Positions 1-64,000 of a stretch of 64,000 bases of DNA are shown here, in pieces. The notes below the pieces were generated by a model. It was not told where the DNA came from and searched no databases. It saw nothing but the letters and a program-made list of their open reading frames with translations. Position 1 is the first letter of the stretch. Every line of letters starts with the position of its first letter. The position numbers and the translations under genes are program-made. This DNA is from Halomonas sp. (GTDB lineage Bacteria > Pseudomonadota > Gammaproteobacteria > Pseudomonadales > Halomonadaceae): assembly GCF_017983445.1 (NCBI RefSeq), contig NZ_JAGOBJ010000002.1, positions 62,001 through 126,000 on the forward strand. The letters are read 5' to 3'.

Positions 1-367
1 TCAGGTGATGGAATTCATAGATTTCCATCCCCAGGAACATCAGGCCCAGCACGAACGTAATGCCCAGCCACATCTTCACCTGACCGACACGGTTGGCGTT
101 CATCGCCAGAACGCCCATGCCGAAGGTGAAACTACTGATCAGCAGTGCAAAGGTGCCGAAGAGAATCAAAGGTAGTTCAAAAATATCCGCGCCGGTCGGC
201 CCACCTGCCGTGCCCTTCATGAGCACGGCGTAGGTGGCGAATAGTGTTCCGAAGATCACTAAGTCGCTCATTAGGTAGACCCAGAAACCAAATACCTTGG
301 TAGGACCGGCATCGTGGTGCTCATGCTCTTCAGCATGGGCATCGTGATGTAAGGATTCAGTAGCCAT
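1..367 (-). CDS. cyoC: cytochrome o ubiquinol oxidase subunit III, partial
   Basis: Third subunit of the haem-copper cytochrome bo3 quinol oxidase in the inner membrane. The visible 122 codons are the N-terminal part; the 3' end lies beyond the window. The product begins with a His-rich segment ([15 protein letters not shown]), then a membrane segment starting [19 protein letters not shown], which is typical of CyoC, then two more hydrophobic stretches. The ATG overlaps the cyoB stop codon by one base (TAATG), so the two genes are translationally coupled in the order cyoA-cyoB-cyoC. cyoD and cyoE are expected just outside the window. Confidence 0.93.
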
Positions 368-2343
368 TACGCCTGGGCCTCCACACGTTGTTGATGAGCA
401 CGTTCGATTCGCTCGACCTCTGCAGCAGGCACGTAGTAATCGATATCGTCGTTAGATACCCGCATCAGGAAGCTCACCAGCATGCCGATTGCACTGAACC
501 CAGCCAGCCACCAGATGTGCCATACCATGGCGAAACCAAAGATCATCGCAAAGACACTGATGATAGGTCCGGCCACCGTATTTCTCGGCATATGGATATC
601 CGTGTATGGCGCATCTTCCAACTGCTCGTTGCCACGCTGCTTTTGCGACCAGAAGCTGTCGATATCACCAACGACGGGCAGGCGCGCAAAGTTGTAGAAC
701 GCGGGTGGGGAAGAGGCTGCCCATTCGAGCGTACGGCCATCCCATGGGTCGCCGGTCACATCAGCATACTTATCGCGGTTACGCACGCTTACGTAGAACT
801 GAATGAGCGTACAAGCAATACCCGCAGCGATCAGCAGTGCACCGATCAAAGCAACGATAAACCAGGGCTGCCATTCAGCGTTCGGGTATGAGTTCATGCG
901 GCGCGCAGCACCGTAGAAGCTCAGTACGTACAGCGGCATGAACGCGACGTAGAAACCGATTATCCAGCACCAGAAGGAACGCTTGCCCCACTTCTCATCA
1001 AGCGTGAAGCCGAAGGCTTTCGGGAACCAGTAGGTCAGACCCGCCATCATGCCGAAGACCACACCACCAACGATAACGTTATGGAAGTGAGCAATAACGA
1101 ACAGACTGTTGTGCAGTACAAAGTTAGCCGCCGGCAGTGCCAGCATAACGCCTGTCATACCACCAATCGTAAAGGTAATGATGAAGCCCAGCGTCCACAG
1201 TACCGGTGAGGTCAGTTCCAGACGACCACGGAAGATAGTGAATAGCCAGTTAAACACCTTCACACCTGTCGGGATCGCAATGATCATCGTCATGATGCCG
1301 AAGAAGGCATTGACGTTGGCGCCTGCGCCCATGGTGAAGAAGTGGTGCAACCAAACGATGAACGACAGTACGGTAATGGCAATCGTTGCCCATACCATGG
1401 TGTGGTAACCGAACAAGCGCTTGCGGGCAAAGGTCGCAATAACTTCAGAGAACACACCGAAGGCCGGCAGAATCAGGATGTAAACTTCGGGGTGACCCCA
1501 CGCCCAGATAAGGTTGACATACATCATTACGTTGCCGCCCATATCGTTCGTGAAGAAATTCATCCCCAGGTAACGATCCAGCGTCAGCATCGCAATAGTA
1601 GCGGTCAAAATCGGGAAAGAGGCAATGATCAGTACGTTGGCGCACAGCGACGTCCAGGTAAAGATCGGCATGCGGAACAGGGTCATACCCTTGGTGCGCA
1701 TTTTCAGAATAGTAACGAAGAAGTTGATACCGGTTAACGTGGTACCTATCCCGGATATCTGCAACGCCCATATCCAGTAATCGACCCCGACCCCGGGACT
1801 GTACTCTATCCCCGAAAGTGGCGCGTAAGCCAACCACCCTGTGGTCGCGAACTCACCCACGAACAGAGAGATATTGATCAGCAGAGCAGAAACTGCAAAC
1901 AGCCAGAAGCTCAGGTTGTTAAGGAACGGGAACGCAACGTCGCGCGCACCGATCTGTAACGGAACAACCAGGTTCATCAGGCCGATAACCATGGGCATCG
2001 CCACGAAGAAGATCATGATAACGCCATGGGCGGTAAAGATCTGGTCGTAGTGATCAGGCGGCAGAATCCCTGCCGAGCCACCCGCCGCTATCGCCTGCTG
2101 TACACGCATCATCAGGGCATCAGCAAAGCCACGCAGCAGCATGATAAGCGCCACGATGAAGTACATGATACCGAGCTTTTTATGGTCGACTGACGTGAAC
2201 CACTCGTTCCACAGCCAGCCCCACTTACGGAAATAGGTCAACGCGCCCAACAATGCCGCGCCGCCTAGAATTCCCACGAGACCCGCTATTACCAGAATGG
2301 GTTCGTGATAGGGAATTGCTTCTAAGCTTAATTTACCGAACAC
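367..2343 (-). CDS. cyoB: cytochrome o ubiquinol oxidase subunit I
   Basis: Catalytic subunit of cytochrome bo3: it oxidises ubiquinol, reduces O2 at the haem-copper centre and pumps protons. At 658 aa it has the usual CyoB length. Visible family marks are [14 protein letters not shown] (CuB histidine and the cross-linked Tyr region), the following HHFFTMG, and HFHNVIVGG (haem ligand helix). About 14-15 membrane segments can be counted. The start is GTG at 2341-2343, two bases after the cyoA stop, with GGGAG in the end of cyoA as ribosome binding site. The ubiquinol type, rather than a cytochrome c oxidase, follows from the extended N-terminus and the cyoA partner. Confidence 0.96.
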
Positions 2344-2345
2344 GG

Positions 2346-3332
2346 TTACTCTCCCGCCTCATTGCTCATGGTTTGGCCATCCTCAGCCTCGCCATCCGCT
2401 TGGTTGTCGGTCGTTTGATAGGCTTCATTGCTATCGACTGCTGGTGCGCGGGGCGCATCCTGAGTCTCGGTGTCAGGGTCGCTGCCGGTATGGAAGCTGG
2501 ACACTAAGCGCTCATAGAATTCAGGCGTAACGTCTGAGAAGTACTCAACGGGGTGGAACGTAGAGCGCTCAGCAAGCTCGGAGTATCCTTCCGGATAGTT
2601 CAGTGTTTGTGGCGACTGCTCAACTTCAGCAACCCAGGCATCAAAGTCTTCGTCTGACGTCACGTGGGCGTCGAAGATCATGCCGGAGAAACCAGCACCG
2701 CTATAGTTGGTCGAACGACCACCATAAGTACCGATTTCGTTGGCCTGCAGATAAACATCGTTATCCATTCCCGCCATGGCGTAGATCTGGCTACCCAACT
2801 GAGGAATGAAGAAAGAGTTCATCACTGAACCGGAGCTCACGCGAAACCGAACGGGCGTATCTACCGGGAAGGCAACTTCATTGACCGTTGCAATGCCTTG
2901 CTCGGGATAGATGAACAGCCATTTCCAGTCGAGCGCTACAGCCTGAATTTCAAGCTCGGCCACGTCGCTTTCAAGCGCGCGGTGCGGATCAAGGTCGTGC
3001 GAGCTTTTCCAGGTAATTACGCCCAAAATAGCGACGATAACTACCGGAACCAGCCATACGATAGCTTCAATCCAATTGGAGTGTGCCCAGTCAGGCAGGT
3101 ATTCAGCCATTGTATTGCTACGGCGATAGTACCAGCCAAACACTATCGTCATGACAATAACGGGGATGACCACGATCAGCATCAGGCCAAAAGAACTTAG
3201 AATCAGTGAACGCTGGGTTTCACCAATCACGCCTTTCGGGTCCATTAAGGCCGAGCTACAGCCTGCAAGCAGCAAGCATAGCGCCAGGAGCACCAAGGTG
3301 CCTGCCCTGCGCCAGTAGAAAGGTTGTTGCAT
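2346..3332 (-). CDS. cyoA: cytochrome o ubiquinol oxidase subunit II, lipoprotein
   Basis: Subunit II of the bo3 quinol oxidase, 328 aa. A lipoprotein signal peptide ends in LLAGC with the lipidated Cys at about residue 25. Two membrane helices follow (about 46-67 and 88-108), then a periplasmic cupredoxin-like domain that lacks a CuA site, as expected for a quinol oxidase ([16 protein letters not shown] segment). The C-terminus is a long acidic tail of about 45 residues rich in D, E and Q, a composition common in haloadapted proteins. First gene of the visible cyo operon; the 280-bp upstream gap should hold its promoter. Confidence 0.95.
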
Positions 3333-3612
3333 GGTGCGATCTCGTCAGAGTTGCGTTACAAAACTAGCCGCCACACAGCAAGCCAAACGATATGCCGTAT
3401 GCCAGCTAACTAGCACCCCATACCTTTCCCAAAACACTCTGCCAGCAGTTACTGCTCTTGCTCCGGGAAAAATATGCGCTACCAGGGTGGGAAGCAGGTA
3501 GCGGATTGAGCCACCCCTCATACTAAATAAGGATCAGCTCTAACGAGGGGTATTTTCCTTTGATCTAAACAACGAATCAAAGCGACGATTTGACGCACCC
3601 AACTGCGACAGA

Positions 3613-4407
3613 TTAATGCGCATGTTCGCGGGTAGGTAATACAGGTGGGTGTGTAAAAATTGTGCGTCCGTGGAAATCGACAAGCAACTCAGACGCGCAC
3701 TCATCGTTAGTCACAATAATGTCGAAATCGTTCAATGAGGCAAAGTAAGCGGGACGAATAACGCCGAATTTACTCGCATCCACCACCAGAAAACGCTGTG
3801 ACGCTGAGGCAATCGCCGCCTGTTTGGGCGCAACCTCATGAAAGTGGAAGCAGCTAACGCCTCGCCCACAATCAACGCCCGCCGCCGAGATAAACGCTTT
3901 ATTGATCCCGATGCGCTCAATCGTCGCGCGCATCTCGTCGCTACCAAACGATTGCGACGCTGGATAGAATAGCCCTCCTAATAATACCAAACGTACATTG
4001 GGCAGGGATGACACCACCGTGGCCACATTGAGCGCATAGGTAACCACGGTTAACTCGTCAAAACTCTTGAGCTGGCTTAAAAGTGGTATCAAGGTCGAGC
4101 CACAGTCGATAAATAGCGTATCACCCTCTTCAATAAAACCAGCGGCCTGCTGGCATAACGCGTGCTTTACCGGGTAGTAATTGGCCTGTTGCTCGGTTAA
4201 ATCATATACCTGCGTTGCGCCAGAATAGCTGGTCATCACTAACCGCCCACCGAGAAGCGCCATGGCACCAGGTTGCGTTGTAAGGTCGCGGCGTATGGTC
4301 ATTTCCGAGACACCGCATAAAATAGCGGCATCGCGTAAATGCAATGTGCCACCACTGGCCAGCGCTTCTTGAAGCATGGTCAATCGTTGAGCACTGCGAC
4401 CGTTCAT
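3613..4407 (-). CDS. deoR: deoxyribose operon repressor DeoR
   Basis: DeoR-family repressor, 264 aa from the chosen start. The N-terminal winged helix-turn-helix holds LHLRDAAILCGVSEMTIRRD, very close to the E. coli DeoR segment. The C-terminal DeoRC sugar-phosphate sensor domain contains DCGST and the late VDASKFG motif. An upstream in-frame ATG at 4416 abuts AAGGAG with no spacing, whereas the ATG at 4407 is nine bases from it and is preferred. The gene is divergent from tsx-nupC-deoCABD-cdd, and a DeoR-type operator lies on the tsx promoter. Expected inducer is deoxyribose-5-phosphate (family knowledge). Confidence 0.92.
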   Translation of the reverse strand: MNGRSAQRLTMLQEALASGGTLHLRDAAILCGVSEMTIRRDLTTQPGAMALLGGRLVMTSYSGATQVYDLTEQQANYYPVKHALCQQAAGFIEEGDTLFIDCGSTLIPLLSQLKSFDELTVVTYALNVATVVSSLPNVRLVLLGGLFYPASQSFGSDEMRATIERIGINKAFISAAGVDCGRGVSCFHFHEVAPKQAAIASASQRFLVVDASKFGVIRPAYFASLNDFDIIVTNDECASELLVDFHGRTIFTHPPVLPTREHAH

Positions 4408-4565
4408 ACAAGGCATCTCCTTTGTCAGTTTTTATTGCCAATCTTGTTTATGCTGCGCGAGCGGCCGTCCGCTGGCTACTCCCCTTTAGCCTCAAAGCCA
4501 TGCCAACCACCTTTCTGCTACGGCCCTCCCCCACCACGCTTTAGTGCGTTTGGGCACTTTAGATG

Positions 4566-4615
4566 TTGCAACAAAGCCATGAAATTTAAATAGCGTTGGT
4601 CAGGCTTTGTTGCAA
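4566..4615. repeat. 13-bp inverted repeat resembling outward-facing IS ends
   Basis: TTGCAACAAAGCC at 4566-4578 and its exact reverse complement GGCTTTGTTGCAA at 4603-4615 are separated by 24 bp. GGCTTTGTTG-type sequences resemble terminal inverted repeats of IS5/IS6-like elements, here facing away from each other with no transposase between. It may be a footprint of former insertions or simply a hairpin. It lies just upstream of the tsx promoter, and its right arm runs into a weak second DeoR half-site. Confidence 0.5.
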
Positions 4616-4641
4616 TTCTACGTTAAAAAAATAACATGCAA

Positions 4642-4657
4642 TGTTATAATTCTAACA
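4642..4657 (+). promoter_or_regulatory. DeoR operator overlapping the tsx promoter
   Basis: TGTTATAATTCTAACA matches the E. coli DeoR palindrome TGTTAGAATTCTAACA at 15 of 16 positions. The single difference creates a perfect -10 hexamer (TATAAT, 4645-4650) inside the operator, so bound DeoR would block RNA polymerase. The -35 region (around 4622-4627, GTTAAA) is weak. A second, poorer match (about 11/16) starts at 4608, and DeoR is known to bind paired operators. Confidence 0.85.
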
Positions 4658-4720
4658 TTCGCGCCAGACCACATAATTCCAAACCCGATTTAAAACCGTG
4701 GCAACTTTCTTGAGGCTTAC

Positions 4721-5545
4721 ATGACCGCTTTGACCCTTATGCGTACTTCTTATCTCGCCACTCTTAGCGCTGGCGTATTTCTGTCGGGTATTACCCCGGC
4801 GTTGGCAAACGACTCTCAGTCTCCGCTATGGTCATTTGCCAACGTCTCGGTTAACTATCTGGACTGGTCTAATGGTACCGAGCGTCGCACTGCTTCTAAC
4901 GCAGCTAAAAGCGATTTCACCTTCGTCGAAATCGAAGGCGGCGCGGGCTTTAGCTGGGGTGAGTTCTACGGCTTCTTCGATTTCGAGAACCCGACCAACG
5001 ATCAGTTCGATGAATCGAGCGGCGGTAAGGATAATTTCCGTACCGCTGGCAAGGTAACGTCGCATATTTATCTGGGCGATAGCCCACTGTCACTTTATGT
5101 CCACGTCTACGATTTCCGTGACTACGGCTATGAAAGCCGCGAACAGGACCAAATTCTGGGTCTGGGCTATCGCACTACCTTCGCAAACGGTCTATGGTTC
5201 AAACCATTCATCGGCGCGGCACGGGTACAAAGCGATAGCTACACGGGCATGAACGGTTACATGGCTGGCTGGGTGGCGGGCTACGATTTTGCCGCACTTG
5301 ATCAGAACTTCAGCGTGACCAATTGGCACGAGCAGACGTTTGGCCGCGACGATGATTACCTGGAGCAGAATTACGTGGGCGAAGCCGCGGGTAGCGTAGG
5401 CACCAACGGTGCGTTGAGTCTTTGGTGGCACCCCAATGATTTGGTCACTACCGGCGTTCAGTACCGCTACTCGGATAACAAGCTGGGCACGCCCAACGAA
5501 TATCAGAATGCGATGATCTACTCCGTCAAGCTCAATTTACTTTAA
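4721..5545 (+). CDS. tsx: nucleoside-specific outer membrane channel Tsx
   Basis: Outer membrane beta-barrel for (deoxy)nucleosides, 274 aa. A signal peptide ends at PALA about residue 29, followed by a mature region with alternating aromatic strands ([22 protein letters not shown]) and a C-terminal strand ending in hydrophobic residues, as usual for outer membrane barrels. The FFDFENPTN segment is typical of the Tsx family. First gene of the deoxynucleoside locus, with nupC starting 34 bp downstream. Regulated by the DeoR operator about 65 bp upstream. Confidence 0.92.
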
Positions 5546-5579
5546 CCCGCCCCCCCTCGCGGACTCAAAGGATCCCCAT

Positions 5580-6863
5580 ATGACACTCCTTATGAGCTTG
5601 GTAGGTATGGTCACGCTTGTGATCATCGCCCTGATCTTCTCTTATGATCGCAAATCGATTCGCCTGCGTACCGTACTGGGCGCCTTTGCCATTCAGGCAG
5701 GTATCGGTGCCTTTGTACTGTATGTGCCGTTTGGTCAGGCTGTCTTACAAGCTATTTCTGCGGGGGTAAGCCAGATACTGGTTTACGCCAATGATGGGAT
5801 CGGCTTTCTATTTGGTGGCCTGGCAGATGTCGATAACGTCGGCTTTGTGTTTGCCATCAAGGTGCTGCCGGTCATCATCTTCTTCTCCTCCTTGATTGCC
5901 GTGCTTTATTACCTAGGCATCATGCAGTGGGTCATCCGCATCTTGGGTGGTGCATTGCAAAAGGCGCTGGGTACTTCGCGTACTGAGTCGCTTTCTGCGA
6001 CGGCCAACATCTTCGTCGGCCAAACCGAAGCTCCGCTTGTGGTACGCCCCTTCATTGCCCGCATGACGCCTTCCCAGCTGTTTGCGGTAATGTGCGGCGG
6101 CCTTGCGTCAGTCGCGGGTTCCGTACTGGCAGGCTATGCCGCGCTGGGTATCCCCATGGAATACCTAGTAGCCGCTTCCTTTATGGCAGCGCCTGGCGGC
6201 TTGCTGTTTGCCAAGCTGATCATGCCGGAAACCCAGGATGCCACCGACAGCGACAGCATCACCAAGGTTGAAGAAGAGCTTCAAGAGCTTGACGACAAAC
6301 CCGCTAACGTACTGGATGCCGCCGCCTCGGGCGCCACATCCGGCCTGATGCTAGCGGCCAACGTTGGCGCCATGCTGCTGGCCTTCATTGCCTTGATCGC
6401 GCTGGTCAACGGTATTCTGGGCGGCGTTGGCGGCTGGTTTGGGTTTGAGTCACTGAGCCTTGAGATGATTCTGGGCTGGCTGTTTGCCCCGCTGGCGTTT
6501 CTGCTTGGCGTGCCATGGTCTGAAGCAACGCTTGCCGGCTCGTTTATCGGTCAGAAGCTGGTCGTCAATGAGTTCGTTGCCTTTATCAACCTTGCGCCCT
6601 ACATCGATGGGGAACAAGTAGTGGCTGCGACAGGTCAGTTGATGACGCCGCACACCATGGCAATCTTATCGTTTGCCCTGTGCGGTTTTGCCAACTTGTC
6701 GTCTATCGCTATTTTGTTGGGTGGCCTGGGCAGCATTGCACCAACGCGTCGTGCTGAGATTGCCCGCTTTGGGGTAAAAGCTGTCCTGGCCGGTACTTTA
6801 TCCAATTTAATGTCCGCCACCATTGCTGGTTTCTTTATCTCGTTAAGTAACCTAACCAGCTAA
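5580..6863 (+). CDS. nupC: concentrative nucleoside transporter NupC
   Basis: Inner-membrane cation/nucleoside symporter of the CNT family, 427 aa. Visible signatures are [13 protein letters not shown] (nucleoside-binding region), [14 protein letters not shown] and the C-terminal [18 protein letters not shown]. About ten hydrophobic segments surround one acidic cytoplasmic stretch ([20 protein letters not shown]). It takes up nucleosides entering through Tsx. A hairpin followed by a T-rich tract separates it from deoC, so the enzyme genes may be expressed partly by read-through or from their own promoter. Confidence 0.94.
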
Positions 6864-6910
6864 CCGTTAAGAGCTTAATCGCGAATTTGAGCGCTTGAGC
6901 TCAAGCGTAC

Positions 6911-6951
6911 CGGGCACTGCGATTTATACTTGCAGTACCCGTTTATCTTTT
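6911..6951 (+). terminator. hairpin with T-rich tract between nupC and deoC
   Basis: CGGGCACTGC pairs with GCAGTACCCG (one mismatch) around an 11-nt loop and is followed by TTTATCTTTTT. A perfect 16-bp palindrome, CGCTTGAGCTCAAGCG, sits just upstream at 6892-6907. The pair could cause partial termination between transport and catabolic genes, or the palindrome could bind a regulator. Confidence 0.6.
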
Positions 6952-6970
6952 TCTGATTTGAGAGAACGTC

Positions 6971-7774
6971 ATGACCGCTTCCACTTCGACTGGCCCTAAC
7001 CATGCTGACCAACAGGCTGCCCGCCACGCGTTAGCCCTGATGGATTTAACCAGCTTAAACGACAGCGACACCGACGCGACCATTGAAGCTCTTTGTCAGC
7101 AGCTTAAAACGCCTTATGGCAACCCGGCAGCCGTATGCGTCTATCCGCAATTCATCGTTACCGCCCAGCGTGCGCTTACTGCTCACAAATTAAATGAGCT
7201 GGTGAAAATCGCGACCGTGACCAACTTCCCGAACGGCGGTGACGATATCATGTCTGCCGCCCGTGAAACCCGCGATGCGGTTGCCTCGGGCGCCCATGAG
7301 GTTGACGTGGTTTTCCCTTACCGCGCACTCATCGCGGGCGACGAAGAAACCGGTCTTGAGCTGGTCGAAATGTGCAAAGCCGCCTGCGCGGGTCAGGCCC
7401 TGCTGAAAGTCATCATTGAGTCAGGCGAACTCAAGGACCCGGCACTTATCAAACGCGCCAGCGAGCTTGCCATTGAAGGTGGCGCTGACTTTATTAAAAC
7501 CTCTACCGGCAAAGTGGCTACCAACGCCACACTTGAAGCCGCGGAGATTATGCTGAACGTGATTAAGGCAAGCGGCAAGGACGTGGGCTTTAAAGCCGCA
7601 GGCGGCGTACGTACCACAGAAGAAGCTGCTGAATATCTGGCCCTGGCGAGCAAAATCATGGGCAGCGCCTGGGTAACACCGGCGCACTTCCGCTTTGGCG
7701 CCTCAAGCCTTTTAGGCAATTTACTGAACACACTGGGCGGCGTTGAAAGCGCGGCACCACAAGGAGGCTATTAA
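6971..7774 (+). CDS. deoC: deoxyribose-phosphate aldolase
   Basis: Cleaves 2-deoxyribose-5-phosphate to acetaldehyde and glyceraldehyde-3-phosphate, the last step of deoxynucleoside catabolism. At 267 aa it is close to the E. coli enzyme (259 aa). It contains the Schiff-base lysine in [10 protein letters not shown], the second active-site lysine in [11 protein letters not shown], and [12 protein letters not shown]-type core sequence (here [12 protein letters not shown]). The start follows AGAGAA-type spacing at 6971. The stop codon lies one base before the deoA ATG, with AAGGAGG near its 3' end serving deoA. Confidence 0.96.
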
Positions 7775-7775
7775 T

Positions 7776-9104
7776 ATGCTCCCGCAGGAACTGATTCGTT
7801 TAAAGCGCGATGGCAACCCGTTGGCAGCCGCGGATATCAAAACGTTTATCCAGGGCATTGCCGACGACCGCATCAGCGACGCTCAGATTGGCGCTTTCAC
7901 CATGGCCATCTTTCTTAACGGCATGAGCCGAGAGGAAGTCGTGGCCCTGACTACCGCTACGCGTGACTCCGGCTACGTCATGCAGTGGGATTCGCTCAAC
8001 CTGCCTGGCCCAGTGGTAGACAAGCACTCCACCGGCGGCGTGGGTGATCTGGTGTCGCTGGTGCTCGGCCCATGGGTTGCGGCCTGCGGCGCCTTTGTAC
8101 CCATGATTTCAGGCCGTGGCCTTGGCCATACCGGCGGTACGCTGGATAAGCTTGAGTCGATTCCCGGCTACGACCCCTACCCGGCGCCCGAACGCTTTGG
8201 CGATGTCGTGAAATCCACTGGTGTTGCGATCATCGGCCAGACCGGCAACCTCGCCCCGGCGGACAAACGCATTTACGGCGTGCGCGACGTTACCGCCACC
8301 GTTGAGTCCATTCCGCTGATTACCGCGTCCATTCTGGGTAAGAAGCTTGCCTCCGGCCTTAATGCACTGGTCATGGATGTCAAGGTTGGCAGTGGCGCAT
8401 TTATGCCCACCACCGAAAAATCCCATGAGCTTGCTAAAAGTATTGCCTCGGTGGCGACCCAAGCCGGCACACCGACGACAGCACTACTCACCGACATGAG
8501 CCAGCCGCTGGCGCCGTGCGCGGGCAACGCGGTTGAAATCGTCGAGACGCTGGAGCTGCTGCGCGGCGAACGCTCCAACAGTCGCGTGATGCAGGTCACG
8601 CGCGAGCTGGCGGTAGAAATGCTCATGGCGGGCAAACTGGTCAAGAGCCGTGAAGACGCCCTGAGCCAGCTTGAAAAAGCCCTGACCTCGGGTGCCGCAG
8701 CCGAAGTATTCGCGCGCATGGTGCGTGAACTGGGCGGCCCGAGTGATTTTATGGAGCGCTCGGCAAGCTACCTTGCCAAAGCCAACGTGGTGAAACCCGT
8801 GTATGCCGAGCAGTCGGGCAATATGCTGCGCATCGATACCCGCGCAGTAGGCATGAGCGTAGTGGAACTGGGCGGTGGCCGCCTGCGTAACGATGCCAGT
8901 ATCGATCATAGCGTGGGCTTTAGTGCCATTGCTGAGCTGGGCACCCAGGTGGATAGCCAGCAGCCGCTAGCCTTCGTTCACGCGCGTAGCGATGAAGAAG
9001 CTGACCGCGCCGCTGTCCAGCTGCGTGCTGCCATCACCATTGGCACGGGTGAAGCGACGATTGATTCGCTGCTTCAAGAAACCTATCGCGGTGAAGAGCT
9101 TTAA
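7776..9104 (+). CDS. deoA: thymidine phosphorylase
   Basis: Phosphorolysis of thymidine/deoxyuridine to base plus deoxyribose-1-phosphate, 442 aa (E. coli 440). The family signature SGRGLGHTGGTLDKLESIPG is intact, as is KHSTGGVGD in the phosphate loop. The ATG at 7776 is chosen over an in-frame upstream codon inside deoC because AAGGAGG sits at ideal distance. Its product is converted by DeoB and then DeoC, both encoded beside it. Confidence 0.96.
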   Translation: MLPQELIRLKRDGNPLAAADIKTFIQGIADDRISDAQIGAFTMAIFLNGMSREEVVALTTATRDSGYVMQWDSLNLPGPVVDKHSTGGVGDLVSLVLGPWVAACGAFVPMISGRGLGHTGGTLDKLESIPGYDPYPAPERFGDVVKSTGVAIIGQTGNLAPADKRIYGVRDVTATVESIPLITASILGKKLASGLNALVMDVKVGSGAFMPTTEKSHELAKSIASVATQAGTPTTALLTDMSQPLAPCAGNAVEIVETLELLRGERSNSRVMQVTRELAVEMLMAGKLVKSREDALSQLEKALTSGAAAEVFARMVRELGGPSDFMERSASYLAKANVVKPVYAEQSGNMLRIDTRAVGMSVVELGGGRLRNDASIDHSVGFSAIAELGTQVDSQQPLAFVHARSDEEADRAAVQLRAAITIGTGEATIDSLLQETYRGEEL

Positions 9105-9131
9105 TTAGCACCGTCTGACGAGGAAAACGCC

Positions 9132-10376
9132 ATGAAACGTGCCATTGTGCTGGTACTAGACTCCTTCGGCATTGGCAGCGCCGCCGATGCCGCCGCCTTT
9201 GGCGATGAAGGCTCGGACACCCTGGGCCATATCGCCGCCGCCTGTGCGCGTGGCGAAGCCGATACGGCTGAGCGCTCAGGCACTCTGAAGCTGCCTAACA
9301 TGGCCAAACTTGGCCTGTTTCACGCCCACCGGGATAGCACCGGTGCGGTTGCCGAAGGCGTTGACCTCCCCGAGGTGCTTGAAGGCGCCTACGCCCATGC
9401 CCAGGAAATTTCCAGCGGTAAGGACACCCCGTCCGGCCATTGGGAGATTGCCGGTGTACCGGTACGTTTTGATTGGGGTTATTTCAGCGACAAGACCCAA
9501 AGCTTTCCTGCTGATCTGCTGGACAAGATCGTCAAGGCCGCCCAACTGCCCGGCGTGATCGGTAACTGCCACGCCTCGGGTACCGAGATCATCGCCCGTC
9601 TTGGTGACGAGCATGTGCAAACCGGCAAGCCGATTGTGTATACCTCGGCGGATTCGGTCTTCCAGATTGCCGCTCACGAAGAGCACTTTGGCCTGGATCG
9701 CCTTTACGCCCTGTGCGAAACCGTGCGCGAGCTGCTTGAGCCTTACAATATCGGCCGGGTGATTGCCCGTCCGTTTATGGGTGAAGACAGCGCAAGCTTT
9801 GCACGTACCGGTAACCGTCGCGACTACAGCGTTGAGCCGCCGTCCCCCACCGTACTGCAAAAGCTCGCTGACGCCGGTGGTGAAATGGTATCGATTGGCA
9901 AGATTGCCGATATCTACGCCCACTGCGGTATTACCCACAAGGTTAAAGCCAGCGGCCACGACGCTCTAATGGACGCGACGCTGGGTGAAGTGGCGCGCAC
10001 CGCCATGGAAACCAGCGACCGCCCAACCATGATCATGACCAACTTTGTCGATTTTGACTCGGTCTACGGTCATCGTCGTGACGTGCCGGGCTATGCGGCA
10101 GCACTTGAGCACTTTGACGCTCGCCTGCCGGAGCTGCTGGCTGCGCTGAATAACGATGATCTACTGATTCTTACCGCGGATCACGGCTGCGACCCGAGCT
10201 GGGAAGGCACCGAGCACACGCGTGAATACATTCCTGTGATGGTCAGCGGCGCAGGGTTTGCGCCAGGGCCGATGGGCGCCCGCGATACCTTTGCCGATAT
10301 TGGTCAGACGCTGGCGGATTACTTCGCCCTTCCCGCGATGGACGATGGCAAAAGCTTTCTTTCTTACGCTGCCTGA
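9132..10376 (+). CDS. deoB: phosphopentomutase
   Basis: Converts (deoxy)ribose-1-phosphate to the 5-phosphate, linking DeoA/DeoD to DeoC. It is 414 aa in the alkaline phosphatase superfamily. The N-terminal metal-binding [21 protein letters not shown] and the late [10 protein letters not shown] motif (metal-binding Asp and His) are present, and [11 protein letters not shown] is typical of the family. AGGAAAACGCC before the ATG gives the ribosome binding site. It lies 27 bp after deoA, in the same operon. Confidence 0.96.
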
Positions 10377-10408
10377 TGGCGTCGTTTAACAAGACATAAG
10401 GAAACCAC

Positions 10409-11134
10409 ATGGCTACTCCGCATATTAATGCTGAACAGGGCGATTTCGCAGATACGGTACTGATGCCCGGCGACCCGCTGCGCGCCAAGTACATTGCCGA
10501 GACTTACCTTGACGATGTACGTCAGGTGAACGACGTGCGTGGCATGCTGGGTTACACCGGCACCTATAAAGGCCGCAAAATTTCCGTTATGGGCCACGGC
10601 ATGGGTATTCCGTCGGTCTCGATTTACGCCAAAGAACTGATTACCGATTACGGCGTGAAGTCGATCATTCGTGTGGGCTCCTGCGGCGCGGTGCGTGATG
10701 ACGTCAACGTGCGTGACGTGGTGATCGGCATGGGCGCGTGCACCGATTCCAAAGTGAATCGCATGCGCTTTAACGATCACGACTTTGCCGCGATTGCGGA
10801 TTTTGAGCTGACAAGCCACGCCGTTGCTGCCGCCAAAGCGCAAAACGTGCCGGTGAAAGTAGGCAATATCTTCTCGGCTGACCTGTTCTACAACCCGCAA
10901 ACCGATATGGCCGAGCTGATGAAGCGCTACGGCATTGTAGGCGTTGAGATGGAAGCCGCGGGCCTTTACGGCGTCGCTGCCGAGTTCGGTGCTCGCGCGC
11001 TGACCATCTGCACCGTGTCGGATCATATTTTGAAAGGTGAAGCGCTCTCCAGCGCTGATCGTCAGACCACCTTCAACGATATGATGGTGATCGCGCTGGA
11101 CACTGTTCTGCGTGACGATGCTGCCAACGCCTAA
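10409..11134 (+). CDS. deoD: purine-nucleoside phosphorylase, DeoD type
   Basis: Phosphorolysis of purine (deoxy)nucleosides, 241 aa (E. coli 239). It shows [16 protein letters not shown] (phosphate binding), GSCGAV, and the catalytic-region [14 protein letters not shown] and TVSDHI (general-acid Asp). This is the hexameric bacterial type rather than the trimeric type. RBS AAGGAAACC precedes the ATG. It follows deoB by 32 bp. Confidence 0.96.
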
Positions 11135-11158
11135 GTGGGTTAAACCGAGGAATCATCT

Positions 11159-11566
11159 ATGAGCCAAGCAGACTCTGCTCTGGTCAACACGCTGCTCAAT
11201 GCGCTGAATAATGCCTACGTTCCGTACTCCGACCACCCGGTGGCGTCCATCATGGAGTGCCCGGACGGGCAGCAGTTTGTAGGCGCTAACGTCGAAGTCG
11301 CCCACTATAAGGGGCTTTGTGCGGAAGCATCGGCGATTAGTGCGATGATCACCGCTGGCCAGCGAGAGCTTGCCAAGGTATATGTGATGGGTCCGGGCGA
11401 GCATCTTTGCACACCCTGTGGGGATTGCCGTCAGCGCATTCGTGAGTTCGCCACCCCGAATACGCAAATCATGGTTATCTCCCGTCAAGGCGAGGTGCTC
11501 AAGACGTATACCATGGAAACACTGCTACCGGATGCCTTTGGCCCGGAACAGTTGCCTCAGCGCTAA
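11159..11566 (+). CDS. cdd: cytidine deaminase, tetrameric type
   Basis: Deaminates (deoxy)cytidine to (deoxy)uridine, feeding DeoA. The 135-aa product is the short homotetrameric form rather than the 294-aa E. coli dimeric form. Zinc and catalytic residues are in LCAEASAI (Cys and Glu) and CTPCGDCRQRI (two Cys). The N-terminal PYSDHPVAS is the usual substrate-binding segment. Last gene of the deo operon, followed by a strong terminator. Confidence 0.94.
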   Translation: MSQADSALVNTLLNALNNAYVPYSDHPVASIMECPDGQQFVGANVEVAHYKGLCAEASAISAMITAGQRELAKVYVMGPGEHLCTPCGDCRQRIREFATPNTQIMVISRQGEVLKTYTMETLLPDAFGPEQLPQR

Positions 11567-11631
11567 GGCGGGTTGTCATACCGGTTTTGTGGTAATGCCT
11601 GTTAGCTGTAAAAGCGATTAGTGATGACCTC

Positions 11632-11661
11632 AAGCCGCCGTTTTTATAAACGGCGGCTTTT
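11632..11661 (+). terminator. intrinsic terminator of the deo operon
   Basis: A perfect 12-bp stem (AAGCCGCCGTTT with AAACGGCGGCTT) with a TTAT loop is followed by TT, 66 bp after the cdd stop. It closes the tsx-cdd unit. Confidence 0.88.
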
Positions 11662-11780
11662 GCGTGTTGGCGACCCATACCGGGCGTAGCTAGCCTCTCC
11701 TCACAATTCCTCGTATTCTGTGTAGCACTAAAAGCGCACCTATCCTGCGCCTCCCCTGCGCCTATTGAAAGGAGAACGCC

Positions 11781-12905
11781 ATGGCGGCCCTATTGCCCAA
11801 TGTCGACCCCACTGGACTGCTCGAATACTCAGTGGTTTATACCGACCGTTCGCTCAACCATATGTCGCAACAGTTCCAAGGCGTTATGCGCGATATTTCG
11901 GCTACGCTGAAAGAAGTCTATAACGCGCACTCGACGGCCATTGTTCCCGGCAGCGGGACGTTTGGCATGGAAGCCGTAGCGCGCCAGTTTGCCCAGGACC
12001 AGAAAACCCTGGTGATCCGTAACGGCTGGTTCAGCTACCGTTGGACGCAGATTATCGAAATGGGGCGTTTAACCGACCAGCACACGGTACTCAAAGCGCG
12101 CCGCGTGACTGGTGATGATCCGCAGTCGCCTTTTATGCCCGTACCTGCTGAAGAAGCCGCCGAGCGCATCCGCCAGGAAAAACCCGCCGTGGTATTCGCC
12201 CCACAGGTCGAAACTTCTGCGGGTTTACTGCTGCCGGATGACTACATCCGCACCGTGGCGCAAGCGACACGTGAGGTTGGCGGTCTTTTTGTGCTGGACG
12301 CCATTGCCGCAGGCACCCTGTGGGTAGATATGCAGGATTTGGGTATTGATGTGGTGGTCAGCGCCCCGCAAAAAGGCTGGAGCGGCTCGCCCTGCTGCGC
12401 CATGGTCATGCTTTCCGAGCGCGCCACACAGCGCTTAAACGAGACGCAAAGCAATAGCTTTGCGTGCGATCTGGCCAAATGGCACACGATCATGCAGGCC
12501 TACGAAAACGGCGGGCACGCCTACCACGCCACCATGCCGACGGATGCCTTGCGCCAGCTGCGCGATATCATGCAGGAAACTCGCGAATACGGCTTTGCCA
12601 AGGTGAAGCAAGAGCAGCAGGCTATTGGCCAGGGCGTTCGGGAGTTGCTCACACGCCACGGGTTTATCAGCGTTGCCGCCGAAGGTTATGAAGCCCCAGG
12701 AGTCGTGGTCAGTTACACCAGCGATGCCGGGCTTGTAGGCAAGTTTGCCCAGGCGGGTATTCAGGTAGCAGGCGGCGTGCCGCTTATGGTGGATGAAGGC
12801 GATAACTTCCAAACCTTCCGCATCGGCCTTTTCGGCCTGGATAAGCTGCACCACACGCAACGCAGTGTGGATAACCTGGAACAGGCGATCAATTCGCTAA
12901 GCTAA
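11781..12905 (+). CDS. class V aminotransferase (alanine/serine-glyoxylate type)
   Basis: PLP-dependent class V aminotransferase of 374 aa. The PLP lysine lies in SAPQKGWSG and the phosphate-binding start in VPGSGTFGMEA. The length and the FGLDKLHH-type C-terminus fit the alanine/serine-glyoxylate aminotransferase family (AGXT/PucG-like). The exact amino donor cannot be read from sequence. It is a single-gene unit with its own terminator and RBS (AAAGGAGAACGCC), between the deo operon and an oppositely oriented gene. Confidence 0.85.
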   Translation: MAALLPNVDPTGLLEYSVVYTDRSLNHMSQQFQGVMRDISATLKEVYNAHSTAIVPGSGTFGMEAVARQFAQDQKTLVIRNGWFSYRWTQIIEMGRLTDQHTVLKARRVTGDDPQSPFMPVPAEEAAERIRQEKPAVVFAPQVETSAGLLLPDDYIRTVAQATREVGGLFVLDAIAAGTLWVDMQDLGIDVVVSAPQKGWSGSPCCAMVMLSERATQRLNETQSNSFACDLAKWHTIMQAYENGGHAYHATMPTDALRQLRDIMQETREYGFAKVKQEQQAIGQGVRELLTRHGFISVAAEGYEAPGVVVSYTSDAGLVGKFAQAGIQVAGGVPLMVDEGDNFQTFRIGLFGLDKLHHTQRSVDNLEQAINSLS

Positions 12906-12937
12906 CCATACGTTTGATCGGCCTATGAGCCACCCTG

Positions 12938-12964
12938 AAACCGCCGCTTGCAGGCGGTTTTTTT
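12938..12964 (+). terminator. intrinsic terminator after the aminotransferase
   Basis: AAACCGCC pairs with GGCGGTTT around a 7-nt loop and runs into seven T residues, 33 bp after the stop. Confidence 0.88.
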
Positions 12965-12978
12965 GTTACCCCGCTCAC

Positions 12979-14403
12979 TCAATGGGCGGGGTCTATTGCG
13001 CTGCTGCTCTCCGCCACCTTTTCAACGTCGACTATGCCCGAGCGGCCTACAACGACTTTCCAGCGTGCTAAGTACGGCGCGTCTTCGCTTCCTGTTTCAC
13101 GCACCACCAGATTGAACAAATGGCGCCGCTCGACGCTTTCGCGCACCGATTGCCCATCTTTTAGGCGATAGATATGGTGCTTTTCTTTGCTCATCAAGCG
13201 AGTCAGCATCAAAAGATCAATATGCAGGGTTTCGCGGGTGTGCTCGTAACCGCTTAAAAACCGGGTGGGCGACATCCGCGAGCTTGAGCGATAGTGCATC
13301 ACGACTTCTTCACGCTGAGCGACCGTGCGCCGACGCATTTGCTGAATATCTTCATCCAGCGCGGCATAGCGTTTGTAGTCAAACCACTCAAGCTGACGCC
13401 CAACTACCGAATTACGCGTAGGATCTTCGTATTGACGACGCCACTTTGGCCGACCACGCCGCAATAAGCGCCAAAGCGTATTGCGCAAGTCGTCTTTGAA
13501 TACCTCGCGCATGGCATACAGTAACGCCATGGCCAGCACGAACAGCGCTGTGATATCGCCCACTACTTCACGCACCCGCAAGACGCCAAGCGTTACACAG
13601 GCCATCACGACGGCGGTAGCAATAGCTTTGACCGCCTTTTGCTCACCGCTGCCCAGCTCAAGAGATGTCTGTTTCAGCGTAATCGGGTATTCAATCAGCC
13701 GACGCAGCAGACGCATCTTGTTTGACATGCGGGTGGGGTCCGCCATAACGCGCTCGGCGTTGTACTGCTGTTCACGCCGGTACTCGCTTTCGCCTTCGCA
13801 TACGCTGATATAGCGCCGCTTGATCTCACTGAATTCACCCCCACGGGGCATGTGCGCCACCAGCGCAAGCAGCTGCTGCTCGGTAAACCAGGAGAGATAA
13901 TTGTCGATATTGGCAAAATACTTATAAAGGCTCTCATCAGAAGGCTGATTACGCCGCATCCGCTTTAGAATGCCTTCACTCAAATCCTGCATTTCGTATA
14001 GCTGTGCGCACAGCTCGTCGCTAAGCTCTGGAACGTCGCTGGACTCCTTTTGTCTTTCATCACGCAGCTTGCGTTCACTTACCAGCATTTTCTGCGTCGT
14101 GCGCTCCATCGCCACCACATACTGGTAGGCGTACAGGCTCAAGTTCAATCGATAGGGTTCACTGCCCAGTTGGTTACGGCTGACAAGCCGGCTTTGCACC
14201 AGCGGCAAATGGTGGGCATCACTGTAGTAAGTCCGCGAGACGCTAATGGAAGCGTGATAAAATGCCTCCTCAGAGATAACATGCGTGTTTAGACCCAGCT
14301 CACCAGGTACGAAAAGATAGACATCAAGCCTATGCGATGTTTCTTCCTTGAGCCGCCGGGTGAGGCGCAGCTGGTAGCTATTTTTACGCTCAACGCTGAT
14401 CAC
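12979..14403 (-). CDS. uncharacterised membrane protein with two central helices
   Basis: 474 aa, family not recognised. A soluble N-terminal half (1-250) is rich in charged residues with a probable coiled region around 100-150. Two adjacent membrane helices at about 257-277 and 281-300 are followed by a strongly basic segment (LWRLLRRGRPKWRRQY) and a soluble C-terminal domain. This suggests a two-helix hairpin anchor with both soluble domains in the cytoplasm. The start is GTG at 14403 with GGAG nine bases upstream. It is divergent from the J-domain gene at 14516, sharing a 112-bp intergenic region. No enzymatic motif is visible. Confidence 0.85.
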   Translation of the reverse strand: MISVERKNSYQLRLTRRLKEETSHRLDVYLFVPGELGLNTHVISEEAFYHASISVSRTYYSDAHHLPLVQSRLVSRNQLGSEPYRLNLSLYAYQYVVAMERTTQKMLVSERKLRDERQKESSDVPELSDELCAQLYEMQDLSEGILKRMRRNQPSDESLYKYFANIDNYLSWFTEQQLLALVAHMPRGGEFSEIKRRYISVCEGESEYRREQQYNAERVMADPTRMSNKMRLLRRLIEYPITLKQTSLELGSGEQKAVKAIATAVVMACVTLGVLRVREVVGDITALFVLAMALLYAMREVFKDDLRNTLWRLLRRGRPKWRRQYEDPTRNSVVGRQLEWFDYKRYAALDEDIQQMRRRTVAQREEVVMHYRSSSRMSPTRFLSGYEHTRETLHIDLLMLTRLMSKEKHHIYRLKDGQSVRESVERRHLFNLVVRETGSEDAPYLARWKVVVGRSGIVDVEKVAESSSAIDPAH

Positions 14404-14515
14404 CTGAACAATCTCCTACGTCATTGCCTATCGCGATGATATACCATGACATCCATCATCATGGTGATCCGCTCTATGCGGTTATGATTCACCTCTTCGC
14501 CTTTGGAGCCTGGGA

Positions 14516-15451
14516 ATGTCCATTGCCCGTTTCTCTCCCTTTGAGCTGATGCTTTTAAAAAGCCGCAGCCAAGTGGATACGGCAAAGCTACTGGTATTAG
14601 CTTGGGTATTGGTACACCGCCAGCACGTGTCGGAGGGCCAGCGGCGGCGCCGTTTAGCCCAGGTATCCGCGCAGTTTCGCCATGGGCATGAACTGGGGCC
14701 TGTAATGCATATTGCTCAGCAGCAGGATCTGCTAGCGATTCAACTGGCTGCTGAAGTCATTCGTAAAGAGTGTTCGCAAGAGCATAGCCTGAGTGTGATG
14801 CATCAGGCTATTACGGTCGCTACAGACAATGGCGAGCTTTCGCTGGCCAACCACTACATCTTGCGTTTCCTGGCAGATTTACTCAACGTTGCCCCCTCAA
14901 CGTTGAGCATGCTGTTTCAGGAACTGACAGGCCAGCCGTTAACCACGCCAGAAGATCCTAGCCGCGATGCCTACTGGCGAGTACACGACGCCGAATACTA
15001 TGCCCATAAGGCCCGCGAAGCCGATGCTGCGCGACAGCAGGCCCGCGATGCCCAGGCCAACGCCGAACAGCAGGAAAAAAAGCGCCAGCAGGAAGAGGCC
15101 CAACGGGCACATGCGCAAGCCCAAGAAAAAGCCGAACGCGAAAAAGTCCGACAGCAACAAGAATCCGCCCAGCGCCAAAAGCAGTATGAGCGGACAAGAC
15201 AGCAGCGCGGTTCGCAGCAAGGCCAACCCAGAACAGCACCGCCACCGGATCGTACCACCCGAGCGCTGGCCGTCTTGGGATTAACGCCTGGGGTTAGCCA
15301 AACAGAGGTACGCCGCGCCTACCGGCGTATGGCACAGCTCAATCACCCTGACCGCTTTTATACCGGAAGCGAGCATCAAATTGCGCTCGCCTCGGCGCGT
15401 TTTCAACGGATCAAAAGCGCCTATGATTACTTAATGCAGAACTATTCATAA
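14516..15451 (+). CDS. TerB-like/J-domain co-chaperone protein
   Basis: 311 aa in three parts. Residues about 15-140 form a helical region resembling TerB/DjlA-like domains. Residues about 155-235 are a Q/E/R/A-rich coiled coil. Residues about 249-308 form a C-terminal J domain with the HPD tripeptide at 277-279 (LNHPDRF), so it should stimulate an Hsp70 (DnaK). The architecture recalls DjlA without its membrane anchor. RBS GGAG precedes the ATG. The next gene, 14 bp on, encodes a degenerate J-like protein, so the two probably form an operon. Confidence 0.82.
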   Translation: MSIARFSPFELMLLKSRSQVDTAKLLVLAWVLVHRQHVSEGQRRRRLAQVSAQFRHGHELGPVMHIAQQQDLLAIQLAAEVIRKECSQEHSLSVMHQAITVATDNGELSLANHYILRFLADLLNVAPSTLSMLFQELTGQPLTTPEDPSRDAYWRVHDAEYYAHKAREADAARQQARDAQANAEQQEKKRQQEEAQRAHAQAQEKAEREKVRQQQESAQRQKQYERTRQQRGSQQGQPRTAPPPDRTTRALAVLGLTPGVSQTEVRRAYRRMAQLNHPDRFYTGSEHQIALASARFQRIKSAYDYLMQNYS

Positions 15452-15465
15452 GAACCGATCTCTCT

Positions 15466-15894
15466 ATGCGTGATTTGTACCAACGCCTTAGCGTTTCGCC
15501 GCAGGCAAGTGATGAAGAGCTTCAGCAAGCTGTGACCCGCTGCTCCAATAGCGCCTTACGCCAGGATGCAGAGGCCGTCTTCGCGATGGACAAACGGCGT
15601 GGAGATTACAATCGGGCCCACGCGACGCTTAACGATATCGGCCAGCTGCGCGCCAGGCTGGGGTTAACCCATGGAGCACACTGGCAAGGCGATGTCGCCA
15701 ATGACTTTTCGCGCCCACCGGATCAGACGACTTCTCGCCACGATGAACTGGTCGATCGTGTCAGCCACGCCGTAGGGCTTCATAATCGTTGGCGTGGCCT
15801 GCGTGGCATTGGGTTACTCGTCGTCACTTTCTGCATTGGTGCGGGCGTAGGTATTGCTGCGGGGTTCGCTCTGAGTCAAATGCTCGGTACGTGA
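15466..15894 (+). CDS. small tail-anchored J-like protein lacking HPD
   Basis: 142 aa. The N-terminus (MRDLYQRLSVSPQASDEELQQAV) has the helix I-II pattern of a J domain, but the HPD tripeptide is absent. The C-terminus is a single membrane helix (GLLVVTFCIGAGVGIAAGF), so it would be a tail-anchored protein. It follows the J-domain gene by 14 bp. Its last 81 bp lie antisense to the end of the mscS-family gene, and both frames look genuine: this one supplies the helix, the other a Ser/Thr/Glu-rich tail. Confidence 0.75.
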   Translation: MRDLYQRLSVSPQASDEELQQAVTRCSNSALRQDAEAVFAMDKRRGDYNRAHATLNDIGQLRARLGLTHGAHWQGDVANDFSRPPDQTTSRHDELVDRVSHAVGLHNRWRGLRGIGLLVVTFCIGAGVGIAAGFALSQMLGT

Positions 15895-18240
15895 GGTAGA
15901 CACATTACGCTCGCGCTCATCACGCTTCACTTCTGCCTGGGTAGGCCGCGGAGCCGGTTTGGGCGGCGCGGGCTTCTTCTTGGATTGATCCTCGGCATCT
16001 GACGTTTGCGCATCGCCAAACGAAAGGTCAGTGCCTTCGGTCGGCTCCATGCGATCTTCTGAGCGCGCTTCCATGCTGACACTAAGACGCGGCACGCCCA
16101 GATCAATTGACTGCTCTTCCATGCGCTGTTTTAACAGCAGGTTAAAGGCCCGGGAAACATCCCACTGCATCTCTGGGGCGGTGCGAAAGCGCATCCGTAA
16201 TACCGGGCAACCTTCTTCAAAGCTTTGCACACCCTGCATTTCCAGCGGCGACCATATGTAGTGGCGCATCATCGGGTCTTTACGCAGTTCCTGCGCGGTT
16301 TCCTGCATCAGCGTAATCGCATCATCAATTTTCATATCATACGGAATGCGGATCCGCATTAGCGCGATACCGAACTGACGCGACATGTTGTGGATAGATT
16401 CAATACGGCTGAAGGTAATGATATGCACGACGCCATCCAAGTCGCGTAGCCGCACGGTGCGCAGCGTAAGGCCTTCTACCGTACCCATATGGTTGTTGAT
16501 GCGCACAAAATCATCCACCGCCAGCGAGTCTTCAATCAGGATAAAGATACCGGTAATCAAATCCTGAACCAGCGTCTGGGCGCCGAAACCAATCGCCAGA
16601 CCGATCACACCGGCACCCGCCAGCAGCGGCGTGACGTTAACCCCTAAATTGGCAAGCCCGGCAATGAACGCGATGATCAATATGGTCACGAAGATCACGT
16701 TGCGAATCATCGGCGTGATGGTCTGGGCGCGCGCCTGATTCACCCGACGTCCGCGCGCACGAACGGAAGAGGTAAGTGCCCGCTGAATCGCCGTATCGGC
16801 AAATATCCATACCAGCCACGCCAGCAGAACGGTCGCGCCAAGGCTAACCAGTGCCTGGCCAATACGCGAGCTGGCAACGGCCTGCTGACCAATGCCAAAT
16901 AGCGATCCCCCCCATACCTGCATGGAAAGCTCGGCAAATATCATCCATGAGCAGATATGCGCCAACACAAAACCAAAGCGCTCCAGACGCTTGCGGTATT
17001 GGCTATAGCGGTGACGATGGCGACGCTTTTCCATACGCACCGCCTGACGTCTTAGAAGCCCCGTTATCACTAAGGTCAGCACCAGCAGACTGGCAGAAAT
17101 AATCGAACGGGCAAGGGCTGTACCCACATCACCAACGGTTATAAAGATAGCCAGCAACGAACCACCGACTAACAGCAACGCGGGGATATGCCAAAGCCCA
17201 CCCAGGGCGCGGATCATTTCCACGGCCCCATTGGCATCGCGACGCTGCTTATAAGGGCGGTTACAGATGAGATGGCGCACAGGGCGCTTGAACTTGATGA
17301 TAAAGCGCGCCGACATCAGCGCGGCCAGCATGTTGGCGATTACCGATACCAGGCCTGCAAGCTCGCCACCCAATAGCTCGACCAGGCGGGTAGAGTTAAC
17401 CGCATCGCCGAGGGCAATTAACGCACCAATCACAAACAACCCGCGCAAGGCACGCTGTTGCAGCAGTTGCACGGCCATAAAGCGATGGCCCCGGCTAAAG
17501 AAGGCGATCACGGTTTCAAACACTACCGAAAGCGCGCGCCCACACAGGCAGATATAGGCAACCACTAGAACCAGCGTCCTACCAGGGCTAAAGGGCAGTA
17601 GCTGGCCGATGCCGAGCGTAATCGCAAAGGCTAGCGCCCAAGGCAGCATACGGCGTAAAAAATGTGCCGCGAGTAGCCATGCCTTGGGATCACGGGGTAA
17701 ATCCAGCGGCCAGCTTCGGCGCCTTGCCACTAGCCGCCCGAAAGCAATCATCACGACCAGCAACGTAATCCAGATGACGGCCATGACAGTGCCGTCGGCC
17801 ACCGCACGCAATGCCGCGCCCTGGCCTGCGCCGTCGTTAAGAGCGCGTAGATCGGCCGCCCCCTGCACCAACTGCCGCGACCATTCATCGATAGGCGAGT
17901 CGCCGGCCTGCGCCTGCTCCCCGATATCGGTCAGCGTATCGGCAAGCGCTCCTAAAAGGCCTTGGCGTGTCACGGTATCTTCTTCGGCGGCGTCCGCCGT
18001 TACCTGTAACTCACGCAGAGACCCCAGCAGCTCCGTGCGCCGCTCTTCATTCTCGAGCATGGAAATGACGTCATTGAGTGAGCTTTGAAACTCCTCGCTA
18101 CTGACATTCACTTCATCACTGGGCTCTCCCGCCAAACTGGGTAGTGAGACGCTCTGCGCCTGAACCTGGGTCGCCGTCACGCTGACCAGTACCGTCAAAA
18201 AGACGCTGATGACAGTATTGATTATCCAGTGCTGTCGCAC
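15814..18240 (-). CDS. large MscS-family mechanosensitive channel
   Basis: About 808 aa from the chosen GTG at 18240, which has GGGAG six bases upstream and gives a clean signal peptide ending in QVQAQ. A longer in-frame start at 18333 is possible. A periplasmic helical region follows, then many membrane segments and the MscS pore-lining helix and beta domain (LLAGAGVIGLAIGFGAQTLV, then DFVRINNHMGTVEG). The C-terminus is a Pro/Lys then Glu/Arg/Ser-rich cytoplasmic tail. The expected role is osmotic down-shock release, relevant to a halophile. Its 3' end overlaps the opposite-strand gene by 81 bp. Confidence 0.9.
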   Translation of the reverse strand: MRQHWIINTVISVFLTVLVSVTATQVQAQSVSLPSLAGEPSDEVNVSSEEFQSSLNDVISMLENEERRTELLGSLRELQVTADAAEEDTVTRQGLLGALADTLTDIGEQAQAGDSPIDEWSRQLVQGAADLRALNDGAGQGAALRAVADGTVMAVIWITLLVVMIAFGRLVARRRSWPLDLPRDPKAWLLAAHFLRRMLPWALAFAITLGIGQLLPFSPGRTLVLVVAYICLCGRALSVVFETVIAFFSRGHRFMAVQLLQQRALRGLFVIGALIALGDAVNSTRLVELLGGELAGLVSVIANMLAALMSARFIIKFKRPVRHLICNRPYKQRRDANGAVEMIRALGGLWHIPALLLVGGSLLAIFITVGDVGTALARSIISASLLVLTLVITGLLRRQAVRMEKRRHRHRYSQYRKRLERFGFVLAHICSWMIFAELSMQVWGGSLFGIGQQAVASSRIGQALVSLGATVLLAWLVWIFADTAIQRALTSSVRARGRRVNQARAQTITPMIRNVIFVTILIIAFIAGLANLGVNVTPLLAGAGVIGLAIGFGAQTLVQDLITGIFILIEDSLAVDDFVRINNHMGTVEGLTLRTVRLRDLDGVVHIITFSRIESIHNMSRQFGIALMRIRIPYDMKIDDAITLMQETAQELRKDPMMRHYIWSPLEMQGVQSFEEGCPVLRMRFRTAPEMQWDVSRAFNLLLKQRMEEQSIDLGVPRLSVSMEARSEDRMEPTEGTDLSFGDAQTSDAEDQSKKKPAPPKPAPRPTQAEVKRDERERNVSTSRTEHLTQSEPRSNTYARTNAESDDE

Positions 18241-18417
18241 GCATTGCTCCCGAAATGGATGGGTAAATGACACCATGTTTGCTGATACTTGCCTCACGGA
18301 ATACGCCCAGTCTTGATGCGTGGCCATGTTCATACGTGGCTGTATTCAAGAGTGGCTGTGTTCATGAACGACTATGATAGGCTGGTAGTTTAAACGTTCA
18401 CCTCACAGGATGCCGAG

Positions 18418-19425
18418 ATGACGCTACAAGCTCCCCCGAACCGGCTAAATAGTGACGGCAAGATACGCCACGTAGGCGTTGAAATTGAATTTGCCGGCCT
18501 GCCGCCGCGCGACACGGCACTTGTCGTTCGCGATCTGTTTGGGGGTGAGCTTAACGTGGTCAGCCCTCACCGGCTACTGGTTGAGAATACCCGTTGGGGC
18601 GTATTCGGCATAGAGCTTGATACTCAGTATGCTCACCCCGACCAGGCAGTGCTCGATGAACATCGCGATTCAGATAGCGAATGGCAACGCCATCAGCAGC
18701 AACGCCGTGTCGAGTTTCATCAGAAAACCCGCGAGCTGATTGGCGATATGGTATCAGGCTTTGTGCCTACGGAGCTTGTCTGCCCGCCGATTCCCTGGAA
18801 CGAGCTTGATGATCTGGATGCTATTTTCCAAGCGTTGCGCGACCAGGGCGCCAAAGGCACCGATGCCAGCCTGCTGTATGGGTTTGGCTTGCACCTTAAT
18901 ATTGAGGTGGAATGTACAAGCGTTAGCTACCTGCTTGCGATGATGCGCGCCTATCTGCTACTGGCGCACTGGCTGCGTGATGAAATCAAAGTGGATATCA
19001 CGCGGGAAATGCTGCCTCACGCGAACCCGTTTCCCAAGGAGTACGCTTTAAAACTGCTCGATAGCCGCTATGCACCGGATCTGGATACCTTTATCGACGA
19101 TTATCTGGTGCATAACGCCACGCGCAACCGCGAGCTTGATCTACTCCCTTTATTTGCTTACCTGCGCCCCGACCACCCCCACGAACTGCTGCATACCAAG
19201 CTGATAAAGCCCCGGCCTACCTTTCATTACCGGCTGCCCAATGCGCAGCTTTCGCAACCAGGCTGGGGCGCTGTGGTTGAATGGAACCGTTGGGCTGAAG
19301 TGGAAAAGCTTGCCGCCAATGGCGTAGCACTTCGTGCACGCTGTGATGAATATATCGCTGAGCACAACCAGCCGTTGCTAACGCGCTTGAAAAATAAACT
19401 GATGAAGCTGGTGCGCAGGCGCTAG
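18418..19425 (+). CDS. putative amidoligase (COOH-NH2 ligase)
   Basis: 335 aa matching the Amidoligase_2-type family, glutamine-synthetase-fold enzymes predicted to form amide bonds. The N-terminal HVGVEIEFAGL is the family's first acidic metal-binding strand. GIELDTQY and YGFGLHLNIEVE supply further acidic and His positions expected around the metal. It is followed 54 bp later by a class I amidotransferase/C26 peptidase gene in the same direction, a pairing described for this family. Substrates are unknown. An ATG at 18418 behind AGGATGCCGAG is used. Confidence 0.82.
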   Translation: MTLQAPPNRLNSDGKIRHVGVEIEFAGLPPRDTALVVRDLFGGELNVVSPHRLLVENTRWGVFGIELDTQYAHPDQAVLDEHRDSDSEWQRHQQQRRVEFHQKTRELIGDMVSGFVPTELVCPPIPWNELDDLDAIFQALRDQGAKGTDASLLYGFGLHLNIEVECTSVSYLLAMMRAYLLLAHWLRDEIKVDITREMLPHANPFPKEYALKLLDSRYAPDLDTFIDDYLVHNATRNRELDLLPLFAYLRPDHPHELLHTKLIKPRPTFHYRLPNAQLSQPGWGAVVEWNRWAEVEKLAANGVALRARCDEYIAEHNQPLLTRLKNKLMKLVRRR

Positions 19426-19479
19426 GGTATTTTTATGTACAGCTCGCTTCTTTTTGACGACTCAAGAGAACTTATCTGA

Positions 19480-20163
19480 ATGTCTCGGCCGCTTATTGGA
19501 ATTACCACCTCGGATTATAAAAGCCTGCTTGCCTGGTGTTTTGACTGGTTCGCGGTATGGCGTCATGGTGGCAAACCCTTACGCCTCTCACCCTCGCGCC
19601 CTCTACCTGAGTATCTGGATGGTTTGATCATTGGGGGTGGCGATGATATTCAGGCATCACTGTATGGTGGCGAGCTTCAGCTTGATGTGCGCCTGGACCC
19701 TGCCCGTGATGAATTAGAGCTTGCCCTGCTTGAGCGTTTTATCCCGTTGAACACCCCTGTGCTGGGGATCTGCCGGGGCGCTCAGTTAATCAACGTGCAT
19801 TTAGGCGGAACGCTGGATCCTGATATCTACACGACCCACGAAGGTCTAAAGCGCAGGCGCACGGTCCTGCCCCGTAAAACGGTCGATATTGTCGGGGCAA
19901 GCCAGCTTTACCAACTGCTGGGCGTGACTTGGTGCCGGGTGAATAGCCTCCACCACCAGGCGGTTAATGAGGCAGGCCAAGGGATTGCGATTGTCGCTCG
20001 CGACAGGGATGGACTGGTTCAGGGGATTGAATCGCGTGAGCATGACTTTTTGATTGGTGTTCAGTGGCACCCGGAATGGCTGATTTTTAATCGCCCCCAG
20101 CAGCGTCTGATTCGCGCGCTGCTGGAGGCCGCCAGAAAGTGTCAAAAAGACGCTACGCCTTGA
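19480..20163 (+). CDS. class I glutamine amidotransferase / C26-type gamma-glutamyl hydrolase
   Basis: 227 aa with the nucleophile Cys98 in GICRGAQLINVHLGG and the catalytic His-Glu in VQWHPEW, so the triad is intact. The family includes gamma-glutamyl-GABA hydrolase PuuD and uncharacterised partners of amidoligases. Because the gene directly follows the amidoligase, it may hydrolyse the amide/gamma-glutamyl product or supply ammonia. It converges with tpx, and the two coding ends overlap by 11 bp. Confidence 0.85.
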   Translation: MSRPLIGITTSDYKSLLAWCFDWFAVWRHGGKPLRLSPSRPLPEYLDGLIIGGGDDIQASLYGGELQLDVRLDPARDELELALLERFIPLNTPVLGICRGAQLINVHLGGTLDPDIYTTHEGLKRRRTVLPRKTVDIVGASQLYQLLGVTWCRVNSLHHQAVNEAGQGIAIVARDRDGLVQGIESREHDFLIGVQWHPEWLIFNRPQQRLIRALLEAARKCQKDATP

Positions 20164-20656
20164 GTACCGCTAATGCCGCTTCATAGTCAGGCTCGTTTTT
20201 AATTTCACTGACCAGCTCGCTATGCAGCACGCGATTATCGGCATCCAGCACCACGACGGCTCGTGCACACAGGCCTTCCATGGGGCTATTGCGCAGGGCA
20301 ACGCCCCAGTCTTCTAAAAACTCCGGATGGCGGAAAGTGGAGAGCGTTTTGACATTATCCAGCCCTTCCGCGCCGCAAAACCGCTTGGCGGCAAACGGCA
20401 AGTCTGCCGACACGACCAACACTACCGTATCGGTAAGATTAGAGGCCAGCTCATTAAAGCGCCGTGTAGACATGGCGCACGTCGGCGTATCGACACTGGG
20501 AATAATATTGAGAACCTTGCGCTTACCCGCATAGGTATCCAGCGTTACGTCTTGAAGGTCGCTGTTGGTAAGCACCATGGCTGGCGCGGTTTGCTCGGCA
20601 GCAGGAATTACCCCGGCTACATCCATCGGTTCACCGGCACGCATAATCTGTTGCAT
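20153..20656 (-). CDS. tpx: thiol peroxidase Tpx
   Basis: Atypical 2-Cys peroxiredoxin reducing H2O2 and alkyl hydroperoxides with thioredoxin, 167 aa. The peroxidatic Cys60 is in SVDTPTCAMSTRRFN and the resolving Cys94 in KRFCGAEG, the spacing usual for Tpx. No signal peptide is seen. RBS GAGGAAGTGCA precedes the ATG. It is convergent with the amidotransferase gene, with an 11-bp overlap. Confidence 0.95.
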   Translation of the reverse strand: MQQIMRAGEPMDVAGVIPAAEQTAPAMVLTNSDLQDVTLDTYAGKRKVLNIIPSVDTPTCAMSTRRFNELASNLTDTVVLVVSADLPFAAKRFCGAEGLDNVKTLSTFRHPEFLEDWGVALRNSPMEGLCARAVVVLDADNRVLHSELVSEIKNEPDYEAALAVLKA

Positions 20657-20848
20657 TGCACTTCCTCTATCGGACTGATTCGAGCAGTGTTTTCCTGCTC
20701 ATGTTGGCACTCGCATCATGCCATGTTTTACCCTATTAGTACCCGCCATGCAGCATGCTCGTGGTAGGCTGATCGGCACTTTATAATGCGACCTTATAAT
20801 GCGTAAAAGGGTTTGTTCGTCCATTTATCTGGCTAACCGAGAATCAAC

Positions 20849-21571
20849 ATGGCTTGTGTCGTAATCGTTAAAACCGGCGATGCGTTTCCTGACGTCGTCG
20901 AGCAGCACGGTGATTTTGAAACGCTCTTTGAAAAACAGCTACGCGATACGCTGCCCGAACCGCTGACACTTCACGTATGGGATGCCAAACGCGATCCCAC
21001 ACCCATGGCGCTGGAACAGCTGGCAGGCATCATGATTACCGGCTCACACAGTATGGTTAGCGATAAAGAGCCTTGGAGTGAACGGCTAAAACCCTGGCTG
21101 CAGGATGCCCTTGAAGCGGATATACCCATGCTAGGAGTGTGTTATGGACATCAGCTGATGGCAGCTGCCTTTGGGGGTAACAGCGACTACCACCCCAACG
21201 GGCGCGAGCTGGGCACTTATAGCATTGCTCTAACGAATGCTGGACTTAACGACCCGCTGTTTGGTCAGCTACCCGAGCGTTTCAAGGCCCATCTGACTCA
21301 TGCCCAGTCCGTGCTGACGCCGCCCCAAGCTGCAGAAGTACTAGCCTGCAATTCACATGACGCGCATCAGGCGTTGCGCTACGGCCCACGCCAGTGGAGC
21401 GTTCAGTTTCACCCAGAGTTCACGATGCCCGTGATGCGCGCTTATATAGACGCCCAGCGTGGAATATTAATCGACCAAGAAAAGGACCCTGAGGCAATTG
21501 CCGCTCAGGTGGTCGAAACGCCGGATGCTACGAGCTTGTTAAAACGTTTTGTAGCGCTTCTAGCATCATAA
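20849..21571 (+). CDS. glutamine amidotransferase, GMP synthase-like
   Basis: 240 aa, a stand-alone class I glutamine amidotransferase domain. The nucleophile Cys98 is in LGVCYGHQLMA and the His-Glu pair in VQFHPEF. MITGSHSMVSD forms the oxyanion region. Such YfeJ/GuaA-like proteins often have no known acceptor. The gene stands alone between tpx and nfi and is not obviously linked to the amidotransferase at 19480. Confidence 0.85.
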   Translation: MACVVIVKTGDAFPDVVEQHGDFETLFEKQLRDTLPEPLTLHVWDAKRDPTPMALEQLAGIMITGSHSMVSDKEPWSERLKPWLQDALEADIPMLGVCYGHQLMAAAFGGNSDYHPNGRELGTYSIALTNAGLNDPLFGQLPERFKAHLTHAQSVLTPPQAAEVLACNSHDAHQALRYGPRQWSVQFHPEFTMPVMRAYIDAQRGILIDQEKDPEAIAAQVVETPDATSLLKRFVALLAS

Positions 21572-21635
21572 CGTCTTACCATTTTAGATGGTTTAGATTC
21601 AGCGGATTACATATCAACAGTCTAATGTAGACAGC

Positions 21636-22346
21636 TTAAAACAAGGAATTCTGAAGCTGCTTTGCACGCTGACCGCGCCGCGAGGCGAGCCTATCTGCCA
21701 GGCGGGTAGGCTCGGGCAGTTTAGTACGCCCCAGGCAACGCATCACCCAATCGAGTGACGTTTCAAGGCTGATACGATGCCCAGGCGACACAAATATGGG
21801 CTTTACCTTGGCCCGCGAGCGCAGCACGGTGCCGATCGTATCGTTACCTGCCCGCAGCGGCACCCAGTCCCCTCGCGCCTCCCCGACCTCGCCGTATTTT
21901 CCATACAGGCGCGATTTAGCGATTCCAATGGTAGGTAAATCCAGCCACAGACCTAGATGCGCGGCAATACCCAGTCTGCGCGGATGAGCGATGCCCTGCC
22001 CGTCCACCATGATTAATTCAGGCATGACGCTGAGCCTTTTAAATGCCTCAAGCGCAGCCGGAATTTCGCGAAAGGAAAGTAATCCAGGCACATAGGGCAT
22101 CCGCGTTGGTTCACGATGAACGATCTGTTCAACGACGGTTAAGTCAGGTGCGGTTGTCGAATCCCACTTCAATAACACGACGGCCGCCCGCGTGGTCGCG
22201 CCATCATCTTCAAAGCCGATATCCATTCCGGCAATATGTTCAACCGGATCAATACGGTCGGTAAGCTCCAACTGTTTAGCAAGCTGCTTTTGCAGCGCGA
22301 TGGCGTCCTTGGGTAACAAGTTCCACTCATGTAGCGGCGCGTTCAT
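21636..22346 (-). CDS. nfi: endonuclease V
   Basis: Repairs deaminated bases by cutting the second phosphodiester 3' of deoxyinosine. It is 236 aa from the ATG at 22346, which has GGAG six bases upstream; an ATG at 22358 is an alternative. Catalytic motifs are AGMDIGFED (Asp), PYVPGLLSFREIP (Glu and the wedge) and VDGQGIAHPRRLG (Asp). GIAKSRLYG corresponds to the conserved lysine motif. It lies downstream of the deaD terminator on the same strand. Confidence 0.94.
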   Translation of the reverse strand: MNAPLHEWNLLPKDAIALQKQLAKQLELTDRIDPVEHIAGMDIGFEDDGATTRAAVVLLKWDSTTAPDLTVVEQIVHREPTRMPYVPGLLSFREIPAALEAFKRLSVMPELIMVDGQGIAHPRRLGIAAHLGLWLDLPTIGIAKSRLYGKYGEVGEARGDWVPLRAGNDTIGTVLRSRAKVKPIFVSPGHRISLETSLDWVMRCLGRTKLPEPTRLADRLASRRGQRAKQLQNSLF

Positions 22347-22408
22347 TGTCGGCTCCATGCTGCGTGTATCCTTGATGTATTTCTATCATCAATTTCTTTT
22401 AGCGTAGC

Positions 22409-22448
22409 AAAAAAATGCCCCCGCACCGTTTCCGGGCGAGGGCATTTT
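22409..22448 (-). terminator. intrinsic terminator of deaD
   Basis: On the minus strand AAAATGCCC pairs with GGGCATTTT around an inner GC-rich loop, and the stem runs into seven T residues. It separates deaD from nfi. Confidence 0.8.
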
Positions 22449-22482
22449 AGACGCGGCGTTTACCGCAAGCGAGCTTAAGCGA

Positions 22483-24204
22483 TTACGCTTCGCGACGACG
22501 GATCGGCGCATCACCATCGTCACGACGACGGCGCGGAGCGCGATCCGGGGCGCTATCTTCACTGATCTCAAGCGGACGACCGGCGACACGCGCACGGGCC
22601 ATCTTGGTCAGGATGGTAGCGGGCAGGCCGCTAGGTAGCTCAACGACAGAGAAAGCGTTACGAATATCGATACGACCGATACGTGCACCTTCAATACCGC
22701 CTTCATTGGCCAGCGCGCCTACCAGTTGGCCTGGCTTGACACCATCTTTATGGCCAACGGATACACGGTAGCGGGTCATGCCTTCGCTGGGGGTGCGAGA
22801 ACGCTCACCACCACGCTCACGACGAGCACCCGGCTTGGCACTGCTGCTGCCTTCACGCGGTGCACGCTCTTTACGCGGAGCCTGCAGGCGACCGATCGGC
22901 GCTTCATCAGCACGTGCCATTGCACCAAATGCACAGGCCAACACTATCGGGTCATGACCTTCTGCAACCAGGCGCTCAACCAGTGCAAGCTGCTCTTCGG
23001 CACCTTTGGTCAACGCGGCAACTACACGATGATGGAAGACTTCGTCACGGTGAGCGCGAATAGCAGCTTCGTCAGGAAGCGGCATTTCGGTCATTTTCTG
23101 ACCAGTTGCCTGCTCCATCCAGCCTACTTTACGGCCTTCACGGAAACCGGCAAACGTAATCGCGATACCGCTACGACCAGCACGGCCGGTACGGCCGATA
23201 CGGTGCGTGTAGGCTTCTGCGTCTTGCGGCAGGTCGTAGTTGATAACGTGCGTAATACGCGGCACGTCAAGACCACGGGCAGCAACGTCAGTCGCAATCA
23301 GCACATCAACCTTGCTACGCTTAAGGCGAGTAATCGTACGCTCACGCAGGCTTTGGTCCAGGTCGCCGGACAGGCCAGCGGCGTTGACACCACGAGCCGT
23401 CAACTGCTCGACCAGAGTGGTACAAGCGGCACGAGTACGTACGAAGACGATAGCGGCATCGACCGGCTCGACTTCAAGAATGCGTGCCAGCGCTTCAAGC
23501 TTGGCACCGCCGTCAACGCGTACAATGCGCTGTTCAATGTTTTCGCCAGTGGTCGTGCGCGACTCAATCGCCACTTTTACCGGGTCAACCAGGTAGCGGT
23601 TAACAATGCGCTCGATTTCGGTCGGCAGAGTTGCCGAGAAGAACACACGCTGCGCATCTTTCGGGGTATCGGCGACCACACGTTTAACGTCGTCGATGAA
23701 GCCCATACGCAGCATTTCATCAGCTTCGTCTAACACGAGTGCTGACAGGCCGTCCAACTTCAAGCTGCCGCGATCCAGGTGATCAATAATACGGCCAGGG
23801 GTGCCAACGACAACTTGGGCACCGCGCTTCAGCGCGCCTAACTGTTCACGGTACTCTTGACCACCACACAGGGTCGCAACTTCTAGACCCTGCAGGTTTT
23901 GACCATACTTACTAAATGAGGCTGCAACCTGTTGAGCAAGCTCACGGGTTGGGGCCATGACTAATACTTGGGGTACACGACGCTGAAGTTCCAGTCGTGA
24001 CAATAACGGTAAAGCAAATGCAGCGGTTTTACCGGTACCCGTTTGTGCCTGGCCCAGCATATCGCGACCTTCCAGCAACGCAGGAATAGTTTGCGCCTGA
24101 ATAGGTGAAGGGGTTACATAGCCCTGTGCTTCAACAGCAGACAGAACGGCAGGCAATAGAGCCAGATCGCCGAAGCTCGGCGAGGCGACAGAAGTCGAGG
24201 TCAT
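22483..24204 (-). CDS. deaD: DEAD-box ATP-dependent RNA helicase (DeaD/CsdA type)
   Basis: 573 aa. Two RecA-like domains carry AQTGTGKT (53-60), DEAD (159-162), SAT (about 190) and HRIGRTGRAGRSG. A DbpA-type RNA-binding fold follows at about 455-535 (RYRVSVGHKDGVKPGQLVG) and then an Arg-rich tail. Family members unwind structured RNA during ribosome biogenesis and cold adaptation. RBS AAGGTG precedes the ATG. A multi-hairpin leader of about 270 nt lies upstream, and E. coli deaD mRNA also has a long 5' UTR. Confidence 0.93.
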   Translation of the reverse strand: MTSTSVASPSFGDLALLPAVLSAVEAQGYVTPSPIQAQTIPALLEGRDMLGQAQTGTGKTAAFALPLLSRLELQRRVPQVLVMAPTRELAQQVAASFSKYGQNLQGLEVATLCGGQEYREQLGALKRGAQVVVGTPGRIIDHLDRGSLKLDGLSALVLDEADEMLRMGFIDDVKRVVADTPKDAQRVFFSATLPTEIERIVNRYLVDPVKVAIESRTTTGENIEQRIVRVDGGAKLEALARILEVEPVDAAIVFVRTRAACTTLVEQLTARGVNAAGLSGDLDQSLRERTITRLKRSKVDVLIATDVAARGLDVPRITHVINYDLPQDAEAYTHRIGRTGRAGRSGIAITFAGFREGRKVGWMEQATGQKMTEMPLPDEAAIRAHRDEVFHHRVVAALTKGAEEQLALVERLVAEGHDPIVLACAFGAMARADEAPIGRLQAPRKERAPREGSSSAKPGARRERGGERSRTPSEGMTRYRVSVGHKDGVKPGQLVGALANEGGIEGARIGRIDIRNAFSVVELPSGLPATILTKMARARVAGRPLEISEDSAPDRAPRRRRDDGDAPIRRREA

Positions 24205-24221
24205 TAATCACACCTTGGTAG

Positions 24222-24490
24222 GCCGGTCGTACCGGCAAAAAACATCATAAGCGTCTCTGACTCTGACATCGATGCGCGCTAAAAGGCAGCATCGAAAAAA
24301 CAGGTTCCGTTAAACGGATAATGTCATCAGTGGAGTCGGAGACGCCGGTCGCACCTAGCATTCGGTTGGCAATACCGTCATTACGGGCCAACCGATGTGG
24401 CGACCTTCTGCGCCGATTTCACCCGTTTGGTGAAATGCTGGAGGCGCGCCATCTTCACAGCAATGAACATCTGCAATTATCGAGATGTTC
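24222..24490 (-). promoter_or_regulatory. highly structured 5' leader of deaD
   Basis: The strand upstream of deaD folds into successive strong hairpins. A 15-nt hairpin (24222-24236) sits just before the RBS. A three-way junction is closed by 24251-24263 with 24333-24345 and by 24264-24269 with 24321-24326, enclosing hairpins 24270-24294 and 24307-24317. A nested hairpin is closed by 24347-24352 with 24400-24405. Further hairpins lie at 24410-24447 and 24465-24490. The AT-rich 24505-24550 segment probably holds the promoter. This is likely an autoregulatory or temperature-responsive leader; an independent small RNA is an alternative. Confidence 0.65.
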
Positions 24491-24729
24491 CCGCAAGCCT
24501 TACTACGTATTCAAATATAAAAACTACCATATATGAAAACTACGTAGGCAAACGCTTATCGTCGTGATGGAGGGGTCAACACATGCGAGGAGCGCGCATC
24601 CTAACACCGCAATAGACGAATGGCTAGTCTTTTTACTTCACCCACATTAAACAACATTACTTGCGCTTGTTTAAATATCGTCTAACTTAATAGATGCCTT
24701 AACATGTTCAGTAATTCAAGGAGTGATAT

Positions 24730-24927
24730 ATGAACTGGGATCAAATCGAAGGCAAATGGACGGAAATGAAAGGTAAAGCCCGGGCCAGCTGGGGAGAATT
24801 TACCGATGACGATCTTGATCAAATTGGCGGTAAAAAGGATCAATTGGTTGGCAAGCTTCAGCAAAAGTACGGTCTTGAACGCGAGCAGGCTGAAAAGCGT
24901 GCCGATGACTGGGCCAACGGTCTGTAG
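24730..24927 (+). CDS. CsbD/YjbJ-family stress protein
   Basis: 65 aa small, highly charged protein. MNWDQIEGKWTEMKGKA and LVGKLQQKYG are the family hallmarks. Members are abundant in stationary phase or under osmotic and general stress, with unknown biochemistry. RBS AAGGAG is seven bases from the ATG. A 125-bp gap separates it from the PRC-barrel gene on the same strand, possibly a shared stress unit. Confidence 0.9.
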   Translation: MNWDQIEGKWTEMKGKARASWGEFTDDDLDQIGGKKDQLVGKLQQKYGLEREQAEKRADDWANGL

Positions 24928-25052
24928 TTACCAAACCTGTAACCGTTGCTATCGTCATTAATGTTTGGCCAATCAATTTGCTAAGTGCTGATGATTAATG
25001 GGAAGCCCCCAATCAGTACTTACTGATACTACTAGCTACATGGAGAGATGCT

Positions 25053-25535
25053 ATGCGTAAATCAATGCTAACGACCGCTATTGGAACTGCACTATTAGGC
25101 AGCTTGGCGTTTGGTGCACAAGCGTCGCAAGAGCCACAGGGCATGTATTCCGCACAAGACATTCTTGATGCCGAGGTATATTTTGCCAACGGTTCGGGTG
25201 ATGAGATCGGCGAAGTTGAAAACATCCTGTTTGATGAAGAAATGCGTATTAACGCGTTAGTTATTGAAAGCGGCGCGGTATTGGGCCTTGGCGGCCGTGA
25301 GATTGTAGTAGGCACCGATTACTTCTCGCTTGAAACGCATACCGAAAGTGATGGCGATACTGAGCATCGTATCATTCTTGATGCGACTGCTGAGGAAGTA
25401 GAAGCTTTCCCAGCCTACGACCGTGATTGGTGGGAACAAACCAAGACAAATGCGCGCGATGCCTGGGAAACTACGCGTGATGGCGCGCAAAGCGCTTGGC
25501 AGTCAACGCGCGATGCCGTCTCCAATAACGAGTAG
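25053..25535 (+). CDS. PRC-barrel domain protein, periplasmic
   Basis: 160 aa. A signal peptide ends about residue 24 (FGAQA|SQ). A PRC-barrel-like domain covers about 35-110 (ILDAEVYFANGSGDEIGEVENIL). The C-terminal helix contains two copies of an AW-x(1-2)-TRD-type motif (DAWETTRDGAQSAWQSTRD) that could form an amphipathic surface. The function of exported PRC-barrel proteins is poorly known; many respond to salt or envelope stress. It has its own terminator. Confidence 0.82.
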   Translation: MRKSMLTTAIGTALLGSLAFGAQASQEPQGMYSAQDILDAEVYFANGSGDEIGEVENILFDEEMRINALVIESGAVLGLGGREIVVGTDYFSLETHTESDGDTEHRIILDATAEEVEAFPAYDRDWWEQTKTNARDAWETTRDGAQSAWQSTRDAVSNNE

Positions 25536-25570
25536 CATCCGAAAACGAATAGTACTCGAAACTTAACATT

Positions 25571-25599
25571 AAAAGGGCTGCCTATCGGCAGCCCTTTTT
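25571..25599 (+). terminator. intrinsic terminator after the PRC-barrel gene
   Basis: AAAAGGGCTGCC pairs perfectly with GGCAGCCCTTTT around a TATC loop and ends in five T residues. The symmetric A and T flanks could also stop the opposite-strand gene that ends at 25643. Confidence 0.92.
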
Positions 25600-25642
25600 C
25601 GTGCAGCATCATTTAGTAAATTCACTGCTTGCTGTATCTCTA

Positions 25643-26635
25643 TCAACTGAAACGAACGCCCTGCCCCGGCAGCCGGCCACGATCATGAGAGCGCTCAAAA
25701 TCCAGCAGCGGTCCTGCAGGTACGATACGGGTTGGATTGATCGTATCGTGACTGTAATAGTAGTGACGCTTTATATGATCCATATCGACCGTTTCAGCAA
25801 CCCCCGGCCACTGGTAGATCTCACGCAGGTAATTAGCTAGATTGGGAAAGTCTTCAATACGTTTGAAATTGCATTTGAAGTGGCCGTAATACACCGCGTC
25901 AAAACGAATCAGCGTAGTGAACAGACGAATATCGGCTTCCGTTAGCCATTCACCCGCCAGATAGCGCTGGGTATCCAGACGCTTTTCCATACGCTCCAAC
26001 GCGTCAAACAGCGCTTTTACGTGCTTTTCATAAACATCTTGCTCAGTGGCGAAGCCCGTCTTATACACGCCGTTATTGATATGGTCGTAAACATCGGCGT
26101 TTACCGCATCGATGTCTTGGCGTAAATCTTCTGGGTAAAAATCCAGATGATTATTAGTGAGCTTATTAAAGGCGCGATTAAAAATACGTAACAGGTCCGC
26201 AGACTCATTATTGATGATCGTACTGCGCTTTTTATCCCACAGCACCGGCACCGTGACCCGACCGGTATAGTTAGGGTTAGTCATGGTATATAGCTGGTAG
26301 TGGTAATCAACGCCGTTAACCGCATCGCCACTTGAGCCTTCATCCTGATGGTAGGTCCAGCCTTTATCAAGCATCAGAGGACTTACGTGCGATACACCTA
26401 CCAGAGGCTCAAGACCTTTCAGCTTGCGCATGATCAATACGCGATGCGCCCAGGGACAGGCTAACGAAACGTATAGATGGTAGCGATCCTTTTCAGCGGG
26501 ATAGCAGTTACCGCCTGTTTCTGGCCCAACACCGACCCAATCGCGCAGTTGAGCGGACTCACGGACAAACTCGCCGCCACTCTTTTTGGTGTCATACCAT
26601 TGATCGTGCCATTCGCCATTAACGAGCAGGCCCAT
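25643..26635 (-). CDS. glutathionyl-hydroquinone reductase (YqjG/xi-class GST)
   Basis: 330 aa. The active-site Cys60 lies in SLACPWAHRVLIMRKLKGLE, the xi-class signature. Later PNYTGRVTVPVLWDKK and NNESADLLRIFNRAF also fit the family. The enzyme reduces glutathionyl-hydroquinones with glutathione in the cytoplasm. It stands alone, with a LysR gene upstream on the same strand separated by 100 bp. Confidence 0.93.
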   Translation of the reverse strand: MGLLVNGEWHDQWYDTKKSGGEFVRESAQLRDWVGVGPETGGNCYPAEKDRYHLYVSLACPWAHRVLIMRKLKGLEPLVGVSHVSPLMLDKGWTYHQDEGSSGDAVNGVDYHYQLYTMTNPNYTGRVTVPVLWDKKRSTIINNESADLLRIFNRAFNKLTNNHLDFYPEDLRQDIDAVNADVYDHINNGVYKTGFATEQDVYEKHVKALFDALERMEKRLDTQRYLAGEWLTEADIRLFTTLIRFDAVYYGHFKCNFKRIEDFPNLANYLREIYQWPGVAETVDMDHIKRHYYYSHDTINPTRIVPAGPLLDFERSHDRGRLPGQGVRFS

Positions 26636-26735
26636 AAAGCATCTCCTGACAGAGTGATGAGTAGCCAGCTATCGGCCAGTGTGCCTTTAGCATAACCCTG
26701 TCGAGCAGATGCTCAAGCGGATGTTTTAGGGCGCT

Positions 26736-27647
26736 TCATTCGAGAGAATCGAACCTTTCAGGACACAGCTCATTAACGGCCTGCTTTAACGCGGCAGCCA
26801 TCGCATGAGCCGCAGGCCCCGCACGATCACGGTCACGAAAAATTATTTGAATAGGTACTTGACGGATACTACCCGCGGTTAATGGCAGCGGCTTTAACTC
26901 GCCACGTCGAATATCATCTGCAATACGTGTTTCGGGCATCCAGGCAAACCCCAGGCCTCGCTTCAACATATCAAGCGATGTGTTTAGGTGCCCCACCGTC
27001 CAGCGCTGCTCGGCTTTTAACCACCCAGCGTCGGTCGATTGGCGCAGTGCTGAATCGCGCACGACAAGCTGGCGATACTGAGCCAGATCGCGTAAATCAA
27101 GCGCTCTGCCTAGCTGGTGTAACGCATGTTCAGGATGGGCAACTGCAATAAAACGCACGCTAACCAGCGGTTCGCCTAAAAAGCCTTGCGCCTCCATGCC
27201 TGATATCACTAGATCGGCGCGCCCATCGTAAAGCATTTCCGTACCACCATTGAGTACACTCTCGTGCAGCTGAACGCGTACCTGGGGGTACATCTCGGAA
27301 AAGCGCTCCATGGCCTTGGCCTGTGCTGCAGCGGGAAAAACCTGGTCAATCGCCAATACGATTTCAGCTTCCAAGCCCTCCGCCAGCCGTGAGGCAACAT
27401 CTTCAAGTGAAGCCGCACTTTCGATGAGCTGACGTGCACGGCGAAGCAATAGCTCACCCGCTTCAGTCAAGCGAACCTGGCGTCCAATGGGTTCAAGCAC
27501 CTGAACACCCAACTGCTCCTCAAGCTTATGAACCGCATGATTAAGAGTGGAGGGACTTTTATGTACAACCTCCGCCGCACGCGCAAACCCGCCATGGTCA
27601 ACGACGGCTGCCAACATTTGCCATTGTGCAAGTGTTACCCGGGACAT
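26736..27647 (-). CDS. LysR-family transcriptional regulator
   Basis: 303 aa. The N-terminal helix-turn-helix has MLAAVVDHGGFARAAEVVHK then SPSTLNHAVHKLEEQLGVQV. A substrate-binding domain follows (EAEIVLAIDQVFP onward). The target is unknown. The hydroquinone reductase gene downstream in the same direction is one candidate, and the 800-bp gap on its other side leaves no divergent partner closer than the M23 gene. Confidence 0.9.
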   Translation of the reverse strand: MSRVTLAQWQMLAAVVDHGGFARAAEVVHKSPSTLNHAVHKLEEQLGVQVLEPIGRQVRLTEAGELLLRRARQLIESAASLEDVASRLAEGLEAEIVLAIDQVFPAAAQAKAMERFSEMYPQVRVQLHESVLNGGTEMLYDGRADLVISGMEAQGFLGEPLVSVRFIAVAHPEHALHQLGRALDLRDLAQYRQLVVRDSALRQSTDAGWLKAEQRWTVGHLNTSLDMLKRGLGFAWMPETRIADDIRRGELKPLPLTAGSIRQVPIQIIFRDRDRAGPAAHAMAAALKQAVNELCPERFDSLE

Positions 27648-28463
27648 TTCGATTCCCTCGATGCTAAATCGCGAAACAATCCGCTGAATATTCGAAAAAC
27701 CGCACCTAGCATGCCAGTAATCATAAATAAGTACTGCTAATTTAGAATTGATTCAGCAAAAATAATGCTTAATAAGACTTAAGCATATTGTTACAAGTAA
27801 TCTCTCGTTTTTGAGGGTATGGGATGACCTTAACGTGCCTTGTTTGCCTGCTTTGCGTGCTCCCCCTCTCATTTCAATTACCTTGAGCACTTGATTAACC
27901 GTCGCAATGACCTTATTAATAATCTTCAGGCTGAGTGTTTCAGAGAGTAAATTGCCTCAAAAACCTCTCGGTTAACTTTTTGTTACAAAAAAAGTGCTTT
28001 CAAGATGTGCGTTTTACACCCGATAGGACACTAGCTAGCTTCAGATTAATTTTTTCACAGATCACAAAATTAGCTAACTTTTTTTAGTTTAAAATTAAAT
28101 AACTGATTTTATTGAATAAAAAATTAGAAATCGGGTTAGGCCACATATTCTCAGGATAACCAAACGTTATGCAACCTTTACATCGACATGTATTTGTCTA
28201 TGATTAGGTCATTAATTAGCATTTGTTTAAGCTTGGCAAAGGCAACAGGATGAGCACTTTAAAACGAATATTGCGCTTAGTCGTTTACCTTTGTTAGCAA
28301 ACAGTGTTCAAAAATAGCAATGTTAGTTAACTATTTCTGCTTTTTTAGCAGAAGCACCCTTTATGTATAGATATACAGTCTATGAACCCCCTCACTCATG
28401 GGGTATGGTTCCGTCTACTTTCATGTTACTTTTTTGATCACGAACTTGGCGGCCTATTTACCC
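27648..28463. other. 816-bp AT-rich intergenic region
   Basis: No supported gene. The stretch is far richer in A+T than its surroundings, especially 27950-28130 (runs such as TTTTTTTAGTTTAAAATTAAAT). Two clean hairpins are visible: an 8-bp stem at 27765-27786 and TTCTGCT/AGCAGAA around five T residues at 28335-28353. A 14-codon open frame at 28251 has no convincing support. It may hold promoters for the M23 gene and LysR gene, an H-NS-type silenced region or a small RNA. Confidence 0.5.
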
Positions 28464-30137
28464 ATGTTGCGAATCCTCCATTCGCTGCCCCGCACGCATA
28501 AATTGTTACTGTTACCTGTGGCGACTATGGTCACAGTGCTGGGCGCACAAAAGTTAATCACCACTTATCAAGATTTGAGTCAACCTCACACTCCACTGGA
28601 AAGCGTTTTAGTGCCGCTTCCCAGTAATTCTGCGCCGGGCATTCCCTCCCTTCATCAAGAGCGAACGCCTGTCGCGGATGCCATCAATCGGGCCACTCGC
28701 GCGATTGACGCTACCCGCGAGCATATTCCATTAAGCGATCTCGCCGTTAAAGAGATTGTTGATCTCGACGTTATTTCAAGTGCAGAAGCCTCTCTAGCAG
28801 ATCATCGCACAACCGGCACTCCCACTTTGTACAACAGCCCAATCGATCATGGCGCACTGCACATGGCCATCGTTGTAGGTACGCTGACAAGCGGCATGCT
28901 CGATATCGACCCCAGCTCTTCTGTCGAAATCGCCGATGCTACTTCGTATGAAGACTATGGTATCGATCTGTTTGGCGATGTCTCGTTTCTGGAGCTTGAG
29001 CTTGCTGCTGAAGAGCCGTTTGTACCGGAATGGAAAACCCATATTGTCGAATCCGGTGAGACCTTTGCAGTACTGGCGCAAAATGAGCTAGGCCTAGGTT
29101 ATAGCGAAGTATTAGCCCTGCTTGATGATTTGCCAGAACCGCGAATGCTGACTAATTGGCGGGCAGGCCATAGCTTCGACTATATGCTCGACGAGGACGG
29201 CCGCCTGTTATCGCTTCGCATGATGAAAAACACCCGCGATGGAGTGTTGGTCGAAAGCGAGGACAACCAGTTTGCCGTTACTGCCATCGAGCGTCAGGGA
29301 GAACCGGTTCAGCGCCTATATGCAGGTAGCGTTAGCGGTAGTTTTGCCCGCTCCGCTCAAGCCACCGGTTTAAGCAGCGGCTCAGTAACCGAGCTGACCA
29401 AGCTGCTGGAGAAGAAACTGGATTTCCGTCGCGACAGCCGCCGGGGTGATCAATTCCAGGTGCTGGTCGAGTCCGACATGATCGAAGGTGAAGCCCTCGA
29501 CTCACGCGTTCTGGCGGTGAAATACAACGGCGAGCGCATGGACCTTACCGTAGTGCGCAATGCCACCGACGATAACTTCTATACACCTGATGGCAATAGC
29601 CTCGACCCCTCGTTTGCGCGTTACCCATTTGAGGGCAGCTACCGCTTGAGCTCGAACTTCAATCCTCAGCGTAAACATCCGGTCACCGGCCGCATCAGCC
29701 CACATAACGGTACTGACTTTGCCATGCCGATCGGCACCTCCGTTATTGCTCCGGCCAACGGTCGCGTCGAGCGGGTAGCCAATCACCCGGCTGCCGGGCG
29801 CTACATCGTTGTACGCCACGATAACGGCTACCGCACACGCTACCTGCACCTTTCCCAGCCGCTGGTTAGCCAGGGTGATCGGGTAACCATGGGCGAGCGC
29901 ATCGCGCTTTCGGGTAACACAGGCCGCAGCACGGGTCCTCATCTGCATTATGAAGTCATCGTTAATAACTCTCCGGTGAATGCGATGTCTGTAGAGCTGC
30001 CTGAAAACATGGGGCTAAGTGGTGATACGCTGATTGCCTTCCAGAACCAGGCTGAACCAATGCTTGCCGCGTTGGAAAGCGGCCAACCTGGCACCATCAG
30101 CGTTGCAAACTATCAGCCAGAGCAAGACGCTGAGTAG
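28464..30137 (+). CDS. M23-family murein DD-endopeptidase (MepM-like)
   Basis: 557 aa from the ATG at 28464. This start puts LHSLPRTHKLLLLPVATMV at the N-terminus, closely resembling the membrane anchor of E. coli MepM (LPRPHRVML). An OapA/LysM-like segment occurs at about 190-250 (HIVESGETFAVLAQNELGL). The zinc peptidase domain near the C-terminus has the metal ligands HNGTDFAM and GPHLHYEV. It should cut peptide cross-links during wall growth. L,D-transpeptidase genes lie next to it, so this is a peptidoglycan neighbourhood. Confidence 0.93.
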   Translation: MLRILHSLPRTHKLLLLPVATMVTVLGAQKLITTYQDLSQPHTPLESVLVPLPSNSAPGIPSLHQERTPVADAINRATRAIDATREHIPLSDLAVKEIVDLDVISSAEASLADHRTTGTPTLYNSPIDHGALHMAIVVGTLTSGMLDIDPSSSVEIADATSYEDYGIDLFGDVSFLELELAAEEPFVPEWKTHIVESGETFAVLAQNELGLGYSEVLALLDDLPEPRMLTNWRAGHSFDYMLDEDGRLLSLRMMKNTRDGVLVESEDNQFAVTAIERQGEPVQRLYAGSVSGSFARSAQATGLSSGSVTELTKLLEKKLDFRRDSRRGDQFQVLVESDMIEGEALDSRVLAVKYNGERMDLTVVRNATDDNFYTPDGNSLDPSFARYPFEGSYRLSSNFNPQRKHPVTGRISPHNGTDFAMPIGTSVIAPANGRVERVANHPAAGRYIVVRHDNGYRTRYLHLSQPLVSQGDRVTMGERIALSGNTGRSTGPHLHYEVIVNNSPVNAMSVELPENMGLSGDTLIAFQNQAEPMLAALESGQPGTISVANYQPEQDAE

Positions 30138-30158
30138 CCAGCCAGCTTAAGCCACACG

Positions 30159-30190
30159 CATAAACGCCGCCCAAATGGGCGGCGTTTATG
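30159..30190 (+). terminator. intrinsic terminator after the M23 gene
   Basis: CATAAACGCCGCCC pairs perfectly with GGGCGGCGTTTATG around AAAT; a T-rich stretch follows. Probably bidirectional, as a convergent gene ends at 30246. Confidence 0.85.
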
Positions 30191-30245
30191 TTTCTACTGC
30201 AAGTGAAACCCAAGCAACGTCTATATGCTGGCTAATGGGATAACC

Positions 30246-31886
30246 TTATACAGCGCGTTGTAGTGCAGCCAATAGCGATGCATCGCGCCGGTAGATATCA
30301 GAGCGAAACTCCACTTCTCCCTGGGCATTGGGCCATGCGGTCAAGTAGTGCAGCGCGACAGGAATGCGCTGGGGCAGGTTCACGTTACGGTCACTGCCAC
30401 CGCTATTTAATAGCGTGCTGAGCTGGTAGCGGCTGCCGCTATCCTGAAGCAGCATCTGGGCGAATTCGCGCACCCCTTCCACACGGACGCAACCCGAGCT
30501 CAATGCCCGCTGATCACGCTGAAAGAGCCCTTGTGCCGGGGTATCGTGCAGATAGATCATGTCATTATTGGGAAAGCGCACCACAACCCGACCTAAAGGA
30601 TTGCTGCTACCCGCTACCTGGCGCAACATAACGCCACCGGGGCGCTGCCAGTCGATCTCAGCGGGGTCTAGCTGCGCGCCAGCCATATTAATCACCTGCA
30701 TATTATGCTGGGCTAGATAGTCGGCGTTCTGACGTACCCGGGGCAAAACATCTTCACGCATGATGGTGGGTGGAATCGTCCAGCTGGGATTGATCGTCAG
30801 ATGACTGATAGACGAGTGGATGATAGGCGTTTCACGGCGCGGCGACCCCACGACTACCCGAGTATTCCACTGCTGACCGTTTGGCCGGATATAGTGCAGC
30901 TGATAGCCTGCTATATCCACCCAGACCCGGGGCTCACTAGACTGCATGGGGCCTATCCAGCGGGCTCGCTCCAGATTGACCCGCAATTGATCCACACGGG
31001 AAGTGGCGGGTGCATTAAGCGCCAGGCGCGTTTGCTCGCCAACCACACCGTCTTCTTTAAGCTGGTGGCGGCGCTGAAAACGCTTTACCGCCGCTTCAAG
31101 CTCAGTATCAAAAGCGCGCTTATCGCCCCCGGCCACCTGCACACCGATCATCGGGTAGGCATTGCTATCCGCTGCGAGCAGGCCGGTTTCTCCCCAGAGT
31201 GTCAGGCGCTGGCGCAGTGTGGTCACGTCATCGTCGACATCACCGGGGCGCAGCGACTCCTCCCGCGCGCCAAGGTAGGGGGCGCTGCCTTGGGTGGCGA
31301 TATGTCGATACTGGCTTAATGCATCACGTAGCTGCTGATACTCGCTGGAGGCTGGTCGCGCCAGACTAAACGCACGCTCCATATCCTGATCATCAACCGC
31401 GTGCGTGACTCTCAAAAGTGAATAGCGCCGCTCAGGACGCGCAACGTCCCAGTTGGGTTCAACGTCTCGGGGATTAACCTTGCCACGCTCCAGATGATCA
31501 AGCGCCAGCAGCAGCGCCTGGGTTGCCTGAATGTCGAAAGCTGCCTGGGCAGGCTCCCCGCCATTCTGGCTACTCTGAAAAGCGCTCATCAACCTGTCTG
31601 CACGGTAGTCTGCAGGGTTCAAACCGTCGTTTTCCAGGGTATTAAGTGCCGCAACCAATGCTTCTACTGCCGATTCACTCTGCCAGGCCAACGTTTCGTT
31701 GCGTAATTGATAAAATTCTTCAACCGGCAACTGCCCTTGGCTGCCGACCTGACCCTGCTGCGTAAGTGCTTGTTGAAGCGGCTCATTGGCCGCGTACGCC
31801 GGCGTTATTCCGAAGGGGATTTGGGACAGCGTCAGACCTAGAGCGGCCCCTATCGCCCATTGTCTTAATGACTGCATCTCGTTCAT
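30246..31886 (-). CDS. L,D-transpeptidase of the LdtD/YcbB type
   Basis: 546 aa. A signal peptide ends about residue 33 (TPAYA|AN). A scaffold region and a peptidoglycan-binding domain (AAVKRFQRRHQLKEDGVVGEQT) precede the YkuD catalytic domain. The catalytic motif is HDTPAQGLFQ followed by SSGCVRVEG, with the nucleophile Cys. It forms 3-3 peptidoglycan cross-links in the periplasm. AAGGAG six bases from the ATG supports the start. It is divergent from a second L,D-transpeptidase-type gene, with 105 bp between. Confidence 0.93.
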   Translation of the reverse strand: MNEMQSLRQWAIGAALGLTLSQIPFGITPAYAANEPLQQALTQQGQVGSQGQLPVEEFYQLRNETLAWQSESAVEALVAALNTLENDGLNPADYRADRLMSAFQSSQNGGEPAQAAFDIQATQALLLALDHLERGKVNPRDVEPNWDVARPERRYSLLRVTHAVDDQDMERAFSLARPASSEYQQLRDALSQYRHIATQGSAPYLGAREESLRPGDVDDDVTTLRQRLTLWGETGLLAADSNAYPMIGVQVAGGDKRAFDTELEAAVKRFQRRHQLKEDGVVGEQTRLALNAPATSRVDQLRVNLERARWIGPMQSSEPRVWVDIAGYQLHYIRPNGQQWNTRVVVGSPRRETPIIHSSISHLTINPSWTIPPTIMREDVLPRVRQNADYLAQHNMQVINMAGAQLDPAEIDWQRPGGVMLRQVAGSSNPLGRVVVRFPNNDMIYLHDTPAQGLFQRDQRALSSGCVRVEGVREFAQMLLQDSGSRYQLSTLLNSGGSDRNVNLPQRIPVALHYLTAWPNAQGEVEFRSDIYRRDASLLAALQRAV

Positions 31887-31991
31887 CGCCCTCTCCTTGC
31901 GTTACTATAAGTTCCCATTCGCGGCATGCTTACTTTTATCATAGCCGTTTACTTGTTTTCGTCATCGATATCGTCTGCAGGACTGCTTCGT

Positions 31992-32717
31992 ATGGTAACC
32001 CGTTTACGCTCTCTTTCTTTGTTATGTTGCTTACCTTTCACGTTAATCAGCCTACCTCTTCAAGCCAACAGTTTCTTTGCAAGCGTCGCCTCTACCCCAC
32101 CTCCCGGCGTTTCATTGCTTCAGCATCAGCTTCTGCAGCTCGCCCCTTCGGCCACGCCGGAAGCCCTGCGCCTTGCCGCCCAGGCGCTTAACTGCGCGAA
32201 CCCCGATGCCGAGCGGTTCGCGGTTATCGACTACTCTCTTCCATCAACCGAGCCGCGCATGTGGGTGTTTGATCTGCATCAGCACAAACTGCTGTTTGAA
32301 GAACTGGTCTCTCACGGCCAAGGATCGGGTGATGCCTACGCCGAAGCGTTCTCCAATACGCCTGAGAGTCATCAGTCCAGCCTGGGTCTGTTTCGCACCA
32401 TGAACAGCTATTATGGGCGTAACGGCTATTCGCTAAGGCTTAATGGGCTTGAGCCAGATGTAAATGACCTGGCCTATGAGCGCGCTATCGTGATTCATGG
32501 GGCGGATTACGTCAGCGATGACTTTATTGCTCAGACCGGCCGCCTTGGCCGCAGCCACGGCTGCCCGGCGGTGCGCCAGGATATTACCTATCCGCTCATC
32601 GATAGCTTGCGTGAAGATCAGTATGTGTTTGCCTATTACCCGGATAAGGAGTGGCTCGCTACCTCAAACTTCCTGCGCTGCAACACGATGAATTCAACTC
32701 ATCTAGCGCAGCGTTGA
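31992..32717 (+). CDS. murein L,D-transpeptidase catalytic domain protein (YkuD_2 type)
   Basis: 241 aa from the ATG at 31992, which gives a signal peptide (LSLLCCLPFTLISLPLQANS). The body matches the short YkuD_2-type family: FAVIDYSLPSTEPRMWVFDL, then SHGQGSGD, and GRSHGCPAVRQD holding the catalytic His-Gly-Cys. The precise activity of this subgroup is not established; many are annotated as L,D-transpeptidase catalytic domain proteins. It is divergent from the LdtD-like gene and may be co-regulated with it. Confidence 0.87.
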   Translation: MVTRLRSLSLLCCLPFTLISLPLQANSFFASVASTPPPGVSLLQHQLLQLAPSATPEALRLAAQALNCANPDAERFAVIDYSLPSTEPRMWVFDLHQHKLLFEELVSHGQGSGDAYAEAFSNTPESHQSSLGLFRTMNSYYGRNGYSLRLNGLEPDVNDLAYERAIVIHGADYVSDDFIAQTGRLGRSHGCPAVRQDITYPLIDSLREDQYVFAYYPDKEWLATSNFLRCNTMNSTHLAQR

Positions 32718-32743
32718 CAGGTTCTTACGCCAAGCAGGCGTTG

Positions 32744-32779
32744 TTATGCCATGCTAAGTGGCGATGCAGCATGGCATAA
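32744..32779. repeat. 12-bp inverted repeat before the patatin gene
   Basis: TTATGCCATGCT and AGCATGGCATAA are perfect arms around a 12-nt loop, 23 bp before the patatin start. There is no T tract. A related GC-rich hairpin containing GGCATGC occurs just after that gene (33839-33858). It could be a weak terminator, an RNA stability element or an operator. Confidence 0.5.
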
Positions 32780-32801
32780 GCTTACTAACGCATGAGGCCT
32801 T

Positions 32802-33821
32802 ATGACTCAAGTAAAGAAGCTAGACCTGGCTCTACAGGGCGGTGGCGCTCACGGCGCTTATTCATGGGGCGTGATTGACCGATTGCTTGAAGATGATCGT
32901 ATCGAAATAGAAGGTATTAGCGGCACCAGTGCTGGCGCCATGAACGGGGTGGTCATGGCAGATGCCCTCACCCGGGGTGACAAGCCATTAGCCAGACAAG
33001 CACTCAAGGATTTTTGGCAGGCCGTCAGTCGTGCTGGCATGGCAAGCCCAGTACGCAGATCTCCCATGGATATGTGGACCGGCAATTGGAGTCTTGACCA
33101 TTCGCCGGGCTATATCGCGATGGATATCATGACGCGCCTGGTATCGCCTTATCAATTCAATCCGCTTAACGTTAACCCGCTGCGTGAGATCATCGCTGAA
33201 CACATCGATTTTGAGCGCGTGCGTCAGTGCGATCAGCTCAAGCTGTTTGTGGCGGCCACCAACGTACGCACCGGCAAGCAGCGCGTCTTTCGACGCGAAG
33301 AGATGAGCCTGGATGCAGTAATGGCTTCCGCCTGTTTACCGCTAATGTTTCAAGCCGTGGAAATTGACGGTGAGGCTTACTGGGACGGTGGCTATATGGG
33401 CAACCCGGCGCTCTTCCCACTGATGGAGGAGTGCAGCTCGCGGGATATTCTGCTGGTACAGATCAATCCTATCAGCCGGGATACGGTGCCTACCTCTGCT
33501 TCGGCGATTCTGAACCGCTTAAACGAAATTACCTTTAACGCAGCGTTGATTAAAGAAATACGCATGATTGCGCTGTTACAACACGCTTTGGAAGAGCAGG
33601 GCATTAAAAACTGTTATCAGCAGGCCCTGTTTCATCGTATTAGCGGTGAGCAGGCGCTGGAAGATCTTTCTGTCTCCAGCAAGCTTAATTCCGAATGGGC
33701 GTTTCTTTCCCATCTTTTCGAACAAGGGCGGGCAGCCGCTCAGCGCTGGCTGGATGAGCACTTTAAAGCAATCGGCAATCACTCCACGCTGGATATCGAC
33801 TCGGTTTACCTGAACGAATAA
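32802..33821 (+). CDS. patatin-like phospholipase
   Basis: 339 aa, bacterial patatin fold. The oxyanion loop is LQGGGAHGAY, the nucleophile Ser43 lies in GTSAGA, and the catalytic Asp is in DGGYMGNP. No signal peptide is seen, so it should act in the cytoplasm or at the inner leaflet. It is expressed alone, with ATG at 32802. Substrate preference cannot be deduced. Confidence 0.92.
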   Translation: MTQVKKLDLALQGGGAHGAYSWGVIDRLLEDDRIEIEGISGTSAGAMNGVVMADALTRGDKPLARQALKDFWQAVSRAGMASPVRRSPMDMWTGNWSLDHSPGYIAMDIMTRLVSPYQFNPLNVNPLREIIAEHIDFERVRQCDQLKLFVAATNVRTGKQRVFRREEMSLDAVMASACLPLMFQAVEIDGEAYWDGGYMGNPALFPLMEECSSRDILLVQINPISRDTVPTSASAILNRLNEITFNAALIKEIRMIALLQHALEEQGIKNCYQQALFHRISGEQALEDLSVSSKLNSEWAFLSHLFEQGRAAAQRWLDEHFKAIGNHSTLDIDSVYLNE

Positions 33822-33946
33822 ACGGCACTATTGTGACGCATGCCGGCCCTGGCATGCTCGCCAATAGCGCATCCTCTTTTATTTTTTCTTAGGCACCCTC
33901 CCGCTTAACATAATAACCAACTGATAAATTTAACAAAAAACCCATA

Positions 33947-33961
33947 TGGCGAACTAATTGC
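33947..33961 (+). promoter_or_regulatory. sigma-54 (-24/-12) promoter upstream of narK
   Basis: TGGC (33947-33950), seven bases, TTGC (33958-33961) matches the core of the RpoN consensus. Transcription would begin near 33973, leaving a leader of about 150 nt before narK. The same motif occurs before nasA and nasC. The leader holds one hexaloop hairpin (34027-34042). Confidence 0.7.
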
Positions 33962-34026
33962 TTAACAAGGCTTTGTGGTGGTAGGCGTAGACCAGGCCCA
34001 GCAGGGTACGAGTGCGTCGAGCCTGA

Positions 34027-34042
34027 CCTTCAATGGTGAAGG
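34027..34042 (+). promoter_or_regulatory. ANTAR-type hexaloop hairpin in the narK leader
   Basis: CCTTC-AATGGT-GAAGG: a 5-bp stem with a six-base loop having A at position 1 and G at position 4, the pattern bound by ANTAR domains. No clear second hairpin or intrinsic terminator was found nearby, so its role is uncertain. Confidence 0.35.
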
Positions 34043-34126
34043 CATGTTCTCGTAAATACGCGACGCAATAGAGCGACTCGGCGTTGCGTGATGCTCAACT
34101 GGTTCAAGACCCCGTGAGGCCATCCC

Positions 34127-35479
34127 ATGGACATACGCAATAAAGCCAACCGTATTCGCCTGCTCAATTTCTCAACCCCTCAGATGCGTGCCTTTCATCT
34201 GTCGTGGTTTGCCTTTCATATCTGCTTTTTTGGCTGGTTCGGCATCGCGCCGCTGATGGCGGTCGTGCGTGAAGACCTTTCGCTGACCCAGACTCAAATC
34301 GGTAATACGATTATCGCTTCCGTCGCGATTACCGTGATCGTACGGCTATTGATCGGGCTGCTATGTGACCGACTGGGGCCGCGTAAAACCTACACTGGCC
34401 TGCTGGTTTTAGGTTCTATTCCCGTCATGAGCATCGGCTTTGCCGACAGTTTTGAAAGCTTTTTTCTGGCGCGCCTGGCGATTGGCGCAATTGGCGCTTC
34501 GTTCGTCATCACTCAGTACCACACCACCATGATGTTTGCGCCTAATGTGGTGGGCACGGCCAATGCGACCAGCGCGGGCTGGGGCAATTTAGGCGGCGGC
34601 ACCACGCAAATCCTGATGCCGCTTATATTCTCTGGAATGTTGATGCTGGGCGTTAATGAGGCACTCGGCTGGCGCCTTGCCATGGTAGTGCCGGGCGTGG
34701 TGCTGTTCATCACCGGCATTGGTTATTGGTTTCTGACCCAGGATGCGCCGGACGGTAATTTTAGCGACCTGCGTGCACGGGGTGAGCTTCCGGAAGCCAC
34801 CAAAGAGTACGGCGCGCTGAATAGTTTTCTCACCGCGGCGAAAGACGTTCGCGTGTGGGCGCTGTTTGTTGTCTACGGGCTGTGCTTTGGCGTTGAACTT
34901 ACGATCAACAATATTGCAGCTATCTACTTTTTTGATCATTTCAACTTAAGCTTGGCAACTGCTGGGTTAATCGCCGGGCTGTTTGGATTGATGAATATAT
35001 TTGCCCGCACGCTGGGCGGTGTTTTCTCGGACCTGTTCGCCAAGCAAAGTGGCCTGAAGGGCCGCGTGCGCTGGCTGTTTATTGCCCTGATCTGCGAAGG
35101 CATTGCGCTGATCGCATTTTCACAAATGCATATTTTGAGCCTTGCCATCGGCATCATGCTGGTCTTTAGCCTGTTCGTTCAAATGGCCGAAGGGGCAACG
35201 TTTGGCGTGGTGCCGTTTATCAACAAAAAAGCCTTGGGCGCCGTGGCGGGCATTGTGGGTGCCGGCGGTAATGTCGGCGCCGTCTCGGCGGCATTTTTGT
35301 TTCGAAGCGAAAGCTTAAGCTACCAACAGGGGCTTTTTTATCTGGGGCTGACCGTACTGGTGCTCGCCTCATGCGTACTGGCCGTTCGCTTTAGTGACGC
35401 AACAGAAGCGCAGGAAGCCAGCGCCTACCGTGATGCCGTGGGCGACGATACCGGTGCGGGGGCTCTTTCATTACGTTAA
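34127..35479 (+). CDS. narK: nitrate/nitrite MFS transporter, NarK/NasA family
   Basis: 450 aa with about 12 membrane helices. Nitrate-signature segments are visible: AIGASFVITQYHTTMMFAPN and NATSAGWGNLGGG in the first half, and AVAGIVGAGGNVGAVSAAF in the second. GAGG seven bases before the ATG is the RBS. It is followed 91 bp later by the nitrate-responsive antiterminator gene nasR, which indicates an assimilatory role: import of nitrate for the NasA/NirBD pathway at 49595-58345. A sigma-54 promoter motif lies 166 bp upstream. Confidence 0.93.
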   Translation: MDIRNKANRIRLLNFSTPQMRAFHLSWFAFHICFFGWFGIAPLMAVVREDLSLTQTQIGNTIIASVAITVIVRLLIGLLCDRLGPRKTYTGLLVLGSIPVMSIGFADSFESFFLARLAIGAIGASFVITQYHTTMMFAPNVVGTANATSAGWGNLGGGTTQILMPLIFSGMLMLGVNEALGWRLAMVVPGVVLFITGIGYWFLTQDAPDGNFSDLRARGELPEATKEYGALNSFLTAAKDVRVWALFVVYGLCFGVELTINNIAAIYFFDHFNLSLATAGLIAGLFGLMNIFARTLGGVFSDLFAKQSGLKGRVRWLFIALICEGIALIAFSQMHILSLAIGIMLVFSLFVQMAEGATFGVVPFINKKALGAVAGIVGAGGNVGAVSAAFLFRSESLSYQQGLFYLGLTVLVLASCVLAVRFSDATEAQEASAYRDAVGDDTGAGALSLR

Positions 35480-35570
35480 ACCGGCATTACGCTAAACCAA
35501 TCTTTTTACATCCCCGGCGGCGACTGCCCCGGGGAGTATTGATTAAGGCGGCGAGTAAAAGGAAATCATT

Positions 35571-36821
35571 ATGTCATCTGCCCAGCAGCTACTCTTAACC
35601 GCCATTCGTTGTGATATCGACAACCTGACCCATTTAGCGACGACCTCGGAAATCGTCGCGGATATTAGCCGCTTTATACACGTGCTCCAGCGTGAACGCG
35701 GCGCCTCGACGATCTACCTCGCCTCTCAAGGCAAACGCTTTAAAACTCAGCGCCGCGACTATCTCAAACATAGCCAGGAAGCTGAAATACTTATGCGCCA
35801 GCGTCTGGAAGCGCTGACTCAGGAAGTGCGCCCTCAGGGTGCCGCGCGTTTATTACGTCGTATCGCCGCCGTCTGGAACGCCTTGGACGATTTGGCCGCC
35901 TTGCGTAATGCCATTGATGTCTTGGCGATCTCCCCCGATGCCGCAACCCAAGCCTTTAACCATTTAATCGGCGGCTTACTGGCGATTGTGTTCGAAGCCG
36001 CCGACACCTCTGATGACCCGGACATTACCCGCGCGCTTGTAGCTATCTTTCATCTAATGCAGGGCAAGGAACTTGCGGGCCAAGAACGAGCCTGCGGTGC
36101 GTTTGGTTTTACCCAGGGTCACTTTGACGATATTCATCGCCAGTTACTCAGCCAGCTGGTTGAGGATCAACAGCGCTGCTTTGACACCTTCGTTGAATTT
36201 GCAACACCCGAAGCCGAGCTTGCCTGGCAGCAGGCGGTTTCCGCCAGCACATTGACCGGCATTGATCAGCTGCGTGAGGCTGCCTGCCAACCCACATCTA
36301 AATACGTCACCTCCAACGCCTTGGGTGAAACGTGGTACGAATTAACCACGCTGCGCATTGATGCACTTAAAACCGTCGAAGACGCTTTAAATACCCAGCT
36401 AGCGGCGCTTTGCTATCGTAAAATCACACAAGCTAAAGCCGCGCTTGAACATGCCAAAGCCAAGCCCAGACCCCATGCACCCGCCCCTTGTGAGCAATTA
36501 CTCGCTCTCAGCCCTACACAGCCGCTTGGAGAGTTGACCGCCAACGCGTTGTCTTCCCCCCTTGGCCGATCATTGATTGAACTCACTCAGGCCCAGTCCA
36601 GCCGTTTACAGGGATTGAGCGATGAATTGGAAAATACCCGCAAGGCACTGCGCGAACGCAAGCTGATTGAGCGCGCCAAAGGCTTGATCATGGCGCATCA
36701 GTCCATGACAGAAGAGGAGGCCTATCGCTTTCTGCGCAAGACCTCCATGGATCAAAGCAAAAGCATGGCGGATATGGCGCAGGCTATTCTTGACCTCTCT
36801 TCTATACTAAAAAAAGCCTAG
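35571..36821 (+). CDS. nasR: nitrate-responsive transcription antiterminator NasR (NIT-ANTAR)
   Basis: 416 aa. The N-terminal NIT nitrate/nitrite-sensing domain (about 20-290) contains FIHVLQRERGASTIYLASQG, typical of the family. The C-terminal ANTAR RNA-binding domain spans about 355-412 (RKLIERAKGLIMAHQSMTEE, then AYRFLRKTSM and SMADMAQAI). In Klebsiella, NasR binds a two-hairpin leader RNA in response to nitrate and prevents termination. Matching hexaloop hairpins overlapping terminators are present before nasC-nirBD and nasA in this window. No DNA-binding domain is seen. Confidence 0.93.
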   Translation: MSSAQQLLLTAIRCDIDNLTHLATTSEIVADISRFIHVLQRERGASTIYLASQGKRFKTQRRDYLKHSQEAEILMRQRLEALTQEVRPQGAARLLRRIAAVWNALDDLAALRNAIDVLAISPDAATQAFNHLIGGLLAIVFEAADTSDDPDITRALVAIFHLMQGKELAGQERACGAFGFTQGHFDDIHRQLLSQLVEDQQRCFDTFVEFATPEAELAWQQAVSASTLTGIDQLREAACQPTSKYVTSNALGETWYELTTLRIDALKTVEDALNTQLAALCYRKITQAKAALEHAKAKPRPHAPAPCEQLLALSPTQPLGELTANALSSPLGRSLIELTQAQSSRLQGLSDELENTRKALRERKLIERAKGLIMAHQSMTEEEAYRFLRKTSMDQSKSMADMAQAILDLSSILKKA

Positions 36822-36926
36822 TTGCGCCCCTAAGCTTCATCACCAACCATGGCGGCAGTTTGCAAGATAGCGTCGTATTAGCCATTCTGAAAACTCCTGT
36901 TTATGGCTTAGCAAGGAGTGCCAACC

Positions 36927-37613
36927 ATGCAACAAGGCGTATTATTGATTACCGGTGCCTCAAGCGGTATTGGTGCTGCCACCGCAAGGGCCGCCGCACG
37001 CGAAGGCTACCAGCTGGTACTCGCCGCCCGTTCAGCCGACAAACTCGCCGCACTTGCCCATGAGTTCGGGCCTGAAAACGTACTCACCTGCGAAGTTGAT
37101 GTTACCGATATGGATCAGCAGCAGGCGATGATCGATCAGACGCTGGAAACCTTTGGTCGCCTGGATGCGGTATTTGCCAACGCCGGGCAAGGCGGCTCGC
37201 CGGGTGGATTTAGTGGCGCTGATCACGCCACTTGGCGCGAGATGATTCTGACCAATATTTATGGTGTGGGCCTTACCCTTCAGGCAAGCCTCCCTGCACT
37301 TAAACGTAGCAAAGGCCATGTCCTGATGACGGGCTCTGCCGCTGGCCGAACCACCATTCCAGGCTCCATGTACAGTGCCACCAAATGGGCGGTTACAGGG
37401 ATGGGCTATAACCTTCGTGAAGAGTTACGGGGGAGCGGAATGCGCGTCACACTCATTGAGCCCGGCATGGTCGATACACCGTTTTTTGATGAATCGCCCG
37501 AATACTCACTGCAAGACCGCGACATCGCCAATGCCGTTATCTATGCCCTGGCGCAACCCGCCCATGTCGATGTGAATGAAATTCTAATTCGCCCTACCCC
37601 GCCAGTTGAGTAG
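36927..37613 (+). CDS. short-chain dehydrogenase/reductase
   Basis: 228 aa classical SDR. The cofactor loop is TGASSGIGAATA, the NAG motif is FANAGQG, and the catalytic Ser is in MTGSAAG with YSATK holding Tyr and Lys. Arg in AARSADK suggests NADP(H) preference. The ATG at 36927 has AAGGAG eight bases upstream; an in-frame GTG at 36918 overlaps that site and is rejected. Substrate unknown. It has its own terminator. Confidence 0.9.
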   Translation: MQQGVLLITGASSGIGAATARAAAREGYQLVLAARSADKLAALAHEFGPENVLTCEVDVTDMDQQQAMIDQTLETFGRLDAVFANAGQGGSPGGFSGADHATWREMILTNIYGVGLTLQASLPALKRSKGHVLMTGSAAGRTTIPGSMYSATKWAVTGMGYNLREELRGSGMRVTLIEPGMVDTPFFDESPEYSLQDRDIANAVIYALAQPAHVDVNEILIRPTPPVE

Positions 37614-37629
37614 TCGAGCAAGCACATTC

Positions 37630-37660
37630 AGCAGCCCAGCGTGGCTGCTCCTTGTTTTTT
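37630..37660 (+). terminator. intrinsic terminator after the SDR gene
   Basis: AGCAGCC pairs with GGCTGCT around a six-base loop, followed by CCTTGTTTTTTG. Confidence 0.78.
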
Positions 37661-37784
37661 GTCAGCGTAGCCCGCATAACAACACTACTACCAAGCGTGC
37701 TAATGAATGTAAGCCGCGTACTTTCCACTGCGTACGCGCCCTGGTCTTTCAAACACGCCCCACGTTTTCAATAGTAGGTGAATT

Positions 37785-38777
37785 ATGAGCAAGCTTTCTT
37801 CGACGGCCCTTTCCGTTCTCGACCTTGCCCCGATACGCCAAGGCGGAAGCGCCGCTGAAACGTTTCGTGACAGCGTTTCTCTCGCTCAGCGAACCGAACA
37901 GTTGGGTTATACCCGCTACTGGCTTGCCGAACATCACAATATTGCCGGGATCGCCAGTGCGGCAACCTCGGTTCTGATTGGCCATGTAGCGGGCCAGACC
38001 TCCACTATTCGGGTGGGTAGTGGTGGCATTATGCTACCCAACCACCCGCCGCTGGTCATCGCCGAGCAATTTGGCACGCTGGAAACCCTTTACCCTGGCC
38101 GAATTGATCTGGGTTTAGGCCGTGCGCCCGGTTCTGACGGCGCTACCATGCGCGCAATGCGCCGCAGCATGCACGCAGGTGTAGATGACTTTCCCGAGCA
38201 GTTAAGCGAGCTGCGCCGCTACCTGTCAGACGCCGAGCCCGGCCAGCAGGTTAAAGCGGTGCCCGGCCAGGGAACTAACGTGCCTATCTGGCTTCTGGGT
38301 TCAAGCGGCTATAGCGCTCAACTGGCGGCCAAGCTAGGCCTTCCCTTCGCCTTTGCCGCTCAGTTTGCCCCTGGCTATCTGTTTGAAGCCCTGCGCCTAT
38401 ACCGCGATAACTTCCGCCCGTCTGAATATCTGGACAAACCCCATGCCATGGTAGGCTTACCGGTTATCGCTGCTGAAAACGATGCGATGGCACACTACCT
38501 TGCAACCACGGCCCAGCAGAAGTTTCTAAATCTCATTCGTGGCAAACCGACCCAGTCGCTGCCCCCCGTAGAACAGTTGGACTGGTCGCCCATGGAGCAG
38601 GCGCAGGTAAGCCAGTTTTTAGGCGCCGCGATTATCGGCGGCCCTGAAACGGTCAAAGCAGAATTGACGGCTTTCCAGGAGCGTACCGGCGCAGATGAAC
38701 TGATGATCAATAGCGACTTTTATAATCATGCTGATCGTTTGCGCAGTTATGAAATTGTTGCAGAGGCTGCGCGGTGA
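37785..38777 (+). CDS. luciferase-like (LLM) flavin-dependent oxidoreductase
   Basis: 330 aa TIM-barrel flavoenzyme of the YhbW-like group. Indicators are [18 protein letters not shown] near residue 45 and [20 protein letters not shown] around 85. It probably uses FMNH2, and the substrate is unknown. Its TGA stop overlaps the GTG start of azlC by four bases (GTGA), so the two are translationally coupled. Confidence 0.9.
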
Positions 38778-39484
38778 GCGCAACGCTAGACGCAAAAGGT
38801 ACGATATGGGGCTTCAAGCGAATGGCCCCACTTTCCCTGTTTGTGATTGCGTTTGGCTTAGCGTTTGGCGTTGCCGCTATCCAACATGGCTTAAGCGGTT
38901 GGGAAACACTGCTGATGAGCAGCCTGGTGTTTGCGGGTACCGCTCAGTTTGCGGCACTGGAACTGTGGGGCCCTACCCTTCCACTCACAGCACTTATTGC
39001 CACCACGTTTGCCATTAATGCTCGTCATTTATTGATGGGCGCGTCGCTTTACCCTTGGCTGCGCCATCTTCCTAAAGGCCAGCGTTATGCCTGCCTTGGG
39101 GTGATGAGTGACTCCAACTGGGCCATGGCAGCAGCCGACCATCAGCAGGGAGAAACTAATGTTGGCGTCCTTTTCGGCGGAGGTATTGCCCTATGGCTAT
39201 CCTGGGTGCTTGGCACGCTGCTGGGGGTCGCGTTTGGTAGCGGGATCAGCCAGCCCGAACGATTTGGGCTGGATGTCATCATGGGCTGTTTCTTACTGTC
39301 CATGCTGGTAGGCGGTAAAAACAAACCGTCGCTTGCAATGTTACTCCCCTGGAGCGTAGCTGGCGTGGTCGCGCTGCTTGCGCTTTATTACTTGCCGCCC
39401 AACGCTCACGTTATTGTGGGTGCGCTGGCGGGTGGCGTAGCAGGCATGATGATGCCCCAGGCGAATCAGCGAAAAGGACAATAG
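38774..39484 (+). CDS. azlC: AzlC-family branched-chain amino acid exporter, large subunit
   Basis: 236 aa inner-membrane protein with about six to eight helices. The motif [20 protein letters not shown] is typical of AzlC. AzlC works with a small AzlD subunit to export branched-chain or related amino acids. The start is GTG overlapping the previous stop. The azlD frame begins two bases after the stop but is interrupted by a TAG codon, so the exporter may not assemble. Confidence 0.92.
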
Positions 39485-39486
39485 GC

Positions 39487-39792
39487 GTGCCGCTAACCCC
39501 AGCCACTGCGCTACTTGCTATCATTATTATGGCGCTGGTGACGTTTACCACCCGTATTGGTGGCTCGATCATCATGTCACGCATCCCTATTGGTCCTAAG
39601 GTATAGCGATTCATCAACGCTATGGCCGGGTCCGTTCTGGTCGCGGTTATTGTACCGTTGGCAGCCCAGGGGGATTGGGGTGCTCGGTTTGGTCTGCTCG
39701 CCACATTAAGCGCCATGCTGATACTGCGAAAGCCGCTCATTGCGATTGGTACAGGAATGGCCACCGCCGCGCTATGGCGTTTACTAGCATAG
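39487..39792 (+). pseudogene. azlD: azlD interrupted by an in-frame TAG codon
   Basis: From GTG at 39487 the frame reads a typical AzlD: a first helix (ALLAIIIMALVTFTTRIGG), SRIPIGPKV, then a TAG at 39604-39606. It continues in the same frame with RFINAMAGSVLVAVIVPLAA and two further hydrophobic segments to TAG at 39790-39792. Without the internal stop it would be about 101 aa, the normal AzlD length. A single base change (for example CAG or GAG to TAG) explains it. Recent loss, sequencing error or amber read-through are the options. Confidence 0.85.
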
Positions 39793-39833
39793 CGGATTAA
39801 CCCTGCCCTACTTATTTTCATCAGGTACTGGCT

Positions 39834-40358
39834 ATGTCTTCAAATACAGTGTCTCCAAATAACACGCCTTCCCTTACGTTCACGCCGATGATTCAAGATG
39901 ACTTCGTTATCTTCTGGCCGACCTTTCAGGCCATTGTGGCGGATCAGCAGACCTACGCGATTGACCCTGACATCAGCTACGATGCGGCCTATAAGCTTTG
40001 GTGCCAATCGCCCAAAGCTACCTATGCGATCAAGGATTCAGCAGGCGAATTAGTCGGTAGCTACTACTTAAAAGCCAATGCAGCCGGCCCCGGCGATCAT
40101 ATCTGTAACTGCGGCTATATGGTGACCGCTGCCGCTCGCGGTAAAGGCGTTGCCCGGGCGATGTGCGAGCATTCACAGCAATTAGCGCGTGCATTCAACT
40201 TTAAAGCCATGCAGTTTAACGCCGTCGTTGCCACTAACGATGTCGCGGTGACGCTCTGGAAGCGGTTAGGATTCAGCATTGTGGGTACGGTTCCCAATGG
40301 CTACCGCCATGCGACGCATGGGTTAGTGGATATCTACGTAATGTATAAATCTTTATAG
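39834..40358 (+). CDS. GNAT-family N-acetyltransferase
   Basis: 174 aa. The acetyl-CoA pyrophosphate loop is AARGKGVARAM and the C-terminal LWKRLGFSIVGTVPNGYRH is the usual GNAT beta4-beta5 region. YMVTAAARG places the beta4 strand. The substrate is unknown; it is not of the ribosomal RimI/J type by sequence. It starts 42 bp after the azlD remnant and could be in the same transcript. Confidence 0.88.
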   Translation: MSSNTVSPNNTPSLTFTPMIQDDFVIFWPTFQAIVADQQTYAIDPDISYDAAYKLWCQSPKATYAIKDSAGELVGSYYLKANAAGPGDHICNCGYMVTAAARGKGVARAMCEHSQQLARAFNFKAMQFNAVVATNDVAVTLWKRLGFSIVGTVPNGYRHATHGLVDIYVMYKSL

Positions 40359-40495
40359 GTTTTTTCGTTTTACTGACTTAATTTTTCTCACTTCCTGCCG
40401 ATATGGTAGCCACTGCGATGCTTTTACCTCCCCTGTCGTAGTGGCTATGCGGTTTTCCCCTACCCGATGCTCCCTCTAAGTGAGAAATTAACATA

Positions 40496-42151
40496 ATGAA
40501 GAATTGGCCTGTGAAATATGCCTTGGCAGGTGCCTTGGGCTTACTCGTCGTCATGCTTATTATTGTGACGGCACTCGGCATAAAAGCAGAGCGTGAAGCG
40601 ATTCAGAGTCTGAATGAGCTGGATGAAGTGGCTGCCCGCCAGGTGGCTTATATCAACCGTACCGAAGTCAACCTGATGGAAATCCGGCTACGCCTTGCTC
40701 GCTTCCAAGACTATACCGTTCAGGGCAATACGGTACTTGCACAAAGGTCACTTGAGCTTGCCAAGGCAGGCCTGGAGCGCGCCGATAATCGCTTCAAGGA
40801 ATTCCAGTCCATCCACATACCGGATAACTCGCCACGCGCGCCACTGGTGGCAAGGCTGATTAGCGAATATGAACGTTTGATCAATACCTCTTTGCACCAG
40901 GATATGGAGCGTGGCGACTTTACGGCCCTGATGGCACATCGTGAACGACTCAATGAGCAGTTCGATACATTTACCGAGAACGTACGTCAGTTCAACGCCT
41001 ATGCTCAGTCATTTGCTCAAGCGACTGTTTCACAAGCCCAGGCGACCAGCGACCGGGACACCATCATAGGCATTGCGTTAATTGCACTTGCACTGCTTAT
41101 TTACCTATTTGTACAGATGGGCATAAACCGCCTGATCGTATCTCCATTACAGCATGCAGTAACACTTTGCGAGCGCATTGCTCAAGGCGATCTAACCAAT
41201 ACTATCGAATCGCGTGGCCGCAATGAAATTGGCCGTCTTTATGGCGCCATGAGCAGCATGCAGTCACAGCTTCAGCAAATGATCGAAACGCTTAGCCAAA
41301 GCAGTCGTGCCGTAGCCTCAAGCTCAAAGGAAATTGCCAGCGGCAGCCAGGATTTGGCTTCGCGCACCGAACAGCAGGCAGCGGCGCTTCAACAAACCGC
41401 GGCAAGCATGGATGAGATCTCCTCCATTGTGCGTCAAAATGCTGACACGGCCACGCAGGCCGAAAAAATGACCGTCAATGCCGCCCAAAAAGCCGAACAT
41501 GGCCAAAGCGAAGCCCAACGTGCCGGTCAGTGGATGCAAGCACTCGAAAAAGACTCGCATAAGGTTCATGACATTGTGCAGGTGATTGACTCTATCGCCT
41601 TTCAGACCAATATTCTGGCGCTGAACGCCTCGGTTGAGGCAGCACGTGCTGGCGAGCACGGCCGTGGCTTTGCCGTCGTCGCCAGCGAAGTTCGCTCATT
41701 GGCAACCAAGACCTCCAACTCGTCGAAAGAAATACGTACGATGATTGAGGATATTGCCCAGCGTATTGCCGAAGGTGCTAATCAGGCGATACATAACGGG
41801 GAAAGTATGGGCGAGGTCAATACGGCTATCCGTCAAGTGACCGATATGATGCAGGAGCTATCGCTGGCTGCCAAAGAACAGGACTCGGGCATTACGCAAA
41901 TTAGCACCGCCATTGCGCAAATGGACTCCGCGACTCAGGAAAACGTGTCGTTAGTAGAAGAGACCAGCACGGCATCGGCGTCACTTGAAGATGAAGCTAC
42001 CCGCTTGGCGGAGCTGGTGGGCGCGTTTAAATTACCCCATGCAAGCCAGACACAATCAGCGCCGTTAGGATCCTCCCGCTCGTTGTCAGTCTCTAAGCCT
42101 GCACTGCCTAGCAAGCGCAACGCTGACGAACCTGAATGGGAAGCCTTTTAA
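40496..42151 (+). CDS. methyl-accepting chemotaxis protein
   Basis: 551 aa transmembrane receptor. The first membrane helix is near residues 7-28, then a periplasmic helical sensor of about 160 residues (four-helix-bundle type), a second helix near 191-213, a HAMP domain ([12 protein letters not shown] onward) and the signalling domain with the tip [20 protein letters not shown]. The C-terminus EWEAF resembles the NWETF tether for CheR/CheB. No other chemotaxis genes are nearby; ligand unknown. Confidence 0.94.
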
Positions 42152-42169
42152 TACACGGCTATTTCACGT

Positions 42170-42195
42170 TATCGGGCAGCGAACGCTGCCCGATA
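42170..42195. other. 12-bp perfect hairpin after the MCP gene
   Basis: TATCGGGCAGCG pairs with CGCTGCCCGATA with only AA between, 18 bp after the MCP stop. There is no T tract, so it is at best an atypical terminator or an mRNA 3'-end stabiliser. Confidence 0.5.
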
Positions 42196-42314
42196 CGTTG
42201 CCAAACGCGTACCATAACTCGCCCTGGCCATCGGTAAATTCAAACGATGGCAGTTAAACCTGCACACAAAGCCCACTATAAAATCTGTTTTCTTGAACCG
42301 CTACTTAGACTCTT

Positions 42315-42351
42315 TTCTTACATGCCAAGAACGTTTCTTGGCATGTAAGAA
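42315..42351. repeat. 17-bp perfect inverted repeat
   Basis: Two exact 17-bp arms (TTCTTACATGCCAAGAA and its complement) flank CGT in the gap between the convergent MCP and DUF1415 genes. ACATGTAAG right after the repeat partly repeats the arm. No T tract follows on either strand. Possible roles are a cruciform-forming site, a protein-binding palindrome or a 3'-end hairpin for either transcript. Confidence 0.65.
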
Positions 42352-42427
42352 CATGTAAGCGCTCCCGGCTCGGCCTATATGTGTGAGCGCAAGTATTGAA
42401 TACGCGACGAGCGAAGCGCCCCCCAGA

Positions 42428-43000
42428 TTAGGGGATTTTAGAAGAAGCGCGTTGCGTTAACGCGTTCTGAAGGTAGCGCTCCGCCTCACTACTTCCCATA
42501 GCCGTTAAATGCGCGACGTTACGTTCAGGAATTACCGACGTGTCGCCATAGAACTCAATGGCCTTTTCGACACTCGCTTCACGCAGTAGATGCACCATCG
42601 CGTAAGGCGAGCGGTTGGTATAGTTCGAGGCATCGTCAGGCTCGGCGTCTTCAAAGCAATAATCGGGATGGAAGGTAGCTAGCTGATAAACACCTTCGTA
42701 GCCCTGCTCGGCCAAGATACTTTCGGCCAGCTCCACATAATCCAGATAGTGATCAAAATGTTTGAACAGTGTCGGGAACACCAGCAGCGTGGTTTCCGTT
42801 TCCGGGTGTTCATCGAGCCACTGCACTTCAACCATGAGTTCTTCTAACGCAACTTCAAGTTTTTTGGAGCGCACCACTTCCACACGGATAGAGGCGCGTT
42901 CCACTTCACGCTGAGCAAAAGGACACACGTTTTGCGCCACAATAAAATTGCGCACCCAGCTCATTGTTTGCTCGATTACGTCGTTATCTGAATATTGCAT
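42428..43000 (-). CDS. DUF1415 family protein
   Basis: 190 aa. The N-terminus WVRNFIVAQNVCPFAQREV and the central FPTLFKHFDHYLDYVELAE are characteristic of the DUF1415 family. ATFHPDYCF and NRSPYAMVHLLRE are further conserved blocks. The function is unknown; Cys, His and Asp positions could bind metal, which is speculation. It starts 82 bp downstream of the end of the GntR gene on the same strand, and the two could be transcribed together. Confidence 0.88.
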   Translation of the reverse strand: MQYSDNDVIEQTMSWVRNFIVAQNVCPFAQREVERASIRVEVVRSKKLEVALEELMVEVQWLDEHPETETTLLVFPTLFKHFDHYLDYVELAESILAEQGYEGVYQLATFHPDYCFEDAEPDDASNYTNRSPYAMVHLLREASVEKAIEFYGDTSVIPERNVAHLTAMGSSEAERYLQNALTQRASSKIP

Positions 43001-43081
43001 TACTCTTTTTTACACCCGCTCGATCACATGTTTGATGGGCGTCAGTGTACACCTATCGTTATCATTAAAATCAAGCGCTGC

Positions 43082-43771
43082 TCAGCGCTTGTTGGACGGC
43101 CCTTCACCATGCTGGGTAAACCGCTGCAGCGCCACATCATAGGATTTGCGAATATGTTCATCTAGAAGCTTGCGCGCCGCTTTCACATCGCGCTTCAAGG
43201 CAAGCTCCACCAGCTCATGGTGCTGCTGGTCCAGTTCCTGGCGGATCACCGGCATTTTAGGGCCCAGCCGGCGGTAACGATCAAATTGATCATGCAGCTG
43301 CTCAATAAAGCGGAGTAGCCATACGGAGCCACATGGCGCTACCAACGTGCGATGAAACTGGGTATGCAACCGCTCCCATTCATCGTCCTTATCCAGCGTC
43401 ATATCGGCACATTTCAGGCGGTGTTCCGCCGCCAGCAGCTCTGCTTCCCAAGCGGCATCCCCATGGGCGATGGCCTGTTCAAAGGCCATGCCTTCAAGTG
43501 CCAAACGCGTTTGCGCTATATCATCCAACTCGCGGTGTGAAAGTGTTGGTACTCGAAAGCCACGCTGATTTTCCTGAAGGAGCAATCCATAGGCCGCCAG
43601 CTTGTTCAATGCTTCCCGCAAAGGGCTCAGACCCACCTTGTACTGCTCTTTGAGCGCATTGATAGCAAGCTTCTCACCCGCCGCGAAGCGTCCGTTCACT
43701 AGATCCTTGCGTAAGGTATCGTAAATACGACTTGATGCCGTACTTGCTGAAGGCTGAATATACTGATTCAT
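43082..43771 (-). CDS. GntR-family regulator (FCD subgroup)
   Basis: 229 aa. The winged helix at about 14-75 (RIYDTLRKDLVNGRFAAGEK then YKVGLSPLREALNKLAAYGL) is GntR-type, and the C-terminal FCD domain (about 85-215) has the helical ligand pocket with DDEWERLHTQFHRTLV. Such proteins usually respond to small carboxylates. It is divergent from the chromate transporter pair with a 170-bp AT-rich gap, but regulation of those genes is only a guess. Confidence 0.9.
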   Translation of the reverse strand: MNQYIQPSASTASSRIYDTLRKDLVNGRFAAGEKLAINALKEQYKVGLSPLREALNKLAAYGLLLQENQRGFRVPTLSHRELDDIAQTRLALEGMAFEQAIAHGDAAWEAELLAAEHRLKCADMTLDKDDEWERLHTQFHRTLVAPCGSVWLLRFIEQLHDQFDRYRRLGPKMPVIRQELDQQHHELVELALKRDVKAARKLLDEHIRKSYDVALQRFTQHGEGPSNKR

Positions 43772-43941
43772 GGTAGGGTCCTTTCATCCACCGTTACATA
43801 CGCGTTACTTATTCAGTGTTGACGCCTCTGAGTACTCTCGCCTATATTCTACGCCAGATAAATAATCGATTTTTTAAATATAAACGATAAAAAGTGAAAA
43901 AATATGTTTTACCAAATAATTTCCTATAGCGTATTTTGCCA

Positions 43942-44499
43942 ATGAAACAGACAGCGCTGTTCTGGGCTTTCTTTCGGGTCGGCATTTTCGGTTTTGGTGG
44001 CGGCCCATCAATGATACCGCTGGTTCATGCTGAAGTCGTTGCTCGCCACCAGTGGCTTAGCGATGAAGAGTTTGCTGACATACTCGCCATCGGCAATACC
44101 TTGCCTGGCCCTATTGCCACCAAGATGCCCGGCTATATCGGCTATCGTGTGGGCGGTATCATTGGCTGTGTGGTGGCGGTTCTTGCAGTTATTTTACCCA
44201 TGATTATCGCCATGATCGTCATGCTGGGCATTTTCAGCCGCTACCGTGATGTTGCTTGGATTCGCGGAATGGGGCAAGCCGTTATTCCTGTGGTGATGGT
44301 AATGATGGGCCAACTGGCCTGGGACTTCTTTGATAAATCGCAAAAAGCGCTGGGCTGGCTTATCAGTAGCCTTATGGCAATCGTCGCTGGCGCGCTGATT
44401 TATGGATTAGGGGTTCACCCCGGGTTTATTATCGGCGCGATTTTATTAGCCGCGCTGTTACCCCTCTCGCGGTCGAAAAAAACGGAGCACTCGGCATGA
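43942..44499 (+). CDS. chromate transporter, N-terminal half-type subunit
   Basis: 185 aa short-chain CHR protein. FGFGGGPSMIPLVHAEVVAR and AIGNTLPGPIATKMPGYIGY are the CHR signatures. In this subfamily transport needs two half-size proteins with opposite topology, and the second is encoded immediately downstream with a 4-bp ATGA overlap. ATG at 43942 is used; an in-frame TTG lies two codons earlier. Chromate/sulfate antiport is the family role, but not every member exports chromate. Confidence 0.9.
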   Translation: MKQTALFWAFFRVGIFGFGGGPSMIPLVHAEVVARHQWLSDEEFADILAIGNTLPGPIATKMPGYIGYRVGGIIGCVVAVLAVILPMIIAMIVMLGIFSRYRDVAWIRGMGQAVIPVVMVMMGQLAWDFFDKSQKALGWLISSLMAIVAGALIYGLGVHPGFIIGAILLAALLPLSRSKKTEHSA

Positions 44500-45026
44500 T
44501 TTACTGGGAGCTTTTTTTAGCCTTTTTCATTCCCAATATTGTTGGCTACGGCGGTGGCCCGGCCATCATTCCTTTGATCGAGTCCGAAGTGGTCGGCCGC
44601 TATGGCTGGATGACATCGCAAGCCTTTGCTGAAACGTTGGCCCTCGGTAATGCGCTGCCCAGCCCAATTGCCACTAAAATGGCAGGCTATGTCGGTTACG
44701 AGGTTGCTGGCATTGGCGGGGCAGCGGTTGCCGTGGCTGCAACGGTAGTTCCTTCGTTGCTTTTGATGATTGCCGCGCTCGGGCTTTTATACCGCCACCG
44801 AGAGTCCCCCCAAGTAAAACGCATGAGCCAGTGGGTACGCCCAGTGATCGCCATCATGATGGCCTGGTTAACGCTCGGCTTTCTGCTGGAAGGTATTAAC
44901 AGCACAGGCTGGATACATACACTGATTATCGGTGTGGTTGCTGCCATTGCGTTGGTACGTTTCAAAACGCACCCCGCATTTGTCGTCATGGCAGCTCTTG
45001 TCTACGGCGCTTTTATTATTCCTTGA
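44496..45026 (+). CDS. chromate transporter, C-terminal half-type subunit
   Basis: 176 aa partner of the preceding short-chain CHR protein. It repeats the signature as VGYGGGPAIIPLIESEVVGR and LGNALPSPIATKMAGYVGY. Five or six hydrophobic segments are visible. The ATG overlaps the stop of the first half by four bases, so the two are made together. This two-gene arrangement is typical of the bacterial SCHR family. Confidence 0.9.
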   Translation: MIYWELFLAFFIPNIVGYGGGPAIIPLIESEVVGRYGWMTSQAFAETLALGNALPSPIATKMAGYVGYEVAGIGGAAVAVAATVVPSLLLMIAALGLLYRHRESPQVKRMSQWVRPVIAIMMAWLTLGFLLEGINSTGWIHTLIIGVVAAIALVRFKTHPAFVVMAALVYGAFIIP

Positions 45027-45152
45027 CCCCTTGCGTTACCCCTCACCTCAACCGCCGTGGTGCTTTATCGCTGCCCGGCGGCCAAGCTGGCTATCCACGC
45101 TCAACCACCGCATCATGTCACTCCATTTTGCTACGTGTTTATCTGCCGCCTT

Positions 45153-47003
45153 ATGCCACCTTTCTCCTCAAAGTCCTCTTCCGTCTCACCGCTGAGCGGA
45201 TTTTTAGGCGTCTTTCGCTATAGCAAGCGGGCCTTGGGCCTTGTATGGGAAACATCTCGCTGGATGATGTTCGGCCTGGCGCTATGCACCCTGGTTGCCG
45301 GCATACTGCCAGCCGTTGCCGCATGGGTAGGTCAACTGATTGTCGATGGCGTGGTCAGTGCGATGGACGCCTATAGCGAGAATAACGCCACCAGCCTGTT
45401 GGTGACGATCACGCCGGTACTCAAGCTTGTTGCCCTGGAAGCGTTGGTCATTACGCTGATAGCACTCGCCCAACGCGGCCTTTCCGCGCAGCAGTCTTTG
45501 CTGCGTGCGCTGCTTGGGCAAAAAGTAAACATGATGATTCTGGAGAAAGCGGGCACGCTGTCGTTAAGTCAGTTTGAAGATTCAGAGCTTTACGATCAGT
45601 TAACGCGCGCTCGCCGTGAAGCGTCTACGCGGCCGTTAGCCTTGGTGAACAAAACCTTCGGGCTGCTCCAAAACGCCATCTCGCTGGGCAGCTTCAGCAT
45701 ACTGCTTGTGCAGTTTTCACCTTGGGCGTTACTCATCTTGGTAGTAGGCGCCCTGCCCGTGTTTATCTCTGAAGCCAAATTCTCTGGCGATGCTTTTCGG
45801 CTGTTTCGCAGGCGCTCGCCCGAGACGCGTATGCAGGGTTATCTGGAAACGGTACTGGCCCGTGAAGACAGTATCAAAGAGGTCAAGCTGTTTGGCCTTG
45901 AGCCGCTTTTTTTACAACGTTACCGGGATATTTTTACCCGCCTGTTTGCAGAGGACCGCGGCCTGACGCTACGCCGTGAGAGTTGGGGCTTTTTACTGGG
46001 TCTGCTTGGCACGCTGACGTTTTATGCCGCCTACGGCTGGGTGGTGATCGAAACCATTGCAGGCACTATCACTCTGGGTCAGATGACCATGTACTTGATG
46101 GTGTTCAAACAAGGGCAATCCGCACTTTCTGCAAGCCTCACGGCGATCAGCGGCATGTACGAGGACAACCTGTATCTTTCCAATCTCTATGAATACCTGG
46201 AACAGCCTACCGAGCTGGAAGGCGGCACACTCAAACAAGGAACTCTGCCCAGCGATGGGCTGCGCTTTGAAGACGTAAGCTTTGCATATCCAGGCGGTAA
46301 GCAGGTATTACAGCATATCTCGCTGCACCTGCCTCCTGGCCAAAGCCTTGCATTGGTGGGCGAAAACGGCTCGGGGAAAACCACGCTCATAAAGCTTTTA
46401 ACGCGGCTTTATAATCCCACCCAGGGACGGATTCTGCTGGACGGGAGCGATCTGCGCGACTGGGAAACCGGCGCGCTACGTAAACGTATTGGGGTCATTT
46501 TTCAAGACTTTGTCCGCTATCAGTTGCCAGTTGGCGAAAATCTGGGCGTTGGCGACATACAGGCATTTGATGATCAAACGCGCTGGCAGCAAGCAGCCCA
46601 CAACGGCATGGCCGACAGCTTTATCACGCGCATGCCCCAGGGCTATAACACTCAGCTAGGCCGCTGGTTCAAGGATGGTCAGGAACTCTCTGGCGGGCAG
46701 TGGCAAAAGATAGCGCTCTCCCGCGCCTACATGCGCGAAGAAGCCGACATCCTGGTACTGGATGAGCCCACCGCCGCGATGGACGCCGCCGCTGAAGCCG
46801 ATGTATTTACTCGTTTTCGTGAGCATAGCCGCGATAAAATGACGATTCTTATCTCGCACCGTTTTTCGACGGTGCGCAGTGCGGATCTGATTCTGGTCAT
46901 TGACCAAGGAGAGATTATTGAACGCGGCACCCATGAAGCGTTACTGGCGCTCGATGGTCGCTATGCCCATTTATTTCATTTACAGGCGAAAGGCTATCGC
47001 TAA
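45153..47003 (+). CDS. ABC transporter, fused permease/ATP-binding exporter
   Basis: 616 aa from ATG 45153; upstream in-frame codons add about 32 unlikely residues. Six membrane helices (residues about 30-310) precede the nucleotide-binding domain with Walker A GENGSGKTT, signature LSGGQWQKIALSRAY, Walker B ILVLDEPTAAMD and the H-loop His in ISHRFSTV. As a half-transporter it should work as a homodimer. Substrate unknown. It follows the chromate transporter genes by about 125 bp and has its own terminator. Confidence 0.92.
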   Translation: MPPFSSKSSSVSPLSGFLGVFRYSKRALGLVWETSRWMMFGLALCTLVAGILPAVAAWVGQLIVDGVVSAMDAYSENNATSLLVTITPVLKLVALEALVITLIALAQRGLSAQQSLLRALLGQKVNMMILEKAGTLSLSQFEDSELYDQLTRARREASTRPLALVNKTFGLLQNAISLGSFSILLVQFSPWALLILVVGALPVFISEAKFSGDAFRLFRRRSPETRMQGYLETVLAREDSIKEVKLFGLEPLFLQRYRDIFTRLFAEDRGLTLRRESWGFLLGLLGTLTFYAAYGWVVIETIAGTITLGQMTMYLMVFKQGQSALSASLTAISGMYEDNLYLSNLYEYLEQPTELEGGTLKQGTLPSDGLRFEDVSFAYPGGKQVLQHISLHLPPGQSLALVGENGSGKTTLIKLLTRLYNPTQGRILLDGSDLRDWETGALRKRIGVIFQDFVRYQLPVGENLGVGDIQAFDDQTRWQQAAHNGMADSFITRMPQGYNTQLGRWFKDGQELSGGQWQKIALSRAYMREEADILVLDEPTAAMDAAAEADVFTRFREHSRDKMTILISHRFSTVRSADLILVIDQGEIIERGTHEALLALDGRYAHLFHLQAKGYR

Positions 47004-47009
47004 GCCAAC

Positions 47010-47044
47010 AACGCCCCGCTCACAGAAAGTGGCCAGGGCGTTTT
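47010..47044 (+). terminator. intrinsic terminator after the ABC exporter gene
   Basis: AACGCCC pairs with GGGCGTT around a partly paired loop and runs into TTTT, seven bases after the stop. Confidence 0.75.
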
Positions 47045-47095
47045 GATAGAGAAATGCAGAAGTATTGCCAAAACGCCGAGTTAAAAAAACTTAGC

Positions 47096-47242
47096 TCAAG
47101 CGGCTTGGCGATACCCCCGCAGGGCCTTGCGCCCTTTACGCGAGTAGCTGCCTTTACCTTTTTTGGGCATTTGCTGCTGCATCTTGAACATGGGGGTTCG
47201 TAGCTGTGCTTTAAGCGCGTTGTCGCGAATCTTTTGCTTCAT
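47096..47242 (-). CDS. arfA: alternative ribosome-rescue factor ArfA, short form
   Basis: 48 aa, basic. IRDNALKAQLRTPMFK followed by KKGKGSYSRKGRKALRG aligns with E. coli ArfA (IKDNAIEALLHDPLFR and KKGKGSYMRKG). ArfA binds the empty mRNA channel of stalled ribosomes and recruits RF2. Unlike the 72-aa E. coli precursor, this frame ends right after the conserved basic segment and lacks the hydrophobic tail. A T tract follows the stop by seven bases on this strand. ATG at 47242 follows GGGAAATTCC. Codon and motif match make it convincing despite its size. Confidence 0.85.
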   Translation of the reverse strand: MKQKIRDNALKAQLRTPMFKMQQQMPKKGKGSYSRKGRKALRGYRQAA

Positions 47243-47282
47243 GGAATTTCCCTTGTAAAGCCGATTCATTTAAAAGCTATAT

Positions 47283-47310
47283 AAAAACGGTGCCTGCTAA
47301 AGGCACCGTT
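47283..47310 (-). terminator. intrinsic terminator of the aldo/keto reductase gene
   Basis: On the minus strand AACGGTGCC pairs perfectly with GGCACCGTT around a 7-nt loop and is followed by a T-rich tract (TTTTTAT). Confidence 0.88.
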
Positions 47311-47354
47311 AAGACACTATGAGGAGCTTAATGTTCCTCAGCACTCATTTGAGA

Positions 47355-48164
47355 TCACTCGTCCCAGGCAGGCGCAAAGTCAGGGTTGGCAATGCGCTCC
47401 TTGCGATTAAGCTTGGCAATATCGGCCATTTCACTCTCGCTTAGTGCGAGGTCAAAAGCGGCGATATTGCTTTGGATATTACGCGCTTTGGTGGAAGAGG
47501 GAATCGTGATCATGTTGCGCTGATTGACCCAGGCCAGGGCAATTTGCGCGGGCGTTACGCTATGTGTATCAGCGATCTGCTTGAGGGTGGCATCGTCCAT
47601 TACCTTGCCCACCGCCAGCGGCATAAAGGCCGTTACCTGAATACCGTGATGCTCGCAGCGTTCAACCAGCTTGCGGTTTTGTAGAAAGGGATGCACTTCA
47701 ATCTGGTTGGTAAGGATTTCACCTTTACCCAGAATCTCCACCGCTTTATCGAGCTGCTCAATGGTAAAGTTGGATACGCCGATATGGCGCGCCTTACCCA
47801 GTGCCTTCACTTCTTTAAGGGCGGCCAGATAATCTTCCATCAACACTTCGTTATCCGGCGATGGCCAATGGATCAGCAGTAGATCAACGTAGTCGGTACC
47901 GAGCTTTTCGAGGCTTTCATCAACGCTCTCTTTCAGGCGCTGCGGCTTCAAGTTGTCGTGCCACACTTTGGTAGTCAGAAAGATATCACTACGCGGCACG
48001 CTGCTGTCACGAATCGCTTCGCCAACGCCCTTCTCATTCCCGTAAAACTGGGCGGTGTCGATATGGCGATAGCCCGCTTCAAGCGCCGCATGGATGCTCT
48101 CTTTAAGCGTATCGCCTTCCAGGCGAAAGGTACCGAAACCCGGGTTAGGCATGACATTTTGCAT
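47355..48164 (-). CDS. dkgB: aldo/keto reductase, DkgB-like
   Basis: About 269 aa. The tetrad is present: Asp in YRHIDTAQ, Tyr in FYGNEKG, Lys in LTTKVWHD and His in LLIHWPSP. NADPH-binding IPSSTKARNIQSN is typical. Overall it resembles E. coli DkgB (2,5-diketo-D-gluconate/methylglyoxal reductase), including TLIHWPSP-like and AFMPLAVGK blocks. Three ATG codons lie at the start; AAGGA favours those at 48167 or 48164 over 48173. Cytoplasmic. Confidence 0.9.
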   Translation of the reverse strand: MQNVMPNPGFGTFRLEGDTLKESIHAALEAGYRHIDTAQFYGNEKGVGEAIRDSSVPRSDIFLTTKVWHDNLKPQRLKESVDESLEKLGTDYVDLLLIHWPSPDNEVLMEDYLAALKEVKALGKARHIGVSNFTIEQLDKAVEILGKGEILTNQIEVHPFLQNRKLVERCEHHGIQVTAFMPLAVGKVMDDATLKQIADTHSVTPAQIALAWVNQRNMITIPSSTKARNIQSNIAAFDLALSESEMADIAKLNRKERIANPDFAPAWDE

Positions 48165-48361
48165 CATTAACATCCTTTTCTATTGATAGCGTGTTAATTA
48201 ACATGGGGCAGCCTACGTCTGACTTCAACCGCCTATTCAAAAAAGCCTTTGATCGGTTTGGCGTTAACCAAGCAGAATTTGCGGGGTTTTTGATCCACGT
48301 TTGGCGCCATAAGCGATAGAATCATAAAAATTCGCTTGCTAAGATTCTCTTGCCAACCAAG

Positions 48362-49630
48362 ATGCCGCCCATGCCACCAGATAACGACACGCTTGCCGCT
48401 ACCGATGCTCCGTTGCTTCCCATTCATCGCCAACCGGGCTTTCTAAGCTTTCTTCTTTCTCGATTAGCGGCTGTATTTGCCATGCAGATTCAAGCCATTG
48501 TGGTGGCATGGCAGGTATATGACATTACGCGAGATGCCATGTCGCTGGCCTACGTGGGGCTTGCGCAGTTTCTTCCCATGGTAATTTTACTGCTTCCCGC
48601 AGGCGATGTGGTCGACCGTTTTCCGCGTAAGCGCATCCTGCAACTAAGCTGGGCGGTACAGGCTATCTGTAGCGCCCTGCTGCTTTTATTGGCCCAGGCC
48701 AACCACGGTAGCGTTATTGAGTTTTATGTCGTGCTGGCTCTGTTTGGCTGCGCTCGGGCGTTTACCGGCCCTACATTGCAAAGCATGTTGCCTAATATTG
48801 TGCCCCGCGCGCAGTTGGCCCAGGCCATTGCGCTGAATAGCTCGATCATGAAAGTCGCGGTGATCAGCGGGCCGTTGCTGGGCGGCGTGCTTTACAGCGT
48901 GGGTGGCGGCAGCCTGGCCTATGCCGTGTGCTTGGGGTGCTTTATCGTCGCGCTGGCCTTACTGGTGCTGGTACCGCTGCGCTATGTCGAGAAAGCCAAG
49001 ATGCTGGAAAGCACCGCCTGGAAGCGTTTTTCTGCAGGCATTCGCTATATCCGCTACCAGCCGATTATCCTGGGCGCTATTTCGCTGGATCTGTTTGCCG
49101 TGCTGCTGGGGGGCGTGGTGGCGCTACTGCCCATTTACGCTCAGGAAGTCCTGCACGTGGGCCCCGAAGGGCTGGGGGCAATGCGCAGCGCGATTGCGGT
49201 GGGCGCGTTATTGATGGGACTTTATCTTGGCATTCGCGGCATCAAGCGCCGCGCCGGGCACGTAATGTTTGCCGCCGTAGCCGTGTTTGGCCTGGCGAAC
49301 CTGGTGTTCGCGTTCTCAACCCTGTTCTGGGTATCGATGATCGCCATGCTGGTGGCAGGTGCAGCCGATATGATTAGCGTTTATGTGCGCACCACCGTGA
49401 TCCAGCTGGCAACGCCCGATGAAATGCGCGGCCGGGTAAATGCCGTCAATATGCTGTTTATTGGCTCAAGCAATGAGCTGGGCGAGTTCCGCGCGGGCAG
49501 TATGGCAGCCGGGTTTGGCGTAGTGCCCGCCGCGGTGATCGGCGGCGTGGGCACGCTGGCGGTGGTCGGCCTGTGGATGCGCCTGTTCCCGACGCTACGC
49601 CAGGTCGACCGCTTCGATGATGCCCGCTGA
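48362..49630 (+). CDS. MFS transporter, EntS/MFS_3-like
   Basis: About 422 aa with 10-12 helices. GDVVDRFPRKRILQLSW is the loop 2-3 MFS motif, and ATPDEMRGRVNAVNMLF is characteristic of the EntS/MFS_3 group, which includes siderophore and multidrug exporters. The ATG at 48362 is used; a TTG four codons earlier and an ATG at 48371 are alternatives, with no strong RBS. Its end overlaps the convergent cobA end by 36 bp. Substrate unknown. Confidence 0.87.
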   Translation: MPPMPPDNDTLAATDAPLLPIHRQPGFLSFLLSRLAAVFAMQIQAIVVAWQVYDITRDAMSLAYVGLAQFLPMVILLLPAGDVVDRFPRKRILQLSWAVQAICSALLLLLAQANHGSVIEFYVVLALFGCARAFTGPTLQSMLPNIVPRAQLAQAIALNSSIMKVAVISGPLLGGVLYSVGGGSLAYAVCLGCFIVALALLVLVPLRYVEKAKMLESTAWKRFSAGIRYIRYQPIILGAISLDLFAVLLGGVVALLPIYAQEVLHVGPEGLGAMRSAIAVGALLMGLYLGIRGIKRRAGHVMFAAVAVFGLANLVFAFSTLFWVSMIAMLVAGAADMISVYVRTTVIQLATPDEMRGRVNAVNMLFIGSSNELGEFRAGSMAAGFGVVPAAVIGGVGTLAVVGLWMRLFPTLRQVDRFDDAR

Positions 49631-50461
49631 GGCAAGCACATTTGCAGGGCTGCTCGCGACCATACTCACTACGCTGCCCACCAGAATCACGCAGGGTGAT
49701 GGCAGCGGATGATGTGCCAGACGTTGGGGCATGTCCGCAAGCGTGCCCACCAGTGCCTGCTGTTCGGGCAAGCTGGCATTGGCTACCAGCATGATCGGCC
49801 ATTCGTCGGGCAAGCCCGCCTGGCGTAGCCCTGCACAGATGGCCTCTACCTTGGAAAGCCCCATATAGAACACCAGGGTTTCATCACGGCGAGCCAGGGT
49901 TTGCCAGTCGGGTGCGCCGCCCTCACGGCATAGCTGTGCAGTAATAAAGCGCAGCTGCTGAGAGTGGCCCCGGTCGGTGAGCGGAATCCCGAGGCTCGCG
50001 GCAGCGGCAGATGCCGCCGTAATGCCGGGTACGATGTGCGCGGGCACATTGGCATCCGCCAGGGCAGCAAGCTCTTCGCCCATACGCGCAAATATGCCGG
50101 GGTCGCCGCCTTTCAAGCGCACCACCGATTTACCGGCGATCGCCAGCTTGACCATCAAGGCGCCAATTTCCGCTTGAGGCATGCTGTGATGGCCGCTGGC
50201 CTTGCCAACGTAGTAGCGCTCGGCGGAAACCGGAATCAGCCCCAGCACATCGTCGCCTACCAAGCGGTCATACACGATAGCATCGGCCTGCATTAACAGC
50301 CGGGCGGCTTTCAGGGTTAACAGCTCCATATCCCCACTGCCCGCGCCAACCAGATACACATGCCCGGCCGCGCATTCACCGCGCAGCTTGAGCGAAGGCA
50401 CACTGCGAGCGCTACTCGTAGAGCGCTGGAAAGGCGACAGCACACGCTGCATAAAGCGCAT
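49595..50461 (-). CDS. cobA: uroporphyrinogen-III C-methyltransferase
   Basis: 288 aa, SAM-dependent enzyme making precorrin-2, the siroheme precursor needed by NirB. Family marks are VYLVGAGSGDMELLTLKAAR at the N-terminal SAM site, VVRLKGGDPGIFARMGEE in the middle and the YMGL region. The ATG at 50461 follows the nasA stop by seven bases with GAGG five bases before it. A longer in-frame start would overlap nasA by 59 bp. It is a stand-alone SUMT rather than a trifunctional CysG, in an operon with nasA. Confidence 0.93.
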   Translation of the reverse strand: MRFMQRVLSPFQRSTSSARSVPSLKLRGECAAGHVYLVGAGSGDMELLTLKAARLLMQADAIVYDRLVGDDVLGLIPVSAERYYVGKASGHHSMPQAEIGALMVKLAIAGKSVVRLKGGDPGIFARMGEELAALADANVPAHIVPGITAASAAAASLGIPLTDRGHSQQLRFITAQLCREGGAPDWQTLARRDETLVFYMGLSKVEAICAGLRQAGLPDEWPIMLVANASLPEQQALVGTLADMPQRLAHHPLPSPCVILVGSVVSMVASSPANVLASAGIIEAVDLA

Positions 50462-50468
50462 CAAAGCC

Positions 50469-53207
50469 TCAGGCCACTTCTGTATAAGATGCTTGCTTAG
50501 CACGCGCATGTGAACGCTCCTCTTCAATCAGGGACTTCAATTCAGGCAAACAACTACCGCACTGTGTTCCGCAGGCAAGCCGTGCGCCCAGCGCTTCAAC
50601 GCTGGTATCGCCAGCGCGAATGGCATTAACAATCGCCGTTTGGCCCACCTGGTGGCAGCTGCATACTACGGGGCCAGTATCGGCGGCGCCATCTTCACAT
50701 CCCGCCAGTAGCCGACGCCGGTGCTTGTCGCTTATGGTCGTTTCATTAAAACGCGCCTCAAGCCAGGCAAGGCCGGGCAATTCGCGCGGCGGGCCGACCA
50801 TCAGCCACCAACGCAGCTTGCCGTTCACCACGGCCGCAGCGCGCAAACGGCTATTGCCGCGGTCTTCACACCACACACTAGCCCCATCGGGTAGCCACGT
50901 AGCCAGTAGCGCCAGCCAGTCATGAACCGGCCTTGCATCTGCCAGCTGCCAGCGCTGACAGCCCTGCATGGGCACGCGCGCCCAGTAATCGCTTGTGCAC
51001 CAAGGAGGCGCTTCCTGCGGGCTATTATCGCCTAATGATTGGGCAATCAACAGCGTTGCCTCCCAAACCGTGTTCAGCGGTGCTAGCGCTACGGCACCAT
51101 GTTTGGCTTCCGGCTGGCCTGAAACGGGGTCGGTGATGGCCTTCAGCATGGTGCCGCTACGCGCCGATTTACTGAACGCATCGCTCCAGTGCATGGGAAT
51201 AAATACCTCGCCACGCCGCTGGGCATTCGAGGTTCGCACTCGTCCCCGGTACTCGCCCCTGACGGCGGACAATACTGCCAACTGCTGGTCGCCAATACCA
51301 TAGTGAGCAGCATCGCTTGGGTGGAGTTCAATAAACGGCTCATAGCGATGATTCATCAGCCGGGGCGCACGGGCTGTGCGCGTCATGGTGTGCCACTGAT
51401 CACGAATTCGACCAGTATTCAGGCGCAGCGGGTAGGCGTCACTCAAGCGTTGCTCCGGCAAGCGCGGCGTTATGGCGATGAAGTTGGCGCGCCCATCAGG
51501 CGTGGCGAATTCGCCGTCTTCAAATAACCGCGCCGTTCCGTGAGGCGCTGAAGATGTCACCGGCCACTGAATCGGCGCCAGCGCATCGTAGCCCTCTCGC
51601 CCAAGCCCTACCAGGCCAGAGATATCGAACAGCCGCTTGCTCTCCCCTTCATTTTCGTAGCCGGAAAGTCTGGCGTGCTCGTCGAAGATTTCGTGGGGAT
51701 GGGCGTAGGCGAATGCTTCCCCAAAGCCCAGCCGCTTGGCGGCTTCGCAGATGATCCACCAGTCATGGCGCGCCTGACCGGGTGCGGGTAATAAACCGCG
51801 CTGGCGAGAAATACGCCGTTCGGAATTAGTGACCGTGCCGTCTTTCTCCGACCATCCGGAGGCAGGCAGAATGATATCGGCGTAAGCCAACAGGTCGGTA
51901 TGACTTGCGCACTCGGACACAATCACCAATGGGCATTTTTCAAGCGCACGCCGTACGCGGGCGGCATCCGGCAGGCTGACCGCCGGATTGGTGGCCATTA
52001 TCCAGAGCGCCTTGATTTCCCCGCGTTCCACCGCTTCAAAAAGCTCAATTGCCTTATAACCGGGCGCCCGGGGCAATTCGGGCATTAACGTTTCAGTCGC
52101 CCAAAAGCGGGTCATCCGATCCAAGGCGCCTGGCGTATGGTAGTCCATATGCGCGGCCAACTGGTTGGCAAGCCCACCCACTTCGCGTCCGCCCATGGCA
52201 TTGGGCTGGCCAGTGATCGAGAAAGGCCCCGCGCCGGGCAAGCCAATTTTGCCGCCCGCCAGGTGGCAGTTAATAATCGCATTGCACTTATCGGTACCGC
52301 TTGAGGATTGATTGACCCCCTGGGAGTAAAGCGTCACTACATGAAGCTGGCTGGCAAACCAATAATAAAAGGTCTCCAGCCGCTCCGGGTCGATATCACA
52401 CATGGCCGCCACGTCATGAATGTTGTAGTTGCTCGCGGCCAGCAACGCTTCGTCGAAACCTTGTGTATGGCGGTCCAGGTAGAGCTGATCCAGCTTGTTA
52501 TTCTCCGCCATCCAGGCCAGCAGGCCGCTGAACAGTACCGCATCGCTTCCTGGCGCAATGCCCAGGTAAAGATCGGCAATTTCGCAGCTGTCGGTCACAC
52601 GCGGGTCGATCACCACCACCCTCATCAGCGGGTTGCGCGTTTTGGCGACCTTCAAGCGCTGATAAAGCACTGGATGATTCCAGGCCAGGTTCGAGCCCAC
52701 CAGCACCACCAGTTCAGCCTCTTCAATATCTTCATAGTTGCAGGGAACGGCATCGGCACCCAGCGAGCGCTTATAAGCCGCCACGGCGGAGGCCATGCAA
52801 AGCCGCGAGTTGGTATCCAGGTGCGGCGTGCCCAAAAAGCCTTTAAACAGCTTATTGGCCACATAGTAATCTTCAGTTAATAGCTGTCCCGAAAGATACG
52901 CACCGACTGACTCAGCGCCATAGGTCGTGCGAGTCGCCTGTAATCGCTCAGCCAGGGTGGCTAACGCCACATTCCAGTCAACCGCGTGCCCGTCGACCAT
53001 AGGCGTAGTGAGACGGTCATGGAGGCCAAGGGTTTCATGAAGTGCAGAGCCTTTGACGCAGAGTCGTCCAAAGTTGGCGGGGTGGTCGCGGTCGCCGTCA
53101 ACGGCGCAGATAGTGTCGTCAGCCACGGTAGCGGTTACACCGCAGCCGACACCGCAATAAGGGCACGTCGTGTTTACTTTACAAGCCGAGCGTGTGGCCT
53201 GGGACAT
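50469..53207 (-). CDS. nasA: assimilatory nitrate reductase catalytic subunit
   Basis: 912 aa molybdopterin enzyme reducing nitrate to nitrite in the cytoplasm. The N-terminal [4Fe-4S] motif is CPYCGVGCGV with a later Cys in FGRLCVKG. Mo-bis-MGD domains follow (TNSRLCMASAV, GSNLAWNHPV, TDKCNAIINCHL). The C-terminal about 60 residues form a BFD-like [2Fe-2S] domain (CSCHQVG and CGTQCGSC). No Tat signal is present, as expected for an assimilatory enzyme. The start at 53207 has GGAGG eight bases upstream. Controlled by a sigma-54 promoter and an attenuated leader. Confidence 0.95.
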   Translation of the reverse strand: MSQATRSACKVNTTCPYCGVGCGVTATVADDTICAVDGDRDHPANFGRLCVKGSALHETLGLHDRLTTPMVDGHAVDWNVALATLAERLQATRTTYGAESVGAYLSGQLLTEDYYVANKLFKGFLGTPHLDTNSRLCMASAVAAYKRSLGADAVPCNYEDIEEAELVVLVGSNLAWNHPVLYQRLKVAKTRNPLMRVVVIDPRVTDSCEIADLYLGIAPGSDAVLFSGLLAWMAENNKLDQLYLDRHTQGFDEALLAASNYNIHDVAAMCDIDPERLETFYYWFASQLHVVTLYSQGVNQSSSGTDKCNAIINCHLAGGKIGLPGAGPFSITGQPNAMGGREVGGLANQLAAHMDYHTPGALDRMTRFWATETLMPELPRAPGYKAIELFEAVERGEIKALWIMATNPAVSLPDAARVRRALEKCPLVIVSECASHTDLLAYADIILPASGWSEKDGTVTNSERRISRQRGLLPAPGQARHDWWIICEAAKRLGFGEAFAYAHPHEIFDEHARLSGYENEGESKRLFDISGLVGLGREGYDALAPIQWPVTSSAPHGTARLFEDGEFATPDGRANFIAITPRLPEQRLSDAYPLRLNTGRIRDQWHTMTRTARAPRLMNHRYEPFIELHPSDAAHYGIGDQQLAVLSAVRGEYRGRVRTSNAQRRGEVFIPMHWSDAFSKSARSGTMLKAITDPVSGQPEAKHGAVALAPLNTVWEATLLIAQSLGDNSPQEAPPWCTSDYWARVPMQGCQRWQLADARPVHDWLALLATWLPDGASVWCEDRGNSRLRAAAVVNGKLRWWLMVGPPRELPGLAWLEARFNETTISDKHRRRLLAGCEDGAADTGPVVCSCHQVGQTAIVNAIRAGDTSVEALGARLACGTQCGSCLPELKSLIEEERSHARAKQASYTEVA

Positions 53208-53225
53208 ACTGATTTCCTCCCGCTT

Positions 53226-53276
53226 AAAAAGCAAAAGGCGCCCAAGCGAGCCTCAAAAGAAGCCTGCCTGGACGCC
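53226..53276 (-). terminator. attenuator terminator in the nasA leader
   Basis: On the minus strand GGCGTCCAGGC (53266-53276) pairs along all 11 positions, counting G-U pairs, with GCTTGGGCGCC (53237-53247). TTTTGCTTTTT follows. It ends 19 bases before the nasA ATG, so it must act as an attenuator. Its 5' arm also forms the hexaloop hairpin at 53267-53287; the two folds exclude each other. Confidence 0.72.
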
Positions 53277-53305
53277 GTTGTCTCAGGGACACCTGCACCG
53301 GTGCC
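53267..53305 (-). promoter_or_regulatory. ANTAR-type hairpins in the nasA leader
   Basis: Proximal hairpin (53267-53287): a 7-bp stem with one bulged A closes the loop AACGGC (A1, G4) and includes most of the terminator 5' arm. Directly 5' of it (53288-53305), GGCACC and GGTGTC close a six-base loop GGTGCA, which has G4 but not A1. NasR binding would favour these hairpins and prevent termination, as known for ANTAR regulators. Confidence 0.6.
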
Positions 53306-53453
53306 AAATGTCGCACTGCTGGGACTGGGCACCTTTGTTAATGGCCTGTCGTCTGATGGCGTTAGTGTTGTTAGTTGCCCGTCAAACGCGATGGCTGCAT
53401 TTTATTGTGCCGATAAACCCGTCTATGCTTTGTTGCTTGTTGACAAGGTAATA

Positions 53454-53468
53454 GCAAGGCCTACGCCA
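53454..53468 (-). promoter_or_regulatory. sigma-54 (-24/-12) promoter of nasA-cobA
   Basis: On the minus strand TGGC-GTAGGCC-TTGC matches the RpoN core with correct spacing. Transcription would start near 53441, giving a leader of about 235 nt containing the hairpins and attenuator. Confidence 0.72.
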
Positions 53469-53598
53469 ACCTGCCTAATAAAATAAAAAATCTTTTTTTA
53501 AACAGAATTTTAAGAAATACAAAAAAGCCTACTGCCTTGCTAGATGGGCATGTTCTGTTCTGCCGCTGGATACTCACGGTGCATGCTTAGCACCTTGC

Positions 53599-53613
53599 GC
53601 ACCAATAGCGTGC
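53599..53613. promoter_or_regulatory. NtrC-like dyad between nasA and nasC promoters
   Basis: GCAC-CAATAGC-GTGC fits the NtrC half-site arrangement GCAC-N7-GTGC. It lies about 100-150 bp from both sigma-54 promoters, a usual enhancer distance. A second inverted repeat, GGTGC-N7-GCACC, is beside it at 53578-53594. Confidence 0.5.
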
Positions 53614-53712
53614 GTAGGCTGCTCTCAGACAACTGAAGTAGCGCTGTCTTTAATCCGAATATCTAAATCAAGCTATTGATAAGAAAATAAAAAACAGGAA
53701 ATCAACAATATT

Positions 53713-53727
53713 TGGCTGATAAATTGC
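53713..53727 (+). promoter_or_regulatory. sigma-54 (-24/-12) promoter of nasC-nirBD
   Basis: TGGC-TGATAAA-TTGC matches the RpoN core with correct spacing. Transcription would start near 53739, about 25 nt before the first leader hairpin. Confidence 0.75.
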
Positions 53728-53763
53728 CCTGTTGTAATGGTTAAATAAATTCAAGCTCAGCTG

Positions 53764-53834
53764 GCAGCCAACGGTGGCTGCTCTGCACTAAACCCAATGA
53801 CGGTTTTAGTTTCAGCTACCGGGCAACGAAGCCC
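53764..53834 (+). promoter_or_regulatory. three ANTAR-type hexaloop hairpins in the nasC-nirBD leader
   Basis: Hairpin 1 (53764-53781): GCAGCC-AACGGT-GGCTGC. Hairpin 2 (53787-53810): a 9-position stem with one mismatch closing AATGAC. Hairpin 3 (53821-53834): GGGC-AACGAA-GCCC. Each loop has six bases with A at 1 and G at 4, the ANTAR recognition pattern. Hairpin 3 takes the first bases of the terminator 5' arm, so protein-stabilised hairpins would prevent the terminator from forming. Target of NasR by inference. Confidence 0.78.
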
Positions 53835-53892
53835 CTGATACTGCGTTCCTGGCAATCCATTTGCCCGGGGCGCTGTATCAGGGGCTTTTTTT
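53829..53892 (+). terminator. attenuator terminator in the nasC-nirBD leader
   Basis: A 13-bp perfect outer stem (AAGCCCCTGATAC, 53829-53841, with 53875-53887) encloses an inner GGCAA/TTGCC hairpin and runs into seven T residues. It lies about 90 bp before the nasC ATG. CCGGGCAA (53819-53826) is also complementary to 53861-53868, giving a possible alternative antiterminator stem. Confidence 0.85.
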
Positions 53893-53981
53893 GTTGGGTA
53901 TTTTCTCAAGCGCTGCGCCACTACAGCGTTTATCGCGGCAAGGTACTTGCAGCCAACGCGCTAAACAGTAAGGAGCAACCC

Positions 53982-55265
53982 ATGATCGCTATCTCTCGGT
54001 GCTCGCCTGATGATCACTTAGTCATTATTGGCAACGGCATGGCGAGCCATCGACTGCTCGAGGCCGTCGTTAAACTGCCTCATCGACCCAAGCAGATAAC
54101 GGTGATTGGCGCAGAAGCATCTCCTGCCTATAACCGGATACTGCTATCACCACTGCTCGCCGATGAAATGCCGTCTAGCGCCCTCTCACTGCGGGATGCT
54201 CAGTGGTACGCCACACAGAAGATTACCCTGCACCTTAATGAGCGTGTGCTGAAAATCGACCGCAAAGAGCAGCGCGTGGTAACCCCCAACCGAACGTTGG
54301 CTTATGACCGCCTGGTGATTGCCACTGGCTCGCGCCCAACGCTACCCGAGGTACCCGGCATTGGCCTTGACGGCGTGCATGGGTTTCGTACCCTGCAAGA
54401 TGCCGACACGCTCGCCAAGCTTGCCTTACAGGGCGGTAAGTGTGTCGTGGTAGGTGGCGGCCTGTTAGGGCTAGAAGCTGCCGAAGGGCTTCGCAAACGG
54501 GGCGCCAGCGTCAGTGTTTTACAGCGCAGTGAACGGTTAATGAATCGTCAGCTGGATAGCAGGGCCGCCCGGCTACTTGAAACGACACTTACCCAGCGTG
54601 GCTTGACCATCTTAACCAACGCACGCATCCGTCACTTTGAAGACGATGGCGCTGGCAGCTTAGCCGCTGTTGTACTGGAGGATGGTCAGCGCCTGCCTGC
54701 CCAGAGTGTCATCGTGGCGACCGGCGTTACGCCTAATTCAGAGCTGGGCTATCAGGCAGGCCTTGCTACCCAACGCGCCATCATGGTCGATGGCACGCTC
54801 ACCACTTCAGATCCGCATATTCATGCCTTGGGCGAGTGCTGTCAGTTCGAGCAGCACACCTACGGCCTGGTCGAGCCGATCTGGCGCCAGGTGGATGTTC
54901 TGGTCAACACGCTATGCGGTGATGGCAGCGCCCGCTATCTAGAGGCACCGACCGCCACCAAGCTCAAGATCAGCGGCGTGGCTCTCTACGCATTCGGCCC
55001 GACAGAGGCGGCGCCAGAGCATGAGGTGTTGCACTACAACGATCCGGAAAATGGCGACTACCGCCGCCTATTGCTACGCGACGGAAGGCTTGAAGGCGCC
55101 GTGCTGTATGGCGATACCCACTCTGGCCCCTGGTATTTCGCTCAGGCGCTAGCCAAAACCGATCTTGGCGCGTGCCGCCAGGCGTTGCTGTTTGGTGAAG
55201 CCGACGCCAACGCCCTGCTGTTTGATCACCAACCCACTCCCTTATCGACACTGGAGGCAGCTTAG
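53982..55265 (+). CDS. nasC: FAD/NAD(P)H electron-transfer subunit of assimilatory nitrate reductase (NasC-like)
   Basis: 427 aa pyridine nucleotide-disulfide oxidoreductase resembling the N-terminal half of NirB. FAD-binding LVIIGNGMASHRLLEAV is at the start, NAD-binding CVVVGGGLLGLEAAEGLRKR near residue 150, and YDRLVIATGSRP between. It probably passes electrons from NADH to NasA. It lacks the C-terminal [2Fe-2S] domain found in Klebsiella NasC; NasA here carries a BFD domain that could receive the electrons. RBS AAGGAG. nirB begins two bases after the stop. Confidence 0.85.
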   Translation: MIAISRCSPDDHLVIIGNGMASHRLLEAVVKLPHRPKQITVIGAEASPAYNRILLSPLLADEMPSSALSLRDAQWYATQKITLHLNERVLKIDRKEQRVVTPNRTLAYDRLVIATGSRPTLPEVPGIGLDGVHGFRTLQDADTLAKLALQGGKCVVVGGGLLGLEAAEGLRKRGASVSVLQRSERLMNRQLDSRAARLLETTLTQRGLTILTNARIRHFEDDGAGSLAAVVLEDGQRLPAQSVIVATGVTPNSELGYQAGLATQRAIMVDGTLTTSDPHIHALGECCQFEQHTYGLVEPIWRQVDVLVNTLCGDGSARYLEAPTATKLKISGVALYAFGPTEAAPEHEVLHYNDPENGDYRRLLLRDGRLEGAVLYGDTHSGPWYFAQALAKTDLGACRQALLFGEADANALLFDHQPTPLSTLEAA

Positions 55266-55267
55266 CC

Positions 55268-57778
55268 ATGTCCACCACCTCTAAACGCAACGTGATTATT
55301 ATTGGTAACGGTATGGTCGGCCACCACCTGGTCGAGCAGCTGGTTGAAAACGGCGCGATGGCGCAGATGAACGTCACCGTGTTTGGCGAAGAGAGTTATC
55401 GTGCCTACGACCGCGTGCATCTTTCCGAATACTTCAAAGGCCGCGACGCCGAAGCGCTGGCGCTATGCGATGGTGATTACTACGCAAGCCATGGCGTGAC
55501 GTTCAACAGCAGCGAAGCGGTGATGTCCATCGACCGCGCTGAAAAAACGGTCACGACCGAACACGGCCAATACGCCTACGATCACCTGGTGCTGGCCACC
55601 GGCTCCTACCCTTTCGTGCCGCCCATTCCCGGTAACGACCGCGAAGGCTGCCTGGTATATCGCACGCTGGACGACCTGGACGCCATTCGCGATGCGGCGC
55701 AAAGCGCGGCCACCGGCGTGGTAGTAGGCGGCGGCCTGTTGGGCCTGGAAGCGGCCAATGCGCTGCGCGGATTGAACCTGGAAACTGCGGTGATCGAGTT
55801 CACCCCACGCCTGATGCCCATGCAGGTGGATGCCGAGGGCGGCGAACTGCTGCGCGAAAAAATCGAAGCCCTGGGTGTTCAGGTACTCACCGAGCGGGCC
55901 ACTCAGCGCATTGAAGACGGTGAGGCAAGCCGCCATCGCATGGTCTTTCAGGATGACAAGATACTGGAAACCGATCTGATCGTGTTCTCGGCGGGTATTC
56001 GCCCGCGTGATCAGTTGGCCCGCGAGTGTGGCCTAGAAATAGGCGAGCGCGGCGGCGTGGTGATCAACGATCAATGCCAAACCAGCGACCCCTCGATTTT
56101 AGCCATCGGCGAAGTGGCGCTGTGGAATCAGAGTATTTTCGGCCTGGTGGCGCCTGGCTATCAGATGGCAAAGACAGCGCTTTCGACGCTCACCGGTGGC
56201 GATGCTTCTTTTATCGGTGCTGACATGAGCACCAAGCTTAAGCTATTGGGGGTAGACGTCGGCTCGATTGGCGATGCCCACGGCAATCAGAACCCCGGCG
56301 CGCGGATGTTTCGCTACCTTGACCCCCTCACCCAGATTTACCGCAAGATGGTGGTCTCAAGCGACGGCAAGAAGCTTTTGGGCGCCATGCTGGTGGGCGA
56401 TAACAGCATCTATGATACCTTGCTCCAGTACTACGCCAACGGTATCGAGCTACCCAAAGAGCCCGCCTCGCTGATGTTGCCGCAAAGCGGCGCTGCCCCG
56501 GTACTTGGCCCGGATGCACTGCCGGAAACGGCGATGATCTGCTCGTGTCATAACGTTACCAAGGCCAGCATTTGCGCGGCCATTGATGCAGGTGCTGGCG
56601 ACCTAGGCGCCGTTAAAGGTGACACCCGCGCCAGCACCGGCTGCGGTGGCTGCGCGTCACTTTTAAAAAGCGTAGTGGACCATGAGCTGGCCGCACGTGG
56701 TGTCGAGGTGGACACGTCAATTTGTGAGCACTTTGCCTACACCCGCCAAGCGCTTTACGACATTGTACGCGTAGAAGGCATCAAGACCTTTAGTGAGCTG
56801 ATGGAAAAACATGGCGCGCCCGGCACCCATCACCTGGGCTGTGATATCTGCAAGCCCGCCGTGGGCTCCATCCTTGCCTCCTGCTTTAACGAGCCGATTA
56901 CCGACGCCGCGCATATCCCGTTGCAGGATACCAACGACACCTTCATGGCCAACATGCAGAAGAACGGCACCTACTCGGTGGTACCGCGCATTGCCGGGGG
57001 CGAAATTACCCCGGAGAAGCTCGTGGTACTGGGACAGGTAGCGCAGAAGTACGGCCTGTACACCAAAATCACCGGCGGCCAGCGGATTGATCTGTTCGGC
57101 GCCCGTCTGGAAGATCTGCCCGATATCTGGGGCGAGCTGATTGAGGCCGGCTTTGAAACCGGCCACGCTTACGGCAAGTCACTTCGCACGGTGAAATCCT
57201 GCGTGGGCAGCACTTGGTGTCGCTACGGCGTGCAGGACAGCGTAGGCATGGCGATCAAGCTTGAGAACCGCTACAAGGGTCTTCGCGCACCGCACAAGAT
57301 CAAGTTCGGTGTTTCCGGTTGTACCCGTGAGTGTGCCGAAGCGCAAAGCAAGGATATCGGGATTATCGCCACTGAAAACGGCTGGAACCTTTATGTGTGT
57401 GGCAACGGCGGCATGCGCCCCCGCCATGCCGAGCTGTTTGCCACCGATCTTGACGATGAAACACTCTACCGCACCATTGATCGTTTTCTGATGTTCTACG
57501 TGCGCACGGCGGATCGCTTGCAGCGCACCTCGGTATGGCGGGAAAACCTGGAAGGCGGGCTGGATTACCTTAAAGAGGTGATTCTTTACGACAGCCTGGG
57601 CATGGGCGAGGAACTGGAGCGCCAGATGCAAACCGTGGTGGATAACTACCAGTGCGAATGGGCAGGCGCCATCAGCGACCCGGACAAGCTCAAGCGCTTT
57701 AGAAGCTATGTCAACGACAACCGCCCCGACCCATCGATCATCATGACCAGCGAGCGCGGCCAGCTACGGCCTGCCTAG
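55268..57778 (+). CDS. nirB: nitrite reductase [NAD(P)H] large subunit
   Basis: 836 aa cytoplasmic siroheme enzyme reducing nitrite to ammonium. Domains in order: FAD/NAD oxidoreductase (IIIGNGMVGHHLVEQLVENG; VVGGGLLGLEAANALRG), BFD-like [2Fe-2S] around 425-475 (ICSCHNVTKA and STGCGGC), then sulfite/nitrite reductase ferredoxin-like halves. [4Fe-4S]-siroheme cysteines are in SCVGSTWCRYG and SGCTRECAEAQ. Siroheme depends on CobA encoded at 49595. Paired with nirD, with a 186-bp spacer holding a palindromic repeat. Confidence 0.96.
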   Translation: MSTTSKRNVIIIGNGMVGHHLVEQLVENGAMAQMNVTVFGEESYRAYDRVHLSEYFKGRDAEALALCDGDYYASHGVTFNSSEAVMSIDRAEKTVTTEHGQYAYDHLVLATGSYPFVPPIPGNDREGCLVYRTLDDLDAIRDAAQSAATGVVVGGGLLGLEAANALRGLNLETAVIEFTPRLMPMQVDAEGGELLREKIEALGVQVLTERATQRIEDGEASRHRMVFQDDKILETDLIVFSAGIRPRDQLARECGLEIGERGGVVINDQCQTSDPSILAIGEVALWNQSIFGLVAPGYQMAKTALSTLTGGDASFIGADMSTKLKLLGVDVGSIGDAHGNQNPGARMFRYLDPLTQIYRKMVVSSDGKKLLGAMLVGDNSIYDTLLQYYANGIELPKEPASLMLPQSGAAPVLGPDALPETAMICSCHNVTKASICAAIDAGAGDLGAVKGDTRASTGCGGCASLLKSVVDHELAARGVEVDTSICEHFAYTRQALYDIVRVEGIKTFSELMEKHGAPGTHHLGCDICKPAVGSILASCFNEPITDAAHIPLQDTNDTFMANMQKNGTYSVVPRIAGGEITPEKLVVLGQVAQKYGLYTKITGGQRIDLFGARLEDLPDIWGELIEAGFETGHAYGKSLRTVKSCVGSTWCRYGVQDSVGMAIKLENRYKGLRAPHKIKFGVSGCTRECAEAQSKDIGIIATENGWNLYVCGNGGMRPRHAELFATDLDDETLYRTIDRFLMFYVRTADRLQRTSVWRENLEGGLDYLKEVILYDSLGMGEELERQMQTVVDNYQCEWAGAISDPDKLKRFRSYVNDNRPDPSIIMTSERGQLRPA

Positions 57779-57780
57779 GG

Positions 57781-57931
57781 TTTGTTACGAAAAGTCGCTG
57801 AGCGAAGACCAGACAAGGCAAAAATTAGCGAAAAAACGGAGTTTACGAGTGTAAATGAGTATTTTGATCGGACTCGCGCACGAGCTGATTTTTAACGCCG
57901 TATGGTCGAGCGCAAGCAGTTTTCGTACAAA
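57781..57931. repeat. 151-bp imperfect palindromic intergenic element
   Basis: The two ends are imperfect inverted repeats: TTTGTTACGAAAAGT... on the left matches the complement of ...GTTTTCGTACAAA on the right, and similarity continues inward over about 50 bp (pattern ACGAAAA, GCTNNGCG, GACCA, AAAAAT, AGC). A small hairpin TTTAC-GAGT-GTAAA sits in the middle. This looks like a dispersed REP- or MITE-like element between nirB and nirD. It would form a long stem in the nirB-nirD transcript. Confidence 0.65.
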
Positions 57932-57964
57932 GACTAATCGACATCACTTTAAAGGGGTTACTCC

Positions 57965-58345
57965 ATGACCGCTACTGCAATGAAATCCGCACCTGATATG
58001 CAACACAGGCACGGTCAGAAACTGTGCAGCAAAGCTGATCTGGTCGCGTTTTCCGGCGTTGCTGCTTGGCTTGAAACGCCACAGGGGCCGAAGCAAATCG
58101 CACTATTCTACTTGCCGGGCCATGAGCGCGAGCTTTACGCCATTGACCACCACGACCCGTTCTCCAACGCCAATGTGATCGCCCACGGCATTGTGGGCGA
58201 TATAAAGGGCGCCGCAGTGGTGGCATCCCCCCTCTACAAGCAGCATTTTCGTTTGAAGGATGGCCAGTGCGTGGAAGATGAAGGCGTTAAGCTACGTATT
58301 TGGAATGTGAGTTTTAAAGGGGCTGATGTGTGGCTTGAGGGGTAA
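57965..58345 (+). CDS. nirD: nitrite reductase [NAD(P)H] small subunit
   Basis: 126 aa Rieske-fold protein without the Rieske Cys-His ligand pairs, as in authentic NirD. The core reads YAIDHHDPFSNANVIAHGIVGD followed by SPLYKQHFRLKDGQC. It associates with NirB. AAAGGGG about nine bases before the ATG is the RBS. It follows nirB after a 186-bp palindromic spacer and ends the operon. Confidence 0.94.
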   Translation: MTATAMKSAPDMQHRHGQKLCSKADLVAFSGVAAWLETPQGPKQIALFYLPGHERELYAIDHHDPFSNANVIAHGIVGDIKGAAVVASPLYKQHFRLKDGQCVEDEGVKLRIWNVSFKGADVWLEG

Positions 58346-58352
58346 GACTTGC

Positions 58353-58384
58353 GTACCAGGCCGCTGATATAGGCGGCCTGGTAC
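58353..58384. terminator. 12-bp hairpin between nirD and the convergent gene
   Basis: GTACCAGGCCGC pairs perfectly with GCGGCCTGGTAC around an 8-nt loop, seven bases after the nirD stop and just before the stop of the opposite-strand gene. The T tract is weak, but the position suggests a bidirectional terminator. Confidence 0.6.
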
Positions 58385-58391
58385 ATACCTA

Positions 58392-59126
58392 TTAAGCGCT
58401 GGGCGCGACAGAAGCACCTTTAATGCCGTGCTTTTCCAGCAAGCGGGCAACCTCACCGCTCGCTTTTACTTCTTCAATGAATGCCGAAAGAAACGCAGCG
58501 GCTTCGGGCGCACGCGCTTTGGGCACACCCATAGCCTGCTGAATCATCATGAAGTGGCCGGGTAGCAGCCGCATGCCAGCAAACTCTTCGATACCGACTT
58601 CCAGCTGCTGCTTGACGCCTGCAGCGATATCCAGCTGATGCTCACGAAAGAATTCCACTACTTTTGGCGAGGTAGGCGCTCGGACTAACTCTGCCTGTTC
58701 AATCGTGCGGCTAAGGTACAGGTCGTAGGCGCTGCCTTTACCCACCACGATACGCTGCCCGGAGCGGTCTACCTCCTCCTGAGTCGTGATCGGTGAGTCG
58801 TCACGCACCAGATAGCAGCCTTCGATCAGCACATAGGGCGCGGTAAACTGGATATGCTCACCCCGCTTGGGATCTACGGCAAAAAATCCCATATCGGCTT
58901 TTTCATCACTGACGACCGCCACCGCCTCACCGGCCGTTGGGTAGACCTGAAGCTCAAGCTCCACCTCTAGCCGCTTGGCAATCAGCTTGGCGAGATCCAC
59001 CGAAACACCGTAAGGCTGATCCTGACTTGCCTCGATACCCGCAAGAATCGGGTTACCAACGTTGATAGTGGTTCGAAGGACACCGGTGGGTGCCATGATG
59101 GCGCGTAGTTTAGCGATCTCGCTCAC
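58392..59126 (-). CDS. solute-binding-type protein (SBP_bac_3) without a signal peptide
   Basis: 244 aa with the periplasmic amino-acid-binding fold: GVSVDLAKLIAKRLEVELEL, ADMGFFAVDPKRGEHIQFTAPY and VVGKGSAYDLYL are the usual blocks. The N-terminus MSEIAKLRAIMAPTGVLRTT lacks any hydrophobic signal segment, and no upstream in-frame codon supplies one. It may be cytoplasmic, or an orphan recruited as an intracellular sensor. No permease or ATPase genes are nearby. Ligand unknown. Confidence 0.85.
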   Translation of the reverse strand: MSEIAKLRAIMAPTGVLRTTINVGNPILAGIEASQDQPYGVSVDLAKLIAKRLEVELELQVYPTAGEAVAVVSDEKADMGFFAVDPKRGEHIQFTAPYVLIEGCYLVRDDSPITTQEEVDRSGQRIVVGKGSAYDLYLSRTIEQAELVRAPTSPKVVEFFREHQLDIAAGVKQQLEVGIEEFAGMRLLPGHFMMIQQAMGVPKARAPEAAAFLSAFIEEVKASGEVARLLEKHGIKGASVAPSA

Positions 59127-59253
59127 GTAACCACTCCCTTATAAATATTTTGATGAGCACAACTGAGTAAATGCTTGCCGAGTATAAAGGAAATATCACT
59201 GCGTCTTTTTTGGCAGGATGCAGCGCCAAGGCTTGGGTGTCATATCCACCATC

Positions 59254-59280
59254 AAAAGCGCCGCCTGGGTAGGCGGCGTT
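59254..59280 (-). terminator. intrinsic terminator of the alpha/beta hydrolase gene
   Basis: On the minus strand CGCCGCC pairs with GGCGGCG around six bases, followed by CTTTT. Confidence 0.75.
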
Positions 59281-59297
59281 AAATCGTGCACCACAAA

Positions 59298-60134
59298 TTA
59301 GCTTTTCAGAAAATCGATCAATGCCTGATTAAACTCATCAGCATGTGTTGTGTTAATGGCATGCGGGCCACCTTTAATGACATGCGTTTGCGCTTCAGGT
59401 AAAAGCTCGGCAGCGAGTTTTCCGCTGACCTCGAACGGCACAATCTGATCACCGTCGCCGTGAAGTATTAGCGTAGGCACATCGATCTTGGGCAGGTCTT
59501 TGCGAAAGTCTGTATAGCTAAACGCTTTGACGCACTCATAGGTGGCCAAGGGCGAAGCAAAGGCAGCAATATCGCGGTGATACAACCGGTTAGGCTCGCT
59601 GATCAAGTCACTGTTTTCAGCAGTTGAGAAAAAGTCTTTGGTGAAGCCTTCCAGAAAGGCCAAGCGATCACCGCTTACGCCGTCAAGAAATCCATTAATG
59701 GTAGCGTCATCCAACCCGCCATCCGGGTTATCATCTGCTTTATAAAGATACGGCGGAACGGCGGCGGCAAATACGCCTTTTGTCACGCGACCAGTGCCGT
59801 AGCTTCCAAGATAACGAGCTACTTCACCGCCGCCCATGGAGAAGCCCACCAAGGTGGCATCATGCAGATCAAGCGTATCAATCAGCTTTTTCAGATCAGC
59901 AGCGAGAGTGTCATAATCGTAGCCACCGTCTGCCTGGGTAGACCAGCCAAACCCGCGCCGATCGTAGGTGATGACCTTGTAACCCGCTTTCACTAACGCA
60001 GGCACCTGTTTTTCCCAGGAACGGCCGCTTAACGGCCAACCGTGGATAAGTACGACGGGCTTACCTGCACCGTATACTTCGTAATAAAGCTCTACCGGAG
60101 TACCTTGCTCCGTGCCGACACTCAGCATAGGCAT
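59298..60134 (-). CDS. alpha/beta hydrolase, non-haem chloroperoxidase/esterase type
   Basis: 278 aa. The oxyanion HGWPLSGRSWE, nucleophile elbow GFSMGGGE, acid Asp in HGDGDQIVPF and His in GGPHAIN complete the triad. YDRRGFGWSTQ is typical of the chloroperoxidase/arylesterase group. No signal peptide, so cytoplasmic. Perhydrolase or esterase activity cannot be distinguished from sequence alone. Confidence 0.9.
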   Translation of the reverse strand: MPMLSVGTEQGTPVELYYEVYGAGKPVVLIHGWPLSGRSWEKQVPALVKAGYKVITYDRRGFGWSTQADGGYDYDTLAADLKKLIDTLDLHDATLVGFSMGGGEVARYLGSYGTGRVTKGVFAAAVPPYLYKADDNPDGGLDDATINGFLDGVSGDRLAFLEGFTKDFFSTAENSDLISEPNRLYHRDIAAFASPLATYECVKAFSYTDFRKDLPKIDVPTLILHGDGDQIVPFEVSGKLAAELLPEAQTHVIKGGPHAINTTHADEFNQALIDFLKS

Positions 60135-60249
60135 CGTTAGATCCTCCCGTTGGCATAATGTTTATCACTCAATGTGCTTAAAGAAAGGTTAGTACACCTT
60201 GTTAGCACTTACCAAAAAGCGCATCAGCCCACCCTGGTACGACCTGAGC

Positions 60250-60810
60250 TTATGGGCATTCGACTTTTTCCCTCAATGCACACTGATAAACCACGCAATC
60301 CAGGCACTGATCGGCCACTGGGGAATAATCCAGCCGTTTATCAACTACCGTGAATTTGGCTTTTTCGAGCACATGTTGAGACGCCGTGTTTTCAATTGAC
60401 ACGGTCGCTTGCAGCGTATCCAGGCCATAAATACAGCGGGCTTCTTTCATCAGGTGGTGAAGGGCTTTTTGGGCGATTCCCTGCCCGCAGGCGTTTTCAG
60501 CAATGCGATAGCCAACCTGCGCGCGGCCCTGATCAATATCACGCAGGTTGGCGCGCCCGATAATAATGCCTTTATGGCGAATAAGCTGAGGGCTCATACG
60601 CCCTTGGGCATTAAGCGCCAGACACTCAACGATATGCTGTGAAACACCATGCGGGGTATAAAATTGCTCCCTGCGCGCTTCGATATGTTGCTCAAACCAT
60701 GCCCGCTCTGCGGTTTCGAATGCCAAGAGTTCAAAGGCATCTTCAGGCGTTAACAGTCTGAAGGTTAAATCCTTGGCATGGCGGATACGTACATCTCTTT
60801 GTGGAGTCAT
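60250..60810 (-). CDS. GNAT acetyltransferase, RimJ/RimL-like
   Basis: 186 aa. LTFRLLTPEDAFELLAFETAERAWFE at the start and VGYRIAENACGQGIAQKALHHLM (acetyl-CoA loop) are typical of RimJ-type GNATs. SIENTASQHVLEKAKF is the usual beta5-alpha region. The acceptor is unknown. It is divergent from the CDF transporter gene, with the promoters in about 100 bp. Confidence 0.87.
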   Translation of the reverse strand: MTPQRDVRIRHAKDLTFRLLTPEDAFELLAFETAERAWFEQHIEARREQFYTPHGVSQHIVECLALNAQGRMSPQLIRHKGIIIGRANLRDIDQGRAQVGYRIAENACGQGIAQKALHHLMKEARCIYGLDTLQATVSIENTASQHVLEKAKFTVVDKRLDYSPVADQCLDCVVYQCALREKVECP

Positions 60811-60908
60811 CGCCGTTCGTCCTTGTGGGCGCAGCTATCGTTAGTGAATAAGCCACCAATATTGCTATGCTAGCGGGTTATTTGACTGGCATTGGAGCCA
60901 CGACTCTC

Positions 60909-61844
60909 ATGAAAACAGAAGCACGCACGCTGGCATTTTCCGCCTTTATGGCGCTTTTGATCGGCTGTGCCGGTATTACCGCTACACTCGCCTCGAATTC
61001 ACAGGCTATTTTGCTCGATGGGTTATTTAACCTTATCTACTTTAGCGTAGCTTTGGTGACGATCAAGGTCAGTAAGCTCGCCAGCCGCCCTGATAGCGAA
61101 TCCTACCCATTTGGTTACAGTTACTTCGAGTCGCTGGTTAACCTGTGTAAAGGGTTGCTGATTCTAGGGGTATCCGTCTTTGCGCTGGTAGATGCCATTG
61201 CCGCTTTACTGACAGGGGGGCGGGAAATTGCCGCGGGGCTCGCCGTTATTTATGCCCTGTTTGCCACGATTGCCTGCTCAATCACCGCGTGGGTCATGCA
61301 TCGCAGTCAGCGTTATACCCATAGCCCACTGATCGCGGCCGACAAACTCAACTGGATAGTCAATAGCATCATTTCTGCAGCGGTTCTCGCGGCGTTTTGT
61401 ATGGTAATGGTGTTTGAATGGTTGAACTGGAATAACGTGGTGGCATATGTCGATTCTGTGCTGGTCATGGCGGTGGTGTTGCTTTGCCTGGGCGTTCCCG
61501 TGCGCATGGCGTCTCAAGCACTCAAAGAGCTGCTCAATAAAACGCCTGATGAAACGATCGCCGCTCCCGTGCGCCAAGCTATATCCATAGCGCTTGCAGG
61601 TACGCATACCCAAGAGGTACGGGTGCGCATGGTACGGCCCGGCCGTTTACTCTACGTCATGGTACACATTGTTCTGCCTGAAGAAGGCACCAGCACTTCA
61701 TTAAAAAACCAGGATGCCCTGCGTACACGTATCGATGATGAGATACGTCGCTGCTATTCGCCGGTGGTGTGCGATGTGGTGTTTACCGCGGATAAACGCT
61801 GGGCAGCGCCTTCTTGTGGATTGCTGATTGATAGGACGCCTTAG
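60909..61844 (+). CDS. cation diffusion facilitator (CDF) family transporter
   Basis: 311 aa from the ATG at 60909; an in-frame ATG at 60867 would add 14 residues. Six membrane helices are visible. The second-helix motif is ILLDGLFNLIYF; DGLFN replaces the common HxxxD site, so the metal-site composition is atypical. SYPFGYSYFE and DKLNWIVNSIISA are other conserved blocks. It probably exports a divalent cation such as Zn, Mn or Fe, not determinable here. Its stop TAG overlaps the opposite-strand stop TAA (TTAG shared). Confidence 0.82.
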   Translation: MKTEARTLAFSAFMALLIGCAGITATLASNSQAILLDGLFNLIYFSVALVTIKVSKLASRPDSESYPFGYSYFESLVNLCKGLLILGVSVFALVDAIAALLTGGREIAAGLAVIYALFATIACSITAWVMHRSQRYTHSPLIAADKLNWIVNSIISAAVLAAFCMVMVFEWLNWNNVVAYVDSVLVMAVVLLCLGVPVRMASQALKELLNKTPDETIAAPVRQAISIALAGTHTQEVRVRMVRPGRLLYVMVHIVLPEEGTSTSLKNQDALRTRIDDEIRRCYSPVVCDVVFTADKRWAAPSCGLLIDRTP

Positions 61845-63013
61845 GGGCTAACGCCTGACTGATGCTGCGAATATCTAGCCTGACTGATTAGCAGCAGGCC
61901 CATGGTAATGATGGCACCAATTGATAGCGCCAGCCCAAAGATGGTTAAAGCGGCCGTATGGCCTACAGCATCAATTAAAGCGCCGGTGGTAATTACCGGT
62001 AGACTAAATCCTATGTAGGCCATCAAAAAATAGCCTGCGCTTGCCTGAGTGGACGCCGCTTTGGCTATTTCCAGCACCCCACTTAATCCACCCAGGTAGA
62101 TAAATCCGTAACACGCACTGCTAGCGGCAACGGCTCCCACCAGTACGACCGCGAGCATTCCCTGTACCGCTCCCCAGGCGATCAGCGCGTAAGCTGGCGG
62201 TAAAATGACAAGCCCCAGCACCGTGGCATGAGTTGGCGCCAATGCTCTTGCCCAAGGTTGAAATAACACGCCGCAACTACAAATACCGAACGTGGCAAAG
62301 CCGCTCCAGGCCGTTAAACCGTGCGAGTGTAACGCAGAAGGCAAAATAGCAATTACCAGCCCCACCGTTGCCCAGGCAAGCAAAATGGCCAACCCGTAAC
62401 CAAGCGTGCCGGGCGGGTAGCTGGGCAGTCGCAGCAGCGCACTCTTGCTAGGGATGGGGGCCGTATTTTTTAAGGAACTAACGACTACTATTGCGATAAT
62501 TCCAGCGCCCAGATATAGCCATAAACTGGGGGGCGTGACGCTCGGTGAATGAAAGATAAACAAGCTGGTAACCGCTGCCCCCAAGCCAAAACCAAGTGCC
62601 GTGCTGGTTGTTACATACTTGGTTGCCATGCTGCTATCCCGGTTAGTGAGTAGCCTGTGCATATAGGTGGGTGCGACCGCCGATGTCAGGGCAATGCCTA
62701 TTCCGAGTAAAATTCGAGCCGCTCCCAGCGCCACCAAGCCTGGGGTGATCAAGGTTAGGGTAGTAGCAACCAGACACAACAGCAGCGCGACAATAATCAG
62801 CGGCTTGCACCCTACCCGATCAGCCAGACCATTAAGCCCCAGCAATACTGGCATGATACCTGCAACATAACAGGCAAATGCGAGCGTTGTTGCGCCAACG
62901 CCGAAACCATCACTCGCCGCGAGTGCTTCATAAAGCGGTGCTTGTAAATTGACCGCCGTGGTAATCATGCACAGCGCAAAAGCCAGCTTGAGGGCGTTTG
63001 ATCGTCTCGTCAC
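61841..63013 (-). CDS. MFS transporter
   Basis: 390 aa with about 12 helices; GLNGLADRVGCKPLIIVALL is the loop 2-3 MFS motif. The start is GTG at 63013. It is divergent from a MocR-type regulator with about 135 bp between, a frequent arrangement in which the regulator controls the transporter. It is convergent with the CDF gene with a 4-bp stop-codon overlap. Substrate unknown. Confidence 0.87.
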   Translation of the reverse strand: MTRRSNALKLAFALCMITTAVNLQAPLYEALAASDGFGVGATTLAFACYVAGIMPVLLGLNGLADRVGCKPLIIVALLLCLVATTLTLITPGLVALGAARILLGIGIALTSAVAPTYMHRLLTNRDSSMATKYVTTSTALGFGLGAAVTSLFIFHSPSVTPPSLWLYLGAGIIAIVVVSSLKNTAPIPSKSALLRLPSYPPGTLGYGLAILLAWATVGLVIAILPSALHSHGLTAWSGFATFGICSCGVLFQPWARALAPTHATVLGLVILPPAYALIAWGAVQGMLAVVLVGAVAASSACYGFIYLGGLSGVLEIAKAASTQASAGYFLMAYIGFSLPVITTGALIDAVGHTAALTIFGLALSIGAIITMGLLLISQARYSQHQSGVSP

Positions 63014-63148
63014 TTTGTACCTGCCTCAGTTTTCATGTGAGACGTTACGTTCGCACTCTTAAGGAACCGGGATAAGGTACACTCAGCCATTATTACCCAG
63101 GCACTGTTCTGCCATTTTGAAGAACAGTTGAGGGCAACAAGAGCGCTT

Positions 63149-64000
63149 ATGAAACTACAGGTTGACCGACACGCGGCCACCCCCATGGCTCAACAGCTGG
63201 AAGAAAGCCTTCGTCAGTGGATTCAACACAACGGCGCGGGCGGCGGTCGTCGTTTACCTTCAATACGCCGCTTGGCAGCGACACATAACATCAGCCGTAA
63301 TGCGGTCATCGATGCCTATGAACGACTAGTGTCGTCAGGTTTAATTCGCTCAAAACCCGGCTCGGGCTTTTATGTTGCGGATAGCGTCGCCGTACAGATC
63401 AACCAACAGCGCGCTTCTAGCCCGTTACAGGAAGTCACCAACGGACTATGGGGGCTTTTCAGCGCCGAAGAACACACCCTCAAGCTAGGCTGTGGATGGT
63501 TGCCAAGCGATTGGCGCGAGAGCGACGACCTTACGTATGCGATTCGTCAGGTTGCCCGGCACAGCCGCTCAGGAATTTTTGAATACGGTACACCACACGG
63601 CCTTTTAACCTTACGCCGTCTGATACAAGAGCGCCTGCGCCCGCTTGCGATTACAGCAGATGCCCAACAGATCGTGACAACCAGCAGCGGTAGCCATTCT
63701 CTAGACTTGTTAGTACGTTTGCTGCTTGAGCCCGGCGACGTTGTGTTTGTGGAAACACCCGGTTATTACAATCTGTTTGGGCTACTGCATTTGCAGCGTA
63801 TTCGCGTGATTGGCGTACCCCGCTTAGCCGATGGGCCCGATATCGAACGCCTGGCAGTCTTGTTAGCCCACCATCGGCCCAAACTTTTCTACATTAATAG
63901 CGTTTTTCACAATCCCACCGGCAGCACCTTAACACCGGCCATTGCACACCGCGTTTTACAGCTTGCCGAGCAGTATGATTTTAATATCCTTGAAGACGAT
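63149..64000 (+). CDS. MocR/PdxR-type regulator (GntR-aminotransferase fusion), partial
   Basis: The first 284 residues are present; the gene runs off the window before the PLP lysine. Residues about 8-78 are a GntR winged helix (RLPSIRRLAATHNISRNAVI, then AYERLVSSGLIRSKPGSGFY). A class I aminotransferase-like domain follows (FEYGTPHGLLTLRRLI, TTSSGSHSLDLL, NSVFHNPTGSTL, ILEDD). Such proteins sense PLP or amino-acid derivatives. The divergent MFS gene is the likely target. Confidence 0.9.
   Translation, partial: MKLQVDRHAATPMAQQLEESLRQWIQHNGAGGGRRLPSIRRLAATHNISRNAVIDAYERLVSSGLIRSKPGSGFYVADSVAVQINQQRASSPLQEVTNGLWGLFSAEEHTLKLGCGWLPSDWRESDDLTYAIRQVARHSRSGIFEYGTPHGLLTLRRLIQERLRPLAITADAQQIVTTSSGSHSLDLLVRLLLEPGDVVFVETPGYYNLFGLLHLQRIRVIGVPRLADGPDIERLAVLLAHHRPKLFYINSVFHNPTGSTLTPAIAHRVLQLAEQYDFNILEDD

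Follow-up and report, generated by a model that had tools for sequence, protein, structure and literature searches.

The window, i.e., the whole 64,000-nucleotide stretch of Halomonas sp. DNA analyzed here, belongs to a 3.9-Mb genome; judged by nasC, the nearest named species are Vreelandella populi, V. zhanjiangensis, Halomonas colorata, and H. citrativorans (88 to 92% identity). Region 53713 to 53892 sits 5′ of a gene coding for a nasC-like FAD/NAD(P) reductase (53982 to 55265, plus strand; Pfam Pyr_redox_2 and Rubredoxin_C), which is the first gene of the operon under the leader studied here. The protein resembles the N terminus of NirB in NCBIfam with a score below the family cutoff, and the name nasC is that of the original prediction. 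It is followed by nirB (55268 to 57778, plus strand), encoding the nitrite reductase large subunit, which scored over the cutoff with both NCBIfam models NF011565 and TIGR02374. A gene for an assimilatory nitrate reductase-like catalytic subunit (50469 to 53207, minus strand) diverges from this operon; its product carries the Pfam domains Molybdopterin, Molydop_binding, and Fer2_BFD and its NCBIfam matches, to the formate dehydrogenase and NasC models, stay under the cutoff. The open reading frame (ORF) caller placed the start of this gene at a TTG codon (53234, minus strand) located at the 3′ foot of a leader terminator, but the ATG at 53207 (MSQATRS), lying behind GGGAGG, seems the likelier start.

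A NarK-family-like transporter gene, whose product falls just below the cutoff of the NarK model, and nasR together occupy positions 34127 to 36821. The nasR gene (35571 to 36821, plus strand) encodes a NIT-ANTAR antiterminator with an N-terminal NIT domain (Pfam E value of 2.8e-51) and a C-terminal ANTAR domain (1.8e-20). Both Pfam and the alignment to 4AKK, a chain named nitrate regulatory protein (E value of 3.1e-51), give this domain order, as a NasR-type regulator requires, and NasR is the single ANTAR match in its own genome at an E value of 0.001. The distance between nasR and the leader, predicted to be about 17 kb, was measured at 16.9 kb.

Upstream of the leader, positions 53713 to 53727 (plus strand) match perfectly the pattern TGGC-N7-TTGC, which we take to be the signature of a sigma-54 promoter, here that of the nasC-nirB operon. 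This pattern was found in its perfect form within 130 nt upstream of the loop of the first leader hairpin in 66/66 genus leaders, compared to 1% of 125-nt pieces drawn at random from the window. The pattern GCAC-N7-GTGC, presumably an NtrC-type site, occurs as an exact match at 53599 to 53613 (plus strand), between the divergent promoters, against a background of 0.005 per 300 nt in the window. It was also present upstream of the first hairpin in 55 of the 66 leaders, further out than the sigma-54 pattern. A second perfect TGGC-N7-TTGC match, read in the window alone, lies at 53454 to 53468 (minus strand) and would serve the divergent nitrate reductase transcript.

Anatomy of the nasC-nirB leader

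The original prediction described three successive hairpins of the ANTAR-binding type in this leader, the last one overlapping a terminator. All three loops (AACGGT, AATGAC, and AACGAA) were indeed found, each with A at loop position 1 (A1), G at position 4 (G4), and a C:G closing pair. The first NasR hexaloop hairpin, designated P1 (53763 to 53782, plus strand), has a 7-bp stem and the loop AACGGT at 53770 to 53775, whereas the second NasR hexaloop hairpin, P2 (53821 to 53834, plus strand), has a 4-bp stem and the loop AACGAA at 53825 to 53830; the assignment of both is based on conservation. Between them lies a linker hairpin (53783 to 53815, plus strand) with the loop AATGAC at 53796 to 53801. 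The intrinsic terminator (53828 to 53892, plus strand) comprises 21 paired positions with one mismatch, followed by seven T residues at 53886 to 53892. As predicted, P2 and the terminator 5′ arm have bases in common, the first base of the arm being the P2 loop G4 (53828), and formation of P2 excludes the terminator.

Folding of partial and complete transcripts was consistent with this exclusion. In a transcript ending at 53836, P2 had a probability of 0.99 and the middle hairpin a probability of 0.71, and in the fold of the full leader the terminator prevailed, with a P2 probability of 7e-6. The 146-nt stretch folded 6.85 standard deviations better than its shuffles, and the 91-nt hairpin part taken alone gave a z score of -1.85, equalled by 10 of 200 shuffles. 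A scan for stems of at least 4 bp, which covered the window but is not exhaustive since it misses the minus-strand leader described below (P2′ stem of 3 bp, P1′ without A1), returned one dual hexaloop with an overlapping terminator. One of 10 Markov-shuffled plus strands also yielded such an arrangement, with 8 or more pairs in the overlapping helix, and the weight is therefore carried by conservation and not by the single-sequence match. Neither that scan nor inspection by eye detected a dual hexaloop with a terminator upstream of the MFS transporter gene (34127). No Rfam family matched the window at the gathering threshold. At E values up to 10 on 701 bases, there were 11 matches, all under their gathering scores; these were mostly small-RNA or microRNA models, several of which fell on the terminator, and included a 21-position piece of the narK model located at P1.

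Conservation of P1, P2, and the terminator

A search for nasC over 82 genomes of the genus gave a match below an E value of 1e-100 in 68 of them, the best match in the other 14 being 6.6e-57 or weaker. The DNA upstream of nasC in these 68 genomes corresponds to 67 distinct leaders. Under fixed rules, all 67 have P2 and all but L140 have P1 (66/67); a stricter rule demanding at least 5 pairs in the P1 stem was satisfied by 63/67. The same rules succeeded by chance in 9/1980 (0.5%; P2) and 22/1980 (1.1%; P1) shuffled stretches. Since the search rule itself prescribes A1, A2, and G4, their tally of 56/56 adds nothing independent, and the evidence lies in the detection rate. All 66 leaders having both hairpins contain a terminator with 8 or more pairs that overlaps P2, and its 5′ arm begins within P2 in 56/56 distinct leaders tallied, so that P2 and the terminator are mutually exclusive. 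An apparently invariable arm start at loop G4 turned out to be an artifact of the lower limit of that search: over a wider range, 29 of the 56 arms, including that of the window, start at G4, 20 start at A1, and 7 start 1 to 2 bases further upstream.

A dual-hexaloop ANTAR motif is recognized by two hairpins of at least 3 bp with A1/G4 hexaloops and by an ANTAR protein in the same genome, all of which are present here. NasR co-occurs with the operon as well: it was matched in 69 of the 82 genomes, i.e., in 68/68 of those with nasC and in G068, which carries a diverged NasR without nasC, while the remaining 13 lack both. These observations bear out the prediction of a NasR-type ANTAR antitermination leader before nasC-nirB, and, as far as sequence comparison can tell, P1 and P2 make up the dual-hexaloop ANTAR motif that is classically bound by NasR.

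Two observations count against control by NasR through attenuation. The NasR match is split in two pieces in G030, G038, G058, and G074 and contains stops in G031, which may reflect assembly or decay in these five genomes. In addition, G011 has P2, nasC, and a NasR match over the full length, but its leader, L140, is without P1. In L140, a sigma-54-like TTGGCTAGATAATTGCTT stands close to P2, as though P1 had been deleted, and this leader is possibly a case of natural P1 loss.

Outside the genus, 57 loci were surveyed (L019 to L081 minus six in the window's genus). P1, P2, and a terminator were obtained for 11, all belonging to the Halomonadaceae, and 8 of the 19 Halomonadaceae loci failed the rules (L022, L025 to L027, L032, L036, L037, and L042). 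Among nasC leaders of Neptuniibacter, Marinobacterium, and similar genera, nine showed a P2-like hairpin over a terminator and no P1 by the rules used (L044, L046, L049, L050, L052, L074, and L075, also L051 and L053), with the loop AAAGGC or AACGGC; these leaders have either a divergent P1 or a single-hexaloop design. At the place of P2, a GAAGAC loop was seen by eye in the nasC leaders L025 to L027, L036, and L037 and by script in L019, L038, and L039. A1 of the P2 loop thus appears to be replaceable by G, since GAAGAC has G at position 1 along with G4. The stretches around NasR in nine other genomes gave one credible hairpin pair (L156, linker of 15 nt) and two weak ones (L155), and no pair was detected around NasR in the other seven.

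The hairpin between P1 and P2

The linker separating P1 from P2 is 38 nt long. Its hairpin has a core at 53787 to 53810, made of 8 pairs with one C·U mismatch at the third position below the loop, and is extended by CTG pairing with CAG (53783 to 53785 with 53813 to 53815). The hairpin takes up 33 nt of the linker and leaves only CTACC (5 nt) unpaired if it forms.

Given its loop, this hairpin was originally proposed to be one of three ANTAR hairpins forming a graded or redundant switch. As a true third docking site, it could let NasR step from P1 over the middle loop to P2, or let two dimers share three loops, making the switch graded or faster. The AATGAC loop itself has the appropriate A1, A2, G4, and C:G closing pair, and the same sequence recurs in the loops of P1 (L129), P2 (L145), and, in the divergent leaders, P1′ (L038 and L039). 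A lone hexaloop can be bound, and EutX reportedly possesses an additional one (PMC8934654). Moreover, an A1/G4 hexaloop closed by C:G occurs in 3/52 distinct linkers (the window, L088, and L089) against 0.17 expected, a number reached in 0/200 shuffle rounds, but shuffling also destroys the linker hairpin and 0.17 therefore understates chance where a hairpin is usually formed. The original prediction named missing conservation of the three loops in related genomes as a ground for its refutation, and this applies to the middle loop: the P1 and P2 loops are kept in relatives, but the middle loop is not. A graded or redundant switch of three ANTAR hairpins is thus not supported. While P1 and P2 are nearly invariant, an A1/G4 middle loop was found in none of the five nearest relatives, which have ACGAAC (L083 and L084) or 7-nt loops (L085, L086, and L087). 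L088 and L089 are sister species whose loop, ACAGGC, is a different one with A1/G4 and without A2, reducing the three cases to at most two events, and the stem in the window has its C·U mismatch beneath just two pairs. We consequently regard a third docking site in the stepping or two-dimer form as quite unlikely, and the third-site reading as a whole as carrying a low probability; the AATGAC loop of the window is probably coincidental. A related scenario, that a spacer hairpin became a third docking loop in the window's lineage, giving a P1-relay-P2 antiterminator with two short hand-over steps, and did likewise, independently and with another loop, in L088/L089, strikes us as unlikely too.

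A further part of the original prediction was an 8-bp alternative pairing of 53819 to 53826 with 53861 to 53868 (plus strand). The base complementarity does exist at these positions, but it is complete in only 5 of 57 distinct sequences, all from the window's clade, and reaches at least 7 of the 8 pairs in 13/57. Such a pairing might act as a second, protein-free antiterminator that makes read-through graded. It is perfect in the window, L083, and L084, is kept with G·U pairs in L086 and L087, and is part of the minimum-energy fold when the transcript ends at 53868. Four nucleotides later (53872), it is gone from that fold; it is also incompatible with P2, and, of the eight members in the window's clade, three (L085, L088, and L089) carry a mismatch in it. 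On these grounds, we rejected the pairing as an antiterminator, a role to which we attach a nearly negligible probability, and it is probably a by-product of the terminator apical stem resembling the P2 5′ strand.

The bases after the T run can also pair with the P2 5′ strand, a pairing that stood out in the folds. In many leaders of the genus (e.g., L094), GTTTGGTGCTCAAG is unchanged at this place, and the window has GTTGGGTATTTTCT at 53893. This candidate was dropped after a swap control that shows no covariation, own pairs giving -7.1 kcal/mol versus -6.9 kcal/mol for species-swapped pairs; own pairs were better in 35/56 and ranked within the best 5% of shuffles in 11/56, the window being among the 11.

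How the middle hairpin itself has been maintained was examined in the window's clade. A nasC protein tree of 29 of 30 loci (L091, on a short contig, was omitted) groups the window with its five nearest relatives (88 to 92% nasC identity; support of 100/99) and places L088 and L089 as the pair sister to this group. Across the window and these five relatives, the stem is largely kept, with CTG pairing with CAG and AACCC-like with GGGTT-like sequences, the outer CTG pairs being weak in L085. In the clade alignment (7 distinct rows), 3 pairs of the linker helix have changed on both sides and 90% of the cells are paired. When the window's own fold was used as the structure, no slid version and 0/500 shuffles attained the covariation score of the structure as a whole, and the count of pairs changed on both sides was reached by 17/500 shuffles and one slid version. 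The covariation of the linker helix in this clade is thus modest, and we read it as suggesting that the hairpin is selected in the window's clade while its loop is free to change.

Other linkers in the genus have a different sequence, often GCGTT...AACGC, and range from 12 to 62 nt over 52 distinct linkers, 24 of which exceed 25 nt. When folded with P1 and P2 held, they leave a median of 6 nt unpaired (0 nt in L095 and L098, via an odd fold). Among the 51 linkers longer than 14 nt, 44 keep 12 unpaired nt or fewer, and seven keep 14 to 23, i.e., L085 (from the window's clade), L094, L103, L113, L132, L145, and L147. Linkers folded better than the mean of their own shuffles in 43/52 cases, with a P value of 0.05 or less in 19/52. 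After clustering at 80% identity, better folding held in 19 of 24 clusters (sign test, P = 0.003), and the effective shortening of the linker relative to shuffled linkers, seen in 15/24, was not significant (P = 0.15). At 60% identity (11 clusters), folding was better in 8/11 (P = 0.11), and neither folding nor shortening was significant. In the Halomonadaceae outside the genus, 11 of 19 loci show both hairpins, eight of them with linkers of 6 to 14 nt, and in two more, linkers of 21 and 25 nt are reduced by folding to 3 and 8 nt unpaired. L045, with a linker of 78 nt, was put aside, its P1 candidate having no A at loop position 2.

Published work on related systems bears on these lengths. The eut linkers measure 5 to 12 nt, and linkers of 3 or 14 nt are reported to cause a drastic loss of induction in Enterococcus faecalis (PMC3369931), just as a 20-nt linker extension is described as abolishing EutV antitermination in vitro (PMC8934654). 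For NasR, the reported affinity is about 1 µM with P1P2 and about 12 µM with P2 alone, both hairpins being needed for full affinity (PMC7496416). A survey of actinobacterial ANTAR RNAs accepted linkers of 2 to 25 nt (PMC8164766). The raw linker of 38 nt falls outside both ranges, but 5 unpaired nt remain if the hairpin is formed. Given the EutV linker limits and the need of NasR for both hairpins, a 38-nt linker should fail unless it is folded.

We therefore propose that the middle hairpin may act as a spacer, a role resting mainly on the covariation in the window's clade, the comparison within the family, and the published EutV linker work. The competing explanation is that the hairpin has no role, NasR tolerating long linkers and the structure being incidental. 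This would account for the wide variation in linker length and sequence (12 to 62 nt), for the seven long linkers with 14 to 23 unpaired nt, and for an effective length that is not clearly below that of shuffles once linkers are clustered; the last two points count directly against a spacer, as does the acceptance of linkers of 2 to 25 nt in the actinobacterial survey (PMC8164766). An absence of function fits poorly with the covariation in the window's clade, the 19/24 clusters that fold better than shuffles, the short linkers in other Halomonadaceae and in the divergent leader, and the linker sensitivity of EutV, and we consider it rather unlikely.

The reading that we favor, and hold to be probable, is that the leader is a NasR-controlled attenuator of the classical dual-hexaloop ANTAR kind whose linker forms a spacer hairpin. 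When nitrogen is limiting, NtrC and sigma-54 would initiate transcription near position 53739, as suggested by the promoter pattern. Without nitrate, the nascent RNA would form the terminator (53828 to 53892), and transcription would stop before nasC-nirB. In the presence of nitrate or nitrite, the NIT domain of NasR would release the ANTAR domains, which would dock on P1 and then on P2. With P2 held, the terminator 5′ arm, which starts from the P2 loop G4, would be blocked, and the middle hairpin, by absorbing 33 of the 38 linker nucleotides, would keep P1 and P2 5 unpaired nt apart. The A1/G4 loop of the middle hairpin in this lineage is most likely incidental to such a mechanism.

The divergent leader and comparison with known systems

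A second NasR-type leader precedes the nitrate reductase gene at 53205 to 53305 (minus strand); like the sigma-54 and NtrC-type sites, it was missed in the original prediction. Its first hairpin, P1′ (53288 to 53305, minus strand; GGCACC-GGTGCA-GGTGTC), has a hexaloop with G at position 1 and G4, and a similar stem recurs in relatives. P2′ (53271 to 53282, minus strand; GAC-AACGGC-GTC) is separated from P1′ by an unpaired 5-nt linker, CCTGA. The terminator (53226 to 53276, minus strand) starts from G4 of P2′ and comprises 17 pairs with one mismatch allowed, ending in a T-rich tail at 53226 to 53236, TTTTGCTTTTT.

To follow this leader in relatives, 83 sources were given, of which 67 had a readable reductase start, many of them being the same locus counted twice (named contig and genome). 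P2′ and the terminator were found in 62 of the 67, 48 with P1′ and 14 without, and none of the elements was detected by the rules in the other five (L020, L029, L033, L035, and L106). Among the 48 loci with the full set, 20 hairpin combinations are distinct, and P1′ is doubtful in some (e.g., L031 and L110, with gaps of 17 and 20). Linker gaps in these 20 sets were 4 to 6 nt in 14, 9 to 10 nt in 4, and 17 to 20 nt in 2. The P1′ loop has A1 in 8/20 and G4 in 17/20, the latter count being favored by the way the hairpins were picked. Position 1 of this loop is degenerate in the window's genus, while P1′ loops are canonical in Onishia (L019, L038, and L039). Such degeneracy fits the EutV crystal structure, for which contacts to G4 and none specific to A1 are reported (PMC8934654). 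Both divergent operons are probably under NasR control.

Published work is divided on how a single ANTAR dimer serves two hexaloops, with both simultaneous binding and successive hand-over proposed (PMC3369936, PMC8934654). Linkers of 12 to 62 nt in one genus, most of them folded into hairpins, amount to a natural experiment on the spacing rule, and the upper limit of 25 nt used in the actinobacterial survey (PMC8164766) would drop 24 of the 52 genus linkers. The spacing question becomes directly testable in the window, where one NasR faces two leaders, one with a folded 38-nt linker and the other with a plain 5-nt linker. A search of the PMC literature on the linker hairpin, the third loop, and the divergent leader found no paper.

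The closest known counterpart is the nasF/NasR system of Klebsiella oxytoca, which likewise has a NIT-ANTAR regulator, nitrate assimilation genes, and Ntr control, as well as P1 and P2 with A1/G4 hexaloops and a P2 overlapping an intrinsic terminator (PMC7496416, PMC5424462, PMC3369936); control of the Klebsiella nas operon is described as combining Ntr with NasR (PMC5424462). Compared to nasF by its published description, the present system has nasR 17 kb away, a 38-nt linker with a hairpin of its own, a nasC-nirB operon, and a second similar leader facing the opposite way before the nitrate reductase gene. The eut/EutV system of E. faecalis shares the dual hexaloop, the conserved closing pairs, and the exclusion of the terminator, but its linkers measure 5 to 12 nt and EutV is a phosphorylated response regulator (PMC3369931). 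As for the EutX/rli55 small RNA, EutX resembles the window's leader in having a single hexaloop beyond the dual motif (PMC8934654), but it is a sequestering small RNA and not a three-hairpin leader, and G4 is the one feature given there for its extra loop. By such comparisons, the predicted attenuator is ordinary in its two docking loops and unusual in its folded linker and in being one of a divergent pair.
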